From NCBI GenBank assembly GCA_022510465.1, contig JAFLTJ010000003.1, positions 1 through 64,000 on the forward strand: 64,000 bases of DNA, written 5' to 3'. This document shows positions 1 to 64,000 of the stretch, piece after piece; position 1 is the first letter of the stretch; each line of letters opens with the position of its first letter. Position numbers and translations under genes: made by a program. A model generated the notes under the pieces. It ran no database searches, was not told where the DNA came from, and saw nothing but the letters and a program-made list of their open reading frames with translations. Source of the stretch: Muribaculaceae bacterium (lineage in GTDB: Bacteria; Bacteroidota; Bacteroidia; Bacteroidales; Muribaculaceae).

Positions 1-4
1 TTGG

Positions 5-78
5 CGCTTCAGGATGGGCTTGAACCAACGACCCCCTGATTAACAGTCAGGTGCTCTAACCAACTGAGCTACTGAAGC
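5..78 (-). tRNA. tRNA-Asn (anticodon GTT)
   Basis: Reverse complement GCTTCAG-TA-GCTCAGTTGGTTAGAGC...CTGTTAA...GGTTCAAGCC...CTGAAGC forms a cloverleaf with 7-bp acceptor stem; anticodon GTT. Confidence 0.95.
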
Positions 79-137
79 GGGTAATTTTCGCAAATGCGTT
101 GCAAAAGTAGAGCCTTTTTTTCAGATATGCAAGAGTC

Positions 138-542
138 TCAACATTTTTTTTGAAAAAATCTGTTTATCTCCGAGGCTATCTGCTCCATCTCCTCTGCCTC
201 CAACGTAAGCTTTGCAGCGCGAAAATCCATATCTTTCTCGCTGTTGAGCGGAACCAGGTGAATATGCGCGTGTGGAACCTCCATTCCAAGAACAGCCACC
301 CCTATGCGCTTACACGGCAACGCCTCTTTCATCGCCTCGGCAACACGTTTGCTAAACAGCTGCAACGCCGCAAATTCCTCATCATCAAGGTCAAATATAT
401 AATCAACCTCACGACGCGGTATACACAACACATGACCCCGCGCCATCGGATTTATATCCAAGAACGCATAATGACGCTCATCCTCGGCAACCTTGTAGGA
501 TGGAATCTCTCCAGCAGCGATTTTTGAAAAAATACTTGCCAT
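138..542 (-). CDS. HIT family protein
   Basis: HIT motif HAHIHLVP, MASIFSKIAAGEIPSYKV N-terminus. Confidence 0.93.
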   Translation of the reverse strand: MASIFSKIAAGEIPSYKVAEDERHYAFLDINPMARGHVLCIPRREVDYIFDLDDEEFAALQLFSKRVAEAMKEALPCKRIGVAVLGMEVPHAHIHLVPLNSEKDMDFRAAKLTLEAEEMEQIASEINRFFQKKC

Positions 543-554
543 GACTTTCAGCGA

Positions 555-1028
555 TTAATCAAAATCAACCTTGAGAATCTCAAACTTCATCAGGCCGGCC
601 GGAACCTTGATTTCAACAACATCGCCAACGCGGTGCCCCAGCAACCCCTGCGCTATCGGAGTGCTCGACCCAATCTTCTTTTCGCGCAGATTGGCCTCAC
701 TGTCGGCCACGATAGTGTACTCCATCGTCATATTGTTGCCAAGATTCTTGATAGTCACCCTATTCAGAATCTGAACAACCTCCGTGTTAAGCTCGCTTGT
801 GTCTATTATGCGCGAGTTTGCCACCAAGTCTTTCAGCTGCGCAATCTTCATCTCAAGCATACCTTGAGCCTCTTTCGCTGCATCATATTCCGAATTTTCC
901 GAAAGGTCTCCTTTATCTCGAGCCTCGGCAATTGCTGCCGATATGCGAGGGCGCTCAACCGATTCGAGATATGCTATCTCCTCCATCTTCTTCTTATAGC
1001 CCTCTTTGGTCATATAGGTTATAGCCAT
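555..1028 (-). CDS. greA: Transcription elongation factor GreA
   Basis: 157 aa; MTKEGYKKKMEEI..., RGDLSENSEYDAAKEAQ motif, GreA C-terminal domain. Confidence 0.95.
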   Translation of the reverse strand: MAITYMTKEGYKKKMEEIAYLESVERPRISAAIAEARDKGDLSENSEYDAAKEAQGMLEMKIAQLKDLVANSRIIDTSELNTEVVQILNRVTIKNLGNNMTMEYTIVADSEANLREKKIGSSTPIAQGLLGHRVGDVVEIKVPAGLMKFEILKVDFD

Positions 1029-1287
1029 GTCTGTCTATTTCTTATTCCGTTAATAATACCAACCTCGTTGGCACTCTTTTTTTATCACTCCAATAGCATA
1101 AAATAAAGAATCCCGCGAGATTTCCTACCACGAGACCCTCTTTTCTACCATTTCAACCGCAAAGTTAATCAATATTTGTTAAAAACAAAATTTTTTGAAC
1201 AAACTTCGTGGAATAATTGTTAATTTTGTGGTGATTCGCTTACGAACACTCAAGTCGCTATTTTTAACAACCTTAAAATTTACTAAT

Positions 1288-1812
1288 ATGTTAACTCAAA
1301 AAATTCAGGATGCGCTTAACAATCAGGTTAACGCCGAGATTTGGTCAGCCTACCTCTACCTCTCCATGTCATGCTATTTCGAGAACGAAGGTTATGCCGG
1401 TATTGCCAACTGGTTCAAAGTTCAGTGGAAAGAGGAACTTGACCATGCCGAAATTTTTATGAACTATATCAACTCTCGTTCGGGTCGCGTTGAGCTCAAG
1501 GCAATCGACGCCGTGCCCACCGAGTGGAAATCAATCCTCGATGCATTTGAAGCCACGCTGGAACACGAGCAGAAAGTCACCGCTATGATTAACGACATCT
1601 ACTCCCTTGCCGAGGCCGAGAAAGATTATGCAACTCGCGATCGCCTCAACTGGTTCGTTTCCGAGCAGGTTGAAGAAGAAGAGAGCGCCCGCGCTATCAT
1701 CGACAAAGTTAAGATGGTTGGCGACAACGGTATGGGCCGATATATGATTGACCAGGAACTGGGCGCACGCACATACGCCGCTCCCTCTCCTCTCACGGCC
1801 GCCGAAGATTAA
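1288..1812 (+). CDS. Ferritin
   Basis: MLTQKIQDALNNQVNAEIWSAYLYLSM...ferroxidase residues; internal ATG at 1288 preferred over ORF start 1195. Confidence 0.93.
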   Translation: MLTQKIQDALNNQVNAEIWSAYLYLSMSCYFENEGYAGIANWFKVQWKEELDHAEIFMNYINSRSGRVELKAIDAVPTEWKSILDAFEATLEHEQKVTAMINDIYSLAEAEKDYATRDRLNWFVSEQVEEEESARAIIDKVKMVGDNGMGRYMIDQELGARTYAAPSPLTAAED

Positions 1813-2279
1813 TGAAAATAATCTACGACATAACCAACGGGCCGCGGCGTCAGCGCTGCGGCTCGTCTTCTTTAAGACGCGAATACGTCGACATGGGAAT
1901 CGATACCATCGAGATTCATTTTGATTCTCGCGGAATCCACTCCTCAATCCCTGCCCACGGCGCCAAAGCCACGATGACTCGCGCCCAGATGGAGACCATG
2001 CCGCTTATTGTCACTGGCAGCCACTTCTTCTGCCGCGTAATGGAACAACTCGCCGCCCTGCCCGCCGGAACTACAACAACCTATGGCGCCATTGCCACCC
2101 GCATTGGGAACCCGCGCGCATCGCGAGCCGTCGGGCAAGCCGTTGGAGCCAACCGCCACTACCTCCTCCTCCCCTGCCACCGAGTCCTCCCCTCAAGCAT
2201 GAAAATAGGCGGCTTCTACTGGGGCAGCGACCTCAAACAACGCCTCCTCCAATCCGAAGCCACCCTCCTCAACCCATAA
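1812..2279 (+). CDS. MGMT/Ogt-type methyltransferase domain protein (start may be 1893)
   Basis: PCHRV active-site motif, TTTYGAIATRIGNPRASRAVGQAVGANR; N-terminal ~27 aa doubtful. Confidence 0.8.
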   Translation: MKIIYDITNGPRRQRCGSSSLRREYVDMGIDTIEIHFDSRGIHSSIPAHGAKATMTRAQMETMPLIVTGSHFFCRVMEQLAALPAGTTTTYGAIATRIGNPRASRAVGQAVGANRHYLLLPCHRVLPSSMKIGGFYWGSDLKQRLLQSEATLLNP

Positions 2280-2383
2280 CCGATTAAAAATTTACGTCAC
2301 TTTTGGCAAAAAGAGAGAATAACACTATTTTTGTAATAATTAAAAGCTCTCCCACCACTCGAATATTATAATTAACCCGACCA

Positions 2384-2857
2384 ATGAAAAACATAGAAAT
2401 TGTAACACCTATTGAAGTCAAAGAATACGCCGAACTGACTCCACAGGAAGCCCGGCTCGTAGAACTGGCCCGCCAGGCAACCCATCGCAGCTATGCCCCA
2501 TATAGCCATTTCAGCGTCGGAGCCGCTATTTTGCTTGACAACAACGAGATTATCACAGGAAGCAACCAGGAAAATGCCGCATTCTCGTCAGGGACCTGCG
2601 CCGAACGCACCGCCTGCTTCTATGCCGGAGCAAGCTATCCCGACGCCAAATTTAAGGCAATCGCAGTTGCAGCCCGTGACGCATCCGAAGATTTTGTTAT
2701 GCGCCCTGTTCCCCCGTGCGGAGCCTGCCGGCAGGCATTGTTGCAATATGAAACACTGGCCGACGACAACGTCAAAGTCCTCTTGGTTGGCCGCAACGAA
2801 ATCTACATCCTCCCCTCCATCAAATCACTCCTCCCCCTCTCTTTCACCGAATTCTAA
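2384..2857 (+). CDS. cdd: Cytidine deaminase
   Basis: CAERTA and PCGACRQ zinc-binding motifs. Confidence 0.93.
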   Translation: MKNIEIVTPIEVKEYAELTPQEARLVELARQATHRSYAPYSHFSVGAAILLDNNEIITGSNQENAAFSSGTCAERTACFYAGASYPDAKFKAIAVAARDASEDFVMRPVPPCGACRQALLQYETLADDNVKVLLVGRNEIYILPSIKSLLPLSFTEF

Positions 2858-2887
2858 CCTTTAAACAAATACATTTTCACGGAAACT

Positions 2888-4126
2888 TTAATCCCGTGGT
2901 GAGTAGACAAGAGTGGCATTGCCGGGGGCGGCGAGGTAACGGCGAGCGGCGTCAACCACATCGGTGCGCGTAACGGCACGCTGTTTCGCCACCGTCTCAT
3001 TTATATCTTCGCCCTGCATTAGGCTCAGCGCAAGTTGCTGACTCCGTGATAAATAATTCAGAACCGACAATTCAAAATTGCTTTCCGAGCGATTTTTAGC
3101 CCGTTCAAGGTCACGCTCGGTAAATTTTCCCTCAACAATCTCACGCAACTCCCTGTCGATTGCTGCAATAGCTCTTTGAACAGAATCCTCGTCATCGCGC
3201 GTCAATCGGCCGCTTGCCATGATAAAACCCGGCTCCTCGCTGCCTATAATCGAGCAGTCGGCCTCCAAAAACAAGTCCGACCCCATCGTCAGGCGGCGAT
3301 AGAAGCGAGACGCACGCCCGTTGCTCAACATATCGGTTATCAAATCACACTCTCTGTAACCCTGCTCTCCGCGGCCGGGCATTGGAAAAGCCCGCACTAT
3401 CAGCGTATTGGGAACATCGCCGCCAACGCGGTCAAAAACAGCCTCCGTCAGCGGCATTTCCGGCCCGTATGTTCGCGGAGCTATCTCCCTATGCGGTATC
3501 GACCCAAACCATTTATCGGCAAGTGCAAAAGCAACATCGTCGGTAACATTGCCCGACAGCACTACCACAGCATTGTTTGGCGCATAATGACTGAAAAAGA
3601 ACGACCGCACATCCTCGACTGACACCCGCTCGATATGCTCCGGGGTGAGACCTATCGTCGGCCAGCGGTAAGGATGGCTTTTGTAGAGAAGCGACCGCAA
3701 TCGGTGCATCATGTCGCCGTATGGCTTGTTGAGACAAACCTGTTTAAACTCCTCTATAACAACATTTCGCTGAGTTTCAAGCGTTTTTGGGTCAAACGCC
3801 GGCGACAGCATCCGGTCACTTTCAAGCCAAAACAGAGTTTCCACATTAACCGCCGGCACCACATCATAAAAGCATGTAAAATCGTTGGAAGTCCATGCAT
3901 TATTCATCCCGCCGGCACGCTCTATCGCCCCGTCAAAATCGGAAATATTTATCGACCCGCCAAACATCAGATGTTCAAACAGATGGGCCATACCGGTCAG
4001 TTCAGGCGACTCATCGCGAGCACCGACATTGTAGACCACAGTCATGGCAACCATCGCCGTTGACGGGTCATAATTATTGGCCACCACCAACCCGTTGTCA
4101 AGAGTATGGAGCGTGTAATCAATCAT
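2888..4126 (-). CDS. M16 family zinc peptidase
   Basis: HLFEHLMF (HxxEH) motif, M16 domain pattern. Confidence 0.92.
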   Translation of the reverse strand: MIDYTLHTLDNGLVVANNYDPSTAMVAMTVVYNVGARDESPELTGMAHLFEHLMFGGSINISDFDGAIERAGGMNNAWTSNDFTCFYDVVPAVNVETLFWLESDRMLSPAFDPKTLETQRNVVIEEFKQVCLNKPYGDMMHRLRSLLYKSHPYRWPTIGLTPEHIERVSVEDVRSFFFSHYAPNNAVVVLSGNVTDDVAFALADKWFGSIPHREIAPRTYGPEMPLTEAVFDRVGGDVPNTLIVRAFPMPGRGEQGYRECDLITDMLSNGRASRFYRRLTMGSDLFLEADCSIIGSEEPGFIMASGRLTRDDEDSVQRAIAAIDRELREIVEGKFTERDLERAKNRSESNFELSVLNYLSRSQQLALSLMQGEDINETVAKQRAVTRTDVVDAARRYLAAPGNATLVYSPRD

Positions 4127-4150
4127 CTGACGGAAATGCGAGCCGGGAAA

Positions 4151-5011
4151 CTATTTTATAACCCTTGCTTTTACAATCTTGACATCCTCAACAGGGCGGT
4201 CGGCCGGATCGGTTGCAACTCTCTCTATTTTGTCAACCACATCCATTCCGTCAATCACCTCGCCAAAAACAGTGTAGTCGCCATCCAAATGGGGAGCACC
4301 ACCTACGTTTTGATACGCATCAATCTGCTCCTGGCTTAGCCGGCACGGATTAGACGCCACGATAGCCTCCATCTGAGCAATCAAATCTATCCGCAGCTGC
4401 TCCAATGCCGCCGTATCCCCTTTTTGTTGCATAGCATATATCTCGGCACGTCGTTCGTTGGCCAGAGCGTTGAACGTTTCCTGTTTCTGCTTGTTCTCGG
4501 CACGCGCCGATATCGACTGTGCCTCGGCCTCGCTAAACTTGCGACCGGTAACGATGTAAAACTGACTGCCGCTTGAACGCCTCATGGGATTGGTAGCATC
4601 CCCCTGACGGGCAGCTGCGAGCGCTCCGCGTCGGTGAATGTGGGTCGGATACAAAATCTCGGCATCTATCTGATAACCCGGACCGCCCATCCCGAGGCGT
4701 TTGCCTGCCGGAGCGTCTTTCGAATCGGGGTCTCCCGTCTGAATCATAAAATCCTTAATTACGCGGTGAAACAAAACCCCGTCATAATAACCCTCGTTCA
4801 CCAATTTGACAAAATTGTCGCGGTGGCGGGGCGTGTCGCCGTATAGCAGAATTGTGATGTTACCCAAAGAAGTCTCTACGAGAACTTTAACCGACGTTGT
4901 GTCGGCCTGTGTATTGATTGTTGACATATCATTCTTTTCTTGTCCCGACAACGACAACGCCGGGAGGAGTGTTACAAATAAAAGCAGATAACCGAAAATA
5001 GTTGTTTTCAT
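4151..5011 (-). CDS. Peptidylprolyl isomerase, cyclophilin type
   Basis: ILLYGDTPRHRDNFVKLV...FHRVIKDFMIQTGD, signal peptide. Confidence 0.92.
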   Translation of the reverse strand: MKTTIFGYLLLFVTLLPALSLSGQEKNDMSTINTQADTTSVKVLVETSLGNITILLYGDTPRHRDNFVKLVNEGYYDGVLFHRVIKDFMIQTGDPDSKDAPAGKRLGMGGPGYQIDAEILYPTHIHRRGALAAARQGDATNPMRRSSGSQFYIVTGRKFSEAEAQSISARAENKQKQETFNALANERRAEIYAMQQKGDTAALEQLRIDLIAQMEAIVASNPCRLSQEQIDAYQNVGGAPHLDGDYTVFGEVIDGMDVVDKIERVATDPADRPVEDVKIVKARVIK

Positions 5012-5385
5012 AGCTTGCCGGTAGGGAACAAACGTTTATAGATACGACGAAAATTATTGTCGGTAGCGCTAAGTATATCAGCCCTGGTTTCATAATCCTC
5101 GCCCCAGATTGCCTGCAACAGGTCGCCCAAGTACCTATGCTCGCGGTCACAGTCGATTGCCGCAGCTATAAGCCGCTCAATATGCGGCCTATACCTCTCG
5201 GGGTCTATTGCATTAAGATAGCGCGCCGCGCTGACTATAAATTGGCCCGTTGTGTCAACATTTATCATATTCTCCACAAGGTCGGCCATATAGTCATCGC
5301 AGTTCCCTATATGATTGGCAATATACTCGTAGGTCAGAAGGCCGTCGGGGTCCTTAGCCAGTTGCTTGGAAATTTCTTGATTCAT
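5008..5385 (-). CDS. Hypothetical protein (125 aa)
   Basis: ORF overlapping downstream PPIase start by 4 nt; same strand. Confidence 0.7.
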   Translation of the reverse strand: MNQEISKQLAKDPDGLLTYEYIANHIGNCDDYMADLVENMINVDTTGQFIVSAARYLNAIDPERYRPHIERLIAAAIDCDREHRYLGDLLQAIWGEDYETRADILSATDNNFRRIYKRLFPTGKL

Positions 5386-5472
5386 ATATTCTGTATTTCA
5401 CTGCAAATATAGCGATTATTTTTCAGAAATCAAGCATTCACCCAATTCCGTCACCGGCCCAACGCGCGGCCT

Positions 5473-6378
5473 TTAGCTGCGCTGGTAGGCCGTTGGCGAC
5501 ATGCCGGTCAGATGCTTGAAGTATTTTCCAAACGCACTTTGGTTCGGGAAATTAAGCCGATAGGCTATTTGCTGAATGTTCAACCCCGAGAACCTCAACA
5601 GATTTTTCGCCTCCAGAATCACATAATCATCAATCCATTCGGCCGCCGAGCGCCCGGTTGTTTTCTTTATCACCATGGAAAGATATTTAGGCGAAATGAA
5701 CATCCTCGATGCATAAAACGACACCGAGCGTTCTCGATGGTGATATTTGCTGACAAGCTGGCGAAACTCGTGGGCATACAACAATTGCCTCGAGCGCGGC
5801 TTGCCGTTATCGTCAACCGTCTTCTGCCGGCGCGCCCTCATCTGCATTATCTGATAATAAAGCGCCGCAACCAGGACCCGGGAGATTGACCGGACATAAA
5901 CCGGGTCGTTTGATATTGTATTGGTGTAAACAAGTTTAAACAGCGACTCGGTCAGCTCGGCCTCCCCTGCATCGAGTTCCATCGTTGGATTCTCATCCAC
6001 ATTCAGGTGGGGCTGTACGTTCAATATATTCAAGTCTATATTGGTATCCTCGAGAAATTGACGGGACAAGAAAAACAGATAGCCGTCAAACTGCCCGGCC
6101 GACACTTGGTCGAGACTCACAATCCTGTCGGGCCCTATTCCTATCAGCGAATTATCATTCAGCTTGTACTTCTCCAGGTTCACCTCTATCGACATGGACC
6201 CGCGACGGCACAGAAAAAACATCAGGCCATCAACCCTCATCGGCACACGCGACCGCGGGCGTTCCGTCTCCACGCCGCCAACCAGGTGGGCCAGGAGATA
6301 TTCATTCTCCAGGCGGCAATACTGGGTGGAGATTGTTTCAAGAGCTGCAAGCTGGGATATCGTAATCGACCGTTCCAT
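5473..6378 (-). CDS. AraC family transcriptional regulator
   Basis: C-terminal HTH: SPKYLSMVIKKTTGRSAAEWI...FPNQSAFGKYFKHLTGMSPTAYQ. Confidence 0.92.
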   Translation of the reverse strand: MERSITISQLAALETISTQYCRLENEYLLAHLVGGVETERPRSRVPMRVDGLMFFLCRRGSMSIEVNLEKYKLNDNSLIGIGPDRIVSLDQVSAGQFDGYLFFLSRQFLEDTNIDLNILNVQPHLNVDENPTMELDAGEAELTESLFKLVYTNTISNDPVYVRSISRVLVAALYYQIMQMRARRQKTVDDNGKPRSRQLLYAHEFRQLVSKYHHRERSVSFYASRMFISPKYLSMVIKKTTGRSAAEWIDDYVILEAKNLLRFSGLNIQQIAYRLNFPNQSAFGKYFKHLTGMSPTAYQRS

Positions 6379-6392
6379 TCTGTTTCAGGGGG

Positions 6393-7634
6393 TTACTTAC
6401 TTAAAGAGAAACGATAGGAGATTGTAATTGATGCCTGGTCGGGTCCCAGATATGTGTCACTTAACGTTTCAACTAATCGGCCGTCGGGTACATTCTGAAT
6501 CTTGTCATATTTGACCCTGTAGGCTCCCGCTCCAACCGAGAATTCAACGTGACAACGTTGATTGCGAGTAATCGGCAAACGATAGCCAACCGATATTCCT
6601 CCGCCAAGAGCCGGCTGGCTGCTTGAGTGGCTCTGATAGCGATATTCCCCTTTAAATGCAAAATTGAACCATGAAGCGCCCCCATGGGCTCCAACAAAGA
6701 ATCCCTTGTTCAGATATGAAGGCCAGTAACGGATTTCGGGTTTCACATCTATTATGCGGAATTTCAAATCGTTTGAAAAATAATTCCAGCCCGAATAGTA
6801 GACAGGCAGGGCAACCGACCAATGCGGAGCAACATCAAATTCTATCGCCGCATTAATCATACCCATACCCCACCCTACAAGGTTGGTTTTCAAATAACAA
6901 TAATTATCAAACTCGGAAGATGCCGAGACAATCCGTTCCGATTCAGTTTCATCCGGTTCCTGCTCAACAACTTGAATGGGATTTAATACCGGGAGCACAT
7001 CCTCCTCGGCATACTCCACTTCCGGCAGCGAATCCTCCGCATCCAATTCGTCAACAACAACCGTAACCGTTGCCCGGCGCATTGCCTCCGAATAGCGTCG
7101 GTCAAGCTGTTGCCACACCTCGCCACCACGTATCCACCGCAACTTCACTATACGACTGTCACGAGTCTTCCCGGCATAATAATCCACCAGCACCCCGTCT
7201 TCATCAATGATTGAAACAATCTCCTGACGCTGTGCGATGTCCGACTTTGTCACCTCCTCTTTCAGCCACTCCCAGTTAATATATTCCTGACTTCGGGTCA
7301 CAACCGATTCCGGAATCACAACACGCGAGCGGATATAATTTTCAAGGGCATCACGCCTCTTCTGCGCTATCATGCTATTTGTCTCGTGGGGACCGTCTAA
7401 CGATGTCTCTCCACTGAAAGCCACACTGACAAGACGGTAGTTTGGCGTCGATACTACTTTATTCAGCAAATCCACAACCTCGTTAAGAGTCAAACTATTC
7501 ACCTTGTATCCGGGGTCAATCTCTGTGCTCTCCAAATCAAAATCAACAATATACCCGGTAGTGTTTTCAACGGCCGTAGCAGTCAGCGCAATACCGGCCA
7601 TGAACAAGTGTAATATGATTGCTTTAAATTTCAA
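6393..7634 (-). CDS. DUF3575-like outer-membrane protein
   Basis: Signal peptide; C-terminal KTNLVGWGMGMINAAIEF... typical of DUF3575 proteins. Confidence 0.8.
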   Translation of the reverse strand: MKFKAIILHLFMAGIALTATAVENTTGYIVDFDLESTEIDPGYKVNSLTLNEVVDLLNKVVSTPNYRLVSVAFSGETSLDGPHETNSMIAQKRRDALENYIRSRVVIPESVVTRSQEYINWEWLKEEVTKSDIAQRQEIVSIIDEDGVLVDYYAGKTRDSRIVKLRWIRGGEVWQQLDRRYSEAMRRATVTVVVDELDAEDSLPEVEYAEEDVLPVLNPIQVVEQEPDETESERIVSASSEFDNYCYLKTNLVGWGMGMINAAIEFDVAPHWSVALPVYYSGWNYFSNDLKFRIIDVKPEIRYWPSYLNKGFFVGAHGGASWFNFAFKGEYRYQSHSSSQPALGGGISVGYRLPITRNQRCHVEFSVGAGAYRVKYDKIQNVPDGRLVETLSDTYLGPDQASITISYRFSLSK

Positions 7635-7660
7635 TGTCTCTCTATTTTATTTATTTAATC

Positions 7661-8236
7661 TTATCTGACGGTAAAGGTTGCCCGGTGATGGCTGGTAAGA
7701 CCATGAGCGGCAATGGCAGCACGATGAGCCTTGGTGGGATAGCCTTTATTCACATCCCAGCCATATTGCGGACACTCAGCATGCAATTTTCTCATATACT
7801 CATCTCGATGGGTCTTTGCCAAGATTGACGCCGCCGCTATGTTCCCCAACTTGCCATCCCCTTTGACTATCGTCTCATAGGGAATATCACGATAGGGTTT
7901 AAATCTGTTTCCGTCTACAACAATTGCTCCCGGTTTAATCAGGAGCGAGTCCAGCGCGCGGTGCATCGCCAGAATTGACGCATTCAGAATATTTATCTCA
8001 TCGATTTCGGCTGCCGACGCCGTAGCCACTGCCCAGGCTATAGCAGCCTCCTCTATGACGGGCCGCAACAACTCTCGACGTTTTTCGGTCAGTTTTTTGG
8101 AATCGTCGAGAAATGGGTGCGAAAAATCGTCGGGAAGGATTACCGCGGCGGCAAATACCGGGCCGGCAAGACAGCCTCGGCCGGCCTCGTCAACACCGGC
8201 CTCATTTATAGAGTATATTTTACACGATGGCAGCAT
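7661..8236 (-). CDS. rnhB: Ribonuclease HII
   Basis: EAGVDEAGRGCLAGPVFAAAVIL motif. Confidence 0.95.
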   Translation of the reverse strand: MLPSCKIYSINEAGVDEAGRGCLAGPVFAAAVILPDDFSHPFLDDSKKLTEKRRELLRPVIEEAAIAWAVATASAAEIDEINILNASILAMHRALDSLLIKPGAIVVDGNRFKPYRDIPYETIVKGDGKLGNIAAASILAKTHRDEYMRKLHAECPQYGWDVNKGYPTKAHRAAIAAHGLTSHHRATFTVR

Positions 8237-8245
8237 ATTAATATC

Positions 8246-8998
8246 TTATTGATTGATTATCAACCCATAACCTTGCCCCGATTTGCTTACCAACATCGAC
8301 GCATATCCGGCCATTTTTTTACGCAGACGGGATATTGTAACATCTATCATTCGAGCCGAGCCTGCATCACGTTCTGGCCGGAGACTACCCATTATCTCAC
8401 TCCTTGAAAACAATTTTCCCGGATTGCGGGCAAAAAGCGACAGCAACTGAAATTCCGTTCGGCTGAAATTAACATTTTCACCATCGATACAAACGCTGTG
8501 CCCGGCAATATCTATTACAAGATTATCAAACCTTATCACCGACAAGGTCACCTCTACACCCGCCGACATCGCTTCCCTACCGCGCACCATACGGTGGCGG
8601 CGGATGACAGCCTTAATCCGCGCTATCATTTCCCGTAGCGAAAACGGTTTCAGAATGTAGTCGTCGGCACCGACATTGAATCCGTCAATAATATCATCCT
8701 CGCTGTCGGCATTGCTACAGAAAATCACCGGCAACGCAGCTGTTTCGGGATTGGTTTTAATCTTAGTTACAAAATCTTTTCCGTCGATAGAGCCTATGGG
8801 GCCTGTTTCTGAAATTATAAGTGAAAAAGAGGTCAGATTAAGTTCCAAAGCACTCATAGCGTCGGCACATACAGTAACAGCACAACCCTCATTTTCAAGA
8901 TTATAACTAATCAAGTCGCATATTACGCTATCCTGGTCAAGGACTAAAATATGCAACTCAGGCTCCGTGTTATGATTTTCTTCTGCTGCACCAACCAT
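8246..8998 (-). CDS. OmpR-type response regulator with atypical receiver
   Basis: Receiver domain plus winged-helix (SRTEFQLLSLFARNPGKLFSRSEI); receiver Asp position reads LIISE. Confidence 0.9.
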   Translation of the reverse strand: MVGAAEENHNTEPELHILVLDQDSVICDLISYNLENEGCAVTVCADAMSALELNLTSFSLIISETGPIGSIDGKDFVTKIKTNPETAALPVIFCSNADSEDDIIDGFNVGADDYILKPFSLREMIARIKAVIRRHRMVRGREAMSAGVEVTLSVIRFDNLVIDIAGHSVCIDGENVNFSRTEFQLLSLFARNPGKLFSRSEIMGSLRPERDAGSARMIDVTISRLRKKMAGYASMLVSKSGQGYGLIINQ

Positions 8999-9041
8999 CC
9001 TGTTATATAAGCTACCGTATAGTTATATAATAATCAAATTG

Positions 9042-10862
9042 TTATGCTCTATTGTGACGAAACTCTTCTTTGATAGTATCAACCACATTTATGATGTAAT
9101 CTCCGGTCTTTTCAAGGTCGGCAATAATATCCATAAAATAGATACCTGCCTGATATTCATAGTGGTGGTCGTTTATACTCTCAATATTTGCACTGCGCAA
9201 CTGGTTTCGCAGATTGTTGATTTCACGCTCGCGGTTGTAGGAATTGATTATATCCTGCTCCCTTACGCGCTCCATGTCGCCCAAAAGCAACAGCATATTG
9301 GTCATCGCTCCCTCAACCTCAATAAACATCGAGTCAATCTTATCATAAATCACATCGTTGAATTTAACGCCGCTCTGCTGCTTTCTTATCAACGTCTTGG
9401 CCACTCCGTAACAACAGTCGGCAATGCTTTCAATTTCGGCTATTATAGAGAGCATCGCCGCGATATGATGCTTACCCTCATTGGAGAGTCGGCCCTCCGA
9501 AATGCGGTTCAGATAGTTGGCAATCTCTATCTCCATGCGATCTGATATCTCCTCATATTTTTCAAGTCGGGAGAACTCATGATTGAACTCCTGGCTCGTA
9601 TCCTTGATGTGAACAAGATTTTGAGCCATTCCAATCATGCGCTGCACGCGTCTTCCATACACAAGTATCTCTTTCTCGGCCTGAGAGATATTCAACTCTG
9701 ACGCGCTTAACAAACCGCCCGATATATATTTGAGCTGGAATTCGTTTTCCTGACTGTGTTTTGATGGCACGAGGCGTTCCACTATCTTCACATATACCCC
9801 TGTAAACCATATCATTATCGACAGATTAACAAGGTTGAACACCGTGTGGAATATCGATAGCCCTATCGACACGCTCTGCTGCATCGAGCCTATACTGGCA
9901 AGAACGGGATGACCGGCCGGCAATGTGTTATCAAACAGATGATTATATAGTTCCGGATTGGTCGCTTCAATATGATTCACGTAACCTACAAGCGCATCAG
10001 GATTGCCCTGGCCTAAAGATTCGGTCAGCCACGAAGTAAATTCAATAAACGGGAAAAAGATACATAGGGTCCAAACCGTTCCCAAAAGGTTGAACAACAG
10101 GTGCCCCACCGCCGTTCGCCGTGCTGCCACATTTCCGCTCATCGATGCCAACAACGGGGTCACGGTAGTTCCTATATTCGACCCGAGTACAAGGGCACAC
10201 GACATATCAAATCCTATCCACCCCTTGCTGCACATTATCAGCGTTATAGCAAACGTAGCTGCCGACGACTGTATCACCATCGTCACTATAATTCCGACGG
10301 CAAGAAATATCAGCACCGACAGGAATCCCTTTGACGTATATTCCTGCAGGAACGAAAACATCTCGGGATTGCTCTGAAGGTCGGGCACGTAGGCGCTTAT
10401 CATATCCAATCCCATAAACAGGAACGAGAATCCTATGACAAACTCCCCTATCGACTTGTTGCGGCTCCTGGATGAAAAAAGCAACGGTATCGACAGGCCT
10501 ATCATAGGCAACACAAAGGTCGACATATTGACTTTAAACCCAAACAATGCTATTATCCATGCCGTAAAGGTTGTTCCGACATTGGCACCCATTATAACGG
10601 CCATTGACTGAGCCAGCGTCATAAGGCCGGCATTCACAAAGCTTACAACCATTACCGTCGAGGCCGACGAACTTTGAATCAAAGCGGTAATCAACATACC
10701 GGTAAGCGTTCCGGTAACACGGTTGCGCGTCATCGCCGACAGTATATTTCTCAATCGGTCGCCGGCTGCCTTCTGAAGCCCCTCGCTCATTACCTTCATT
10801 CCATACAGGAAGAGGCCGACGGCTCCCAAAAGACACAGAAAATCTAATAAACTATAGCTCAT
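9042..10862 (-). CDS. Na/Pi cotransporter family protein
   Basis: LLGAVGLFLYGMKVMSEGLQKAAGDRLR...QSSSASTVMVVSFVNAGL, PhoU-like tail. Confidence 0.94.
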   Translation of the reverse strand: MSYSLLDFLCLLGAVGLFLYGMKVMSEGLQKAAGDRLRNILSAMTRNRVTGTLTGMLITALIQSSSASTVMVVSFVNAGLMTLAQSMAVIMGANVGTTFTAWIIALFGFKVNMSTFVLPMIGLSIPLLFSSRSRNKSIGEFVIGFSFLFMGLDMISAYVPDLQSNPEMFSFLQEYTSKGFLSVLIFLAVGIIVTMVIQSSAATFAITLIMCSKGWIGFDMSCALVLGSNIGTTVTPLLASMSGNVAARRTAVGHLLFNLLGTVWTLCIFFPFIEFTSWLTESLGQGNPDALVGYVNHIEATNPELYNHLFDNTLPAGHPVLASIGSMQQSVSIGLSIFHTVFNLVNLSIMIWFTGVYVKIVERLVPSKHSQENEFQLKYISGGLLSASELNISQAEKEILVYGRRVQRMIGMAQNLVHIKDTSQEFNHEFSRLEKYEEISDRMEIEIANYLNRISEGRLSNEGKHHIAAMLSIIAEIESIADCCYGVAKTLIRKQQSGVKFNDVIYDKIDSMFIEVEGAMTNMLLLLGDMERVREQDIINSYNREREINNLRNQLRSANIESINDHHYEYQAGIYFMDIIADLEKTGDYIINVVDTIKEEFRHNRA

Positions 10863-10950
10863 CTCGTAGTTTGGTGAGGTGATTGGTTTTCGTTTGCAAA
10901 AATACTATTTTTTTTGAAAAAAGCTATCGCCGGGCGCAGTGTTTGTATGT

Positions 10951-11592
10951 TTATATTTTGACTCGAATCAATGTCAAGCCATCGCGCAACGGAAGGATTA
11001 CATTCTCCAGCCGCGCGTGACTTGCTACAAAATTGTTAAAATCCAGAATCCCTTGCGTTTGTGCATCCGGCTCCAAATCTGCATTGGCAACTTTTCCATC
11101 CCACAGCGTATTGTCGGCTATCAGGAACGTGCCGCCTTTAAGCCGTGGCAGCAATAGCTCCAGATATCGCCGGTAATGGCGCTTGTTGGCGTCAATATAT
11201 ATAAGACCCATATTTTCAACATCAAGACCGGGGATAATGCTTTCTGCATCGCCTATGTGAAGAACGATGTCAGTGCCGCCCGTTGGAGCTGTGGCAAACA
11301 AGTCTCTCAGCGAATCCTCCATTTCATCATTTATCTCAATGGTGTGCAGCGTTGTCCCCGGTTCCATCCCCTCGGCGAGACACAGCGCCGAATACCCGGT
11401 AAAAGTTCCAAGCTCAAGAGCCACACGAGGCTTTATCATCGACGCAAGCATCGCCAAAATGCGCCCTTGATGATGTCCCGAGCACATTCGTGGATACAGA
11501 TTGTACAGATGCGTATGCCGATAAAGCTGCCGCAAGTGCTCGGGCTCGGGGCTGATATGGTCTAAAATATATTTTTCGAGATTGGCATCCAT
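10951..11592 (-). CDS. Class I SAM-dependent O-methyltransferase
   Basis: ALELGTFTGYSALCLAEG, IYIDANKRHY...LLPRLKGGTFLIADN. Confidence 0.92.
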   Translation of the reverse strand: MDANLEKYILDHISPEPEHLRQLYRHTHLYNLYPRMCSGHHQGRILAMLASMIKPRVALELGTFTGYSALCLAEGMEPGTTLHTIEINDEMEDSLRDLFATAPTGGTDIVLHIGDAESIIPGLDVENMGLIYIDANKRHYRRYLELLLPRLKGGTFLIADNTLWDGKVANADLEPDAQTQGILDFNNFVASHARLENVILPLRDGLTLIRVKI

Positions 11593-11602
11593 TTGTAAGG
11601 CT

Positions 11603-12040
11603 TTATTCCTTGCACAGCATTTTCAACAGCGCCTCGACACCAAGGCGGTAACTGTCGGCCCCAAAACCGGCTATCGTGCCGCAACACACCGGTGCAATCA
11701 TCGACTGCCGCCTGACGGGCTCCCGAGCACTGACATTACTCAGATGCACCTCCACGACGGGAATCTCCACGGCCGCAATAGCGTCGGCAAGCGCTATGGA
11801 GGTGTGGGTATACGCTCCGGCATTAAAAACTATACCCGAAACATTATCGTGCAGCCACGCCCTGTGGAGAGCGTCAATCAACTCCCCCTCGTGATTACTT
11901 TGAAAGTATTCAATCTCTGTTTCTGGGTAAGCGCGAGTAATGTCGCCGAGAATCTCCTCCATGCTTTTGCTGCCATAAATCTCCGGCTGCCTGCGGCCGA
12001 GCAGATTCAGATTTGGTCCGTTTAATATCAATATTTTCAT
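11603..12040 (-). CDS. aroQ: Type II 3-dehydroquinate dehydratase
   Basis: MKILILNGPNLNLLGRRQPEIYG..., FNAGAYTHTS; ATG at 12040 preferred over 12199. Confidence 0.95.
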   Translation of the reverse strand: MKILILNGPNLNLLGRRQPEIYGSKSMEEILGDITRAYPETEIEYFQSNHEGELIDALHRAWLHDNVSGIVFNAGAYTHTSIALADAIAAVEIPVVEVHLSNVSAREPVRRQSMIAPVCCGTIAGFGADSYRLGVEALLKMLCKE

Positions 12041-12348
12041 CAGGATAATGTATTGAATGGTTCGGGCGAGGCCAATAGCCACATTGCAGCGTGGGTCAAC
12101 ACCATCAGCAGCACCAAAATCCACGTCATATATTGCCGGGTCTTGTAACTGATGCATGCGAGCCACCCGCCGACGAGTACATAAAACGGATAGCCCCACA
12201 AAAGCAATCTGACCGTGTCGCTGACATCACTTTGCTGAACTCTGCCTATCAATATCGGCAGAGCCACTACCGGCAGGGCGGTTATCACCACAATGATGAC
12301 AACCCATAACGGAGTGCGGTCGCCGGGCGCAGGTGATAAATTCATCAT
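12040..12348 (-). CDS. Hypothetical membrane protein
   Basis: 102 aa with three hydrophobic segments; stop overlaps aroQ start (ATGA). Confidence 0.65.
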   Translation of the reverse strand: MMNLSPAPGDRTPLWVVIIVVITALPVVALPILIGRVQQSDVSDTVRLLLWGYPFYVLVGGWLACISYKTRQYMTWILVLLMVLTHAAMWLLASPEPFNTLS

Positions 12349-12350
12349 AG

Positions 12351-13349
12351 CTATTGGTTTTTCTCTGCCCTATAGGCCTCTATTGTCTTTTTAATTCCAT
12401 CCCTGAGGCTGAAACGAGGAGCAAAACCCCAGTCGGCAACGCTGTCGCTGATATCGCAGTCCCAGTTTCGCTGAGCCATGATGCGATATTTATCCCGATT
12501 GAGCGTACTTGCTTTCATCTGCGATGCGGCATATTTCTCGGCAATAGTCGACACCACATACAGCATCCACAATGGAACTCTTACCGGAATCACAAAGCGC
12601 TTTCCGAGCAATGATTTTACAATCTCGCGAAACTCGGCCTGTGTATAGGCGCGATTCTCCGATATGATATACTTGCGATGAAGCGGAGCCCGCTCTAACG
12701 CGTCGAATATCGCCGCCGCAAGGTCCTCAACATAGATAAACGTCAGCAACTGACGCTTAAACCCTACACCAAAGTCCCATCCCCGGTCAATCGATTTTAT
12801 CATCATCAGATAGTCCTGTTCGTGGGGCCCGTAAACACCGGTTGGCCGGAATATTATCCACGGCAGCCAGGTAGCAATGTCAAGATGGGTTTCAGCTTTT
12901 ATTTTTGACACACCATAGCGCGTGTTGGGATTGGGAATCATCTTTGAGTCCAGCTTGCTGTAACCAACCTCATCGCCCGGCCCGAGAGCGCTCAGCGAGC
13001 TTATGTACAGGAATTTTTCGGGTACACGGTCGGCTGCACGCAACGCCTCCGTGAAATTTTGCAGATATATGTAATTTATACGATTGAAATCGGCAAAGTT
13101 AGCACACTTTGTCGCGCCGAGATTATAGACAATATAATCAAACGGGGCAACACTCTCCAACGTACTTTTCAACGCCTGCGGGTCCTCATAATCAAGCGTC
13201 AGAAACTCCAGTGCCGGCGATTTCAAAAATCGCCGCGACGTTGTTTCGCGCACCCCGGCCGTCGTTTCATAACCACGACGAAGACTCTCCCGGGCAATAA
13301 AGCCGCCTATAAAACCTCCGGCGCCAACTATCAATACTCTTTTAGCCAT
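12351..13349 (-). CDS. NAD-dependent epimerase/dehydratase family protein
   Basis: MAKRVLIVGAGGFIGGFIARE Rossmann motif; YGVSKIKAE. Confidence 0.92.
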   Translation of the reverse strand: MAKRVLIVGAGGFIGGFIARESLRRGYETTAGVRETTSRRFLKSPALEFLTLDYEDPQALKSTLESVAPFDYIVYNLGATKCANFADFNRINYIYLQNFTEALRAADRVPEKFLYISSLSALGPGDEVGYSKLDSKMIPNPNTRYGVSKIKAETHLDIATWLPWIIFRPTGVYGPHEQDYLMMIKSIDRGWDFGVGFKRQLLTFIYVEDLAAAIFDALERAPLHRKYIISENRAYTQAEFREIVKSLLGKRFVIPVRVPLWMLYVVSTIAEKYAASQMKASTLNRDKYRIMAQRNWDCDISDSVADWGFAPRFSLRDGIKKTIEAYRAEKNQ

Positions 13350-13530
13350 CAATCCTTGATTTTTTGCAAATATAGCAAAAATCCGACAAAGAACGCCACC
13401 CCTCACCAATTTCCCGATTGGCTTATTACGTTTTTTATGTGAGCCTTGCGAAAAAGATGTCTAAAAATTTGCATAAACCAAGCCTATGATTTAACTTTGC
13501 GACCGCAAAAGCAACACGACACATCACTTT

Positions 13531-13620
13531 GGAGAGGTGGGTGAGTGGCTGAAACCACCAGTTTGCTAAACTGACGTAGGAGCAATCCTACCACGGGTTC
13601 GAATCCCGTCCTCTCCGCCA
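13531..13620 (+). tRNA. tRNA-Ser (anticodon GCT), CCA encoded
   Basis: GGAGAGG...TTTGCTAAA...long variable arm...GGTTCGAATCC...CCTCTCCGCCA. Confidence 0.96.
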
Positions 13621-13629
13621 GGATGTTAC

Positions 13630-13671
13630 AAAAGAGACTGTCTAACACAAGTTTAGGCAGTCTCTTTTTAT
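13630..13671 (+). terminator. Intrinsic terminator after tRNA-Ser
   Basis: AAAGAGACTGTCTAAC-ACAA-GTTTAGGCAGTCTCTTTTT long stem plus T-run. Confidence 0.85.
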
Positions 13672-13718
13672 TTAAAACTGCTCAAAAACGGAGGTTTTCT
13701 ATCAAGTTTTTGGCAGTT

Positions 13719-13901
13719 TTACTCAATTAAGTTAACTTTCCAAGAACCAGTCTTTTGGAATGAAATATGATTTGTAAAAACTCTAACTGTAGGATGCTCA
13801 GCGTCAAAATAATCTGCGTTAGCGCACAAATTAACTAAAGTCTCACGCAAGCAATCCATTAAATTTTTATAATTTTGCAATACGAGTGGCGAGAATTCCA
13901 T
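13719..13901 (-). pseudogene. Remnant of AlbA_2/RecG-like ATP-binding protein C-terminal region
   Basis: LRETLVNLCANADYFDAEHPTVRVFTNHISFQKTGS resembles the conserved REALVN...HADY...IRVFDN segment; only 60 aa. Confidence 0.55.
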
Positions 13902-14015
13902 TCGGTTATAAAAAGCTTTAGTTTTCCTTCAAGGCTCTGAGAAATCTCCAATCCAACCCACAAGACCCGATAAGATTGGCCTTAAGCGTTTAACTATGAT
14001 TACGATACAATAATT

Positions 14016-14945
14016 ATGAGCGAAACAATATCTCAAAACCGATTATTTTTAATGGGTATCGCGATGATTTCCATTATCCTTTTTCATTACGAAACACTTG
14101 CAATTCCTTACATAAGCTTCATATTTTTCCGATTTGGGCACTGGGGTGTGGATATTTTCCTCTTCCTATCAGGATGGGGGTGCGTCTTTGCTTTAGAGAA
14201 ACATAATTTACGACGATTTTATTTGAGACGAGCCTTAAGAATCCTGCCGAAATGCTTGTTGGCGGGGAGCCTCATACTCATAATAGCCGAAATTTCTGGC
14301 ATTCATAATTCCGGCCTCCACGTTCTTGGGAGATTGTTTTCTTTGAATTTATGGTATGTGCAGGCCATATTGGTTTATTACCTGTTTGCGCCATTTATTT
14401 ATACGGCTTTAAAGCAACTACGATTTACGGCATTGATTGTCTTGACGGCGATTGCAATAGCATTGGGAGCATGTACGGATTTTTACGGTGAGTTTGCTCT
14501 AAATTGGATAATGTGGCGATTCCCTATTTTTATAATCGGAATGTATTTCGCTATTTTTGACTTCAAGCCGAAGCCTGTTCACTATTGGTTGTCATTGGTT
14601 GCCTTTTTATGTGCCGTATTAATACGGATATTTTACAGTCAAGGACCCACGCAATATTATATCCTTGCCCTATCCATCCCGTTTGTTTGCGGATTGCTTT
14701 GTAAATTAAGAAAAATTGCTGAGACAACAAGGCTGTTGCCGATAGTCGAAACCATTGGCGTTTATTCTCTTGAAATCTATCTGATTCATGAATATATTTT
14801 AAAGATATTGGGAACCATCGAAATCCCTGTATTTTTTAAGCATCTGCTTTTCTTCTCCTCGACAGTGGTTATCTGCTATCTGTTGAAACGGGTAGCTGAC
14901 AAATGGAGCTTATCTCCGAGCCGCCGGCCGGAGATTCAGCATTAA
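14016..14945 (+). CDS. Acyltransferase family (acyltransferase_3) membrane protein
   Basis: RLFLMGIAMISIILFHYE...FGHWGVDIFLFLSGWGCVFALEKH; multiple TM helices. Confidence 0.88.
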   Translation: MSETISQNRLFLMGIAMISIILFHYETLAIPYISFIFFRFGHWGVDIFLFLSGWGCVFALEKHNLRRFYLRRALRILPKCLLAGSLILIIAEISGIHNSGLHVLGRLFSLNLWYVQAILVYYLFAPFIYTALKQLRFTALIVLTAIAIALGACTDFYGEFALNWIMWRFPIFIIGMYFAIFDFKPKPVHYWLSLVAFLCAVLIRIFYSQGPTQYYILALSIPFVCGLLCKLRKIAETTRLLPIVETIGVYSLEIYLIHEYILKILGTIEIPVFFKHLLFFSSTVVICYLLKRVADKWSLSPSRRPEIQH

Positions 14946-15068
14946 CGATTCCGAATTTTATTTCTTACTTTCTTCATCCTTTTTATTGGTTCCGATTTTC
15001 GAGTTTGTAAAGACAGTCTCTTTCATTATGACTATCGGCTGAAAGCGTTGCGCTGCGTCAGCCGGAAA

Positions 15069-15086
15069 GCAGGCTTCCAAGCCTGC
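15069..15086. repeat. Isolated copy of the GCAGGCTTCCAAGCCTGC palindrome
   Basis: gcgtcagccggaaaGCAGGCTTCCAAGCCTGCgc, same upstream context as copies at 38.9-62.5 kb. Confidence 0.85.
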
Positions 15087-15120
15087 GCTATCATTGGCCG
15101 GAACCGTTGCGACAACCGGT

Positions 15121-15630
15121 CTACAGAAACGGAAGGAAAAATGGGGTGCCCGACGCCGAGGAAAGAGCGTCGCGCAAACGCGACATCGCCTTTGCAACCT
15201 GATGTTCCACCGTTTTGACCGAAATATCCATTTCAGCAGCAATCTCAGCGTGGGTCATCCCGTCACGTTTCGCCATCAGAAACGTGTCGCGGCAACGCGG
15301 TGGCAGCTTGTCTATCGCCCGCCACACCCGGGCATCACGCTCGGCCACATCAATATCCTCGTCGTCACACAGGTCGGGCAAGTCTTCGGGCACCGCAGCC
15401 TCATGCTTGCGTGAGCGCATTTTCATCAAGGCGCCGTTACTCACCGCCCTATACATGTACCGCCTTATATCATCCACACGAGCCCCCTGCTCCAATTTCA
15501 TCCATGTAGCCACAAATGCATCCTGAACCACATCCTCTGCCTCCTCGACGCTTTCAAGCATTCGCAGCGCGAGCATACCCAACGGCATATAGTTCTCCTT
15601 GTAGAATTTAACAAAATCCGAACGACTCAT
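15121..15630 (-). CDS. ECF RNA polymerase sigma-70 factor
   Basis: VEEAEDVVQDAFVATW; KLPPRCRDTFLMAKRDGMTHAEIAAEMDISVKTVEHQV. Confidence 0.94.
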   Translation of the reverse strand: MSRSDFVKFYKENYMPLGMLALRMLESVEEAEDVVQDAFVATWMKLEQGARVDDIRRYMYRAVSNGALMKMRSRKHEAAVPEDLPDLCDDEDIDVAERDARVWRAIDKLPPRCRDTFLMAKRDGMTHAEIAAEMDISVKTVEHQVAKAMSRLRDALSSASGTPFFLPFL

Positions 15631-15642
15631 TCCGCAATCACA

Positions 15643-16155
15643 CTATTTTCCATCAACCGACAACTCTATACCAAACATATTGTTGATAGTTTCAATCAGC
15701 TCCTCAACATTCCCCTCCCACGACAGTGACACTCGCATCGTGGATTGGATAGTCGACTTCCCGGCTATTTTCACGCCATAAATCGACTCTATTTGCGCAA
15801 TAGCATCGGTCAGCGGAACATCGGTAAACTCGACGCGGGCAACGCCATTCCCGTCAACCGCCGGCACCTGAGTATCAACAGCTACCGGCGCTTCTTTCTC
15901 GGGTACAAGAATCTCTCCAAAATATAGAGCCGCCAAAGCTCCAAGAGCAACAATCCCGGCAATTGCCGCGGCGACAGCCGGGCGACGGTTCCAAAAACCG
16001 CCGACGCCGGTAAACGGCAATCCGCGCGGCACAAACGCATTTTGTCGCCAACTGCGGGCAACAAATGCTATACTTTCTTCATCTTTTCTGTTTTTCATTT
16101 TTAAGAGTATGTCTGAATTTTTACTAATCACACTCTTATGATGCAAATCCAACAT
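15643..16155 (-). CDS. Short FecR/DUF4974-like anti-sigma candidate (start may be 16095)
   Basis: One TM helix followed by VEFTDVPLTDAIAQIESIYGVKI...NMFGIEL (DUF4974/STN-like). Confidence 0.7.
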   Translation of the reverse strand: MLDLHHKSVISKNSDILLKMKNRKDEESIAFVARSWRQNAFVPRGLPFTGVGGFWNRRPAVAAAIAGIVALGALAALYFGEILVPEKEAPVAVDTQVPAVDGNGVARVEFTDVPLTDAIAQIESIYGVKIAGKSTIQSTMRVSLSWEGNVEELIETINNMFGIELSVDGK

Positions 16156-16203
16156 CTATCCCCCACTCGTTTTCGTAAAAATTTATTTTTAACAGGTATC
16201 GCC

Positions 16204-16920
16204 CTATTTATTGCGCGAGTAGGCATTGGCAAGCCGGGTATGATAGCCGCGCGACGCATAGCTGGGACCGTTATACCCCCGGGCAAAAGCCGCCCAGTTT
16301 TTGTTTCGCAAATGTTCCACTAAGCCGGTTGAAATCATAAATTTAGCAAACAATTCCAACTGGTCACGCTCCGACCTGCTCATCAGACGCTCAAACTCCT
16401 CTATCGAGTCTACACCACACTTTTTCCAATTAAAGCCCCCAATCTGGAACATTCCCCAGAAAGTCCCTTCGATAGCGGCAACACGATTGATAGTTTTGGC
16501 CGACTGCAACTGCCTGTATTCACCGGCCTGACCGCCACGCGAGCCAAAAACGGCCGGATGACTTTTCCGGTAGGCCGCAAGGTTAATACCACGCTTGCGG
16601 GCAAAACGTGAAAACATAGAATAATCAAAGTTTACAATCGGGATACCGGGTGCCGAGAATCCCTGGTGGGTCTTTCCGGCCTCAATCTCCACAACCGCCC
16701 TTATAGCCGCAATCTCAACTCCAAGTTCCTCGGCTACTTCACGGAAATCATCTTCGGTCAGCCGCACGATTTTGTCGGGCTTGATATCACCGCCATCCGC
16801 CTCCGAAACAACAGAGTCGGCCACAGCCGCCTGTGCTGTCTTAACCTTAGCAGCATGAGCGTCAATAATTGTCAATGTCGACACGGCAACAGCAAGTAAT
16901 AAGATAAAGGTATGTTTCAT
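16204..16920 (-). CDS. N-acetylmuramidase-like (DUF3380) protein
   Basis: Signal peptide; AAIRAVVEIEAGKTHQGF...GTFWGMFQIGGFNWKKCG...FARGYNGPSYA. Confidence 0.82.
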   Translation of the reverse strand: MKHTFILLLAVAVSTLTIIDAHAAKVKTAQAAVADSVVSEADGGDIKPDKIVRLTEDDFREVAEELGVEIAAIRAVVEIEAGKTHQGFSAPGIPIVNFDYSMFSRFARKRGINLAAYRKSHPAVFGSRGGQAGEYRQLQSAKTINRVAAIEGTFWGMFQIGGFNWKKCGVDSIEEFERLMSRSERDQLELFAKFMISTGLVEHLRNKNWAAFARGYNGPSYASRGYHTRLANAYSRNK

Positions 16921-16948
16921 AGTATTTTAAAATATAAATTTCTCGGGC

Positions 16949-17386
16949 TTATTTTTTGAATGTCACAATTCGGTTGTAAATAAAATTGGCAATCGTGTAG
17001 ACACACATACCAAAAACCGTTGCAACCGCATAGCCGGTAAATGTGAATCCAAAAACAGTCCACATCAGCTCGCCAAGACCCATAGGCTTGGTCAATACCC
17101 ACGTGAAAAGCAATTGCAAACCATAGCACAACAGGAATCCGACTCCAAATTTTATTGCCTCGCCGGCAGCGTTGTGCGACGACTTAAACACCCATTGCCT
17201 ATTCCATATAAACGAGTTTATAACTCCGGCCACATATCCTGCAGCATTTGAAATCCACTCATTTATATCAAAAACTCCCTTGCATATAAAGATTACTATC
17301 AATGTCACAAGCGAGTTCATAACTCCCACAACTACAAATCGCAGGAACTGGCGAACTGCCGGGCTGTCAAGATTCAATTTTACCAT
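16949..17386 (-). CDS. GtrA family protein
   Basis: QFLRFVVVGVMNSLVTLIV...NAAGYVAGVINSFIWNRQWVF. Confidence 0.9.
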   Translation of the reverse strand: MVKLNLDSPAVRQFLRFVVVGVMNSLVTLIVIFICKGVFDINEWISNAAGYVAGVINSFIWNRQWVFKSSHNAAGEAIKFGVGFLLCYGLQLLFTWVLTKPMGLGELMWTVFGFTFTGYAVATVFGMCVYTIANFIYNRIVTFKK

Positions 17387-17452
17387 AGTCTCTCCAACTG
17401 TTTCGTTTTTTCTTTCGTCTCTATGACCTCTATGATGATTTATAACTTTGCC

Positions 17453-18100
17453 TTAACCATTCTGCCCCAATTTTTGGTAGTAACGGCAGGCCCGCGTCAA
17501 CGGGCAGTTAAGGCAGTCGGGCCGCCGCGCTTTGCACACGTAGCGCCCGTGAAGTATCAGCCAATGGTGCGCCCGACCCGCAAGCTCGCCCGGGATATAG
17601 CGCATCAGAGTTCGCTCGGTTTCCAACGGTGTTCGCGACCCGGTTGTCAACCCCAATCGCTCACTGACGCGAAACACATGCGTATCAACGGCCATAGCAG
17701 CCTTGCCAAATATAACCGACAAGATTACATTCGCCGTTTTACGGCCAACGCCGGGGAGCGACATTAGCGAATCTATATCATCGGGGACATTTCCGCCGAA
17801 ATTTTCAACCAAATTTTGCGCCATCCCTTTCAGCGACCGGGCCTTATTGTTAGGGTATGAGCACGATTTTATCAGTTCATATATTTCATCCTGCGACGCC
17901 GACGCCAGCGCTTGGGGGGTTGGATAAGAAGCAAACAATGACGGCGTTATCTGATTGACACGCTTGTCGGTACATTGTGCCGACAAGATTACTGCCACCA
18001 ACAGCTGATAGGGATTCTCATACCGCAACTCCGTTTCGGGCGACGGCATCGTCTCCTGAAATATGTCGATAATAGTCCTGTACCGCTCTTTGACCGTCAT
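17453..18100 (-). CDS. nth: Endonuclease III
   Basis: LSAQCTDKRVN, LPGVGRKTANVIL, 4Fe-4S Cys motif CKARRPDCLNCPLTRAC. Confidence 0.95.
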   Translation of the reverse strand: MTVKERYRTIIDIFQETMPSPETELRYENPYQLLVAVILSAQCTDKRVNQITPSLFASYPTPQALASASQDEIYELIKSCSYPNNKARSLKGMAQNLVENFGGNVPDDIDSLMSLPGVGRKTANVILSVIFGKAAMAVDTHVFRVSERLGLTTGSRTPLETERTLMRYIPGELAGRAHHWLILHGRYVCKARRPDCLNCPLTRACRYYQKLGQNG

Positions 18101-18117
18101 GGTGACACCCCTGTTTT

Positions 18118-19137
18118 TCAGCGACCGCTCCTGAACTCATCCAAAAAACGAACATCGTTTTCCGAGAACATTCTCAAGTCTTTTACCTGATATTTAAGAT
18201 TGGTTATTCGCTCGATACCCATGCCAAGCGCGTAGCCGGTATATTCTTTTGAATCTATACCACACGCCTCCAGGACATTGGGGTCAACCATGCCACAGCC
18301 AAGTATCTCAACCCAACCTGTATGTTTACAGAACGAGCACCCCTTTCCGCCACACAGATTGCACGATATATCCATTTCGGCCGACGGCTCGGTGAACGGG
18401 AAATAACTCGGGCGCAAACGTATTTTTGTTTCCGGGCCAAACATTTCACGGGCAAAATAGAGCAACGTCTGCTTAAGGTCGGCAAACGACACATTTTTGT
18501 CGACATACAAAGCCTCTACCTGATGGAAGAAACAGTGGGCACGAGCCGAGATTGCCTCGTTGCGATACACGCGCCCCGGACAAATTATGCGGATTGGCGG
18601 CTGAGTCTTCTCCATTACGCGCGATTGAACCGACGATGTATGGGTTCGCAACAGCACCTCCGGACCTCGGTGTACAAAAAACGTATCCTGCATATCACGA
18701 GCCGGATGGTCGTCGGCAAAGTTCAGCGAAGAGAATACATGCCAGTCATCCTCTATTTCCGGCCCCTCGGCTATTGAAAAGCCAAGTCGCCCGAAAATCG
18801 ACGTTATCTCGTCTCTGACAAGCGACAACGGATGGCGCGTACCCTCCGGATGGCGGGCCGCCGTGCGAGTCAAATCTATGTCGGCATCTATGGTGTCGGC
18901 ACTTTCAAGCTCGGCTCTGAGTGCATTTATCTTTTCTCCGGCTATATTTTTCAGTTCATTCAATGCCTGACCTATTGCTCGCTTCTGGTCGGCGGCCACA
19001 TTCCTGAAATCATTGAACAACAACGATATTTCTCCCTTTTTGCTAAGGAACTGTATGCGTAACGCCTCCACTTCGGCTATACTCTCTGCCTTAAGGCTGT
19101 TCACTTTAGCCTTTAGCTCTTCTATCTTTTGTAACAT
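18118..19137 (-). CDS. pheS: Phenylalanine--tRNA ligase alpha subunit
   Basis: class II aaRS motifs; HPLSLVRDEI, GMGIERITNLKY. Confidence 0.96.
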   Translation of the reverse strand: MLQKIEELKAKVNSLKAESIAEVEALRIQFLSKKGEISLLFNDFRNVAADQKRAIGQALNELKNIAGEKINALRAELESADTIDADIDLTRTAARHPEGTRHPLSLVRDEITSIFGRLGFSIAEGPEIEDDWHVFSSLNFADDHPARDMQDTFFVHRGPEVLLRTHTSSVQSRVMEKTQPPIRIICPGRVYRNEAISARAHCFFHQVEALYVDKNVSFADLKQTLLYFAREMFGPETKIRLRPSYFPFTEPSAEMDISCNLCGGKGCSFCKHTGWVEILGCGMVDPNVLEACGIDSKEYTGYALGMGIERITNLKYQVKDLRMFSENDVRFLDEFRSGR

Positions 19138-19220
19138 CGCGATTTTGTTATTTTATCCCGACAAAAGTATAAAAAAAAATGCTCCCCTCCAAATAGCCCG
19201 TAAACTCCGGGCCAACCGCG

Positions 19221-19940
19221 CTAAAAAAGACTGCGAAGCACCTCCAGCGATTGAAGATTGCGCATCGATGTGTAGTGCAACGTATAATAGTTGAGCATTT
19301 TATCAAGCACCTGATTGCGCTCGGTGCGTGTAAACCGGTAGCGATGCATATTAGCATAGGTCATGCGGCTCAAACGCTCCAACACCTGCGAATCGGCCGC
19401 ACTCAGATACAGGCTGTGATAGGGGTGGGATGTTCTGAAAACACCGTCGGCCATATCAAAAACTTTCCCCGGCTTAAAATCATCTACCGCCGGAGCAATA
19501 CCTGTAACCCGGGCAAGACCATACAGAAACGCTATGTGAAAATTGGCCGGATGTTCAACTCGGTCAAGCGCCTCTATCGACGCTGTCAGAAATCGAAACA
19601 TCCCCGGGTCGGCCTCCCCCTCACGCAATACAACCGTCAGAAGCTCGGCAAGAAAATGGGCCGTCATCCGGCGACCCGGGTCCGACAGTATATTATTCAT
19701 TACCGACACCGCCCTGGGCGACTTCAAAACCGGAATATCGCGGGTAAACCGGCCGCTAACCTGACACTCCACTATCGACAGCGGCGTTGTAAGCGCCCTT
19801 ATGCGCGAAGCCTCCTTCCCGGCTCCGGCGGGAACAAGCAGCGATATCGGACCCCGCTCCATGCTGTATGCCGTCAATATTGAATGACGGTCATTATATT
19901 TTACCGTTCTCAGCGGTATGATTGTCAGCGAAGCCTCCAT
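19221..19940 (-). CDS. recO: DNA repair protein RecO
   Basis: EASLTIIPLRTVKYNDRHSILTAYSMERGPISLLVP. Confidence 0.9.
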   Translation of the reverse strand: MEASLTIIPLRTVKYNDRHSILTAYSMERGPISLLVPAGAGKEASRIRALTTPLSIVECQVSGRFTRDIPVLKSPRAVSVMNNILSDPGRRMTAHFLAELLTVVLREGEADPGMFRFLTASIEALDRVEHPANFHIAFLYGLARVTGIAPAVDDFKPGKVFDMADGVFRTSHPYHSLYLSAADSQVLERLSRMTYANMHRYRFTRTERNQVLDKMLNYYTLHYTSMRNLQSLEVLRSLF

Positions 19941-19952
19941 ATCACCTGCCCC

Positions 19953-21224
19953 CTACTGAGCCGACCGGAATGTAAGAGTGGAACACTGTGACGGCGCTAT
20001 ATATCCGGCCACGCGGCGTATATCTTCGGCCGTAATTGCCTCTATCATTTCAACAATCTCCTTAGCCTCGGCCACCCTGCCGGTCAGCAACGTTCCGCGA
20101 GCCGCTGCCAATATCGACTGCTCCCGGCTCTCCCCGGCAACTATCAGCTGGCCAAGATATTGACGGCGTGCCATCTCGATGCGGCGCTCACTCATTCTAT
20201 CTTCGGCCATTCCGGTAAGAATATCGGTCACCACGCGACGACACCGCTTTACATCCTTCCCGTCACATCCATAGTATATCGTCAACACGCCACAATCGCT
20301 GTATAGCGCCGTTGTCGCATCAATCGTATAAACCAAGCCACGGCGTTCACGCAGCGCCTGGTTAAGCAACGAGTTCATCCCCGGGCCTCCCAATATGTTG
20401 GTCATCAGTGACACCGCATATCGTTCAGGCGACATTCTTCCCGGGATGCGGCCGCCGGTTACTATGTGACTCTGATGGGATTCTATATCCCGGCTTATAT
20501 CAAATTGCGCCACCCGTGGCGGCTCTATCCTGGTGCGAGGCTTGCCCGAACGGATAAATTGGCCTAACGACGACCTTTCTACCGCCTGAAAAACATTTTT
20601 GCAGGGCCGGCTTCCTTTATAGAAGAACACCATCTCGCCCGGCGTGTAAAACTCCTCTATATACCGGCGGCATACCTCTGACGTAAACCCGGATATCGAG
20701 GCCGCGTCACCAAGTATGTTATGACCCAAACGGGAACCGGCAAACAACAAATCGTCATAATCATCAAAGATAGCATCGGCCGGAGAATCTAAATAACTGT
20801 TTATCTCATCCAGCACCACGTCGCGCTCCTTGTCGAGCTCGGCCGCCGGAAATATACTCCCAGTTACAAGGTCGCCTATAAGGTCAATGGAGCGTAGCAG
20901 ATTGCCCGCCGGAGCAATTGTGTACAGAACCGTCTCCTCCTTGGTTGTATATGCGTTCAATTCGCCGCCTACGGCCTCCATGCGGTTGGAAATATGCCAT
21001 GAACGGCGACGACGTGTTCCTTTGAATATTGTATGCTCTACAAAATGTGCCAGGCCGTTACTATCCTCCGATTCATCTCGGGAGCCCACATTGACCATTA
21101 CTCCGGCATAATCAACGCTCGCAGTAGGGTCGGCACAATGAACAATCCGCAATCCGTTGGCCGCAGTATGATACTCATACCTCTCCTCCTGGAATTTCAG
21201 ATACGACGAAGCAACGGTGCTCAC
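19953..21224 (-). CDS. M16 family peptidase (putative GTG start at 21224)
   Basis: HFVEHTIFKGT (HxxEH); upstream part of ORF (to 21290) overlaps ychF stop, so a GTG start inside is preferred. Confidence 0.88.
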   Translation of the reverse strand: MSTVASSYLKFQEERYEYHTAANGLRIVHCADPTASVDYAGVMVNVGSRDESEDSNGLAHFVEHTIFKGTRRRRSWHISNRMEAVGGELNAYTTKEETVLYTIAPAGNLLRSIDLIGDLVTGSIFPAAELDKERDVVLDEINSYLDSPADAIFDDYDDLLFAGSRLGHNILGDAASISGFTSEVCRRYIEEFYTPGEMVFFYKGSRPCKNVFQAVERSSLGQFIRSGKPRTRIEPPRVAQFDISRDIESHQSHIVTGGRIPGRMSPERYAVSLMTNILGGPGMNSLLNQALRERRGLVYTIDATTALYSDCGVLTIYYGCDGKDVKRCRRVVTDILTGMAEDRMSERRIEMARRQYLGQLIVAGESREQSILAAARGTLLTGRVAEAKEIVEMIEAITAEDIRRVAGYIAPSQCSTLTFRSAQ

Positions 21225-21243
21225 TGCTCTTTTTCCAAAAAAA

Positions 21244-22347
21244 TTAAACGTTAAAGCGGAAATGCATGATGTCGCCATCCTGCACAACATATTCCTTTCC
21301 CTCTACACCCATCTTGCCGGCTTCTTTCACAGCCGTTTCGCCGCCAAAGTTGACATAGTCGTCATACTTGATTACCTCCGCGCGAATAAAGCCTTTCTCA
21401 AAGTCGGTGTGAATTATACCGGCACACTGGGGCGCCTTGCTGCCACGCATGAATGTCCAGGCACGAACCTCGTCGGGTCCGGCGGTAAAATATGTTTGCA
21501 AATCCAGAAGATTGTAGGCCGCTCTGATTAAGCGCGACACGCCGCTTTCGGTCAGACCCATTTCAGCCAGGAATTCCTGACGTTCCTCCCATGTGTCAAG
21601 CTCTGCAATCTCGCTCTCGGCCTGGGCTGCGACTATCAATATGCCTGCATTTTCATTCTTGACCGCCTCCCTGACTGCATCGACATACTTATTGCCATTC
21701 ACCGCCGATGCGTCGTCTACGTTACACACATACATAACCGGCTTATTGGTCAGCAGATACAACTCTTTGGCATACTTCTGTTCATCGGCCGTTTCAAACG
21801 TCACCGAGCGTGCCGGCTCTCCTTTATCAAGCGCCTCCTTGTACTGACGCAGTACCTCATACTGCATCTTGGCCACCTTGTCGCCGCCGGTCTGTGCCTG
21901 TTTTTGGGTTTTGGCTATTCTGTTTTCTATCGTTTCAAGGTCTTTCAACTGAAGTTCATAGTCGATTATCTCCTTGTCGCGAACCGGGTCTACCGACCCG
22001 TCTACATGCGTAATATTATCGTTGTCAAAACAGCGCAACACGTGCAATATCGCATCGGTCTCCCTTATGTTTGCTAAGAACTTGTTCCCCAAGCCTTCAC
22101 CCTTGCTCGCGCCCTTCACCAGGCCGGCAATATCTACAATTTCAACCGTCGCCGGGACTACACTCTTGGGGTTACACATCTCCACCAATCGTGTCAGGCG
22201 GTCATCGGGTACGGTTATTACTCCCACGTTCGGCTCTATTGTACAAAAAGGGAAATTGGCCGATTGGGCTTTTGCATTGGAGAGACAATTGAAAAGCGTT
22301 GACTTCCCGACATTTGGAAGCCCTACGATACCACATTGAAGTGCCAT
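21244..22347 (-). CDS. ychF: Redox-regulated ATPase YchF
   Basis: CGIVGLPNVGKSTLFNCLSNAKAQSANFPFCTIEPNVG. Confidence 0.97.
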   Translation of the reverse strand: MALQCGIVGLPNVGKSTLFNCLSNAKAQSANFPFCTIEPNVGVITVPDDRLTRLVEMCNPKSVVPATVEIVDIAGLVKGASKGEGLGNKFLANIRETDAILHVLRCFDNDNITHVDGSVDPVRDKEIIDYELQLKDLETIENRIAKTQKQAQTGGDKVAKMQYEVLRQYKEALDKGEPARSVTFETADEQKYAKELYLLTNKPVMYVCNVDDASAVNGNKYVDAVREAVKNENAGILIVAAQAESEIAELDTWEERQEFLAEMGLTESGVSRLIRAAYNLLDLQTYFTAGPDEVRAWTFMRGSKAPQCAGIIHTDFEKGFIRAEVIKYDDYVNFGGETAVKEAGKMGVEGKEYVVQDGDIMHFRFNV

Positions 22348-22409
22348 ATACTATTTTTCTGAGATTTTACCATGCAAAGGTACAACTTTCCTCAAACATA
22401 CCCAAACGG

Positions 22410-23318
22410 CTAATGATTACTGTTTTTTTCCAGCTCCTTAACACGCTCGACAAACTCAGCCGCCGGCAGGTCGTAGGGCAACTTATGGAGAGTAAAGCCA
22501 CGGCGTTCCATTCCGCGAAACCATGTCATCTGACGCTTTGCAAACTGGTGAATGGCTATTTCAAGCTGCTGAGTCATCTCTTCAAGCGTAAGCCTGCCCG
22601 TAACATAAAGCGTAAGATACTTATATTCAAGCCCGTAATAAATCAAATCATCGGGAGCAATACCACTGTTGATTAACCCCGCAACCTCGTCAATCATTCC
22701 GGCTTCGAGACGCGATTTCAATCGAGCCGAGATGCGTCGACGCCGGTCCTCGCGCGGAATATCAACCAAGATGATAACCGCGTCTTTCATCGGATGAGGC
22801 TCCGTCGCTCGCGCCGCATCCGGGTGTTCATGGTAATAACTGGCTATCTCTATTGCCCTGATAGCCCGCTTGCAAGAATCAACATCGGTTGTATTGTGAA
22901 GGGTCTTGTATCCGCCCAATATAGCCGCGAGTTCATCAAGCGTCTTGTTCTCAAGCGATTGCCGCAATTCCCGGTTTTCGGGCACCGGCGGCAGGGTAAT
23001 CCCCTTCACTATCGACTCGATATACAATCCTGTGCCGCCACACACTATAGGCTGTTTCCCTCGCGATTGAATATCGTCTCGGGCCGCCGCATAGTCGCGC
23101 AGATATTCAAAAAGATTATAGCGATAGCCGGGAGGACAGATGTCAATAAGATGGTATGGTATCTCGCCATACTCTTCAATATCTTTTCCCGTACCAAGGT
23201 CCATCCCCCGATACAACTGACGGGAATCGGCGCTGATTATTTCGCCGTCAATAGCACGAGCAACATCAACAGCTCGACGGGTTTTCCCCGAGGCGGTAGG
23301 TCCGGTAATAAATATCAT
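22410..23318 (-). CDS. miaA: tRNA dimethylallyltransferase
   Basis: ITGPTASGKTRRAVDVA, ISADSRQLYRGMDLGTGK. Confidence 0.95.
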   Translation of the reverse strand: MIFITGPTASGKTRRAVDVARAIDGEIISADSRQLYRGMDLGTGKDIEEYGEIPYHLIDICPPGYRYNLFEYLRDYAAARDDIQSRGKQPIVCGGTGLYIESIVKGITLPPVPENRELRQSLENKTLDELAAILGGYKTLHNTTDVDSCKRAIRAIEIASYYHEHPDAARATEPHPMKDAVIILVDIPREDRRRRISARLKSRLEAGMIDEVAGLINSGIAPDDLIYYGLEYKYLTLYVTGRLTLEEMTQQLEIAIHQFAKRQMTWFRGMERRGFTLHKLPYDLPAAEFVERVKELEKNSNH

Positions 23319-23320
23319 AG

Positions 23321-24622
23321 TTACTTCAGTCCGTTAACATAGCGATGCCAAAAGCGGCGTAACCGCCAGAAGCGTTTATCCTCATTACAGCCCGAGATAT
23401 TCAGCCACTCCGGGTCATTGTAATCCACATCCCACGATTCTATATCGCGAAAGCTGAACGACGGCCGGTAGCTCTTTATACTATAGCGGCGATGCCCCGA
23501 GCGGTCATACATCTTCCACGCCATCACGATGGTATAGAGGCGAACGATGGCTGCGCTCAGCCTTGAGTCTATCCTGCGACTATTCATCAATCGCTGAATA
23601 CCCTGAATAGTATGCCATTCGCCATCGGCAGGCAAACGGCTTTCAGCTATCTCCGCATCGCCAAGAGTGACAATAAAGTAAAACAGATTGGACTCCCTTT
23701 TCGACGAGTTGACTTTATACATGAACCTCACCTTGGGCCGGGCTATTCCGGTAGCGTTTTCAAACAGCGCAACGGCCTCATGTACCGCGATATTGTCACG
23801 CCGCGGAAGTGTTATACTGACCGGGGTATCATATTTATTGGAAACACTGTTCAGCACATCGCGTTCCGACCGCGCTATCAGTATTCTGTCTCCCGAAAAC
23901 ACTAAGAATCTTACCCTCGTTACAAGCTCCGATTCAACCGCGTTACTGCCGGCGCCATGAAAATAGGAGGCATATATCGCCGTATATCGCATCCACATAT
24001 AGACAAACGTACCCAACGTATAAATCACCGGAACCCACACGTAGAAAAAGCGGTCGGGCGTGTTGATATTAACATTGATGTAAAACAAGAAATAATAACT
24101 CCACGACACTATCGCCAGCAGCGAGCTCAGGACAACAAGCATCTTCAGCTGATATTTGCTCTCCTGGGCAAACAACAGCCCTATAAAACCACGCTCGACC
24201 GGCTCGCCATGACGACGGCGACACTCAATGCAATACGGAGGGTCTTTTCTCACTATCGCCCATAGCGCCACTATCATTTCCACCGGGGCGACAACAAGCA
24301 CCGTAATATACGGATTCTGTGGATTTATATTCGACGAAAAATAGTGGATATACCCCTTTGCCACCATATAGTTGATGAAAAACATTGTCATCGCGCTCCA
24401 AAACAAAACACGCGTGGCAACAAACGGCATCATTTGGCAAACAGGTTCATCCGATTCCCGTTGCGACCGTATGCGGGCGTATATCAGTAGCTGCAACGCT
24501 ATTGCGACAAACGGCAACCAGAATTTGGGTATCCATAAACCGGCTAATATCAGAATTGCGATTGAGCCAACCGACACTACCCAGCTCCGCATCATTGCAA
24601 ATATGCCCGACTGATTATTCAT
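23321..24622 (-). CDS. Multi-TM membrane protein with possible NUDIX-like soluble tail
   Basis: several TM helices, CIECRRRHG, then a soluble domain (RVRFLVFSGDRILIARS...SITLPRRDNIAVHEAVALFENATGI). Confidence 0.6.
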   Translation of the reverse strand: MNNQSGIFAMMRSWVVSVGSIAILILAGLWIPKFWLPFVAIALQLLIYARIRSQRESDEPVCQMMPFVATRVLFWSAMTMFFINYMVAKGYIHYFSSNINPQNPYITVLVVAPVEMIVALWAIVRKDPPYCIECRRRHGEPVERGFIGLLFAQESKYQLKMLVVLSSLLAIVSWSYYFLFYINVNINTPDRFFYVWVPVIYTLGTFVYMWMRYTAIYASYFHGAGSNAVESELVTRVRFLVFSGDRILIARSERDVLNSVSNKYDTPVSITLPRRDNIAVHEAVALFENATGIARPKVRFMYKVNSSKRESNLFYFIVTLGDAEIAESRLPADGEWHTIQGIQRLMNSRRIDSRLSAAIVRLYTIVMAWKMYDRSGHRRYSIKSYRPSFSFRDIESWDVDYNDPEWLNISGCNEDKRFWRLRRFWHRYVNGLK

Positions 24623-24636
24623 CGCTCGAATAATTT

Positions 24637-26847
24637 TCAGAGATTGCGGTCAAAATAATCCAGCGCACGTGCATAGACAAGTCGCCGATTATCACATCCG
24701 TTGATTGAGTGGTTCATGCCGGGAAATAGCAACATATCACAGAAAAGGCCGTCGGCGGCGAGTGCATTCTGGAATGCTATCGTGTTAAACAGATGCACAT
24801 TATCGTCGGATGTTCCGCTCATAATAAGGAGGCGGGCGTTCAGATTAGACGCGCGTCGACACGGCGACGACCGGTTGTATCCGCTTTCATTCATTCCCGG
24901 AGTTGTCATGTAACGCTCGGTGTAGACTGTGTCATAGTAGCGCCAGTCGGTAACGGGAGCTACGGCCACAGCTACCTTAAACGGAGCCGAAGGGTCGGTA
25001 ACGGCCATCAATGTCTCATATCCGCCGTAACTCCATCCGTGTATGCCTATTCGGTCACCGTCGACACCCGGCAATGTTGCTATATAACGCGCTGCGGCAA
25101 TCAAATCTATTGTCTCATAATGACCCAGGTCTTTGTAAACAACATCCATAAAGGCTCGGCCACGGCCACCGGTGCCGCGCGGGTCAACACACACAACAAT
25201 GTAACCGCGTGTAGCATAATAGCTCGTAAAATCGGCTTCCCACCGGTCCAATACCATTTGAGAACCGGGACCGCTGTATTGATAAAGAATTACCGGATAC
25301 TTGCCGGTAGGCGTAAAATCCTTGGGCCTAATGATATATGCATTAAGGTCGGGCGTATCGCCTCCGGTTGCCGTTGACTGAATGGTGATAAACTCCTTGA
25401 CGGGCATTGAGGCGTAACGCGCTGCGTAGGCTGCGTTATCCTCCAGTGTCATAATGGTTTTTGACGACGACGCCGAGACAAGAGTATAAACAGGAGCCTT
25501 GGTTGCCGAGCTATAGGAAAGCTGGTAGTAGGTGCATCCGGGATTGAACACAGCTGCCGCGGTTCCGCTATCGGGTGTAAGATTTTTCACCTGCCCTTTA
25601 GCGTCAATCTTTGACACGACGCGCCGTGTAGTTCCGGTTGAATTGGATTGATAGTAGTGATTCCCCATCCGGTCGCAGCCATAATAGGCCGTGACATCAT
25701 AGTTCCCTTGCGTTATTTGGCGCGTCATTGCTCCGGCAAGAGAATATTGGTACAGATGACGATAGCCCGAGCGGCTTGACAGAATAACGATACCCGATGC
25801 CGACACCGTCATATTTTCATACGTCTCAGGGTCAAGCCATTTTGTTGACTCCTCAACTATCAGCGACGACGCCGTTGTGGAACGTGGATTGACCATATAC
25901 AACTCCATTCGCGTTTGCTCGCGATTGAGCGTCGTCACTATCAGGCGGCTCGGGTCACCGGGAATGTAGGCTATACGCGGAATATATTCGATGCGCGAAT
26001 CGGGCAGCTGAATATCTTTCAATTTTCGAGTCTCCACGTCGTAGGAGTGGAGCGTTACCCGAGAATTGGGACTGCCTGCAACCGGATATTTGTAGGAATA
26101 CCGGCCCGGATATGGAGAATCCAATATTGGTGAATCGCAAGACGTGCCATAGGTTGTAAACGAAAAAGCCGGGACTGCGCTCTCATTATATTTCAAAAAC
26201 ACAAGTGTCAGATTATCAGCCGCCCACGCAAACGAAGATTCTGTTGAAAACTCCTCCTGATAGGTCCAGTCGGGGATTCCGTTTATAACATGATTCAACG
26301 CGCCGTCGGTTGTGACTGCAACCTGCGTGTTGTAATCCAACTTGGCTATATACAGATTGTTATCATCGGGATTGAAAAATGCCACCATGCGGCTGTCGGG
26401 CGAAAATGCAGGTGATTGCTGGCGCTTTATATCCCGCGACAACGGCTTGAGTTCACGCGAGTGGCAGTCATAAACATAATAAACGGCTGTAAACGAGTTG
26501 CGATAAACCGGTTTTTCTTCGTTCCACACCAATATTTTGCGCGAATCGGGGCTGATTATGTACCCGTCTATTGATTTCAGCTGCACCTCGCGTGTGTTTC
26601 CCAGGTCAAGAAGTACGCCGGGAGCCGCTTTTGGATTCTCGAGAGACTGCAACAAAATCTGCCTGCGGTCATCGCTGAGGGTAACGCGGCCGGTGCCATC
26701 GGCTGTGAATGTCGACGCTTTTGGCGATGCAGGCTTGTTTCCCGGATAAACATAATCTTCCAATCCGGGATACGCCTCCACGCCCGGCCGGGCTGCTGCG
26801 GCAAAAATTGATAAAGCAAATATCAGGAGGGCAAATATTCTATGCAT
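24637..26847 (-). CDS. S9 family (DPP-IV-like) peptidase
   Basis: GWSYGG nucleophile motif, SGTSDDNVH, GMNHSI; signal peptide from ATG at 26847. Confidence 0.93.
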   Translation of the reverse strand: MHRIFALLIFALSIFAAAARPGVEAYPGLEDYVYPGNKPASPKASTFTADGTGRVTLSDDRRQILLQSLENPKAAPGVLLDLGNTREVQLKSIDGYIISPDSRKILVWNEEKPVYRNSFTAVYYVYDCHSRELKPLSRDIKRQQSPAFSPDSRMVAFFNPDDNNLYIAKLDYNTQVAVTTDGALNHVINGIPDWTYQEEFSTESSFAWAADNLTLVFLKYNESAVPAFSFTTYGTSCDSPILDSPYPGRYSYKYPVAGSPNSRVTLHSYDVETRKLKDIQLPDSRIEYIPRIAYIPGDPSRLIVTTLNREQTRMELYMVNPRSTTASSLIVEESTKWLDPETYENMTVSASGIVILSSRSGYRHLYQYSLAGAMTRQITQGNYDVTAYYGCDRMGNHYYQSNSTGTTRRVVSKIDAKGQVKNLTPDSGTAAAVFNPGCTYYQLSYSSATKAPVYTLVSASSSKTIMTLEDNAAYAARYASMPVKEFITIQSTATGGDTPDLNAYIIRPKDFTPTGKYPVILYQYSGPGSQMVLDRWEADFTSYYATRGYIVVCVDPRGTGGRGRAFMDVVYKDLGHYETIDLIAAARYIATLPGVDGDRIGIHGWSYGGYETLMAVTDPSAPFKVAVAVAPVTDWRYYDTVYTERYMTTPGMNESGYNRSSPCRRASNLNARLLIMSGTSDDNVHLFNTIAFQNALAADGLFCDMLLFPGMNHSINGCDNRRLVYARALDYFDRNL

Positions 26848-26890
26848 AACTATATCTACAAATTTAAACTTGAACTTTAAATTAATTAAA

Positions 26891-27898
26891 CTACCACAAT
26901 GAAAGTTGTCGGTCGTCATCCAAATCTTTTGGTGCTCGGTCGCGAGACCCCGACGTTGATTCAGTCGATTGCTCTGATTCCGATTCAGCAACGAGCCACG
27001 ACGCGTCGGCAAACTCTGAACTGTTACCGGTATCTTTATCTGACTCCATTCCCTTTCTCTTTTTGCGACGACCGCGTTTCGACTCCGATTCAGCCTCGGC
27101 AACTGCACTCTTCATCTCCTCTATGCGTCGTGTCAGGTTTTCAATCTGACTATTGGCCATCGACAGTTGACTCTCCAACTTTTCACGCTCGGCAATATGC
27201 TCGGCCTCGGCGGTTTTCAAGCCATCCCGGGCCTGCGCGGCGCGCTTGTTCAGCGAATTAATCATTTCATCGCTCATTTTCACCTTGGTCTGGAGCGCCG
27301 TCAATGCATTTTTAAGTTCCACAATAGTTTCCTCCCGCGAAGTCAACTGTCGTTGCAAATCCTCAATCAGAGGGTCGGGGAGTTCTGAAATCGGAGCCTC
27401 GGTGTCACCGTTTCTCGTAAGATTGTTACGTTCTGTCAACTCATTGATTCGGTCGGTATAAACCCGTTGCTGACGCTGTGCCGTCAGTCGCGCCTGTTTC
27501 AGCTCCTCTTCAAGCTCTTCAATTCTGGCAGCCTGCGCTTTATATCGTTCGAGCTCTTCCAGCAGCTGGGCTCGCTCGCCGCGACGGTCATCCGGAAATC
27601 TGCCCGAAATGCGATTCAATTCCGAGCGAAATCGCGGCGACGACATGCTGTTGCGCACCAGCTCCACTAATATTTCAATCATTCGAGCCGAGCGGTCGGC
27701 CGGAACCGATTGTCGCGGTTCCTCCTCAACCGGTTGTGGTTGCGCCTCGTTGTCCGCCCGGGTTGTCGGTTCCGGTTCATGGAACGGAGGCGTAGGTATT
27801 CCTGCTTTCAAGGCATCTGCGGCAAGGGCTTCATAGTCCTCGTCATCATCGGTGACGCCAAATCCTAATGCTCGTCTGATTTTGTAAATTAGTGCCAT
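26891..27898 (-). CDS. Coiled-coil hypothetical protein
   Basis: 335 aa, extended Glu/Arg/Gln-rich heptads, basic C-terminal patch KRGRRKKRKG. Confidence 0.75.
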   Translation of the reverse strand: MALIYKIRRALGFGVTDDDEDYEALAADALKAGIPTPPFHEPEPTTRADNEAQPQPVEEEPRQSVPADRSARMIEILVELVRNSMSSPRFRSELNRISGRFPDDRRGERAQLLEELERYKAQAARIEELEEELKQARLTAQRQQRVYTDRINELTERNNLTRNGDTEAPISELPDPLIEDLQRQLTSREETIVELKNALTALQTKVKMSDEMINSLNKRAAQARDGLKTAEAEHIAEREKLESQLSMANSQIENLTRRIEEMKSAVAEAESESKRGRRKKRKGMESDKDTGNSSEFADASWLVAESESEQSTESTSGSRDRAPKDLDDDRQLSLW

Positions 27899-27922
27899 TG
27901 AAATCTATTGTTAATCTTATAC

Positions 27923-30900
27923 TTATGATTTTTGTTGACTATCTGTTGCCGGGGCAATTATGCCGGTCGACGTCAGTCCGTTTATCGCTATAACTAACGG
28001 TCTATCAACGCTTACCACCCTTACGTGGTCGGTTTCCATTCGCGTTTCCAACATCTCTATCGCGTTCATATCGATATATCCGCCCATCCCGTCTCCCGCC
28101 GATGGGTCTACCGTAAAGTATCCAACACCAAGCGACGTTAAGTTCTGGAAGAAATGAGTACCCTGCGACGGCTCTATTCTAAATCCTGGAAGAGTTGTTT
28201 CCACTATCAGTTTGGCAGCCGAAATATGGGGCCATTTTACGGGAATGCCAAGGGCGGTATCCGACGACCCCCACCTTCCGGGGCCTATCAGCACATACGG
28301 CGTCGACTCGTTAAGTAACTGCCTGTTGATTTTCTCTATCTCGCGAGCAATCAACGAGTTGACCGACGGTGTGAAAGTAGCGGGCTTGACATACACTATG
28401 GTTGACACTCCTTCAATATTGCCATGACCCAATGCGTTGATACTCTTTATAATAAGTTTGTCATACGGCAGGTCAAGCAACCGCGTGTCAACTATCTCGC
28501 GACGGTCAACAATGGGGCGAATCTGGAGCCAGTAGATATGCCCCTTATCATCCTCTTTGCGAGCGGCGTCGGGCGAAATCATCCCCGCAAACTCTATTTC
28601 AATGGGGCGGGCCATCGCTTTCTGCCCGGTGGTCAACATGAAGTCAACCGCCTCGGCAAGTGGAAACACGTTGTGTTTCAACACGTTGTTAAATGTAACG
28701 ACACGCCGACCTTCATCCGTTTCATAGTCAACCAACCTGTTATCTCTGAAATCGTAGGTCGACGTTATATATTTCAAAGCCCCTGTCTTTGCCGCATCCT
28801 GTACCGAAATACGGGCAATATTAAAACTGTCGTCAACATTAAACGGCTTGGCATCCTCTCCGGCCAAAGCCTTTATATCGAGGGCGCACAGCCGCGTCTG
28901 AGTGTCACGGAGCGCCAATTGAAGCTCAGAGGTTTGCAACACATGATTGGGATGACGCGGCGAAAATCTCAGCGACAATCCTCCATCAACAATATATTTA
29001 CCCAGGCCGGCCGCAACTTCGGTCACTCCGTCGGTAGGCTGCTCATTTCCAAGCGGATAATAGTTAAGCGAACGCCCAACACCCGAGAACGACGGATAAT
29101 AGTAACCCTCATATTCCCGACCAACTACCTCCTGGATGATTATAGCCATCTTCTCCTGGTCGATTACGTTGGAGGTCGCTGTCATATATGCCTTTGAATC
29201 AGCAAAAAACACCGACGCATAGACACTTTTTATAGCCTGCGAAAGCAGTTGGAGCATCTTGTCGGGGTCATCGACATGGGGAATCATATAGGTTGAATAC
29301 ACCCCGGCAAAAGGCTGATAGTGAGAATCTTCAAGCAAACTTGACGAACGCACGGCCAGCGGTTTATCCACCACCTTAAACAGCGCCAGGAGGTCGTCAA
29401 CAAGGTCATCGGGCAACTTTGCCTTCAGGAATGTATCAAGAATCTCTGCGTCAGGAACATCAGAGAGCGCAATGGGGTATAGGTCGCCATCGGCCATAAA
29501 ACGGTCAAATATATCAGTACACAATACAACCGTGCGCGGTATTGATATAGTGATACCGTGGAAGTTATCACAAACCGGATTCTTCTTGATGATTGTATCG
29601 ATAAAAGCCAGGCCGCGCCCTTTGCCGCCAAGCGAACCCTCTCCGATACGGGCAAAATTGCTGTAACGGTCAAAGCGGTCCTGCTTATAGACGGCCACCA
29701 CCCCGCGGTTTTTCATCTTGCGATATTTGACTATCATGTCAAAAAACAACCGCCGCGCCGACGGTGCATCGGCTATCGACACAAATCGGTGTTTACGGAT
29801 TACATCGGCCAGCGGAAACATGGCTCGCGAATAGAGCCAGCGCGATATATCATTGGTCGACGCATGATGAAACAGCGCCTCGTCGGGAATATCGGCCAGC
29901 TTGTTCTGAAGGTCTTTCAGATTCTTGAGCCTCATTATCTCCCGGCCGGTCGACGGGTCTATAATCACAAAGTCGCCAAAGCCGAAATGCTTGCTGATTG
30001 CCTCGCCGAGGTCAACCGGCAGTTTCTTGGAATTTTTATCCAAAAACGCGCAGCCAAGCTCCACGGCCCGCGCCTTATTTTCCGGTTCCGAAGACTCAAA
30101 TATGATTGGCAAAAACGGGTCGCGATGACGCAAATACTCGGCCAGCTGAAATCCGGCCTTCGGGTCCTTGACACCGCCGCGAGAGAACGACACATCCGAG
30201 ATTACCCCCAATATGTTGTTCCCGTAACGGTCATAGAGCCTCACGGCCTCCTCATAGTCACGGGCAAGCATCACCTTTGGGCGACCGCGCATTCTCAACA
30301 TCTGCTCGTGCTCATTAAGAGCCTCGGTTGAAAACGCCATCGACTGTTGAAGCAGATACTTGTATATGTGGGGCAGCACGCTCGAGTAGAATCTAACCGA
30401 GTCTTCCACCACCATTATCATCTGAACGCCAACCTCCTCTATATCGCCCGGCGCATTTTGCAAATCCTCCAGCAGCTTAATTATAGCAAGCAACAGCTCT
30501 ACATTCCCAAGCCACGAAAAAACATAATCGATACCCGACAGGTCTTGCTCGGCAAGGCGCGCCGATACCTTCTTGGAAAATGGCGTCAGCAGCACCACCG
30601 GTAACGCCGGCCGCAAGCTTTTAATTCGGCGCGCATCCTCCAGCGTCTCCGCGATATCGCTTCCCGGCATAGTTATCACCAAGTCAAAATGCATATCGTT
30701 CAGCGCCCCTACCGCTTCATCAATATTCGAAGCTCGCGTAACTCGTGGCGGAGAACTCAGATTCAGCGACGTATACTCAAAATATAGCTGCTCCTCCACG
30801 CGCCCGTCTTCCTCCATCATAAAGGCATCGTAGGGCGACGCTATCAGCAGAACGTTAAAAATACGTTTCTGCATCAAGTCCTGGAACGCAGTATCTTTCA

Positions 30901-30931
30901 GATAAAGCCTGCTCAGTGCATCTTCATTCAT
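27923..30931 (-). CDS. PEP/pyruvate-binding-domain protein with N-terminal receiver-like domains
   Basis: 1002 aa; receiver-like segments, then GEGSLGGKGRGLAFIDTII and PLAVRSSSLLEDSHYQPFAGVYSTY (PPDK N-terminal motifs). Confidence 0.85.
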   Translation of the reverse strand: MNEDALSRLYLKDTAFQDLMQKRIFNVLLIASPYDAFMMEEDGRVEEQLYFEYTSLNLSSPPRVTRASNIDEAVGALNDMHFDLVITMPGSDIAETLEDARRIKSLRPALPVVLLTPFSKKVSARLAEQDLSGIDYVFSWLGNVELLLAIIKLLEDLQNAPGDIEEVGVQMIMVVEDSVRFYSSVLPHIYKYLLQQSMAFSTEALNEHEQMLRMRGRPKVMLARDYEEAVRLYDRYGNNILGVISDVSFSRGGVKDPKAGFQLAEYLRHRDPFLPIIFESSEPENKARAVELGCAFLDKNSKKLPVDLGEAISKHFGFGDFVIIDPSTGREIMRLKNLKDLQNKLADIPDEALFHHASTNDISRWLYSRAMFPLADVIRKHRFVSIADAPSARRLFFDMIVKYRKMKNRGVVAVYKQDRFDRYSNFARIGEGSLGGKGRGLAFIDTIIKKNPVCDNFHGITISIPRTVVLCTDIFDRFMADGDLYPIALSDVPDAEILDTFLKAKLPDDLVDDLLALFKVVDKPLAVRSSSLLEDSHYQPFAGVYSTYMIPHVDDPDKMLQLLSQAIKSVYASVFFADSKAYMTATSNVIDQEKMAIIIQEVVGREYEGYYYPSFSGVGRSLNYYPLGNEQPTDGVTEVAAGLGKYIVDGGLSLRFSPRHPNHVLQTSELQLALRDTQTRLCALDIKALAGEDAKPFNVDDSFNIARISVQDAAKTGALKYITSTYDFRDNRLVDYETDEGRRVVTFNNVLKHNVFPLAEAVDFMLTTGQKAMARPIEIEFAGMISPDAARKEDDKGHIYWLQIRPIVDRREIVDTRLLDLPYDKLIIKSINALGHGNIEGVSTIVYVKPATFTPSVNSLIAREIEKINRQLLNESTPYVLIGPGRWGSSDTALGIPVKWPHISAAKLIVETTLPGFRIEPSQGTHFFQNLTSLGVGYFTVDPSAGDGMGGYIDMNAIEMLETRMETDHVRVVSVDRPLVIAINGLTSTGIIAPATDSQQKS

Positions 30932-30954
30932 ATTGGAGGAGCTTTTTTTGCCGG

Positions 30955-32568
30955 TTACTTAAAAATGATTACATACTTGTCAAGCAGAGCCTTAAAACGC
31001 GGGTCATCGCGCAGGGGCGCCACATTTATACGCGCCTCGTTGGCCACCATCCAGTTGTGATAATTGGCATAACCCTTATCCAGCGCAGCCTCCACATGGC
31101 GCAAAGCCACATCTTTCATCCCTTTTTGGGCATAAAAGCACGCTGCATAGTAGCTTATCATCCCATCGCTGTTATCGGCCGTGTTCAGTATCGTGTTCAT
31201 CCACTGCTCCGCTTCATTATCCTTCCCGATGAAAGCCAACGCAAAACCCTTGTAAGAGCGCACCTGGTCGATGTCAAAATTCATCTCTATAACCTCCTCG
31301 TAACACCGGCGGGCAATGTCGGGTTGCGAGCGATAGTCAGTTAGAATCCAACCCCTTAACATCTGTAAATATGGGTCAGCCGAATCGGTCATAATCGCTT
31401 CACTCAGCAATACCGACGCCTGCTGATACTCCTCGCCGGCAACAAGCGCCAGTGCCTTTGCCTCCAATGCCGCCTTGTTGTCGGGCGATTTGGATAGCGC
31501 ATTTTCGGCCTGCTCCACCGCGCCGCGGGCATCCCCGGTCGCACGCAGTATGTTGCTTTTTAGCACGTAATACTCTGCCCTGTCGGGGTTTGCGCTAATC
31601 GCATAATCCACGTTAAACAACGCCGTCTCATATTTCCCCAGCGCATAATAACATTCGGCAAGCGAGGCGTTCAGACCCTCGTAGGCATACATTTTCTCGT
31701 TTATCAGCTTGTCATAGTCGTCAATAGCCGCGCTATACTTGAAATGCCCCTGGGCTATCATCGCCCTGATATAATAGAACATCCCCTGCCGCGGCGCCCG
31801 GCGTATAGCCTCGGTCAGGCAGCTCATGACGGTCGAATAATTCCCGTTGCTAAGGCTGAACAGCTCCTGGAGAGCGCGCGGAGTATTTTCCGAGTCGGTA
31901 GATATGGCCATGATATAATCGTCGGCGGCACCTTGATAATTGGCCGCAAGACGTCTCACCTCAGCCCGTCGCATATAAACATCGCTCACCGCCGGCGACA
32001 GCTCAACTGCCCGGTCGGCATAGTCGCCGGCCACCCCGAGATTATTCTGCTTCACGGCTATCTTCGCCAGCCCGAACATCGCTTTCTGATTGCGCGGATT
32101 TCGGCGCAGGAGAGTCGCATAGTCGGCCTGCGACCGTTGATACTCCCCGAGGTTGTAAAGCGCGTTAGCGCGCAAATAAACGGCAACAAGGTTATCCGGT
32201 GAAAGCGTCAGCGCCTCGTCGAGGTCTGCAACCGCGTCGCTATATCTGTTTGACATCGCATAGACATTCGCCCTGAGCATCAATGCCCGCAGGCGCGTAT
32301 CCTTATCCGACGTCGGAATATAGCGCAACGCATTGTTGACATCATCCAGCGCCTGCTTGTACATGTCATGGTTGTAATACTCGTTTCCCCGGCGCAACAG
32401 CGTTTCATAATCGCGCGGATTTTCATCTATAACCTCGTCATAGACCCGCATCATCGCGCGGGTGATAGGCGACTCTATCGACTGTGACATCGCCGGGAGG
32501 ATTGTCATCATCAATAGATAACCGATAATTAGTATTTGTCTGTAATTCATCATATTCTGTGGCAACAA
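30955..32568 (-). CDS. Tetratricopeptide repeat protein
   Basis: Repeated TPR pattern (ALDDVNNALRYIP, AVADLDEALTLSPDN, ...), signal peptide. Confidence 0.9.
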   Translation of the reverse strand: MLPQNMMNYRQILIIGYLLMMTILPAMSQSIESPITRAMMRVYDEVIDENPRDYETLLRRGNEYYNHDMYKQALDDVNNALRYIPTSDKDTRLRALMLRANVYAMSNRYSDAVADLDEALTLSPDNLVAVYLRANALYNLGEYQRSQADYATLLRRNPRNQKAMFGLAKIAVKQNNLGVAGDYADRAVELSPAVSDVYMRRAEVRRLAANYQGAADDYIMAISTDSENTPRALQELFSLSNGNYSTVMSCLTEAIRRAPRQGMFYYIRAMIAQGHFKYSAAIDDYDKLINEKMYAYEGLNASLAECYYALGKYETALFNVDYAISANPDRAEYYVLKSNILRATGDARGAVEQAENALSKSPDNKAALEAKALALVAGEEYQQASVLLSEAIMTDSADPYLQMLRGWILTDYRSQPDIARRCYEEVIEMNFDIDQVRSYKGFALAFIGKDNEAEQWMNTILNTADNSDGMISYYAACFYAQKGMKDVALRHVEAALDKGYANYHNWMVANEARINVAPLRDDPRFKALLDKYVIIFK

Positions 32569-33390
32569 TCAGAGTGTATTTATTTGGTTCACGGTTTCTC
32601 GGAGCGCAGCAAGCCGCGTCAGCAACCGCTCTATTTGTTCTAATGGAAGCATATTGGCCCCGTCGCTCTTGGCCTTGGCCGGACATGGATGTGTTTCCAC
32701 AAACAGACCGTCGACACCGGCCGCAATTCCGGCTTTGGCAATCGTTTCTATCAGCTCGGGGCGCCCGCCGGTGACCCCGGCTGCCTGGTTGGGCTGTTGC
32801 AGCGAATGGGTCGCATCCAGAATGACGGGACACCCCATTTTCTGCATTTCGGGAATACCGCGATAGTCAACTATCAAATCCTGATAGCCGAAACTGGTGC
32901 CGCGCTCGGTTACAGCCACATTCCCGTTCCCGCAGTCTCTCACCTTCTGAACCGCATACCTCATCGCCTCAGGCGACAGAAATTGCCCCTTCTTGATATT
33001 CACGGCCTTGCCCGTTTGGGCAGCGGCTACAAGCAAGTCGGTCTGACGGCACAGAAACGCCGGAATCTGAAGAATGTCAACCACCTCCGCGGCCATTCGT
33101 GCCTCCTCCGGAGCGTGAATGTCGGTTACAACAGGTACACCCACGCGCGCTCTCACTTTGCGCAAGATTTCAAGCGCCTTCTCGTCGCCTATTCCGGTAA
33201 ACGAGTCGATGCGCGAGCGGTTTGCCTTGCGATACGACCCTTTGAACACATACGGGATATTAAGGCGCGACGCTATCTCGGCGATATGCGACGCTATCAT
33301 CAGCGCCATCTCCTCCCCCTCGATTACACAGGGGCCGGCAAGAAGAAAAAACTGCGGCGACGACTTTATATCTTGAAAATTGAACTTCAT
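32569..33390 (-). CDS. kdsA: 3-deoxy-8-phosphooctulonate synthase
   Basis: LLAGPCVIEGEEMALMIA..., FKGSYRKANRSRIDSFTGIG, DATHSLQQPN. Confidence 0.96.
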   Translation of the reverse strand: MKFNFQDIKSSPQFFLLAGPCVIEGEEMALMIASHIAEIASRLNIPYVFKGSYRKANRSRIDSFTGIGDEKALEILRKVRARVGVPVVTDIHAPEEARMAAEVVDILQIPAFLCRQTDLLVAAAQTGKAVNIKKGQFLSPEAMRYAVQKVRDCGNGNVAVTERGTSFGYQDLIVDYRGIPEMQKMGCPVILDATHSLQQPNQAAGVTGGRPELIETIAKAGIAAGVDGLFVETHPCPAKAKSDGANMLPLEQIERLLTRLAALRETVNQINTL

Positions 33391-34112
33391 ATCTCGCTAT
33401 CTCTCATTTGATTGATTATATGAATAGTATCGGCCGACACCATCGCGGCTGTCTCGGTGCGGAGCCGGTTGTCACCCAAAGTCACCGGAACACACCCAGC
33501 CCCTATCGACCGCTCAACCTCCTCGGCCGTAAAATCTCCCTCCGGACCTATCAGTATCAGCACATCGCGACCGGCTGCATATTCCCGTGCCAGCACTTTC
33601 CGCTCCACGTTGCGGTCACAGTAAGCTATAAAGCGCTGCGCCGACGCCATTCTGACATCACACAAAATCTCGGCAATCGGCGTCATCGGCATTATTTCGG
33701 GCAGAACGGCTTTCAGCGACTGTTTCATCGCCGACACCGCTATTTTTTCCAACCGCTCCCGCTTGATTTCCCGTCGCTCGCTATGACTGCACAACATCGG
33801 GATAAACCGGTTCACCCCTATCTCGGTCAGCTTCTCCACGAGCCACTCCATCCGGTCCATATTCTTTGTGGGGGCAACCGCAACCGTAATCTCGTTTTTC
33901 CACGGCAACTCCACCCGCTCCCGCTCCACAATCTCAACCACAGCACGCTTGGAATGCGGCTCCACAAGACGGCATTTGAATCTGTTTCCGCGCCCGTCTA
34001 TAACCTCTATCATATCACCCGCCTTCATTCTCAGAACGCGAACACAGTGCCCCGAGTCGCTTTCGGGCAACACGTGACAGGTCTCTATTTCGGGAGCATA
34101 AAACTGTATCAT
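33387..34112 (-). CDS. rsmE: 16S rRNA (uracil1498-N3)-methyltransferase
   Basis: HCVRVLRMKAGD, IGPEGDFTAEEVE, LGDNRLRTETAA. Confidence 0.95.
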   Translation of the reverse strand: MIQFYAPEIETCHVLPESDSGHCVRVLRMKAGDMIEVIDGRGNRFKCRLVEPHSKRAVVEIVERERVELPWKNEITVAVAPTKNMDRMEWLVEKLTEIGVNRFIPMLCSHSERREIKRERLEKIAVSAMKQSLKAVLPEIMPMTPIAEILCDVRMASAQRFIAYCDRNVERKVLAREYAAGRDVLILIGPEGDFTAEEVERSIGAGCVPVTLGDNRLRTETAAMVSADTIHIINQMRDSEI

Positions 34113-34123
34113 AGCCGGGCGGT

Positions 34124-35401
34124 TCAGGCGGTTTTATTTTGCGGTTTATCTTTGAATATTAAGAAGAACAGAACGGCAACCACCAGCGCATACCCGGCAA
34201 AGATATACCAGCACGTGCGCCAGCCCTCCAATTGAATCTCGGGCGACGACGCCGGATTGACATAATGGTTCACCACAGCCATTGCCGCAAGTGTACCGAC
34301 CGTGGCGCCCAGGCCGTTGGTCATTATCATAAACAACCCCTGCGCGCTCGAGCGTATCGAGTCATCGGTCTCGCGGTCAACATAAAGGCTGCCGCTGACG
34401 TTGAAAAAGTCAAACGCTATCCCGTAAACGATACACGACAACACAAACATCCACACACCCCCGGCCGGGTCGCCCGCTCCAAAAAAGCCAAAGCGGAACA
34501 CCCACGCTATCATCGACATCAGCATAACTCCCTTTATTCCGAATCGCTTTAGGCAGAACGGTATCAAGAGTATGCAGAACGTCTCCGAAAGCTGCGACAG
34601 CGAAATCAGCGCATTGGCATTCTGCGCCGCCCACGCTTCGGCGTATGCCTCGATATCGGCAAATCCGGTTATATAGGGATTGGCATAGCCGTTCGTTATC
34701 TGAAGCGACACACCAAGCAACATACTGAATATAAAGAAGATAGCCATCCGCGGCTGCCCAAACAGCTTAAATGCCCTGAGCCCGAGCGTGTCTATCAGGC
34801 TCTTGCTCTCGGCCTCATTCGTGGGACACTTAGGCATTGTCAGAGCATAAAATACCATTATCAGCGAGAATGCCGCGCTCGTAAACAGCTGCATATAACT
34901 CGTTTGAAACTCAGCACCCTTGGGCCCGGCAAAGTTGACAAACAACATCGCGCAGATAAACCCTACCGTTCCCCATATTCTGATAGGCGGAAAATCTTTC
35001 ACCGTGTCAAGCCCCGCCCTCGTTAACGCATTATAGGCCACCGAGTTATTCAGTCCTATGGTGGGCATGAAAAACGCTACCGAGAGCGTGTACAGCGTCA
35101 ACAGCGGAGTCAGCTCTATCGCTTCGGCCCCCATGCAGTAAAATCCCGCAGCGGCCATAAACCCTCCGGCCAGTAAGTGACACGTACTCAGCAGCTTCTG
35201 TGCCTGAACCCATCGGTCGGCTATTATACCTATCACCGACGGCATAAAAAGCGAAACAATCCCCTGGATGGCATAAAACCACCCTATATCCTCTTGCAAG
35301 CCGTTGCGGGCCAAGAAATTGCCAAGCGAGGTCAGATAGCTGCCCCACACCGCAAATTCCAAAAAATTCAGCAACGACAATTTAATTTTAATATTTTTCA
35401 T
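34124..35401 (-). CDS. MFS nucleoside:H+ symporter-like transporter
   Basis: LSLLNFLEFAVWGSYLTSLGNFL...; NupG-type 12-TM pattern. Confidence 0.88.
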   Translation of the reverse strand: MKNIKIKLSLLNFLEFAVWGSYLTSLGNFLARNGLQEDIGWFYAIQGIVSLFMPSVIGIIADRWVQAQKLLSTCHLLAGGFMAAAGFYCMGAEAIELTPLLTLYTLSVAFFMPTIGLNNSVAYNALTRAGLDTVKDFPPIRIWGTVGFICAMLFVNFAGPKGAEFQTSYMQLFTSAAFSLIMVFYALTMPKCPTNEAESKSLIDTLGLRAFKLFGQPRMAIFFIFSMLLGVSLQITNGYANPYITGFADIEAYAEAWAAQNANALISLSQLSETFCILLIPFCLKRFGIKGVMLMSMIAWVFRFGFFGAGDPAGGVWMFVLSCIVYGIAFDFFNVSGSLYVDRETDDSIRSSAQGLFMIMTNGLGATVGTLAAMAVVNHYVNPASSPEIQLEGWRTCWYIFAGYALVVAVLFFLIFKDKPQNKTA

Positions 35402-35413
35402 AACAACCTGTGT

Positions 35414-36046
35414 TTATAGTGTTTTATCGGTATTATTTTCTTTGGCTCCACGCTTGCGTTTGAGTATTTCGTTCACCCTGGCAGCCTCCTCATACTCCTC
35501 GGTCTCTATCAGCTTTGCAAGCGTTCGTTCAAGCTCCTCTATTGCATAATTCTCTATCCGGGGCTCTCTTACGGCCGCCTCCTCCGCGTCAGTCTCCTCG
35601 CCGTCATCATCCCCGGCCTCATCCTCGACAACCTCCATCGTAAATCCCGTTGTCTCAAGTATTTCCAGAGTCGTATAGATAGGCGACCCCGTGCGCATCG
35701 CTATCGCTATCGCATCGCTCGTGCGCGAATCCAGCACAACCGTTCGCTCCTCATCCTTGAATGTCAGTTCCGACGAGAATATACCATCCTCATACCGGTA
35801 TATAAAGACCTCCTGCAGCTTAATCCCAAACGCATGAACCATCGAGCTGAACAAATCGTGGGTCATCGGCCGGGGCGGATTGATTCCCTCCATCCTCAAC
35901 GCTATCGACTGCGCCTCTGCCGCCCCTATCACTATCGGGATATGATACGGACCGTTAACCTGCCCCAATATCAGCGCGTATGCTCCGCTCTGAATATGAC
36001 TGTAACTGAGTCCTACCACACGCAATCTGACGCGATTTTCTTTCAT
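35414..36046 (-). CDS. Bifunctional nuclease (DUF151) family protein with UVR-like tail
   Basis: LPIVIGAAEAQSIALRMEG-like motif, VLDSRTSDAIAIAMRTGSPI; C-terminal EYEEAARVNEI. Confidence 0.92.
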   Translation of the reverse strand: MKENRVRLRVVGLSYSHIQSGAYALILGQVNGPYHIPIVIGAAEAQSIALRMEGINPPRPMTHDLFSSMVHAFGIKLQEVFIYRYEDGIFSSELTFKDEERTVVLDSRTSDAIAIAMRTGSPIYTTLEILETTGFTMEVVEDEAGDDDGEETDAEEAAVREPRIENYAIEELERTLAKLIETEEYEEAARVNEILKRKRGAKENNTDKTL

Positions 36047-37125
36047 AACATTACATTTTTACCCGTAATTATTCCGCTGCCAAGACACAGCGCACGCTCT
36101 CGGTCATAGATTACGGCAAACTGCCCCGGTGCTATCCCTTGCACCCGCTCCTCGCTCCTTATCACATACTCCCCGTCGTCAACCCTGCTCAGCGTCGCCG
36201 GCAGGAATTCGGGCGTATGACGGTTCTTGAACGTAATAGCCACCCCGTCACAGTCCGCGCCCCACGGGTCGCGCGTTATCCAGTGCATTTCGTTCAGATG
36301 CAGCGTTTTGCCATACTGCATCTCCGTCTCCCGGCCCCGGGATACATAGATAACATTGTCATGAACATTCTTCTTGACAACATACCACGGCCCCCCGCTG
36401 AGGCCCAGCCCCTTGCGTTGACCTATCGTGTGAAACCAGTAGCCGTTATGCTCCCCAAGCTTGCGACCCGTCTCTATCTCAACTATCGGCCCGCGCCTCG
36501 TGCCAAGATGACGCCTGATAAAATCATTGTAATTTATCTTACCCAGGAAGCAAATACCCTGGCTATCCTTGCGATACGCATTAGGCATTCCCGTTTCTAT
36601 CGCTATCTCCCTCACCCGAGCTTTCGGAATATCACCTATCGGAAACAGCAGGTGCGACAGCTGCTCATACTTGATTCTCGCCAAAAAATCGGTCTGGTCC
36701 TTAACCCGGTCAACCGTCGTGCCAAGGTAAACCAACCCGTCGGCACCGTTCACTATACGGGCATAGTGACCCGTAGCCGTTTTGTCAAACTCGTGACCCC
36801 ACCGCTCCTCAAAATAGCCAAACTTGATTACACGGTTACACATAATATCCGGATTGGGCGTCAGCCCCGCCTTGACCGTGCGCAGAGCATACTCCATCAC
36901 GTTATCCCAATACTCCTGATGCAACGTAACCACATCAAGCGGCAGATTGAACTTCGAGGCAATAAACCGGCACATTTCAATATCCTCCTCCGCCGAGCAG
37001 TCACCCTCGTCGGTATCCAGCCCTATCCTGATATAGAACAGATGAAGGTCATGGCCCTCCTCCAGCAACCGGTAAACGGCCACCGCACTGTCCACTCCTC
37101 CCGATATTAAAACCGCAATCCTCAT
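36043..37125 (-). CDS. mnmA: tRNA 2-thiouridine(34) synthase
   Basis: VLISGGVDSAVAVYRLLEEGH, TPNPDIMCNRVIKFG, DSQGICFLGKINYNDF. Confidence 0.94.
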   Translation of the reverse strand: MRIAVLISGGVDSAVAVYRLLEEGHDLHLFYIRIGLDTDEGDCSAEEDIEMCRFIASKFNLPLDVVTLHQEYWDNVMEYALRTVKAGLTPNPDIMCNRVIKFGYFEERWGHEFDKTATGHYARIVNGADGLVYLGTTVDRVKDQTDFLARIKYEQLSHLLFPIGDIPKARVREIAIETGMPNAYRKDSQGICFLGKINYNDFIRRHLGTRRGPIVEIETGRKLGEHNGYWFHTIGQRKGLGLSGGPWYVVKKNVHDNVIYVSRGRETEMQYGKTLHLNEMHWITRDPWGADCDGVAITFKNRHTPEFLPATLSRVDDGEYVIRSEERVQGIAPGQFAVIYDRERALCLGSGIITGKNVML

Positions 37126-37140
37126 GCCTCTACTCCCGTT

Positions 37141-37650
37141 CTATACATCCTCCAGCTCATCCTCCTCCCGGGCATCCCTTATAGCCAGCACTTTCAGCGA
37201 CAGCATATAGTCAAGCGAAATCTTCCCGGGGCCGGCGAGCCACAAAAAGCAATAGATACCTATAAACATTATCGGCAGATACCCCGGGTCGGTGCTGTCA
37301 AGACCATACATCGACACGTCGGCCGGTATCATATCATGCAGTATGTAATACTCCGCCGCTATCATCGACACTATCGGCGGAACCGTTGCCAATCGAGTCA
37401 GCAGCCCAACGATTATCAGCGTCGAGCAAACTATCTCATTCACTATCATCAGCTGCAGGCACAGCGACGGCTCCAGGCCCAGCACCGTCGGGAAATGGTC
37501 AGCTATCGAGTCATAATTCACCCAGTGACGTATCCCGAACTGCATGAACATCACCCCCACAAACAGCCGCATGAACAGTCGCGCCATGTTAGTATACGAA
37601 AAACCCGTGGTGCGCAGCAGGATGCGCTGTGGCCAGTTGATTTTTGCCAT
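37141..37650 (-). CDS. DoxX family protein
   Basis: ARLFMRLFVGVMFMQFGIRHW..., four TM helices. Confidence 0.85.
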   Translation of the reverse strand: MAKINWPQRILLRTTGFSYTNMARLFMRLFVGVMFMQFGIRHWVNYDSIADHFPTVLGLEPSLCLQLMIVNEIVCSTLIIVGLLTRLATVPPIVSMIAAEYYILHDMIPADVSMYGLDSTDPGYLPIMFIGIYCFLWLAGPGKISLDYMLSLKVLAIRDAREEDELEDV

Positions 37651-37669
37651 ATTCAGTCTTTATTTTATC

Positions 37670-38557
37670 CTACAATTGATTTAACACATTTATCACATCC
37701 GTTACTCCCATACCCTTCCCCTTGATTTTGTTACGGTATATCAGGTAGAACGTCGGGATAAATCGCAAGTCATACACATCATCCGCATCCGCAGCAGCCA
37801 CAACACGCCACGACTCCGGGTAGCTCCTCACCTTCTCGACCCACTCCGCGTCATACTCCCCGGGGTAGATACTGACAACCTTCAGCACCCCCGCCTCTAT
37901 CATTTCACGCGTCTTTATGTCAGCCATCAGCCGAGCCCGCGTTATCGCGCAGTCGCCGCAATCAGGGTCATTGAAAAAATACAGAGTCACCTGCCCGAAA
38001 TCATTCGCCGTCGACCCGCGCTCACCGTCGCGAGTAGTGTACTCCAGCACCGGCGGTTTAGCCCCGACCGCCGAGCCCTCCAGCAGCCTCACCAAATGCC
38101 CCGGATAGATCTTGAATTCCTTGCCAACCTTCTTATTTTCAAGCATCGGCCGCGCAAACGCGATATACAGCTCGTCGCTCAGATACTGCGCCGTGTCGCT
38201 ATACAGCTGCGCCTCTGCCTCCTCCACTATAAAAACCTGGTCCTTAGGTTGCTTGTCAAGCGAGTGCATAAAGCGGTCTATCGCCCCCAAAGCAACCGTA
38301 TCAGTCGTGTTCGGCAGCATCTGTATAAAATCCTCCAGAGCAACGCGCATCTTCTCCCGGGCCGAAAACGCCGACTTCACGTCACAGCGGTCCCAAAAAT
38401 GAGCCGTAAAATAATCCGCACGCTGTTGAAAAAGCACCATCGAGTCAGGAGGCGTCGGATACGGAAAATACGTCTCAGCCACCTGCCCCTGCGCCATTGT
38501 CGACATTGCAGCCACAACAGCCACAAGCCCCATTATTCCAAGTATTATCTGCCTCAT
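37670..38557 (-). CDS. Thioredoxin-like periplasmic protein (DUF5106-like)
   Basis: ATG at 38557 gives signal peptide; FNDPDCGDCAITRARL Cys pair; ORF start 38686 runs into repeat DNA. Confidence 0.75.
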   Translation of the reverse strand: MRQIILGIMGLVAVVAAMSTMAQGQVAETYFPYPTPPDSMVLFQQRADYFTAHFWDRCDVKSAFSAREKMRVALEDFIQMLPNTTDTVALGAIDRFMHSLDKQPKDQVFIVEEAEAQLYSDTAQYLSDELYIAFARPMLENKKVGKEFKIYPGHLVRLLEGSAVGAKPPVLEYTTRDGERGSTANDFGQVTLYFFNDPDCGDCAITRARLMADIKTREMIEAGVLKVVSIYPGEYDAEWVEKVRSYPESWRVVAAADADDVYDLRFIPTFYLIYRNKIKGKGMGVTDVINVLNQL

Positions 38558-38700
38558 ATCATTTAACTTTTCGAGAGATAAAAAAGGACATACCATTTTC
38601 AACCTACAAAGATAATACAACCACCCCAAATATACAAAACAATTCACCACCCCCTCCCCCGCCAAGCCTGCCGCCCTCCGCCTCACGGCTTCGCTCCCTA

Positions 38701-39070
38701 CAAAATTGCCCGGAGGGCATAAAGCTCGTTAGCCCTCGACATAGGCCTTCAGGCCGGTCGGGGGTTGCTTCCAAGCCTGCGCCAGCGCGGCGGAGCCGCA
38801 GCAACTTCGATAACCCCGTACGAGCTCGCGCAGCGAGCGACGTGCGGGGACCAGCCACCCACACCCTGCTTCGCACCCCGGCGGGGTGCAACTCCCATCG
38901 CCGCCAACCATCACGCCGCGTTAGCCCGGAAAGCAGGCTTCCAAGCCTGCGGCCCTCCGTCTCCCGGGCACTCCACCGCCCTCCCAGAGCGCGGCGGAGC
39001 CGCAGCAACTTCGTTAGCCCTCGACTTTCGAGCCTATCAGGCGAGTTGTCGGGGGTCGCTTCCAAGCCTG
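38701..39070. repeat. Modular palindromic repeat cluster 1
   Basis: GGA-loop hairpins at 38707, 38787, 38991; second stems 38733-38764, 38814-38849, 39018-39055; palindrome 38933-38950; GCACCCCGGCGGGGTGC at 38873. Confidence 0.85.
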
Positions 39071-39161
39071 CGGCCCTCCACCTCACGTCGCCGCCCCCCT
39101 CGCAAAAAAGAGCCGCCAACCATCACGGCTCGCGGCTCCACACCTTAAAAACTCTATAAAT

Positions 39162-42100
39162 TTATTTATTTATAAACTTGCGTCCATTTTTGATTACCAA
39201 TCCCCGATAATTCTCATCAACGCGCTGACCGTAAACATTATACATCGGCCCGTCAACACCATCATCGGGCAGCAGCGAGTCAGCCTCAACCTCCTCAATA
39301 CCCGTCGTCGGTCCAAGGTTCGCTTTCAGCAACACACTGTTAAGACCCGTGCTCTTATCCTTAACATAATAGTAAAAATAACCGTCATCTTCAATCTTAA
39401 TTGTCACCGTCGGTTGGGCGTCATCTGCCGACATAGCCCTCAGCCCGCCATCGTTCAATTCGGTTACATTCCAGTTTCCATCCACGCTCCACCGACCGGT
39501 TCTGGCCTGAAAATCATAGTTCAACACCGATAATTTTTTGACTTTAGCACCATCATCTGAAACCTTTACAGCGCCTTTCTTTTTCTCTTTAAACACCGGT
39601 TTGAAGAACCAATACAGCTCTTGATTCTCATCCATAGGAATAAACTCGATAACACCTTCTCTCGGAATTATATTCTCAAAGTCTGTGAGTTTTATTTTAT
39701 TCCCATTCAGGTCATTATACACAACTTGATTTGTCTCTCCACTATCGTTTAACGACGGTAAATCAGACTTATCCACGTATGTTGCGTCAACAATCACCAA
39801 TGCTTCTCCGTCAAATTCAAGTGGAATACTATTCATTGCCGGAATCTCAAAATCAAGAATTGTTTCAACAGCATTTGCTCCGCTACGAGAGTCTTCTATA
39901 GACGCGTCATCAAACTCCCCACCCGCAAAACTCTTCACCTTAGAACTTCCGGCATTATTATATCCTATCACTTTTACCGATGATGTCAAATACCGACCTC
40001 CATTCACGTTGGTTGCTTTAAGAGTGTATTTAGCATCTCCCGATAGTTTAAATCCGGTATAATACAAGCTGTTATAATATATAGGATAATCAGTATACGA
40101 AGTGAACGGTTTTGAACTCGATCCATAATAGCGACCCTCGAAAGTCAAACCACTAACGGTACCCTCCAATGCTTGATACGTGTAGTCTGCATCACTGTCC
40201 GACTCTCCCGATTCTTCATCCGTATAATCCATTGTTCCGGCGTTATAATGAATAACAGCATGACTATGTACATCATTCTCAAATTCATCATCACATTCCT
40301 CCGCAGGCTGCCAAACGTCTGAATAAACACCGTTATCAAGAGTTATCGTAAATGATGCAACTTTCATTTCATTACCGCTTCCACTTCCATCAACATCTTT
40401 CAAAAGTATGTAACTCTTGCCATCCTTTTCCGTAATGTCAGATACGCCAAACTTGAATGATTGAGGGCCTGATTGGGGTATTTTGTCTTTAATAATTTCC
40501 TCTGACGAATATACAGAATAGAGTCGCTTGCCTTGCACTTCCTCTTCATCCTTGTACAATTGGAAATATCGCGTACCGTTTCCTTTTTTATATACTTTCA
40601 GTGTAACAGCACCGGAACTACCACTTGGCACCGGCAAGTAAATACTACTCCCATTTTTACTATGAAGATATTGATCAATATGGGCTCTTATATTGCCGTT
40701 TTCGCTCGCCTTAGGTTTTTCCAAATTCTCACATGCTGCTATGTACCATATATCGTTATCCGATACTCCGGGATATACATTCGTAAACAGGTCTGCATTG
40801 CGCTTCCCTTTTGTGAAATCCCACGTTGACGTTCTTCCGCCATCCGAAATTGTGCGAATCGAATATGAGCCCTCTATTGCTCCCTCCGGAATCACTTCCG
40901 CGTCGTCATTGTCACCGCTGCCATCACCTGTTATGGTCAATTCGGTAAACGTTACACTCTTTAGAATACCATCGCCACTCGTATTATTCGACACAATGGC
41001 AATCATATAAGGATTATTCTTATCGCCCTCTATATCCAACTTACCACCATCTTTTGGTGCTACAGTCAGCGCATCAAGTTTTACTCCATTACGATAAACT
41101 GTAATATTTCGTTCATAGCTTGCAATACTCTCAAATGACACCGTTGAACTTGCCGGCAAGAAAAAATAAATGCGATTTCTTCCGCTGAACACGCGTGCAT
41201 AGTCATTATTTTTATCCACGTCTGGGTCGTTCTTTGAGAATTTCCAGCCCGGTCTATCATTATCAAAAACATACCCTGTTTTTACCCAATTCTCATTACC
41301 GGTAAACGTGTATGTTTTGTCGTCTTCACAACCATTGCCACTAAATGGCGCTACCCCATAAACACTTACTTCATAGCTATAGTTTCTGCCATTATTACTA
41401 AACCTCAGCACATCATTTTTGTAAGTATATGATGTTATATCATTGTAAGTATATTCAGGTACGGCTCCCGGCGTGGTATTTGTATTTGTTCTTATTACAA
41501 CACTCGTTATTGTCGGCTCAGCTGTTCCTTTAAGATAATATGCAGTAACACTTCCGTTCTCATCATCTGTTGATTGAGTTATAAACCCATCAAATCCATT
41601 GCTAAACCCAACTTTATACAACTCCGAAACCGGTCCTGTCGGCTCTTCCGTTTCACCCCCCCCGGTGCCACCTCCTTGATTTTCAGCGTATTGACCATTC
41701 GTCAATGCCACCTCAAACGAGGCAATGTATTTTAATTCGTATGATGCCGCTGTCAACATGAGATACGTACCTGATTCATACACGGATATATCGTTAGAGT
41801 CAAAATAAAACGAGGCCTCTCCTTTGTTTGGCAAAGTTTTGCTATTAGAGTCTACTAATGAGAACCATTTATCTTGAGATCCTTTGCCATCTGTCGTCAC
41901 CATTTTGAGCGTTCCACTACTTCCGGCAGGTACAGGAATATAAATTCCGCCACCATTAAATTGACATCCATCCGAAGCTACTTGGATCTTTTTTCCGCTC
42001 GACACGAAAACAATATCATTATCAGTAGCCACAGCATTATTATCGACAATAACAGCATTTGTCGACGGTTTATTAAATGTCCACGTCGATGTTTTACCAT

Positions 42101-42191
42101 CATCCGATATCGTTCGCGTTGAGTAGGTTTGGGCATGCGAATACCCAACCGCGACAATCATCATTATCAAAAATGTAATAAATTTTCTCAT
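39162..42191 (-). CDS. Large secreted hypothetical protein with YGQRV-type C-terminal tail
   Basis: Signal peptide MRKFITFLIMMIVAVGYSHAQ; C-terminus MYNVYGQRVDENYRGLVIKNGRKFINK. Confidence 0.85.
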   Translation of the reverse strand: MRKFITFLIMMIVAVGYSHAQTYSTRTISDDGKTSTWTFNKPSTNAVIVDNNAVATDNDIVFVSSGKKIQVASDGCQFNGGGIYIPVPAGSSGTLKMVTTDGKGSQDKWFSLVDSNSKTLPNKGEASFYFDSNDISVYESGTYLMLTAASYELKYIASFEVALTNGQYAENQGGGTGGGETEEPTGPVSELYKVGFSNGFDGFITQSTDDENGSVTAYYLKGTAEPTITSVVIRTNTNTTPGAVPEYTYNDITSYTYKNDVLRFSNNGRNYSYEVSVYGVAPFSGNGCEDDKTYTFTGNENWVKTGYVFDNDRPGWKFSKNDPDVDKNNDYARVFSGRNRIYFFLPASSTVSFESIASYERNITVYRNGVKLDALTVAPKDGGKLDIEGDKNNPYMIAIVSNNTSGDGILKSVTFTELTITGDGSGDNDDAEVIPEGAIEGSYSIRTISDGGRTSTWDFTKGKRNADLFTNVYPGVSDNDIWYIAACENLEKPKASENGNIRAHIDQYLHSKNGSSIYLPVPSGSSGAVTLKVYKKGNGTRYFQLYKDEEEVQGKRLYSVYSSEEIIKDKIPQSGPQSFKFGVSDITEKDGKSYILLKDVDGSGSGNEMKVASFTITLDNGVYSDVWQPAEECDDEFENDVHSHAVIHYNAGTMDYTDEESGESDSDADYTYQALEGTVSGLTFEGRYYGSSSKPFTSYTDYPIYYNSLYYTGFKLSGDAKYTLKATNVNGGRYLTSSVKVIGYNNAGSSKVKSFAGGEFDDASIEDSRSGANAVETILDFEIPAMNSIPLEFDGEALVIVDATYVDKSDLPSLNDSGETNQVVYNDLNGNKIKLTDFENIIPREGVIEFIPMDENQELYWFFKPVFKEKKKGAVKVSDDGAKVKKLSVLNYDFQARTGRWSVDGNWNVTELNDGGLRAMSADDAQPTVTIKIEDDGYFYYYVKDKSTGLNSVLLKANLGPTTGIEEVEADSLLPDDGVDGPMYNVYGQRVDENYRGLVIKNGRKFINK

Positions 42192-42403
42192 GGCTATAAT
42201 ATAGTTTTTAGGGTTATAATCTTCTTTTAAACAATCGGCCCCATCCTTGGAGCACAACTACAATCCACTGGCTCCCAATCCGGTATCCCCTTGCATCCGC
42301 CCGAGCTGAGCCAAAATCGCCGCAAATTTACAACAATCGACACCCCTTGTCAACCATTTTAACAATCTTTAACGCCACCCATCACGCCGCGTCAGCCCGG
42401 ACA

Positions 42404-42568
42404 GCAGGCTTCCAAGCCTGCGCCATCACCGCCACCCATCACGCCGCGTCAGCCCGGACAGCAGGCTTCCAAGCCTGCGCCCAGCGCGGCGGAGCCGCAG
42501 CCACTTCGTTAGCCCCCGACAAAGGCCCGAGGAGCGCCAGCGACGCAGGACCGGTCGGGGTTCCTGCG
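42404..42568. repeat. Modular palindromic repeat cluster 2 with 57-bp tandem duplication
   Basis: Palindromes 42404-42421 and 42461-42478; GGA hairpin 42486-42498; second stem 42513-42560. Confidence 0.85.
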
Positions 42569-42617
42569 CCACCACTCGCACCCCTCAATTTGTTACTCTC
42601 CCCTTTTTTATTTAACT

Positions 42618-43022
42618 TTGCCCCCTATGAAAGCAATCAACCTAAAAAAAGCCCGAACAGGACTGATAGCCACCATCCTGTTCACCATCGCCTCAACCCT
42701 CTCGCTGACATCTTGCGACGACATTCGAGGTGACATATACTACAACGACCTCGTCGGCGTGTGGGAGCTCACCGGAGCCCCATTCTACGAAGTAAGCCAA
42801 TTTCAGTTCAACTACGACGGCTCAGGCTACTATTCCGCCTACGACTACTACGGCAACTGGCAGTCATGGTACTTCACCTACGAGATTCGCGGCTCACAAA
42901 TCAGAATCGACCTCTGGGATGGGCAGACATGGTTCTATCGATACCAAACCCGCGGCGACATGCTGATTCTCATCGACATGCAGATGCCGGGCAACACCCT
43001 ATACTACCGCTATGTCTACTGA
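42618..43022 (+). CDS. Small putative lipoprotein
   Basis: Signal peptide with lipobox-like SLTSC; 134 aa; overlaps next CDS by 11 nt. Confidence 0.75.
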   Translation: MPPMKAINLKKARTGLIATILFTIASTLSLTSCDDIRGDIYYNDLVGVWELTGAPFYEVSQFQFNYDGSGYYSAYDYYGNWQSWYFTYEIRGSQIRIDLWDGQTWFYRYQTRGDMLILIDMQMPGNTLYYRYVY

Positions 43023-43851
43023 CGATAAAATATACACCGACTCAACTTCCGGCAAAAAAGTAGCAATCGCAACCGGCAGCACACCACCTCCAACCGGACC
43101 CTGGAATCCACCCGGACAAACCAAATGGACCGAGGTTGAACACCTCCCCGAGTGGGACGAAGAGTTCTACCACGTCTACACCGCCAAGAAACACGGAAAA
43201 TGGTTGATGCTCAAAACATTGCGCCCCGAGTTCAAAGGCAACCCCGACATGGAGGCAATGATTGAGAAAGAGTTTGACGTAAGATACAACCTCGCCCACC
43301 CCGCCATCGTCATGATAAACGATTTTGAAGACGTTCCCGGGCTGGGCCGCTGCATTATAACCGACGACGTCTACGGCGACTCTCTGCGCAAACTGATTGA
43401 AACCCACAGCGTTACACCAATGCACATCGAGCGTCTCCGCTCGCAGCTCGTCAGCGCCCTGGAATACATCCAGCAAAACCATCTCATTCACCACCCCCTT
43501 CGCCCCGAGCGAATCATCTTCACCGAAAACATCGGCAATCTAAAACTCATCGACGTGGGATTCGACCAAAAATCGAGCCTACCCCCCGCCGACGTCAGCG
43601 ACGACATCAACAACTACGGCCTCGTTTTGCTCGAAGCCCTCAACGCCTGCGAAAGCCCCGACCCACGGTTGCGGCACGTCGCCGAGCGGTGTGTCGACCC
43701 GCGTCGGCGATACCGCAACATCCAGGCCCTGCGCCTCGCCCTCGAAAACCGCCGAGGCAATCGCCTGATGCTCGTTATAATCCTATTCCTGACCGCCATG
43801 GTTGCGCTCCTAATGTTCCTAAACTCGCGCCCCGCGGCCATAAATCCTTGA
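43012..43851 (+). CDS. Protein-kinase-fold protein with C-terminal TM; probable pseudokinase
   Basis: KWLMLKTLRPE, HHPLRPERIIF (degenerate HRDLKPEN), IDVGF (degenerate DFG), C-terminal TM. Confidence 0.75.
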   Translation: MSTDDKIYTDSTSGKKVAIATGSTPPPTGPWNPPGQTKWTEVEHLPEWDEEFYHVYTAKKHGKWLMLKTLRPEFKGNPDMEAMIEKEFDVRYNLAHPAIVMINDFEDVPGLGRCIITDDVYGDSLRKLIETHSVTPMHIERLRSQLVSALEYIQQNHLIHHPLRPERIIFTENIGNLKLIDVGFDQKSSLPPADVSDDINNYGLVLLEALNACESPDPRLRHVAERCVDPRRRYRNIQALRLALENRRGNRLMLVIILFLTAMVALLMFLNSRPAAINP

Positions 43852-43884
43852 TTATTCATTAATTACATAAACACCTATCCAACC

Positions 43885-45018
43885 ATGCCACTGAAAGTTG
43901 TTCCCGTTCCGGCCACAAAAAAAGAACTTCAAAAATTCATCAAATTCGGAATCGACCTTTACAAAGGCAACGACTGTTACGTTCCACCGCTCATCCTCGA
44001 CGAGATTAACACCCTCAGGCCCGACAAAAACCCGGCATTCGACTTCTGTGATTGCCAGGCATTTATGGCCTATCAAGACGGAAAGCCCGTGGGACGCATC
44101 GCCGGCATAATCAACCACGAAGTAAACCGCCGAACATCCCGCCGAACACTCCGGTTCGGCTTCTGCGACTTTATCGACAGCAACGACGTCGTCGACGCCC
44201 TCTTTGCTGCCGTCAAGAAGTGGGGTGCCGAGCGTGGCATGGATGAAATCGTTGGCCCCATGGGATTTACCGACCTCGACTATGAAGGAATGCTCATCGA
44301 AGGCTTCAACGAGCTCGGAACAATGTCAACCCTTTACAACTACCCCTACTACCCCGCCCAGATGGAGCGGATGGGATTCCGGAAAGAAACCGACTGGGTT
44401 GAATATCGCATGACCGTTCCCGACGCTGTCCCCGAGAAACACATGCGCATCGCCGAGATTGTTCGCAAAAAATACAACCTCCGCGTCATCGACGAAATAC
44501 CCTCGCGCAAGTGGCTCAAAGACAAGTATGGCCGGCAGATTTTCGAGCTCATCAACCAGGCCTACGACGGCCTTTACGGATACTCACCCCTGACGCCCCG
44601 GCAGATAGATTACTACATCGGCATGTATCTCGGCGTGTTGCGTCTCGACTGTATATCACTCATCGTCGACTCTACCGACACCCTCGTCGGCGTCGGTATC
44701 TCAATACCGTCACTGTCGCGAGCCCTCCAAAACTGCGGCGGCCGCCTGTTCCCATTCGGTTGGGCCGGCATTTACAAAGCCCTCACCCTCAAAAACGACA
44801 TCGTCGACCTCCTTCTCGTCGCCGTCAAGCCCGAATACCTCAGCAAAGGCGTCAACGCACTCCTCTTCGCCCAGCTCATCCCCGTTTACATCAAGCACGG
44901 ATTCAAATGGGCCGAAAGCAACCCCGAGCTCGACGACAACGCAAACGTGCAAAACCAGTGGCAATACTTCGAGCGACGACAGCACCGCCGCCGCCGCGCC
45001 TACCGCGCCCCGCTATAA
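43885..45018 (+). CDS. GNAT-superfamily-like hypothetical protein
   Basis: 377 aa; AFMAYQDGKPVGRIAGIINHEVN, MGFTDLDYEGMLIEGFNELGTM. Confidence 0.7.
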   Translation: MPLKVVPVPATKKELQKFIKFGIDLYKGNDCYVPPLILDEINTLRPDKNPAFDFCDCQAFMAYQDGKPVGRIAGIINHEVNRRTSRRTLRFGFCDFIDSNDVVDALFAAVKKWGAERGMDEIVGPMGFTDLDYEGMLIEGFNELGTMSTLYNYPYYPAQMERMGFRKETDWVEYRMTVPDAVPEKHMRIAEIVRKKYNLRVIDEIPSRKWLKDKYGRQIFELINQAYDGLYGYSPLTPRQIDYYIGMYLGVLRLDCISLIVDSTDTLVGVGISIPSLSRALQNCGGRLFPFGWAGIYKALTLKNDIVDLLLVAVKPEYLSKGVNALLFAQLIPVYIKHGFKWAESNPELDDNANVQNQWQYFERRQHRRRRAYRAPL

Positions 45019-45025
45019 TTCATTC

Positions 45026-46303
45026 TTAGTCAGAGTTTTTCAACAGATATCGCTCCCGCAAGTCGCTCCAGCGATAATACATCCCCTCGACAGGCGTCGC
45101 CGGCAGCCCGACCTCGCGCTCGTTCAGCATAGCCTTCACAAGGATGTCATCCTCCGTGTACTCCCGCCCGTACGGCCGGTAAAATATCAGCTGAACATTC
45201 GCCGCCATCGGAAAAACCTCATAATTTCGCCATCCCCCCTCGTCGGTCACCAAATCCTCCAGCCGACGATACTCCTTGGCATAATCATCAATCTCCAGCA
45301 GCACAACAAGCGGCATCAGCACACTCTCATGCCCGAATCTCAGATTCACGCTCTGACGCGGCGACATCAACGCCGTGTCGGCACTCTCCACTATGTTGTG
45401 AAGCAGCGCCACATGATTGGTAGCCGCCTTTCCCCCCGTCACAGGCCAGTTCCCGCTGCGCCAAAACCAGAATGCATTCGTGCGCAGCCACTGTTCATGA
45501 ATCTCATCGCGGCTGAAAACCGTCGCAATGTCACTCTGCGCTCCGTGTGAAACCGAGTTGGCCGCTATATCAAAAAGGTCATCGTTAAATCGCTTAATAT
45601 CAACGCTATCCGCTATCAGCCGGTCGTCACTGATAAGGACCTTTGCAAAATCGCCTCTTATCGGATACTTGTTGCGGAACGCCTCCAGCGAATCCTTTAC
45701 AGCCTCCACCCGCTTCCACGACGCAGTTGCCTCTGGATTAGCGATATAGTACATATCTGCCGCCGATGCATCGGTGTGCACAACCAAGTCATCATAAATC
45801 GATGCAAGCTCCTCTATCTCATTGAGCATCGACAGAATACAGCGTATAACCGCCGACGAGCGAGCATCCACGCAGGTCCCCGGCGCAAAAACCGTAGGAA
45901 AATTGCGAGCCATGCGCCGCGCTATTCCGCGATGTTGCTCTGCGCCAAGTTGCGTCAGCTCTCCGTCGCGGCCCGTCGCCTTGATTCTCAGCGTTTTAAG
46001 CTCAGCCAAGACCTCCGCGCCGCGTGGCGTCAACGCCCCGGCGCGCCCGGCCATTTCAAGCACATCCACAGGATATTGATAACGCCCCTCCCCAATAAGC
46101 CACCGGCTGCCGTGGCGCCCGTAATGCTCTATGTGAAAGGCCCTATAGCCCTCCGGTGCCGGCGTTGGCCGGCCTATCGCCGACCCCTCGGGATAAGCTT
46201 GATAGTTGGCCGCAGCCTCCGGAAACGCAACCGGCTCAACCGCGTGCCCGGCCACACCTGCGGCCAGCAGACACCCCGCTATATAAACCGTCAGCTTCTT
46301 CAT
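45026..46303 (-). CDS. Histidine-type phosphatase
   Basis: IEHYGRHGSRWLIG (RHG) motif; FGHESVLMPLV. Confidence 0.85.
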   Translation of the reverse strand: MKKLTVYIAGCLLAAGVAGHAVEPVAFPEAAANYQAYPEGSAIGRPTPAPEGYRAFHIEHYGRHGSRWLIGEGRYQYPVDVLEMAGRAGALTPRGAEVLAELKTLRIKATGRDGELTQLGAEQHRGIARRMARNFPTVFAPGTCVDARSSAVIRCILSMLNEIEELASIYDDLVVHTDASAADMYYIANPEATASWKRVEAVKDSLEAFRNKYPIRGDFAKVLISDDRLIADSVDIKRFNDDLFDIAANSVSHGAQSDIATVFSRDEIHEQWLRTNAFWFWRSGNWPVTGGKAATNHVALLHNIVESADTALMSPRQSVNLRFGHESVLMPLVVLLEIDDYAKEYRRLEDLVTDEGGWRNYEVFPMAANVQLIFYRPYGREYTEDDILVKAMLNEREVGLPATPVEGMYYRWSDLRERYLLKNSD

Positions 46304-48420
46304 CGGCTGGGGCGAGGCGACTGATTAGGCGTGCTCGGCTTGCGGCGCGCCAGGTCCTCATACAGGTTGTGGATGTTAACCGACTCTTTCCCGTCATATT
46401 TCTTCAACGCATTGCGGTTCCCGTTCTCGTTGGGCGTGCCAAGCGCTTTCCACGCCATTTCAACCATTTCCACAGCCTCGCGGTTGGTTGCCCGGCCGCT
46501 CACCGCAAAATAGTCATTCCCCGCAATTGCCTCAATATCACCCTTTTGGATTGCCGCGAGCAAATCACGATACTTTTGCGTTTTAAGCTCGCTTGCTTTC
46601 CAAACTTGGTTATTGTTAAGATACGCAATATCAGCCTGTTCGTCGCCGCTCTGCGTGGCCGGCGCCGCCGGTTGCTGCTGCGTCTCGGCGGTGGTGCCGT
46701 TGCCGGCATTGCCATCGGTAGCCCCCTCGATAACCTTCACAACATCAGCCCCTAAGGCCGTGTCGACATTATGAGCCTCAATCACATCCGGGTCTTTAGC
46801 ATCATCCTCGCCCGTTTTGGTCGAGGTAGGCAGGAAATATATCAACGCCAGCACCATAAGCACCGCCGACAGCGCCACTCCGAGGTATATCGCCGCCTTT
46901 CCGTCGCGTTTTTCATGCTGCTCCTCCCCGCCCAATGTCGACACATTGTCATCACCGGCCGAAACAGTCCGCTCCGCTTTCTCCTGCTTTTTATGCTTAT
47001 CTTTCGACGACTCACCCTCGCCTCTCGATATATTCTCAAATACCGGAATTTTACGACCCTGAGCCTCAGCCGTTGCCGAGGTATGAGTCGTTCCCGAAAC
47101 GTTGTCAAACGTCGGCGCCGTTGGCTTGGATGCCGCACGGACATCAACATTGTAAGCCTCGCTTGCACCCTGGCCCGAGATTCTATACGCACGGAAGCCA
47201 TGGAAAGTCCCCGAGTGCAACTGGCTGTATTCAGGCGTGTTGCGCTCTATCGAAATCTCCTGTTCAAACAAGCGCCCCTCCCCGAAATCAAGCCGCAGCA
47301 AGATACCCTGCTCCAGCGGCTCCAGAACTATGTCAAGCGTCTCAATATTAGCAAGTTCCGCCGGGTCCTTCTCCAATTTTATCGGCCTGAAATTGTTTGA
47401 CGCAATATTAATCTGAACCTTTTTGCCCGAAGTCATGTCATGCTCCGTCAGCTCTATCACCGGCTCTAAAGTATTGATAGAACGGCCGTTTACGCTTATC
47501 GTATACCCATGAACAGCCCCACCCTTGGCGCTGGTTACATTCAGCTTGACTCGACGCGTAAACGACAAACCACACTCCGACGCATTCTTAATCCTAATCA
47601 GCCCCCCGTCAATCTTCGCGTAAGGCGACGGAATCCCGGCCGTTATAATCTGCTTTGACGGATTAAAGCCCGGTTTTGAGAACATAACCGTTATACGGTC
47701 ACCCTCAACCGCATTGGCCGGCGTCGCACCCACCCCGGCAGGCGATTCAACCCAAAACTCCCGGTCGATAGGCCTTGACAGACGCGCCAGCGGAGCATTC
47801 GGCTTCAACGACGACGTCGCCGACACTATCAGAACGCGACGATAGAACCGATACTCCTCCTGATAGGGGAACGACAGAATCATATCAAGCTCATGACCGT
47901 TGGCGTATGTTCGGTAGCCCGTACCCTTAGGCTGCTGTTCCGTCGGCAGCTGGATATTCTGCTCACGGTCGGCCAGTTCGCCTATTATAGCATAATTCTC
48001 CGGCAGACCGACGCTGTCGAGCGCACGCACAATCGACTCCATATCCTTGGCATCCTCCTCTATCAGCGTCTTGCGCAGAGCGCTCAGCGCCGAGATAACA
48101 TGACGCCCCGACAGCAAAACCCCGTGAGGCACCATCAGCGACAGCAACATCGCCCCGCTTGACGGATTCAACGGATTGCGCGTAACCAATCCATAGTAAC
48201 ATCCGCCCACCGTCTGCCACATCGCATAACACTCCCGGGCGTTGTTAAACTGCTCCAACACCTTGGTCGGATTAAACACCGTCATCTTAGTCTCCGCCTG
48301 ACCCTCGGCAACCGCCGGAAACCTCACCGACGTTTTAAGCGAGTCGCCAAACTGGCCATAAAGAGATATTTTGATATAATCGTATTTACCCATAGTTTTG
48401 CATTTCTTATTAGAGTGCAA
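46300..48420 (-). CDS. Hypothetical single-TM protein (706 aa)
   Basis: Long soluble N-terminus, TM AAIYLGVALSAVLMVLALIYFL, soluble tail. Confidence 0.75.
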   Translation of the reverse strand: MHSNKKCKTMGKYDYIKISLYGQFGDSLKTSVRFPAVAEGQAETKMTVFNPTKVLEQFNNARECYAMWQTVGGCYYGLVTRNPLNPSSGAMLLSLMVPHGVLLSGRHVISALSALRKTLIEEDAKDMESIVRALDSVGLPENYAIIGELADREQNIQLPTEQQPKGTGYRTYANGHELDMILSFPYQEEYRFYRRVLIVSATSSLKPNAPLARLSRPIDREFWVESPAGVGATPANAVEGDRITVMFSKPGFNPSKQIITAGIPSPYAKIDGGLIRIKNASECGLSFTRRVKLNVTSAKGGAVHGYTISVNGRSINTLEPVIELTEHDMTSGKKVQINIASNNFRPIKLEKDPAELANIETLDIVLEPLEQGILLRLDFGEGRLFEQEISIERNTPEYSQLHSGTFHGFRAYRISGQGASEAYNVDVRAASKPTAPTFDNVSGTTHTSATAEAQGRKIPVFENISRGEGESSKDKHKKQEKAERTVSAGDDNVSTLGGEEQHEKRDGKAAIYLGVALSAVLMVLALIYFLPTSTKTGEDDAKDPDVIEAHNVDTALGADVVKVIEGATDGNAGNGTTAETQQQPAAPATQSGDEQADIAYLNNNQVWKASELKTQKYRDLLAAIQKGDIEAIAGNDYFAVSGRATNREAVEMVEMAWKALGTPNENGNRNALKKYDGKESVNIHNLYEDLARRKPSTPNQSPRPSR

Positions 48421-48575
48421 AGATAGTCACTTATGTTAAAATTCCCCCGTTATTAAAACCTAAAAAAAATTAAATCCATTTTGTTTTTGTCCAACTAAAA
48501 CTTCCACTATTTTCATAAAAAGTTTAAATCATACCGAAAACTCCCTGCACCTCCCACGCCGCGCCAGCCCGGAAA

Positions 48576-48696
48576 GCAGGCTTCCAAGCCTCCGCCCGTC
48601 GCCGCGACCCATCCTGCCGTTTTTTTCCGCAGGCTTGGAAGCCTGCGGCTCCGGGCCCATCCTGCCGTTTTTCACGCAAATGCCGCGGAGCGGCAC
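48576..48696. repeat. Palindrome dimer plus GGA-loop hairpin
   Basis: Palindromes at 48576 (1 mismatch) and 48629; TGCCGC-GGA-GCGGCA at ~48681-48696. Confidence 0.8.
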
Positions 48697-49070
48697 TACA
48701 ACGTAGCCGCAATTTTTCGGATTGAGGACAGCCGCTTCATCAGCGAATCATTCGACCGCGCCACCTGCATATTATATGCGTTTTGCAGATTCAGCCACAG
48801 ATTAGCGTCAATCCCCAGCGCCGCTTCCAGTAGCAATGCCATTTCGGTATTTACGCCGCGCTTCCCCTTGATTATCTCGTTTAGCAGCGATGGTTTCACC
48901 CCTATTTGCTCTGAAAATTTTGCCTGCTTGATATTTCGGCATTCAAGCTCGTCACGAAGCAACTCCCCGGGGTGGGTAGCTTCAAAAGGCGTCAGATTGT
49001 TAGCAATCATGCGAGGGTCAATCCCCGGCAATGTAATCATTTCAGTCATAATGGTTTGATAATTCTTCAA
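48696..49070 (-). CDS. HigA-family antitoxin (XRE-type), no toxin gene adjacent
   Basis: THPGELLRDELECRNIKQAKFSEQIGVKPSLLNEIIKGKRGV. Confidence 0.88.
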   Translation of the reverse strand: MKNYQTIMTEMITLPGIDPRMIANNLTPFEATHPGELLRDELECRNIKQAKFSEQIGVKPSLLNEIIKGKRGVNTEMALLLEAALGIDANLWLNLQNAYNMQVARSNDSLMKRLSSIRKIAATL

Positions 49071-49110
49071 TATTGCATATACTGAGCACAGGCTCCTGGC
49101 CCGTGCAAAA

Positions 49111-49820
49111 TTGCCCGGAGGGCATAAAGATTGTTAGCCCCCGACAAAGGCCCCAGGAGCGCCAGCGACACAGGGCCGGTCGGGGGAAAACGGGTCTATC
49201 TATCGTAAACCTACCCCGGAGGGGTTGCACCCCAATCGCGTTCATCCCATTCAAATTGATATTCCATCGCCAATTGTTTCATTTCGGTGATGAAATCTTT
49301 CTCGTTATGGCTTGTATCTTGATTTATAATGTATTGCACACAGGCCGCCTCCTCATTCGCTCCGATTGAAGCGGCATAATAGCCTTCGTTCCACCCGGAG
49401 AATTTTTTAAAATCGATTTCATTTTTCATCCAAAGCGAGGTTGACTGCTTGATTTCTTTTACGAGGGTAGCCAACGCAACACTCGGATGAAGGTCTATAA
49501 GAATGTGAACATGGTCGGCGAGACCATTAATGCGCAGCGTTTTACACCGATATTTCTGAATAATACCGTGAATATATGCATACAGCCTGCGCTTGTGATT
49601 TAAAGAAATTGTCGGTTGCCGATATTTTGTACTGAATACAATGTGCACCAAAATACGTGTCTTGCTCATGACGGCAAATTTAGCCATTTTTCGTTGAAAG
49701 TCCAACCCCTCACGGGGTTGGATATGGTGGGTGGTCTATTCCCCCCCGACCGGTCCTGCGTTCGCTTCACGCTCCGCGGACCTTTGTCGGGGGCTTACAA
49801 TCTTAAGCCGCTCCGCGGCT
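49111..49820 (-). mobile_element. RAYT-like transposase unit flanked by inverted two-hairpin repeat arms
   Basis: Left arm 49111-49186 and right arm 49741-49820 are similar in inverted orientation around the Y1 transposase gene. Confidence 0.7.
49211..49669 (-). CDS. IS200/RAYT-like HUH (Y1) transposase
   Basis: MSKTRILVHIVFSTKYRQP..., ADHVHILIDLHP (HUH), SGWNEGYYAASIGANEEAACVQYIINQ (candidate catalytic Tyr). Confidence 0.88.
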   Translation of the reverse strand: MSKTRILVHIVFSTKYRQPTISLNHKRRLYAYIHGIIQKYRCKTLRINGLADHVHILIDLHPSVALATLVKEIKQSTSLWMKNEIDFKKFSGWNEGYYAASIGANEEAACVQYIINQDTSHNEKDFITEMKQLAMEYQFEWDERDWGATPPG

Positions 49821-50169
49821 ATGACGCGCTCTCCAACACGCCGCCATATATCAACCGTTTTGTTTCATCCACTTCCTCCTTAAAATATGGATTTCTGATA
49901 TACTCTTCATTTACCAAATCTACTCTTCGCCCAAACAGGTCCTGAAGGTCCATATACAGATTAAGAGCATTTTCGCCTAAAACCAAAGGGTCCGATTCCG
50001 GCTCATAATTCACAAGCAAATCAACATCGCTTTGTTCATTAAAGCGTGGAGTTAGGATAGAACCAAAGACATACATATTTTTGACCCTATACTTGCGGCA
50101 CAGGGCATACAGTTTGTCTATGTTATCGTAAATCAGATTCATATCGCAAATATATGAATTATTTCGCAT
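49819..50169 (-). CDS. MNT-type nucleotidyltransferase
   Basis: VFGSILTPRFNEQSDVDLLVNYE (GSxxx...DxD) motif; no HEPN partner adjacent. Confidence 0.85.
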   Translation of the reverse strand: MRNNSYICDMNLIYDNIDKLYALCRKYRVKNMYVFGSILTPRFNEQSDVDLLVNYEPESDPLVLGENALNLYMDLQDLFGRRVDLVNEEYIRNPYFKEEVDETKRLIYGGVLESAS

Positions 50170-50235
50170 AATCCATGCTTCTATTCCTATTTCACAAATT
50201 TTAAATCAACAATCAAGTCGCGCGAAGCCCGGAAA

Positions 50236-50597
50236 GCAGGCTTCCAAGCCTGCGCCATCACAGCCGCCCGGTGGTGGCGGTTAGTGGCACCCCGCCGGGG
50301 TGCGAGTCGGGTGGGGGCACCAATCCGGGCACATCGCTCGCTACGCGAGCTCGTACCCGGTTATCGAGCTTGCTGCCGCTCCGCGGCGCTCTCCGTCGCG
50401 TCGCGTTAGCCCGGAAAGCAGGCTTCCAAGCCTGCGGCTTTTGCGGCGACCCATCCTGCCGTATTTTTCCGCAGGCTTGGAAGCCTGCGGCTCCGGGCCC
50501 GTGCCACCGTTTTCCTGCCAATTGCCCGGAGGGCATAAAGATTGTTAGCCCTCGACAAAGGTCCCAGGAGCGCCAGCGACGCAGGACCGGTCGGGGG
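50236..50597. repeat. Modular palindromic repeat cluster 3
   Basis: Palindromes 50236, 50418, 50471; rc GGA hairpin 50375-50387 with stem 50325-50360; TGCCC-GGA-GGGCA 50523-50535 with stem 50549-50597; GCACCCCGCCGGGGTGC 50287-50303. Confidence 0.85.
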
Positions 50598-50618
50598 TTC
50601 CTGCGGCTCCGGGAAATG

Positions 50619-50649
50619 AAAAAAGACGGGCGCGGGGCCCGTCTTTTTT
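50619..50649 (-). terminator. Intrinsic terminator downstream of SusD-like gene
   Basis: AAAAAAGACGGGC-GCGG-GGCCCGTCTTTTTT. Confidence 0.88.
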
Positions 50650-50669
50650 ATGTTGTCACAAGTTGTGAA

Positions 50670-52547
50670 TTAGTCGGCGTGGTTGGTATCCCACCATACG
50701 GGGATTGTCCACATGTCAAGCTCATTCCACCATGTGCTCTCAGGTCCTGTCCACTTAGCTCCGTCACGAACGAGGTATTCTCCAATAGCATTGAGGTTTG
50801 CTGTATTATAATTATACTCGTGTGATGAAACTCTGTTACGACGCGGGTATTTACCCATAGGAATTTTGAGCTGAGCATCTGCATTAACATAATACTCTGC
50901 GGGAACATGCCAATTCAGGAATATTTCAGGATTGTAATCATAGCGACGCATGTCATTCCACTGTTCCGGAGAATACATCATAGCAATGTGCTTCTGAGTC
51001 ATAATCTTGCCCAGCGTAATGTCGTTAGCCGTACCAATACCTTTGTTCAAGAAATTATCAATATCTGCCTGAGTCATCAGGGTAAACGACGGACAGTCAG
51101 CATACGCATTGTTCAATGGAAGCCATTGTGCCAGCTGTTCATTCATTTCATCGATATTAGCCTTGATACCGTTCTTGTAGGCCTCATACGCGCCGCTTTT
51201 ATTACCTTGGCTAAATAGAATTTCAGCTCTGATGAAACAAGCCTCAGCATATGAACCTATATAAAGCGGAGTTGTCGGTCGTGAGTAAAAACAACCTGAC
51301 AGCGCTGATTTTGGATCATTGTTTGCGTCAACGTAATAGAACATATTCGGTTTAGAATTGAATCCCGTCGAACTACTTCTTAGAGCAACAAAAACTGTAT
51401 CACCTTCGTGATTCTCAACTTTTATTTTAAATTGACCATCTACCCATGACGGTGCCTCAATAGTTCCGTTCATTCTAATAAGAGTATTCATATCCACGCC
51501 AACGGTACGACGCCACTCGCCGCTGTATTTTATGGTCTGACCGTATGCCTCTTTCGCATCCTGTCCATTATTATGAGCCCACATAAGAATTTTGTCTGCT
51601 CGCGGGTCTTCCACGTTATAGCCTGCAAAATTAGTGAGGTTATCATATAGTCTGCGCGTTTGCATATAGATTGGATAGTTCGTATCAAATATAGAGTGGA
51701 AACCGCTCCAGTCAGTAGGTTCTCCCCAACCAAGATTATCGTTTGGAGTGTTACCTGAATCTGTAGGCCTGTATGTAATATTGTCAGCGTTCGACTGCTG
51801 TGCTTTGTCAAGACAAGCAAGGATAGCATTTACATCCCATTTCAGGTCGGAGGCATTGCCTGCACCTTTCTTATACAGCTTGTTAAGCTGACGAGCTTTG
51901 AGCAGATATCCGAACTTAATCCATTTGTTAACGTCACCTTGGGCCCATGCATCGTTAGCAGCAAGAGGAACGGCATCGGCTCCTTGCGGCATCTGGAGAT
52001 ATTCAAGACCCTTGTCTATGTCTTCCAAAACATGCTCAAACATCTCCTTACCCGTGTCATAAACCGGTGTTACATTCTCGCCAAGAGCGTCAGAATATGG
52101 GAGCTCGCCATAAAGGTCATTCATCATGGCAAAACCTAAAGCTTTAATTAGGTACCCAACTCCGGCGTAATGCCAGGCCTCTGCATCCTCAGCAAATTTT
52201 ATCATCTGACCGAGATTGGCAGCAGCGCCAACAAACCACCATTGGTATGACGTAGTACCATTCCATTCTGTCATATTCCATTGTGCATAATATCCATCAT
52301 TAGCAACGCCACCTGTAGTAGTGGTTCTTCGATTAGAGGTCAAATCCCCACCTAAGAATGATGTTGGACGTCCGGATATACAAATCATATGGCTCGTATA
52401 AAACTCAATGTGCGCAAGACGCTGATAATAATCAGCCGACATGTCGGTTGGTGTATTCGGGTTGGTGTTTACATCAAGCCAATCATTGCACGATGACAAC
52501 ATCATCACCCCGGCAACACCTAATATTAATGATTTATTTAGTTTCAT
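50670..52547 (-). CDS. SusD/RagB-type outer-membrane lipoprotein
   Basis: Lipobox MMLSSCNDWLDVNTNPN; SusD-like architecture; next to SusC. Confidence 0.93.
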   Translation of the reverse strand: MKLNKSLILGVAGVMMLSSCNDWLDVNTNPNTPTDMSADYYQRLAHIEFYTSHMICISGRPTSFLGGDLTSNRRTTTTGGVANDGYYAQWNMTEWNGTTSYQWWFVGAAANLGQMIKFAEDAEAWHYAGVGYLIKALGFAMMNDLYGELPYSDALGENVTPVYDTGKEMFEHVLEDIDKGLEYLQMPQGADAVPLAANDAWAQGDVNKWIKFGYLLKARQLNKLYKKGAGNASDLKWDVNAILACLDKAQQSNADNITYRPTDSGNTPNDNLGWGEPTDWSGFHSIFDTNYPIYMQTRRLYDNLTNFAGYNVEDPRADKILMWAHNNGQDAKEAYGQTIKYSGEWRRTVGVDMNTLIRMNGTIEAPSWVDGQFKIKVENHEGDTVFVALRSSSTGFNSKPNMFYYVDANNDPKSALSGCFYSRPTTPLYIGSYAEACFIRAEILFSQGNKSGAYEAYKNGIKANIDEMNEQLAQWLPLNNAYADCPSFTLMTQADIDNFLNKGIGTANDITLGKIMTQKHIAMMYSPEQWNDMRRYDYNPEIFLNWHVPAEYYVNADAQLKIPMGKYPRRNRVSSHEYNYNTANLNAIGEYLVRDGAKWTGPESTWWNELDMWTIPVWWDTNHAD

Positions 52548-52570
52548 ATTGGTGATAAATTTTAGCGTTT

Positions 52571-55500
52571 TTAGAATGTTAAATTAACACCGAAAGCAAA
52601 ACTTGCAGTCGACGGAACTCCGCAGTAGTCGAAACCAACCGAAGATGAACCACCTACACCTGCACCTGAAGCAGCTGCCTCGGGGTCACCGTTATAATTG
52701 GTGAAGAGCAACAGGTTGGTAGCGCTTGCGGTGATGATACAACGCTTGATGACCTTAGTCTTAGCGAGAGCAGCACGTGGTACGCTGTATGAGAGACCTA
52801 TTGAACGGAGGCGGAGGCTGTTAACCTTTGTCAGGTAATTAGATGTTTCTCCTCCGAAATTTGAGGTATAGTAGCTCTTTATAATGTTGTAACCAAGCTG
52901 AGTTTGCCCGTTAATGGTATAAACCTGATTTGGTGCAAATTCGTAATGACGATCTTCGTATATTGGATTGTTATTAGTACCTACATTCTCTACACCGTCA
53001 ATAACGAGAGTTTGATTACGAACATCTGCAGAGAACTGAGATGTACCCCACTGGTCCATGTAGTACTGAGTACCGTTGAACACGTCGCCACCAACGCGGA
53101 ATTCCCACAGCATATTGAACGACCAGTCTTTCCATGTCAAAACGTTGTTCCAACCGCCGGTGAACTTGGGCTCACGATTACCAACCTGAATTTTAGTTCC
53201 ATCTGTTATAGGCATACCGTTTGCATTCAGGATAACCTTACCCTCGTGCTCCTTGTTGTTGGCATAGTTGCTGGCAGTTTTATCTTCGGGGGCTTCAACG
53301 CGCTCCCACTTAGTACCCGAAATAGCCATAAAGTCGCCGCCCGAGAACGATGCAGCTTGTGCGGTACCATACTGTACGTCTGTTACATACATGATATCCA
53401 TACCTTCCATCAAGCCGTCAAGACGACCGCGGTTGCCGGCCATATTGATACCGGTTTCCCAGTTCCAGTCTTTAGTTTCAACAGGAGTACCGCTGATTGA
53501 AAGCTCCATACCCTTGTTGTAAACATTACCTGCGTTGAACGAGCAGAAGATGTAACCGGTAGACTGAGGACCACGGGGCGACAGAATCTGGTTGTAAGAG
53601 TTGTTGGTATAGTATGCGTAGTCAAAACGCAAACGGTTGTTGAAGAAGCGGAGTTCGAGACCAATTTCAGTTGACTCGGTCATCTCAGGCTTCAAGTAGG
53701 GGTTACCGCGAGTCCAGCTGTTACCAAGCGATGTAAAGCCTCCTGCATAGGACCCAACAGGCCACAGTGCAGTGTTGGTTTCGTATGCGCCGGTGTCCTT
53801 ACCTACCTTAGCCCAGCTTGCGCGAATCTTACCGAAAGTGAACGGGCTCGCGGGGTCAAGTACGTTCAGGTCCTGAAGGAGCTGAGAGAATACGAATGCA
53901 CCCGATACCGAGGGGTAGAAATATGAGCGGTTTTCAAGAGGAAGAGTTGATGTCCAGTCGTTACGGCCGGTTACTGTTGCAAATACAGTGTTGCGCCAGT
54001 CTGCGCGGAACTCGCCGTAAACACCTACAAGACGCTTGCGACTTTGAGTGTATGAGAATTTTTTGTTTGCATCTGTTACATTATCATACGAGAAGAAATT
54101 GGGCACCTGGAACCCATAGGCCATTCTGTAGTTTGAAAGGCCTTTGGTATCGTCGGTAGAAGTACCGAGGAGGAGGTTGAAGCCCCAGTCGCCGAATGTC
54201 TTGCTGAAGTTGGTCATCAAGTTGGTGTTAAGATAGTGGTAACGATATGTGTTGTTACTCATCATACCATCCTGCCACAGCTCCTTAACCACACCACCGG
54301 CAGCAATTATTTTGTTATTGTCAGTGGTATACGAGTCAATACCCATACGGAAGTTAACCCACCACCAGTCGGTAATGTCGGCACGAACGTTGAAGTTACC
54401 TGTGAAACGAGATGTTTTATCGTTAATCCTGTTTTTGTTGATAATCCAGTAGGGGTTATCTGATTCTTCCCAAGGCTTTAGACGGTCGCCGAACATACGA
54501 TAGCGAGTGCCATCCTCGTTGAGATAGTGTCTCATGTCGTCGGTAGTGCCGAAGCCATAAACGCGCTGCAATGCACCGTCACCGCTTGAGCCATAAAGAC
54601 CACCCGATGTGAGAGTTTTGTCGGTACGAGCCTCAGAGTAAGCTACATTGGCACCGAAAGTGAACCAACGCCACTTCTGCTCGCCGTTGAAACGGAAAGT
54701 AGTCTTGGTGTAACCTGTTTCGGGAACAACACCATCCTGGTCGAAGAACGAGCCCGAGAGGTAGAAGTTACCATTCTCGTTACCGCCCGATACGCTGAGG
54801 TTAGTATCCCAAATACCACCGTTCTGGAAGAAGTTGCCGATGTTGTCATAGACAGGTTCGCCCGGATTGTAACGGTCGCCCCATGATGTGTAGGCATAGT
54901 CATTGTAAACAGTCCCGGTGTAATTACCTGTTGTCGGGTCATATTGGTCTTCCATGTAACCACGACGGAATGTAGTCTGAGCTTTAGGAACGCTCCTTAC
55001 CCATGAAGTAATATACTTAGCCGAGAGGTTAACCTCGACAGCACCTGTTTTACCCTTCTTGGTAGTGATAAGAACAACACCGTTGGCAGCACGTGAACCG
55101 TAAAGAGCAGATGCGGCCGGGCCCTTAAGGATTGACATAGACTCGATATCCTCGGGGTTGATGTCCATTACACGGTTGGAAGAAGTGGTTGATGAGGTCG
55201 TAGAACCGTCAAACGCTGAATTTCCGCCAACTGAAGATGAGTTATCATAGATAACACCGTCTACAACAAAGAGCGGCTGGCTGTCTTTAGTTTCGGCTGC
55301 AGAGGTAGCACCACGAAGAATAATTTGAGCACCCGAACCGGCAGCACCCGACGACTGGGTGATGTTAACACCGGCAACCTTACCCGACAGAGAAGTCAGC
55401 GGGTTGGCGCTCTTGTTGCGCATAAGTTCCTCGGAATTTACGTCATCGAGAGCATAACCGAGCGATTTTTTATCCTTCTTGATACCAAGAGCGGTAACAA

Positions 55501-55834
55501 CAACCTCGTCGAGGTCGGTTGCTGAAGATTGCATAACGATATTCAACGGACCGTTGCCAACCCTTAATTCCTGGGTAGCCGAGCCGATGAATGTTACTAC
55601 AAGCGTGTCTCCGGGCTTTGCTGTAATTGAAAAACGACCGTCGGCATCGGTTGCAACGACAGCTTTTGACCCTTTCACAGAAACAGTCGCGCCTACCAGG
55701 GGTTCACCCTCGGCGTCGACTACTGTACCGGTGGCTTTCCCCGCCTGGGCGGTCTGTGCGGCGGCCGTCATCCCGATAGTCGACGGAACGAAGCCGGCAA
55801 GCGAAAGCGCTAAGAACAGAGCAATTTGTTTCAT
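52571..55834 (-). CDS. SusC/RagA-type TonB-linked outer-membrane protein
   Basis: Carboxypeptidase-regulatory domain, plug IKKDKKSLGYALDDV..., SGAAGSGAQIILRG, MSILKGPAASALYGSRAANGVVLITTKKG. Confidence 0.96.
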   Translation of the reverse strand: MKQIALFLALSLAGFVPSTIGMTAAAQTAQAGKATGTVVDAEGEPLVGATVSVKGSKAVVATDADGRFSITAKPGDTLVVTFIGSATQELRVGNGPLNIVMQSSATDLDEVVVTALGIKKDKKSLGYALDDVNSEELMRNKSANPLTSLSGKVAGVNITQSSGAAGSGAQIILRGATSAAETKDSQPLFVVDGVIYDNSSSVGGNSAFDGSTTSSTTSSNRVMDINPEDIESMSILKGPAASALYGSRAANGVVLITTKKGKTGAVEVNLSAKYITSWVRSVPKAQTTFRRGYMEDQYDPTTGNYTGTVYNDYAYTSWGDRYNPGEPVYDNIGNFFQNGGIWDTNLSVSGGNENGNFYLSGSFFDQDGVVPETGYTKTTFRFNGEQKWRWFTFGANVAYSEARTDKTLTSGGLYGSSGDGALQRVYGFGTTDDMRHYLNEDGTRYRMFGDRLKPWEESDNPYWIINKNRINDKTSRFTGNFNVRADITDWWWVNFRMGIDSYTTDNNKIIAAGGVVKELWQDGMMSNNTYRYHYLNTNLMTNFSKTFGDWGFNLLLGTSTDDTKGLSNYRMAYGFQVPNFFSYDNVTDANKKFSYTQSRKRLVGVYGEFRADWRNTVFATVTGRNDWTSTLPLENRSYFYPSVSGAFVFSQLLQDLNVLDPASPFTFGKIRASWAKVGKDTGAYETNTALWPVGSYAGGFTSLGNSWTRGNPYLKPEMTESTEIGLELRFFNNRLRFDYAYYTNNSYNQILSPRGPQSTGYIFCSFNAGNVYNKGMELSISGTPVETKDWNWETGINMAGNRGRLDGLMEGMDIMYVTDVQYGTAQAASFSGGDFMAISGTKWERVEAPEDKTASNYANNKEHEGKVILNANGMPITDGTKIQVGNREPKFTGGWNNVLTWKDWSFNMLWEFRVGGDVFNGTQYYMDQWGTSQFSADVRNQTLVIDGVENVGTNNNPIYEDRHYEFAPNQVYTINGQTQLGYNIIKSYYTSNFGGETSNYLTKVNSLRLRSIGLSYSVPRAALAKTKVIKRCIITASATNLLLFTNYNGDPEAAASGAGVGGSSSVGFDYCGVPSTASFAFGVNLTF

Positions 55835-55893
55835 AAGCAAAAATGTTAAATAATTGGATTTATTAAAAATTTCTGTTTTATCTTGGTTAGTAT

Positions 55894-56736
55894 TCAGTTT
55901 ATATCAATGTGGTTCACGGTTACATCCTCGTCAAGAAATATCCGGGCAAGGCCGACAAACTTCTCGGGATTTTCGGTCGTCAGATAGGTCGCCGAGCCTC
56001 CGCGCGAACACCGGCTGTCAATCTCGGGATGGCGCGACAGATAGTCGGCCAGCGAGCGGGCCACGATTTCGCCCTGGGTCAATATCCGCGCGCGCCCGCC
56101 TACAGCCTCCTCGATAAGCGGCAGCAGCAACGGATAGTGGGTGCAGCCCAGCACGATGGTATCCACATCCGGAGCCGCCTCAAAGAGCCGGCCAATGTAT
56201 TTGTCAACAAAAAATTTAGCTCCGTCGCCGGTCGTTTCATTGTTCTCCACAAGAGGCACCCACAGGGGGCAGGCTACCGTTGTGGTTTTGAAACCGGGAT
56301 GGAGCTTCTCTATTTCCATTTCATAACTGCGGGATGCAATTGTTCCTGGCGTTCCAAGCACACCTACATTGCCGGTGCGACTCTGACTCAGCGCTTCAAC
56401 CGTGGGGCGGATAACGCCCAAAACTCGTCGCGACGGGTCCAAACCGGCCAGGTCGCGCTGCTGAATGGTGCGCAGAGCCTTTGCCGAAGCCGTGTTACAG
56501 GCCAAGATTACCAATCGGCAACCGCGGGCAAAAAGCTCCCTGACCCCGTCGAGGGTAAATCGGTAGATGACATCAAACGAGCGGGTACCGTAGGGCGCCC
56601 GGGCATTGTCGCCCAGGTACAGGTAGTCATAATCGGGCAGCTGAGCCCTGATTGACTTCAGTATGGTCAAGCCGCCATAACCGGAGTCAAATACGCCGAT
56701 TGGTGCTGATTCATTGGATATACTGCCTGTCCACAT
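55894..56736 (-). CDS. murI: Glutamate racemase
   Basis: IGVFDSGYGGLTIL, ILACNTASAKALR, VLGCTHYPLL. Confidence 0.95.
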   Translation of the reverse strand: MWTGSISNESAPIGVFDSGYGGLTILKSIRAQLPDYDYLYLGDNARAPYGTRSFDVIYRFTLDGVRELFARGCRLVILACNTASAKALRTIQQRDLAGLDPSRRVLGVIRPTVEALSQSRTGNVGVLGTPGTIASRSYEMEIEKLHPGFKTTTVACPLWVPLVENNETTGDGAKFFVDKYIGRLFEAAPDVDTIVLGCTHYPLLLPLIEEAVGGRARILTQGEIVARSLADYLSRHPEIDSRCSRGGSATYLTTENPEKFVGLARIFLDEDVTVNHIDIN

Positions 56737-57069
56737 ACGGTTCTGAACCTAATTTAACACTTTGTTACCGGATTGTCGCATTTTTTAGCTTTTTTGACCG
56801 ATAACCGTGCTGTTTCTACTATCATTTGACACTTTTTGCCGCCAAATTACCCCCAAAAAGGAGTTTTGGCGACTGACATTTTGTTAATTGCCATTTGCAA
56901 AAATAATTGATTTATTGAGAAATCCTCAAAAATCTTACGTTTTTTTATCCCCTTTTGCTGACGTTTTGCCTAAATTAAATATTATTAACATTATTTACAG
57001 ATTTCTTGCCCATAAAATTTCTAAAAATCTGTTTCTAAACATAAATTTACAACTACTCCGCCCCGAAAA

Positions 57070-57250
57070 GCAGGTTTCCAAACCTGCGCCTTTCACCGAA
57101 GACCCATGCTGCCGTTTTTTCCGCAGGCTTGGAAGCCTGCGCCTTTCACCGCCACCCATCACGCCGCGTCAGCCCGGAAAGCAGGTTTCCAAACCTGCGC
57201 CTTTCACCGTGACCCATGCTGCCGTTTTTTCCGCAGGCTTGGAAGCCTGC
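57070..57250. repeat. Palindrome dimers in ~111-bp tandem arrangement
   Basis: GCAGGTTTCCAAACCTGC at 57070 and 57181; GCAGGCTTGGAAGCCTGC at 57123 and 57233. Confidence 0.88.
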
Positions 57251-57263
57251 GGCTCCGGGCCCG

Positions 57264-57302
57264 GAAAAACGGGGTCCCGGAAGCACACCTGCCCCGGGAC
57301 CC
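57264..57302 (-). terminator. Intrinsic terminator downstream of 57327 CDS
   Basis: GGGTCCCGG...CCGGGACCC stem followed by CGTTTTTCC on minus strand. Confidence 0.8.
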
Positions 57303-57326
57303 ACACTCTATTTTCAACAACCCGAT

Positions 57327-59408
57327 TTACCAGTCGGCATCCTCGCCGCCGGCAAACCACGTACAGCTCTTATACTTAAACTCGCCCGGGCCGACAACCG
57401 TGTAGACAACCGTCTGCTCGGTGGCAGCGCCGTCGTAGGCCGTAAAGTTGACCGTATAGGTGATATCCATATCGGCAACCGGAGCCGCGTCGGCATGCAG
57501 TCGGCTCAGCGCACCCGGCAAAACCTCCGTGCAGAAACGCTTCTTAAGCAGCAGAACAATTTCGTCGTCGCTCATGCCATCATAAACCGTGTACCCCTCG
57601 GGGATATGGCTCTTAGCCGACGAAGCCCTGACATCGACATTTCCATAGTAGGCCGACGCGCCCGAATAGAACTCGGCGTTGCCGCGATAGTCGATAAACG
57701 ACGTGCCGCTGGTCAGCGACGTCTCGCCCATAGGCTTGCAGATGGTCTCAAATACCCAGTTGACACATTCCATATAGTATGTATAGCTCGGGTCGGTGTT
57801 GCGCGCGTAGGGCAGAGTGATGACAACCGACGGATTATATTTCCACTGGCCCTCGCTCTTGGTAAACTGGTCGGTGGTCAACCCCTCGTTAAGAACCCAT
57901 TCGCCGCCCGTGAACTGATACTGACCGGCGCGGTAGGCCGTCATCGAATTGGCATAATACTTATATACAACCGTTTTCACGTCGCCCTCAACCGCATACG
58001 GCAGCTGCTGTTTCAGATAAACCGGCACAAGCGTCTTGGGATGGTCGCCCGACAGGTTGCCGTAGCTCTGGCCCATCGCCGCATAGTCGGCCGGCTGAAC
58101 AACGATAGTATTTGCCGGAACACTCCACGTGCTGCCGTTATACAGATAAATCGCCTCGCGCTCGCTGCTGACAACATTGCCCGCCGGAGCCCGTCGTGCA
58201 GTCGCCTTGGCAGCCCCGTCGCTATACTCCGTCAGCAAGATGTTGTAATACTTGCCCGAGCCGCTTACGGCCATGAAATAGCCCGTAAAGGTGTACTTCT
58301 GCCCGTCAACAAGGCCCGCCTTGAGAAGGTCGCTCGCATAGTAGACGCTACCCTGAACCGTCTCCTCCCCGTCGAGTATGACGTTGTAATAGGTTCCGCT
58401 AATCGACAGCGTGCCCGTAAACTGAACATACTTGGGCAGGAAATTGTCGGTCGCGCCACATGCAGCCACGATATCGCTCACGCTCTGAACCGCCGGCGCG
58501 GGATAGGTATACTCTCCGGCGCCGTCAACACTGTAATCCCCGGCGCTGACAGCTATCTGGAGACCCTTATTGTAGGCCGACACCGTTCCCTTGACCGTAA
58601 CCTTGCTGCCTATGTTGACAGCCGTCTGGTCAAAACCGCTGGCCTGATAGCACAGAATAGACCCGCTATTGTCGGTCACGATAAAACCGCGAGCGCAGAT
58701 TGCCGTCACATAACCCTTGACAACAAGGTTATCGTTCAGCGACGCGCCGCCTACAACCGACGTCGCCTCCCACTCGGTAGGCGCAACATCGCCGCCGCCA
58801 ACAGTGCCGAATATCGGGTCGACAGCAGCCTCATTGTAGGTCACCACGGCATACGTGCCCGCCGTAGCGTCGTCATACTCACGGCCCAATATGCCCGGCA
58901 GATAACGGCTTGCGGGGCACGACGGCGCGAACGCGCTGATATAGTCGTCATCGCTCCCCCAGGCCTCGATATAATCATCCTCGCCAAGCGTATACAGCTC
59001 CAGGCTGGCGTTGATGGCGGCAACATCGGCCGGTAGCTTGCTCTCTACGTTATAGGATACCTTTATCGACGACTCGTTGTTCATCGAAAAATAGGGGAAC
59101 GAAGAGCTCGACAGCAACGCCGGGATATAGCGGCGCGCCTGTGCCTCGTCGGCAAAATACCCGTTGGTCCCCACGGCTGCCAGGGCCTCACTCTCATCAA
59201 GCGACGCCGCCAGCGACACATTTGCACTCAGCGTCGAGATTGTATTGTAATCGGCCGCCGTCAGCGTGTAGGTTATCGTCTCTACCTTGTCATATACCGG
59301 CGGCTCCTCAAAGCCGTCAAGCGCGTTGTTCCACGAATTCTCGTCACAGCTGCTCATCATCGCAACCGCGCCAAGCAGCGGCAATATATATTTGAAATTC
59401 AATTTCAT
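57327..59408 (-). CDS. Secreted lipoprotein with OB-fold-like repeats
   Basis: Lipobox VAMMSSCDENS; segments VKGYVTAICARGFIVTDNSGSILCY and FTGTLSISGTYYNVILDGEE suggest OB folds. Confidence 0.75.
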   Translation of the reverse strand: MKLNFKYILPLLGAVAMMSSCDENSWNNALDGFEEPPVYDKVETITYTLTAADYNTISTLSANVSLAASLDESEALAAVGTNGYFADEAQARRYIPALLSSSSFPYFSMNNESSIKVSYNVESKLPADVAAINASLELYTLGEDDYIEAWGSDDDYISAFAPSCPASRYLPGILGREYDDATAGTYAVVTYNEAAVDPIFGTVGGGDVAPTEWEATSVVGGASLNDNLVVKGYVTAICARGFIVTDNSGSILCYQASGFDQTAVNIGSKVTVKGTVSAYNKGLQIAVSAGDYSVDGAGEYTYPAPAVQSVSDIVAACGATDNFLPKYVQFTGTLSISGTYYNVILDGEETVQGSVYYASDLLKAGLVDGQKYTFTGYFMAVSGSGKYYNILLTEYSDGAAKATARRAPAGNVVSSEREAIYLYNGSTWSVPANTIVVQPADYAAMGQSYGNLSGDHPKTLVPVYLKQQLPYAVEGDVKTVVYKYYANSMTAYRAGQYQFTGGEWVLNEGLTTDQFTKSEGQWKYNPSVVITLPYARNTDPSYTYYMECVNWVFETICKPMGETSLTSGTSFIDYRGNAEFYSGASAYYGNVDVRASSAKSHIPEGYTVYDGMSDDEIVLLLKKRFCTEVLPGALSRLHADAAPVADMDITYTVNFTAYDGAATEQTVVYTVVGPGEFKYKSCTWFAGGEDADW

Positions 59409-59442
59409 CTTCTTTGATTTCTTTGGTTTTTAACTTTATCTA

Positions 59443-62157
59443 TTAGAATGCAACCTTTAGACGCAAAGCGTACGTGCGACCAAAAGAGTAGAACACGCGA
59501 TAGGCGTTGTCCCACGAGCCCGTGCTGCCCGACGCCGTGTATGCATCAACTATATAATTGTAGTTAAACAAGTTATATACGTTGCCAAACAAAGTTGCGT
59601 CTAATCCGCCCACCTTGAAACGGTAGCTGGCCGACAGGTCAAACTGCTGGCCCCAGGGTATCTGCCACGGGTCCTTAACCTGAATCACAGCTCCCGGTGA
59701 GTAGTCGCTCGACGAGATTGTGTAGTCCGAATAGTTGCGCGCATTGAAAGTCCAGTCAACACCGATGCGCCACCCCTTGAACGGCCTGAAATTCAAGCCC
59801 AGATAGCCCGTAGTCTGCGCCGAGCCGCCAACCTTGCGACCCTTCTGGTTCAGAGTTGCCATCGCATGGTCGTCGGCAAACACGCCGCTCGCCAATGCCC
59901 CCGTGCGGGTATTGCTGATAGGCTGGCCGCTCGAGTTGTAGAAATAGCCCGTCGCATTGCTGTCCCAAATCCAGTCGCCAAGCGAAATCATACCGTTGAC
60001 ATCCATCCACGGCGTAGGCTTGTACACAAAGTTCACCTCCACACCCATGTGGCGGGCATCAACACCCTGCATGTTGAAATAGTAACGGTCACCGTTATCC
60101 ATTTCGCCGCTTCGCGTCGTCGTCTTGTCCATCCACTTGGTAAAATATCCGTTCAGCGTCGCCGTGAAGATAGGCGAATGATACTCATAACCTATCTCAA
60201 TCGACCCAACCTTCTCGTTTACAGCATTCGGATTGGTAGCGTTCGACGTCGTCGCCTGCAGGAACGCGCCGCCCGAGAAGAACGGAGCACGAGTGATATA
60301 TCCGCCGTTGAAATACACATTGTTATGACGGTCTATATTGTAGTTGGCACCACCCTTTATCGTTCCGGCCATAAAATTCAGCGTTTCCGACCGCTCGTGA
60401 GCCTCGTCATAATACAGATGGTCAACGCGCCAGTAAGTAGTGTTCGACACCGACCCCGCCAGCACCGTCGTCAGCCGCTTGTCAAGCAGCGAATACTCCA
60501 GCTGGGCATACGCACCCTCCTGCGCCGTGTGGCCGTCATAATTGCGATACACAACATCGCCCACGCCAAGCTTCTGATAGCGCCAGTTCGGGTCGGCTGC
60601 AGCAGCATTGTTCGCCGCCGACACCCCGCCGCGAGTCGAGTCATCCATATAATATTCGCCGCCATACAGGTCCTCAATCACATTCTTGTGATAACCTATA
60701 TAGTAGCGCATATCAAGACCCGCCGTCAGGTTCAGTTTATTCTCTATCAGCTCATTCTTGTAGGTCGACACCAGGCCATACCACTGATGCGAATTCACCG
60801 AGCGCGCCATAATCATGTTCGACCCCGTGGTCGACGCCATATTCATTTCCTCAACCGCAGCATAGTCAAACGTACCGTCGGCCCGGCGGAACAGCGTGTT
60901 CAGCACCCCGTTGCTCGCGCCATACCAGCTCGAGTAGCTTATCGACTGCCCGTTCCAGCTCCCGCGGCCCTGACCGCTGTAGCCATAACCGTCGGCCAGC
61001 GACACATACACCGCCGACGACAGCGACGACTTGTAATCTATCTGCCATATATGATTCAGCGATATCTGAGGCTTGTGATAGACATTCTTGTTCGACGACT
61101 TCACAACGCCATTCATATCATAGCCAAACGTCGGATTGTACTTGTACATACTCTCCCCGCTCATATAGTTCTTAACATTCTGCCAGCCCTCTATCGTCAA
61201 GCCATCCTGCGACGAGCGCTTATAGTGCGTCTGCGGAGAGCCAAACGCAGTCAGCGAAAGCTGGTGACTGTCATTCAACCGCTTCGACACATTCAGAAAA
61301 TAGGTATATGCATTAAAATTGGTCCCCTGAACATAGCCGTCGCCCCATTTGCGCGACCCGAGCAACGTCACGGCCCAGCCGTTACTCATTACGCCCGTCG
61401 ACACCGTGAACCCTATATGATTCAGCCCGTCGTTACCCATGCCGTAATAAACATTGCCGCCACGTTTTGTATCAAGAGTCTTAGTTGTTATCGATATCGT
61501 ACCGCCAACCGACGGAACCGACACTATCGCAGCCCCGAGACCGCGCTGCGTCTGCATCATCGACGTCACGTCGCTCAGGCCGGCCCAGTTTGACCAATAA
61601 ATGCCGCCCCATTCCATATCGTTCACCGGAATACCGTTTATCAGCGCTGCAACATTCTCAGTCTTGAAACCACGCATATTTATCTTAGCGTCGCCATAGC
61701 CGCCGCCATCCTTCGTCGCCCATACGCCCGGCGTTGTCTTCAACACCTCCGGAAACTCCTGGTTACCGAGCTTAACCTCTATTGTCGACGCATCTATCGT
61801 CGATACGGCAACAGGAGTCTGACGTGTGCGCGCCATCGACTGCGTCACCACAACATCCTTCAAAACCGTCGCCTCAACCTCCAGACTTATCGTCAGCAAG
61901 CCCTGGCCAACAGCTACATCCGTCGGCTTATAACCGATATAATCCACATGAAGCGTCTTTACATCGTCGGGTATCGACAGCGAGAAAGTACCTTCAATAT
62001 CGGTCGCCGTTGCATACTTAGTGCCCGGCACACTCACCGTCGCACCTATCAGCGGCTCCCCTTGTTCATCGAGAACCGTGCCACGACATGTAACGTTTGC
62101 AAGCAACCCCGTTGCTGCAAGCATCACAACTGTGGCAAAGAGAAGAAGTCTCTTCAT
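59443..62157 (-). CDS. TonB-dependent receptor with carboxypeptidase-regulatory N-terminal domain
   Basis: ATG at 62157 gives signal peptide; GTVLDEQGEPLIGATVSVPGTKYATATDIEGTFSL; KINMRGFKTENVAALINGIPVNDMEWGGIYWSNW. Confidence 0.93.
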   Translation of the reverse strand: MKRLLLFATVVMLAATGLLANVTCRGTVLDEQGEPLIGATVSVPGTKYATATDIEGTFSLSIPDDVKTLHVDYIGYKPTDVAVGQGLLTISLEVEATVLKDVVVTQSMARTRQTPVAVSTIDASTIEVKLGNQEFPEVLKTTPGVWATKDGGGYGDAKINMRGFKTENVAALINGIPVNDMEWGGIYWSNWAGLSDVTSMMQTQRGLGAAIVSVPSVGGTISITTKTLDTKRGGNVYYGMGNDGLNHIGFTVSTGVMSNGWAVTLLGSRKWGDGYVQGTNFNAYTYFLNVSKRLNDSHQLSLTAFGSPQTHYKRSSQDGLTIEGWQNVKNYMSGESMYKYNPTFGYDMNGVVKSSNKNVYHKPQISLNHIWQIDYKSSLSSAVYVSLADGYGYSGQGRGSWNGQSISYSSWYGASNGVLNTLFRRADGTFDYAAVEEMNMASTTGSNMIMARSVNSHQWYGLVSTYKNELIENKLNLTAGLDMRYYIGYHKNVIEDLYGGEYYMDDSTRGGVSAANNAAAADPNWRYQKLGVGDVVYRNYDGHTAQEGAYAQLEYSLLDKRLTTVLAGSVSNTTYWRVDHLYYDEAHERSETLNFMAGTIKGGANYNIDRHNNVYFNGGYITRAPFFSGGAFLQATTSNATNPNAVNEKVGSIEIGYEYHSPIFTATLNGYFTKWMDKTTTRSGEMDNGDRYYFNMQGVDARHMGVEVNFVYKPTPWMDVNGMISLGDWIWDSNATGYFYNSSGQPISNTRTGALASGVFADDHAMATLNQKGRKVGGSAQTTGYLGLNFRPFKGWRIGVDWTFNARNYSDYTISSSDYSPGAVIQVKDPWQIPWGQQFDLSASYRFKVGGLDATLFGNVYNLFNYNYIVDAYTASGSTGSWDNAYRVFYSFGRTYALRLKVAF

Positions 62158-62266
62158 AAAAAACCTAAATTTAAGTTGATAAATATTAAACACCGCAAAG
62201 ATACAAATATCATTCCTCTTTCGCAATACCCCCTCTCGGACCCATCACACCGCGTCAGCCCGGAAA

Positions 62267-62601
62267 GCAGGCTTCCAAGCCTGCGCCTTTCACCGTGACC
62301 CATGCTGCCGTTTTTTCCGCAGGCTTGGAAGCCTGCGGCTCCGGGGCCGTGCAAAATTGCCCGGAGGGCATAAAGATTGTTAGCCCTCGACTTTCGAGCC
62401 GCCAGGCGAGTTGTCGGGGGTCGCTTCCAAGCCTGCGGCATTCACAGCGACCCATCACACCGCGTCAGCCTGGAAAGCAGGCTTCCAAGCCTGCGGTAGC
62501 GCCGCGGAGCGGCAGCCACTTCGATAACCCCGTACGAGCTCGCACCGCGAGCGACGTGCGGGGCCAGCGCCACTTCACGACATCGCACCCCGGCGGGGTG
62601 C
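62267..62601. repeat. Modular palindromic repeat cluster 4
   Basis: Palindromes 62267, 62319, 62477; GGA hairpins 62358, 62501; second stems 62384-62420, 62528-62563; GCACCCCGGCGGGGTGC 62585. Confidence 0.87.
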
Positions 62602-62636
62602 TACTTTTACCGAGTGACCACCCCACCAAAAAAACG

Positions 62637-62664
62637 AAAGCCGGCAACCTCACGGTAACCGGCT
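62637..62664 (-). terminator. Intrinsic terminator downstream of 62711 CDS
   Basis: AAGCCGG...CCGGCTT stem followed by TCGTTTTTTT on minus strand. Confidence 0.8.
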
Positions 62665-62710
62665 TCCTTAAACAAAAACTCTATAAAATAAAAAAACTCT
62701 GTTCGTTTAT

Positions 62711-64000
62711 TTATCGGTTGATATATTTGCGGCCATTTTTGATTACCAAACCACGATACGACTCGTCAACGCGCTGGCCATACACATTATACATCGGCCC
62801 GTCAACCGCCTCCGGGTCAACCGCATCAATCTCAACCTCCTCTATGCCCGTCACCAGCCCAAAGCCCGACGTCACCAGCTTGCTGTTAAATCCGGTCGCA
62901 TTATCCTTTATATAGAAATAGAAGTATCCATCCTCCTCAACCGTAAGTTCAAGCGGCTCTTGCGCCGTTTCGGCGGCCTCGGCAACACCGGGCTCTCTCA
63001 TCATATTCCAGGCTGCTTTATTGGTTTTCGGCTTCGGAGCGTTTATTTTAAAGAAACTACCACCATTCAAATCTTCGGTGCTAAGCACGCCACCAACATT
63101 TACAAACGGATAATTCTTCACCGAGAACGTCTTATAATCACCGCTGCCCATATTTCCTCGCGAGCCCGCATCCGCGGTAACCGGGCGGAAATACCACCAC
63201 AGCTCCTGGTCCGGATTCGCTGCGTTATAGGTTATCGTGCCTCCTCGGTCTATCGCCACCACGTCAGAAGCAAGATACAGCACTTTTTCTCCATTCTTAT
63301 ATTTATATTCAAGATAGGTGCCTGCTGCTTCACCTTGGGGAACCGGAACATCTTTTTTGTCTACATAAACCGCGTCAATTATCCCAAAGAACTGATTGTT
63401 GCCGAGTTGAAAAGAGAACGATTCATCTGCCGTAACTTCAAAATCAAGAGTAGTCGTTTGAGCATTAATTGCATCGCGAGGATAGTCAAATGTTGTATCG
63501 GTAAATTTGCCGCCAAAAAGATTTGATACGTATGATTCATTTCCATTCGAGAGGTTGCTATCATCCAAGTTCGTATAACCGTGAATCTTGATTGACGACG
63601 TTATCAATTTGCCACTCGGAGCCGTTATCGTATATACAACCTGCCCGTAGCGCAACTGCAACGCTCCATAGTAGTCATAATCATTTTTGTATATTACAAG
63701 GTCTCCTGAATTAAACGATTGGATTGGATAGGTCACTGTGGGGTCGTCTTTCGCGTCTCCGTATAGCTCGGCTCCTGATTCCAATGTAAGTGTCGATTCT
63801 TTAATCGCAATTTTGTTGTCTTTAACAACTTCAGGAACCAGGTCACCGTCATCATAGCTGAATACAGCATGCTCATGCTCGCCAATTGTCGTGTGGTCAT
63901 AATCCAATACCGGCGGCGTGTACTGATACAAAGCTCCGGAGGTCTTAAGCTCTACATTGATTGTTAGAACCTTCATTTCGCCACCGTCATCATGCAGTTC
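62711..64000 (-). CDS. Secreted hypothetical protein with YGQRV-type C-terminal tail; 5' end beyond window
   Basis: C-terminus MYNVYGQRVDESYRGLVIKNGRKYINR; the open frame continues through the window edge (ELHDDGGEMKVLTINVEL, matching GNEMKVASFTITLDNG in the 39162 paralogue). Confidence 0.82.
   Translation of the reverse strand, partial: ELHDDGGEMKVLTINVELKTSGALYQYTPPVLDYDHTTIGEHEHAVFSYDDGDLVPEVVKDNKIAIKESTLTLESGAELYGDAKDDPTVTYPIQSFNSGDLVIYKNDYDYYGALQLRYGQVVYTITAPSGKLITSSIKIHGYTNLDDSNLSNGNESYVSNLFGGKFTDTTFDYPRDAINAQTTTLDFEVTADESFSFQLGNNQFFGIIDAVYVDKKDVPVPQGEAAGTYLEYKYKNGEKVLYLASDVVAIDRGGTITYNAANPDQELWWYFRPVTADAGSRGNMGSGDYKTFSVKNYPFVNVGGVLSTEDLNGGSFFKINAPKPKTNKAAWNMMREPGVAEAAETAQEPLELTVEEDGYFYFYIKDNATGFNSKLVTSGFGLVTGIEEVEIDAVDPEAVDGPMYNVYGQRVDESYRGLVIKNGRKYINR

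Follow-up and report, generated by a model that had tools for sequence, protein, structure and literature searches.

In this study, we show that a transposase gene of a gut Muribaculaceae bacterium lies between two mirror-image arms of hairpins, and that these arms are members of a dispersed REP-like family. Comparison with related genomes suggests that the segment from 49109 to 49820 of the window, that is, of the whole 64,000-nucleotide stretch of DNA analysed here (part of a 71-kb contig in a draft genome of 2.1 Mb), is probably an autonomous single-strand-DNA mobile element in which a Y1 transposase stands between two cognate mirror-image ends. From outside to inside, each arm is made up of hairpin A, a spacer ending in TTAG or TAAG, hairpin B, a linker and hairpin C, with the parts located as follows.

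49109-49820: candidate single-strand-DNA element in the window of the Muribaculaceae bacterium, transposase gene plus two arms
49112..49124, plus strand: hairpin A of the left arm, TGCCC-GGA-GGGCA, 13 nt (homology with the HAN051 genome starts at 49109)
49125..49137, plus strand: left spacer TAAAGATTGTTAG, 13 nt, with TTAG at its 3' end (putative guide)
49138..49186, plus strand: hairpin B of the left arm, CCCCCGAC...GTCGGGGG, basal stem of 8 bp
49213..49225, plus strand: hairpin C of the left arm, ACCCC-GGA-GGGGT, overlapping the transposase stop codon
49211..49705, minus strand: Y1 (HuH/tyrosine) transposase with DHVH and YIINQDTSH motifs, 164 aa when counted from the listed TTG
49669, minus strand: probable ATG start of the transposase (MSKTRILVHIVF...)
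49702..49721, minus strand: hairpin C' of the right arm, CCAACCCC-GTGA-GGGGTTGG in the minus-strand reading
49743..49793, minus strand: hairpin B' of the right arm
49794..49806, minus strand: right spacer TTAAGATTGTAAG, with the tetranucleotide TAAG before B'
49807..49819, minus strand: hairpin A' of the right arm, GCCGC-GGA-GCGGC (HAN051 homology stops at 49818)

Both arms and their 13-nt spacers, reported in a preliminary description of this locus, are present where it had placed them. The two hairpins which it gave for each arm are also there, but it overlooked the third one (C and C'), which adjoins the transposase gene and overlaps its ends, as well as the further copies of the arms in the window and the varying first stems among them. 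Its further claim that the first stem had been exchanged between the arms is correct in that TGCCC and GCCGC differ, but this is ordinary compensated variation; the dispersed copies differ in their first stem (TGCCC, GCCGC and GCGGC), and the apparent exchange is therefore within the normal range of the family. Nor is it a rule that hairpin A always differs between two arms, as it is identical or nearly identical in several loci.

The protein belongs to the IS200/IS605 superfamily of Y1 transposases, having an HuH motif and a catalytic tyrosine. It matches Pfam PF01797 (Y1_Tnp; E=3.9e-27) and the NCBIfam IS200/IS605 model NF033573 (86.8 bits against a cut-off of 55), and the solved structures nearest to it are transposases of the ISDra2/ISHp608 type. 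Assigned by motif only, it appears to be like subclass 1.2, which is defined by Y...Q..HH, occurs mainly in Cyanobacteria and Bacteroidetes, and was recorded with no REPs and no typical IS200 end structures (Quentin et al., 2018; PMC6006769). The likeness takes in the HuH motif DHVH, the Y...Q motif, a length of about 150 aa, the occurrence in Bacteroidota and the low copy number; the tyrosine motif of the window protein, YIINQDTSHN, has SH in place of HH, and Y...Q..HH is found in nearly all of its relatives. A class 2 RAYT was rejected, given the Y...Q motif where a RAYT has Y...NP and a score of 32 bits against the NCBIfam RAYT cut-off of 80. The window genome contains a single close match to the transposase. 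A second and more distant Y1 gene (L002, G000:C45:3865-4101) is of class 2 type (YIEMNP) and is flanked by copies of a different dispersed palindromic family (GCAGGCTTGGAAGCCTGC...), abundant in the window (e.g. at 38895, 42366, 48538, 50226, 57143 and 62229); thus each of the genome's two Y1 genes lies amid its own repeat family.

The edges of the unit emerge from comparison with other genomes, most of which are draft MAGs. HAN051 (G045), a Muribaculaceae MAG of a sister species in the same genus, carries the transposase gene at another locus with different neighbouring genes; its homology with the window covers 49109-49818 at 80% identity, ends on either side at the outer A hairpin and does not continue beyond the arms. 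HAN051 also contains three gene-less mirror elements (C302, C62 and C26), each composed of an arm, a short linker and an inverted arm, and those of C302 and C62 match at 85% over ~250 nt, with both A hairpins as edges and unrelated flanks. The suggestion that the arms define the mobile unit is upheld by these two comparisons, since the homology stops at the outer A edges in both. It had also been recommended to look for other copies and empty sites. Other copies placed the edges at the A hairpins, as in genome G010 (two copies, 87% identity, both ending there), and in genome G049 the homology of two copies (93.5%) extends some 20-45 nt beyond hairpin A. The C302 element of HAN051 has on its two sides the orthologues of window 174-1029 and 1300-2248, and the window lacks it at that place, but an exact empty site was not recovered for it because the flanks are too diverged to align. 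From these comparisons we infer that the element is mobile.

Relocation of the gene by recombination between dispersed repeats, rather than by transposition, seems quite unlikely to us, although solo copies of the arms are abundant and a truncated gene next to the left arm looks like the outcome of a deletion between repeats:

49045..49104, minus strand: remnant of a HigB-type toxin gene, its last ~20 codons, adjoining the left arm (tblastn against intact copies)

The remnant is followed by a HigA antitoxin gene (window 48696-49104), and the higB-higA pair is intact in HAN051 and in G024, a third species of the genus. The remaining part of higB was found neither to the right of the element nor elsewhere in the window genome. 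A clean insertion into higB is thereby ruled out, and the absence of the rest of the gene from the right side indicates that DNA was deleted or rearranged during or after insertion. Recombination is harder to reconcile with the gene-less mirror elements and their clean A-hairpin edges between unrelated flanks. A 706-aa protein encoded at window 46300-48420 on the minus strand has no Pfam match, and a homologous stretch is present on HAN051 contig C211.

It is possible, though on balance somewhat unlikely, that the locus is a domesticated REPtron-like pair, in which a resident host gene spreads and maintains the repeats in trans while the gene and its arms rarely or never move, as REPtrons have been described (PMC6006769, PMC8266576). 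The repeats far outnumber the genes, the window genome has only the one close gene copy, and the transposase shows purifying selection between the window and HAN051 (dN 0.060, dS 1.01, dN/dS about 0.06). The protein must therefore be in use, but this selection fits an active mobile element as well as a domesticated gene and does not tell them apart. Moreover, in three pairs of loci (L168/L170, L171/L176 and L025/L027) the gene has the same position in different species with both flanks conserved; thus, the element may often be stationary. Against permanent residence stand the arm-to-arm unit at different loci in the two Muribaculaceae species and the duplication of the gene together with its arms within genomes (L045/L209 and L211/L218).

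Copies of the arms without the gene are dispersed in the window, and another lies past its end on the same contig (65548).

50520..50597, plus strand: solo A-B copy, 95% identical to the left arm
62355..62420, plus strand: solo copy with hairpin B in short form
42482..42561, plus strand: solo copy, first stem GCGGC-GGA-GCCGC
38704..38764, plus strand: solo copy
38987..39055, plus strand: solo copy, first stem GCGGC-GGA-GCCGC

A covariance model built from 15 copies of the window genome found at least 29 matches in that genome and at least 11 in HAN051; up to 40 candidates were scored in each genome, which makes the counts lower bounds. Apart from the window genome, only HAN051 among those searched has a close relative of the transposase (86%). 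Among the candidates scored, there were no matches in G024, whose genome is 99% complete and has no close homologue of the transposase gene, and at most four weak matches in any other of 119 family genomes. The repeats and the matching transposase occur together in the window genome and HAN051. With regard to neighbouring genes, two paralogous MntA-like nucleotidyltransferases (window 49819-50169 and G000:C78:144-452) each end beside a copy of the arm family, and the adjoining copies have opposite relative orientation.

The resemblance of the two flanks is above chance. Their mirror similarity score is 72, against a maximum of 26 after shuffling, and when 417 windows were tiled across the stretch, scores above 29 appeared only with an arm of the 49109-49820 element, either at the element locus itself or where one arm was paired with the copy at 50520. 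Five occurrences of the spacer-plus-B motif were counted in the window, with 0.03 expected. A protein match was found in 149 of 297 family genomes. Among subclass-1.2-type loci with enough flank, 26 of 29 (the window and HAN051 counted) have mirrored arms above the shuffle maximum, while none of four IS200-type or motif-less genes does; 40 further loci were taken as an independent set, in which 36 of 38 usable loci have such arms.

These results bear on both findings which the preliminary description had named as speaking against its proposal. Transposase genes without arms are rare (arms exceed the shuffled level at 62 of 67 family loci), and insertion of the two arms by chance or independently of each other is ruled out by the tiling, the shuffling and the independent set. 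It is exceedingly improbable that the arms are unrelated repeats, such as REPs or terminators, which came by accident to flank a transposase gene. The window does hold other copies in intergenic clusters, but the mirrored arms of those family loci have the same order, polarity and spacing with different sequences, and the boundaries match at both ends. The same recurrence bears on the idea of REP copies captured by a RAYT: the dispersed REP-like family is real, but the protein falls outside the class 2 RAYTs and the arms look cognate rather than captured, because almost all subclass-1.2-type genes tested have this arrangement.

Although sequences differ among the arms of relatives, the order, polarity and spacing of their hairpins are constant. 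A structural rule without fixed loop sequence found a full A-foot-B unit in 60 arms, and 55 of these give a distance of 20.6 +/- 0.9 nt from the centre of loop A to the foot of B, which follows it. Hairpin B is in turn followed, mostly after 28-34 nt, by loop C. It is loop A whose position is constant; the outer edge of A shifts with stem length, which rules out a fixed spacing between this edge and B. The foot of B reads NTA(A/G), which the search had in part presupposed (TTAA 21, GTAA 11, TTAG 9, ATAG 7, ATAA 7, GTAG 3 and CTAA 2 among the 60 arms). The A loop scored as GNA or GNNA in 47 of 60, and loops of this type form unusually stable DNA hairpins (PMC4686876). A strict structural rule picks up only part of the arms. 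Orientation is markedly skewed, since in the independent set the unit runs outside to inside in 21 of 78 arms, is reversed in 2 of 78 and occurs in none of the shuffled flanks. When stem pairs were compared between the two arms of the same element, there were 28 double compensated changes and no double broken ones, besides 7 G-T pairs and 10 one-sided breaks. The compensated changes support folding of the hairpins, bearing in mind that units were chosen for good stems in one arm.

Such hairpins could act in RNA, by controlling transposase translation or transcript ends or as terminators of neighbouring genes. C and C' overlap the gene ends, and structured 5' regions are reported to matter in IS200 transposase mRNA (PMC12594629). 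We find this very unlikely, in view of the dozens of sites which have the same hairpins without a gene and of the outside-to-inside polarity on both flanks, which means that one arm is reversed on the transcript. A known RNA family was rejected as well, since no Rfam family matches the arms and no score came near a gathering threshold.

The best reading is that the arms would be ends cognate to the transposase, recognised as folded single-stranded DNA and amplified as REP-, REPIN- or MITE-like repeats. In IS608, ISDra2 and TnpA-REP the enzyme binds a folded single-stranded DNA hairpin, and the tetranucleotide at its foot helps to choose the cleavage site (PMC8266576). By analogy with these systems, hairpin B and its NTA(A/G) foot would be the likely recognition site and guide, a transposase dimer might bind the folded single strand at lagging-strand gaps, and the cut is likely to fall close to where hairpin A ends on the outside. 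With the ends inverted, each of the two strands would offer one end in the correct orientation, as in REPINs. It is possible that stem sequences drift provided that both sides change together, which would account for the seemingly exchanged first stem.

The system seems to join a REPtron-like organisation to an IS200-like protein. As with REPtrons, RAYTs and REPINs, inverted hairpin repeats flank the gene and are dispersed, there is a tetranucleotide at the hairpin foot, and inverted pairs occur without a gene; the three gene-less end pairs of HAN051 likewise resemble REPINs or MITEs. However, the protein is of class 1 by motif (Y...Q) whereas RAYTs are of class 2 (Y...NP), the foot is NTA(A/G), mostly TTAA (TTAG/TAAG in the window), instead of the GT(A/G)G of REPtrons, and each arm has two extra hairpins, mostly with GNA loops, at fixed distances. 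With IS200/IS605 elements such as IS608 and ISDra2 it shares the transposase superfamily, the nearest structures and a tetranucleotide at the 5' foot of a hairpin near the end, but those have single subterminal hairpins and no long inverted repeats, in contrast to the mirrored three-hairpin arms found here. TIRtrons (TIRYTs) are Y1 genes with terminal inverted repeats, in some cases self-complementary and in some dispersed, and the text consulted mentions no three-hairpin scaffold (Di Nocera et al., 2013; PMC3733652). TIRtron genes belong to subclasses 2.1, 2.2 and 2.5, not 1.2 (PMC6006769); the 2.1-type has a C-terminal HTH and GGGGWSAS inverted repeats, whereas the motif of the window protein is of class 1.

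For subclass 1.2 itself, the survey entered "no" for REPs, in contrast to the mirrored hairpin arms and dispersed copies seen here (PMC6006769). Its automatic REP search accepted a hairpin only with GT(A/G)G at the foot and would therefore miss most NTA(A/G) feet (Quentin et al., 2018; PMC6006769). No description of subclass 1.2 arms was found in the literature searched, subscription journals and ISfinder being outside that search, and within it neither the end architecture nor the ruler was found described. This large group of HuH transposases, which has matches in roughly half the genomes searched at family and phylum level when every Y1 match is included, had been recorded with neither partner DNA nor a known role. 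Should the arms prove to be its substrates, short oligonucleotides would allow a direct test of the group, and many hairpin repeats of gut Bacteroidota which are so far unexplained would have a source. The element also raises the question of how a single enzyme fold can recognise a constant arrangement of three hairpins whose stem sequences vary freely.

At the level of the phylum, 13 of 26 loci have arms detectable by sequence similarity alone. The cyanobacterial matches (L018, L019 and L022) look subclass 1.1-like or are motif-less. The same arm anatomy occurs outside the phylum in Oligosphaera ethanolica, which we take to belong to the Lentisphaerota, with a protein identity of 42% and at least 49 dispersed copies, most of them with the same ~119-nt core at 93-97% identity. 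It is quite conceivable, and we propose it tentatively, that the subclass-1.2-type transposases of Bacteroidota, and of one or more Lentisphaerota species, constitute a single-strand mobile system of a separate kind, the ends of which are mirror-symmetric three-hairpin scaffolds read by geometry (loop A 20-21 nt before B, the NTA(A/G) foot and mini-hairpins with GNA loops) and not by sequence. Recognition of this kind would leave each gene free to diverge together with its own private repeat family. In O. ethanolica four arms stand in tandem to the right of the gene (L016 5487-6158) with a period of about 183 nt, and other copies along the chromosome have partly conserved flanks in common beyond the 119-nt core.
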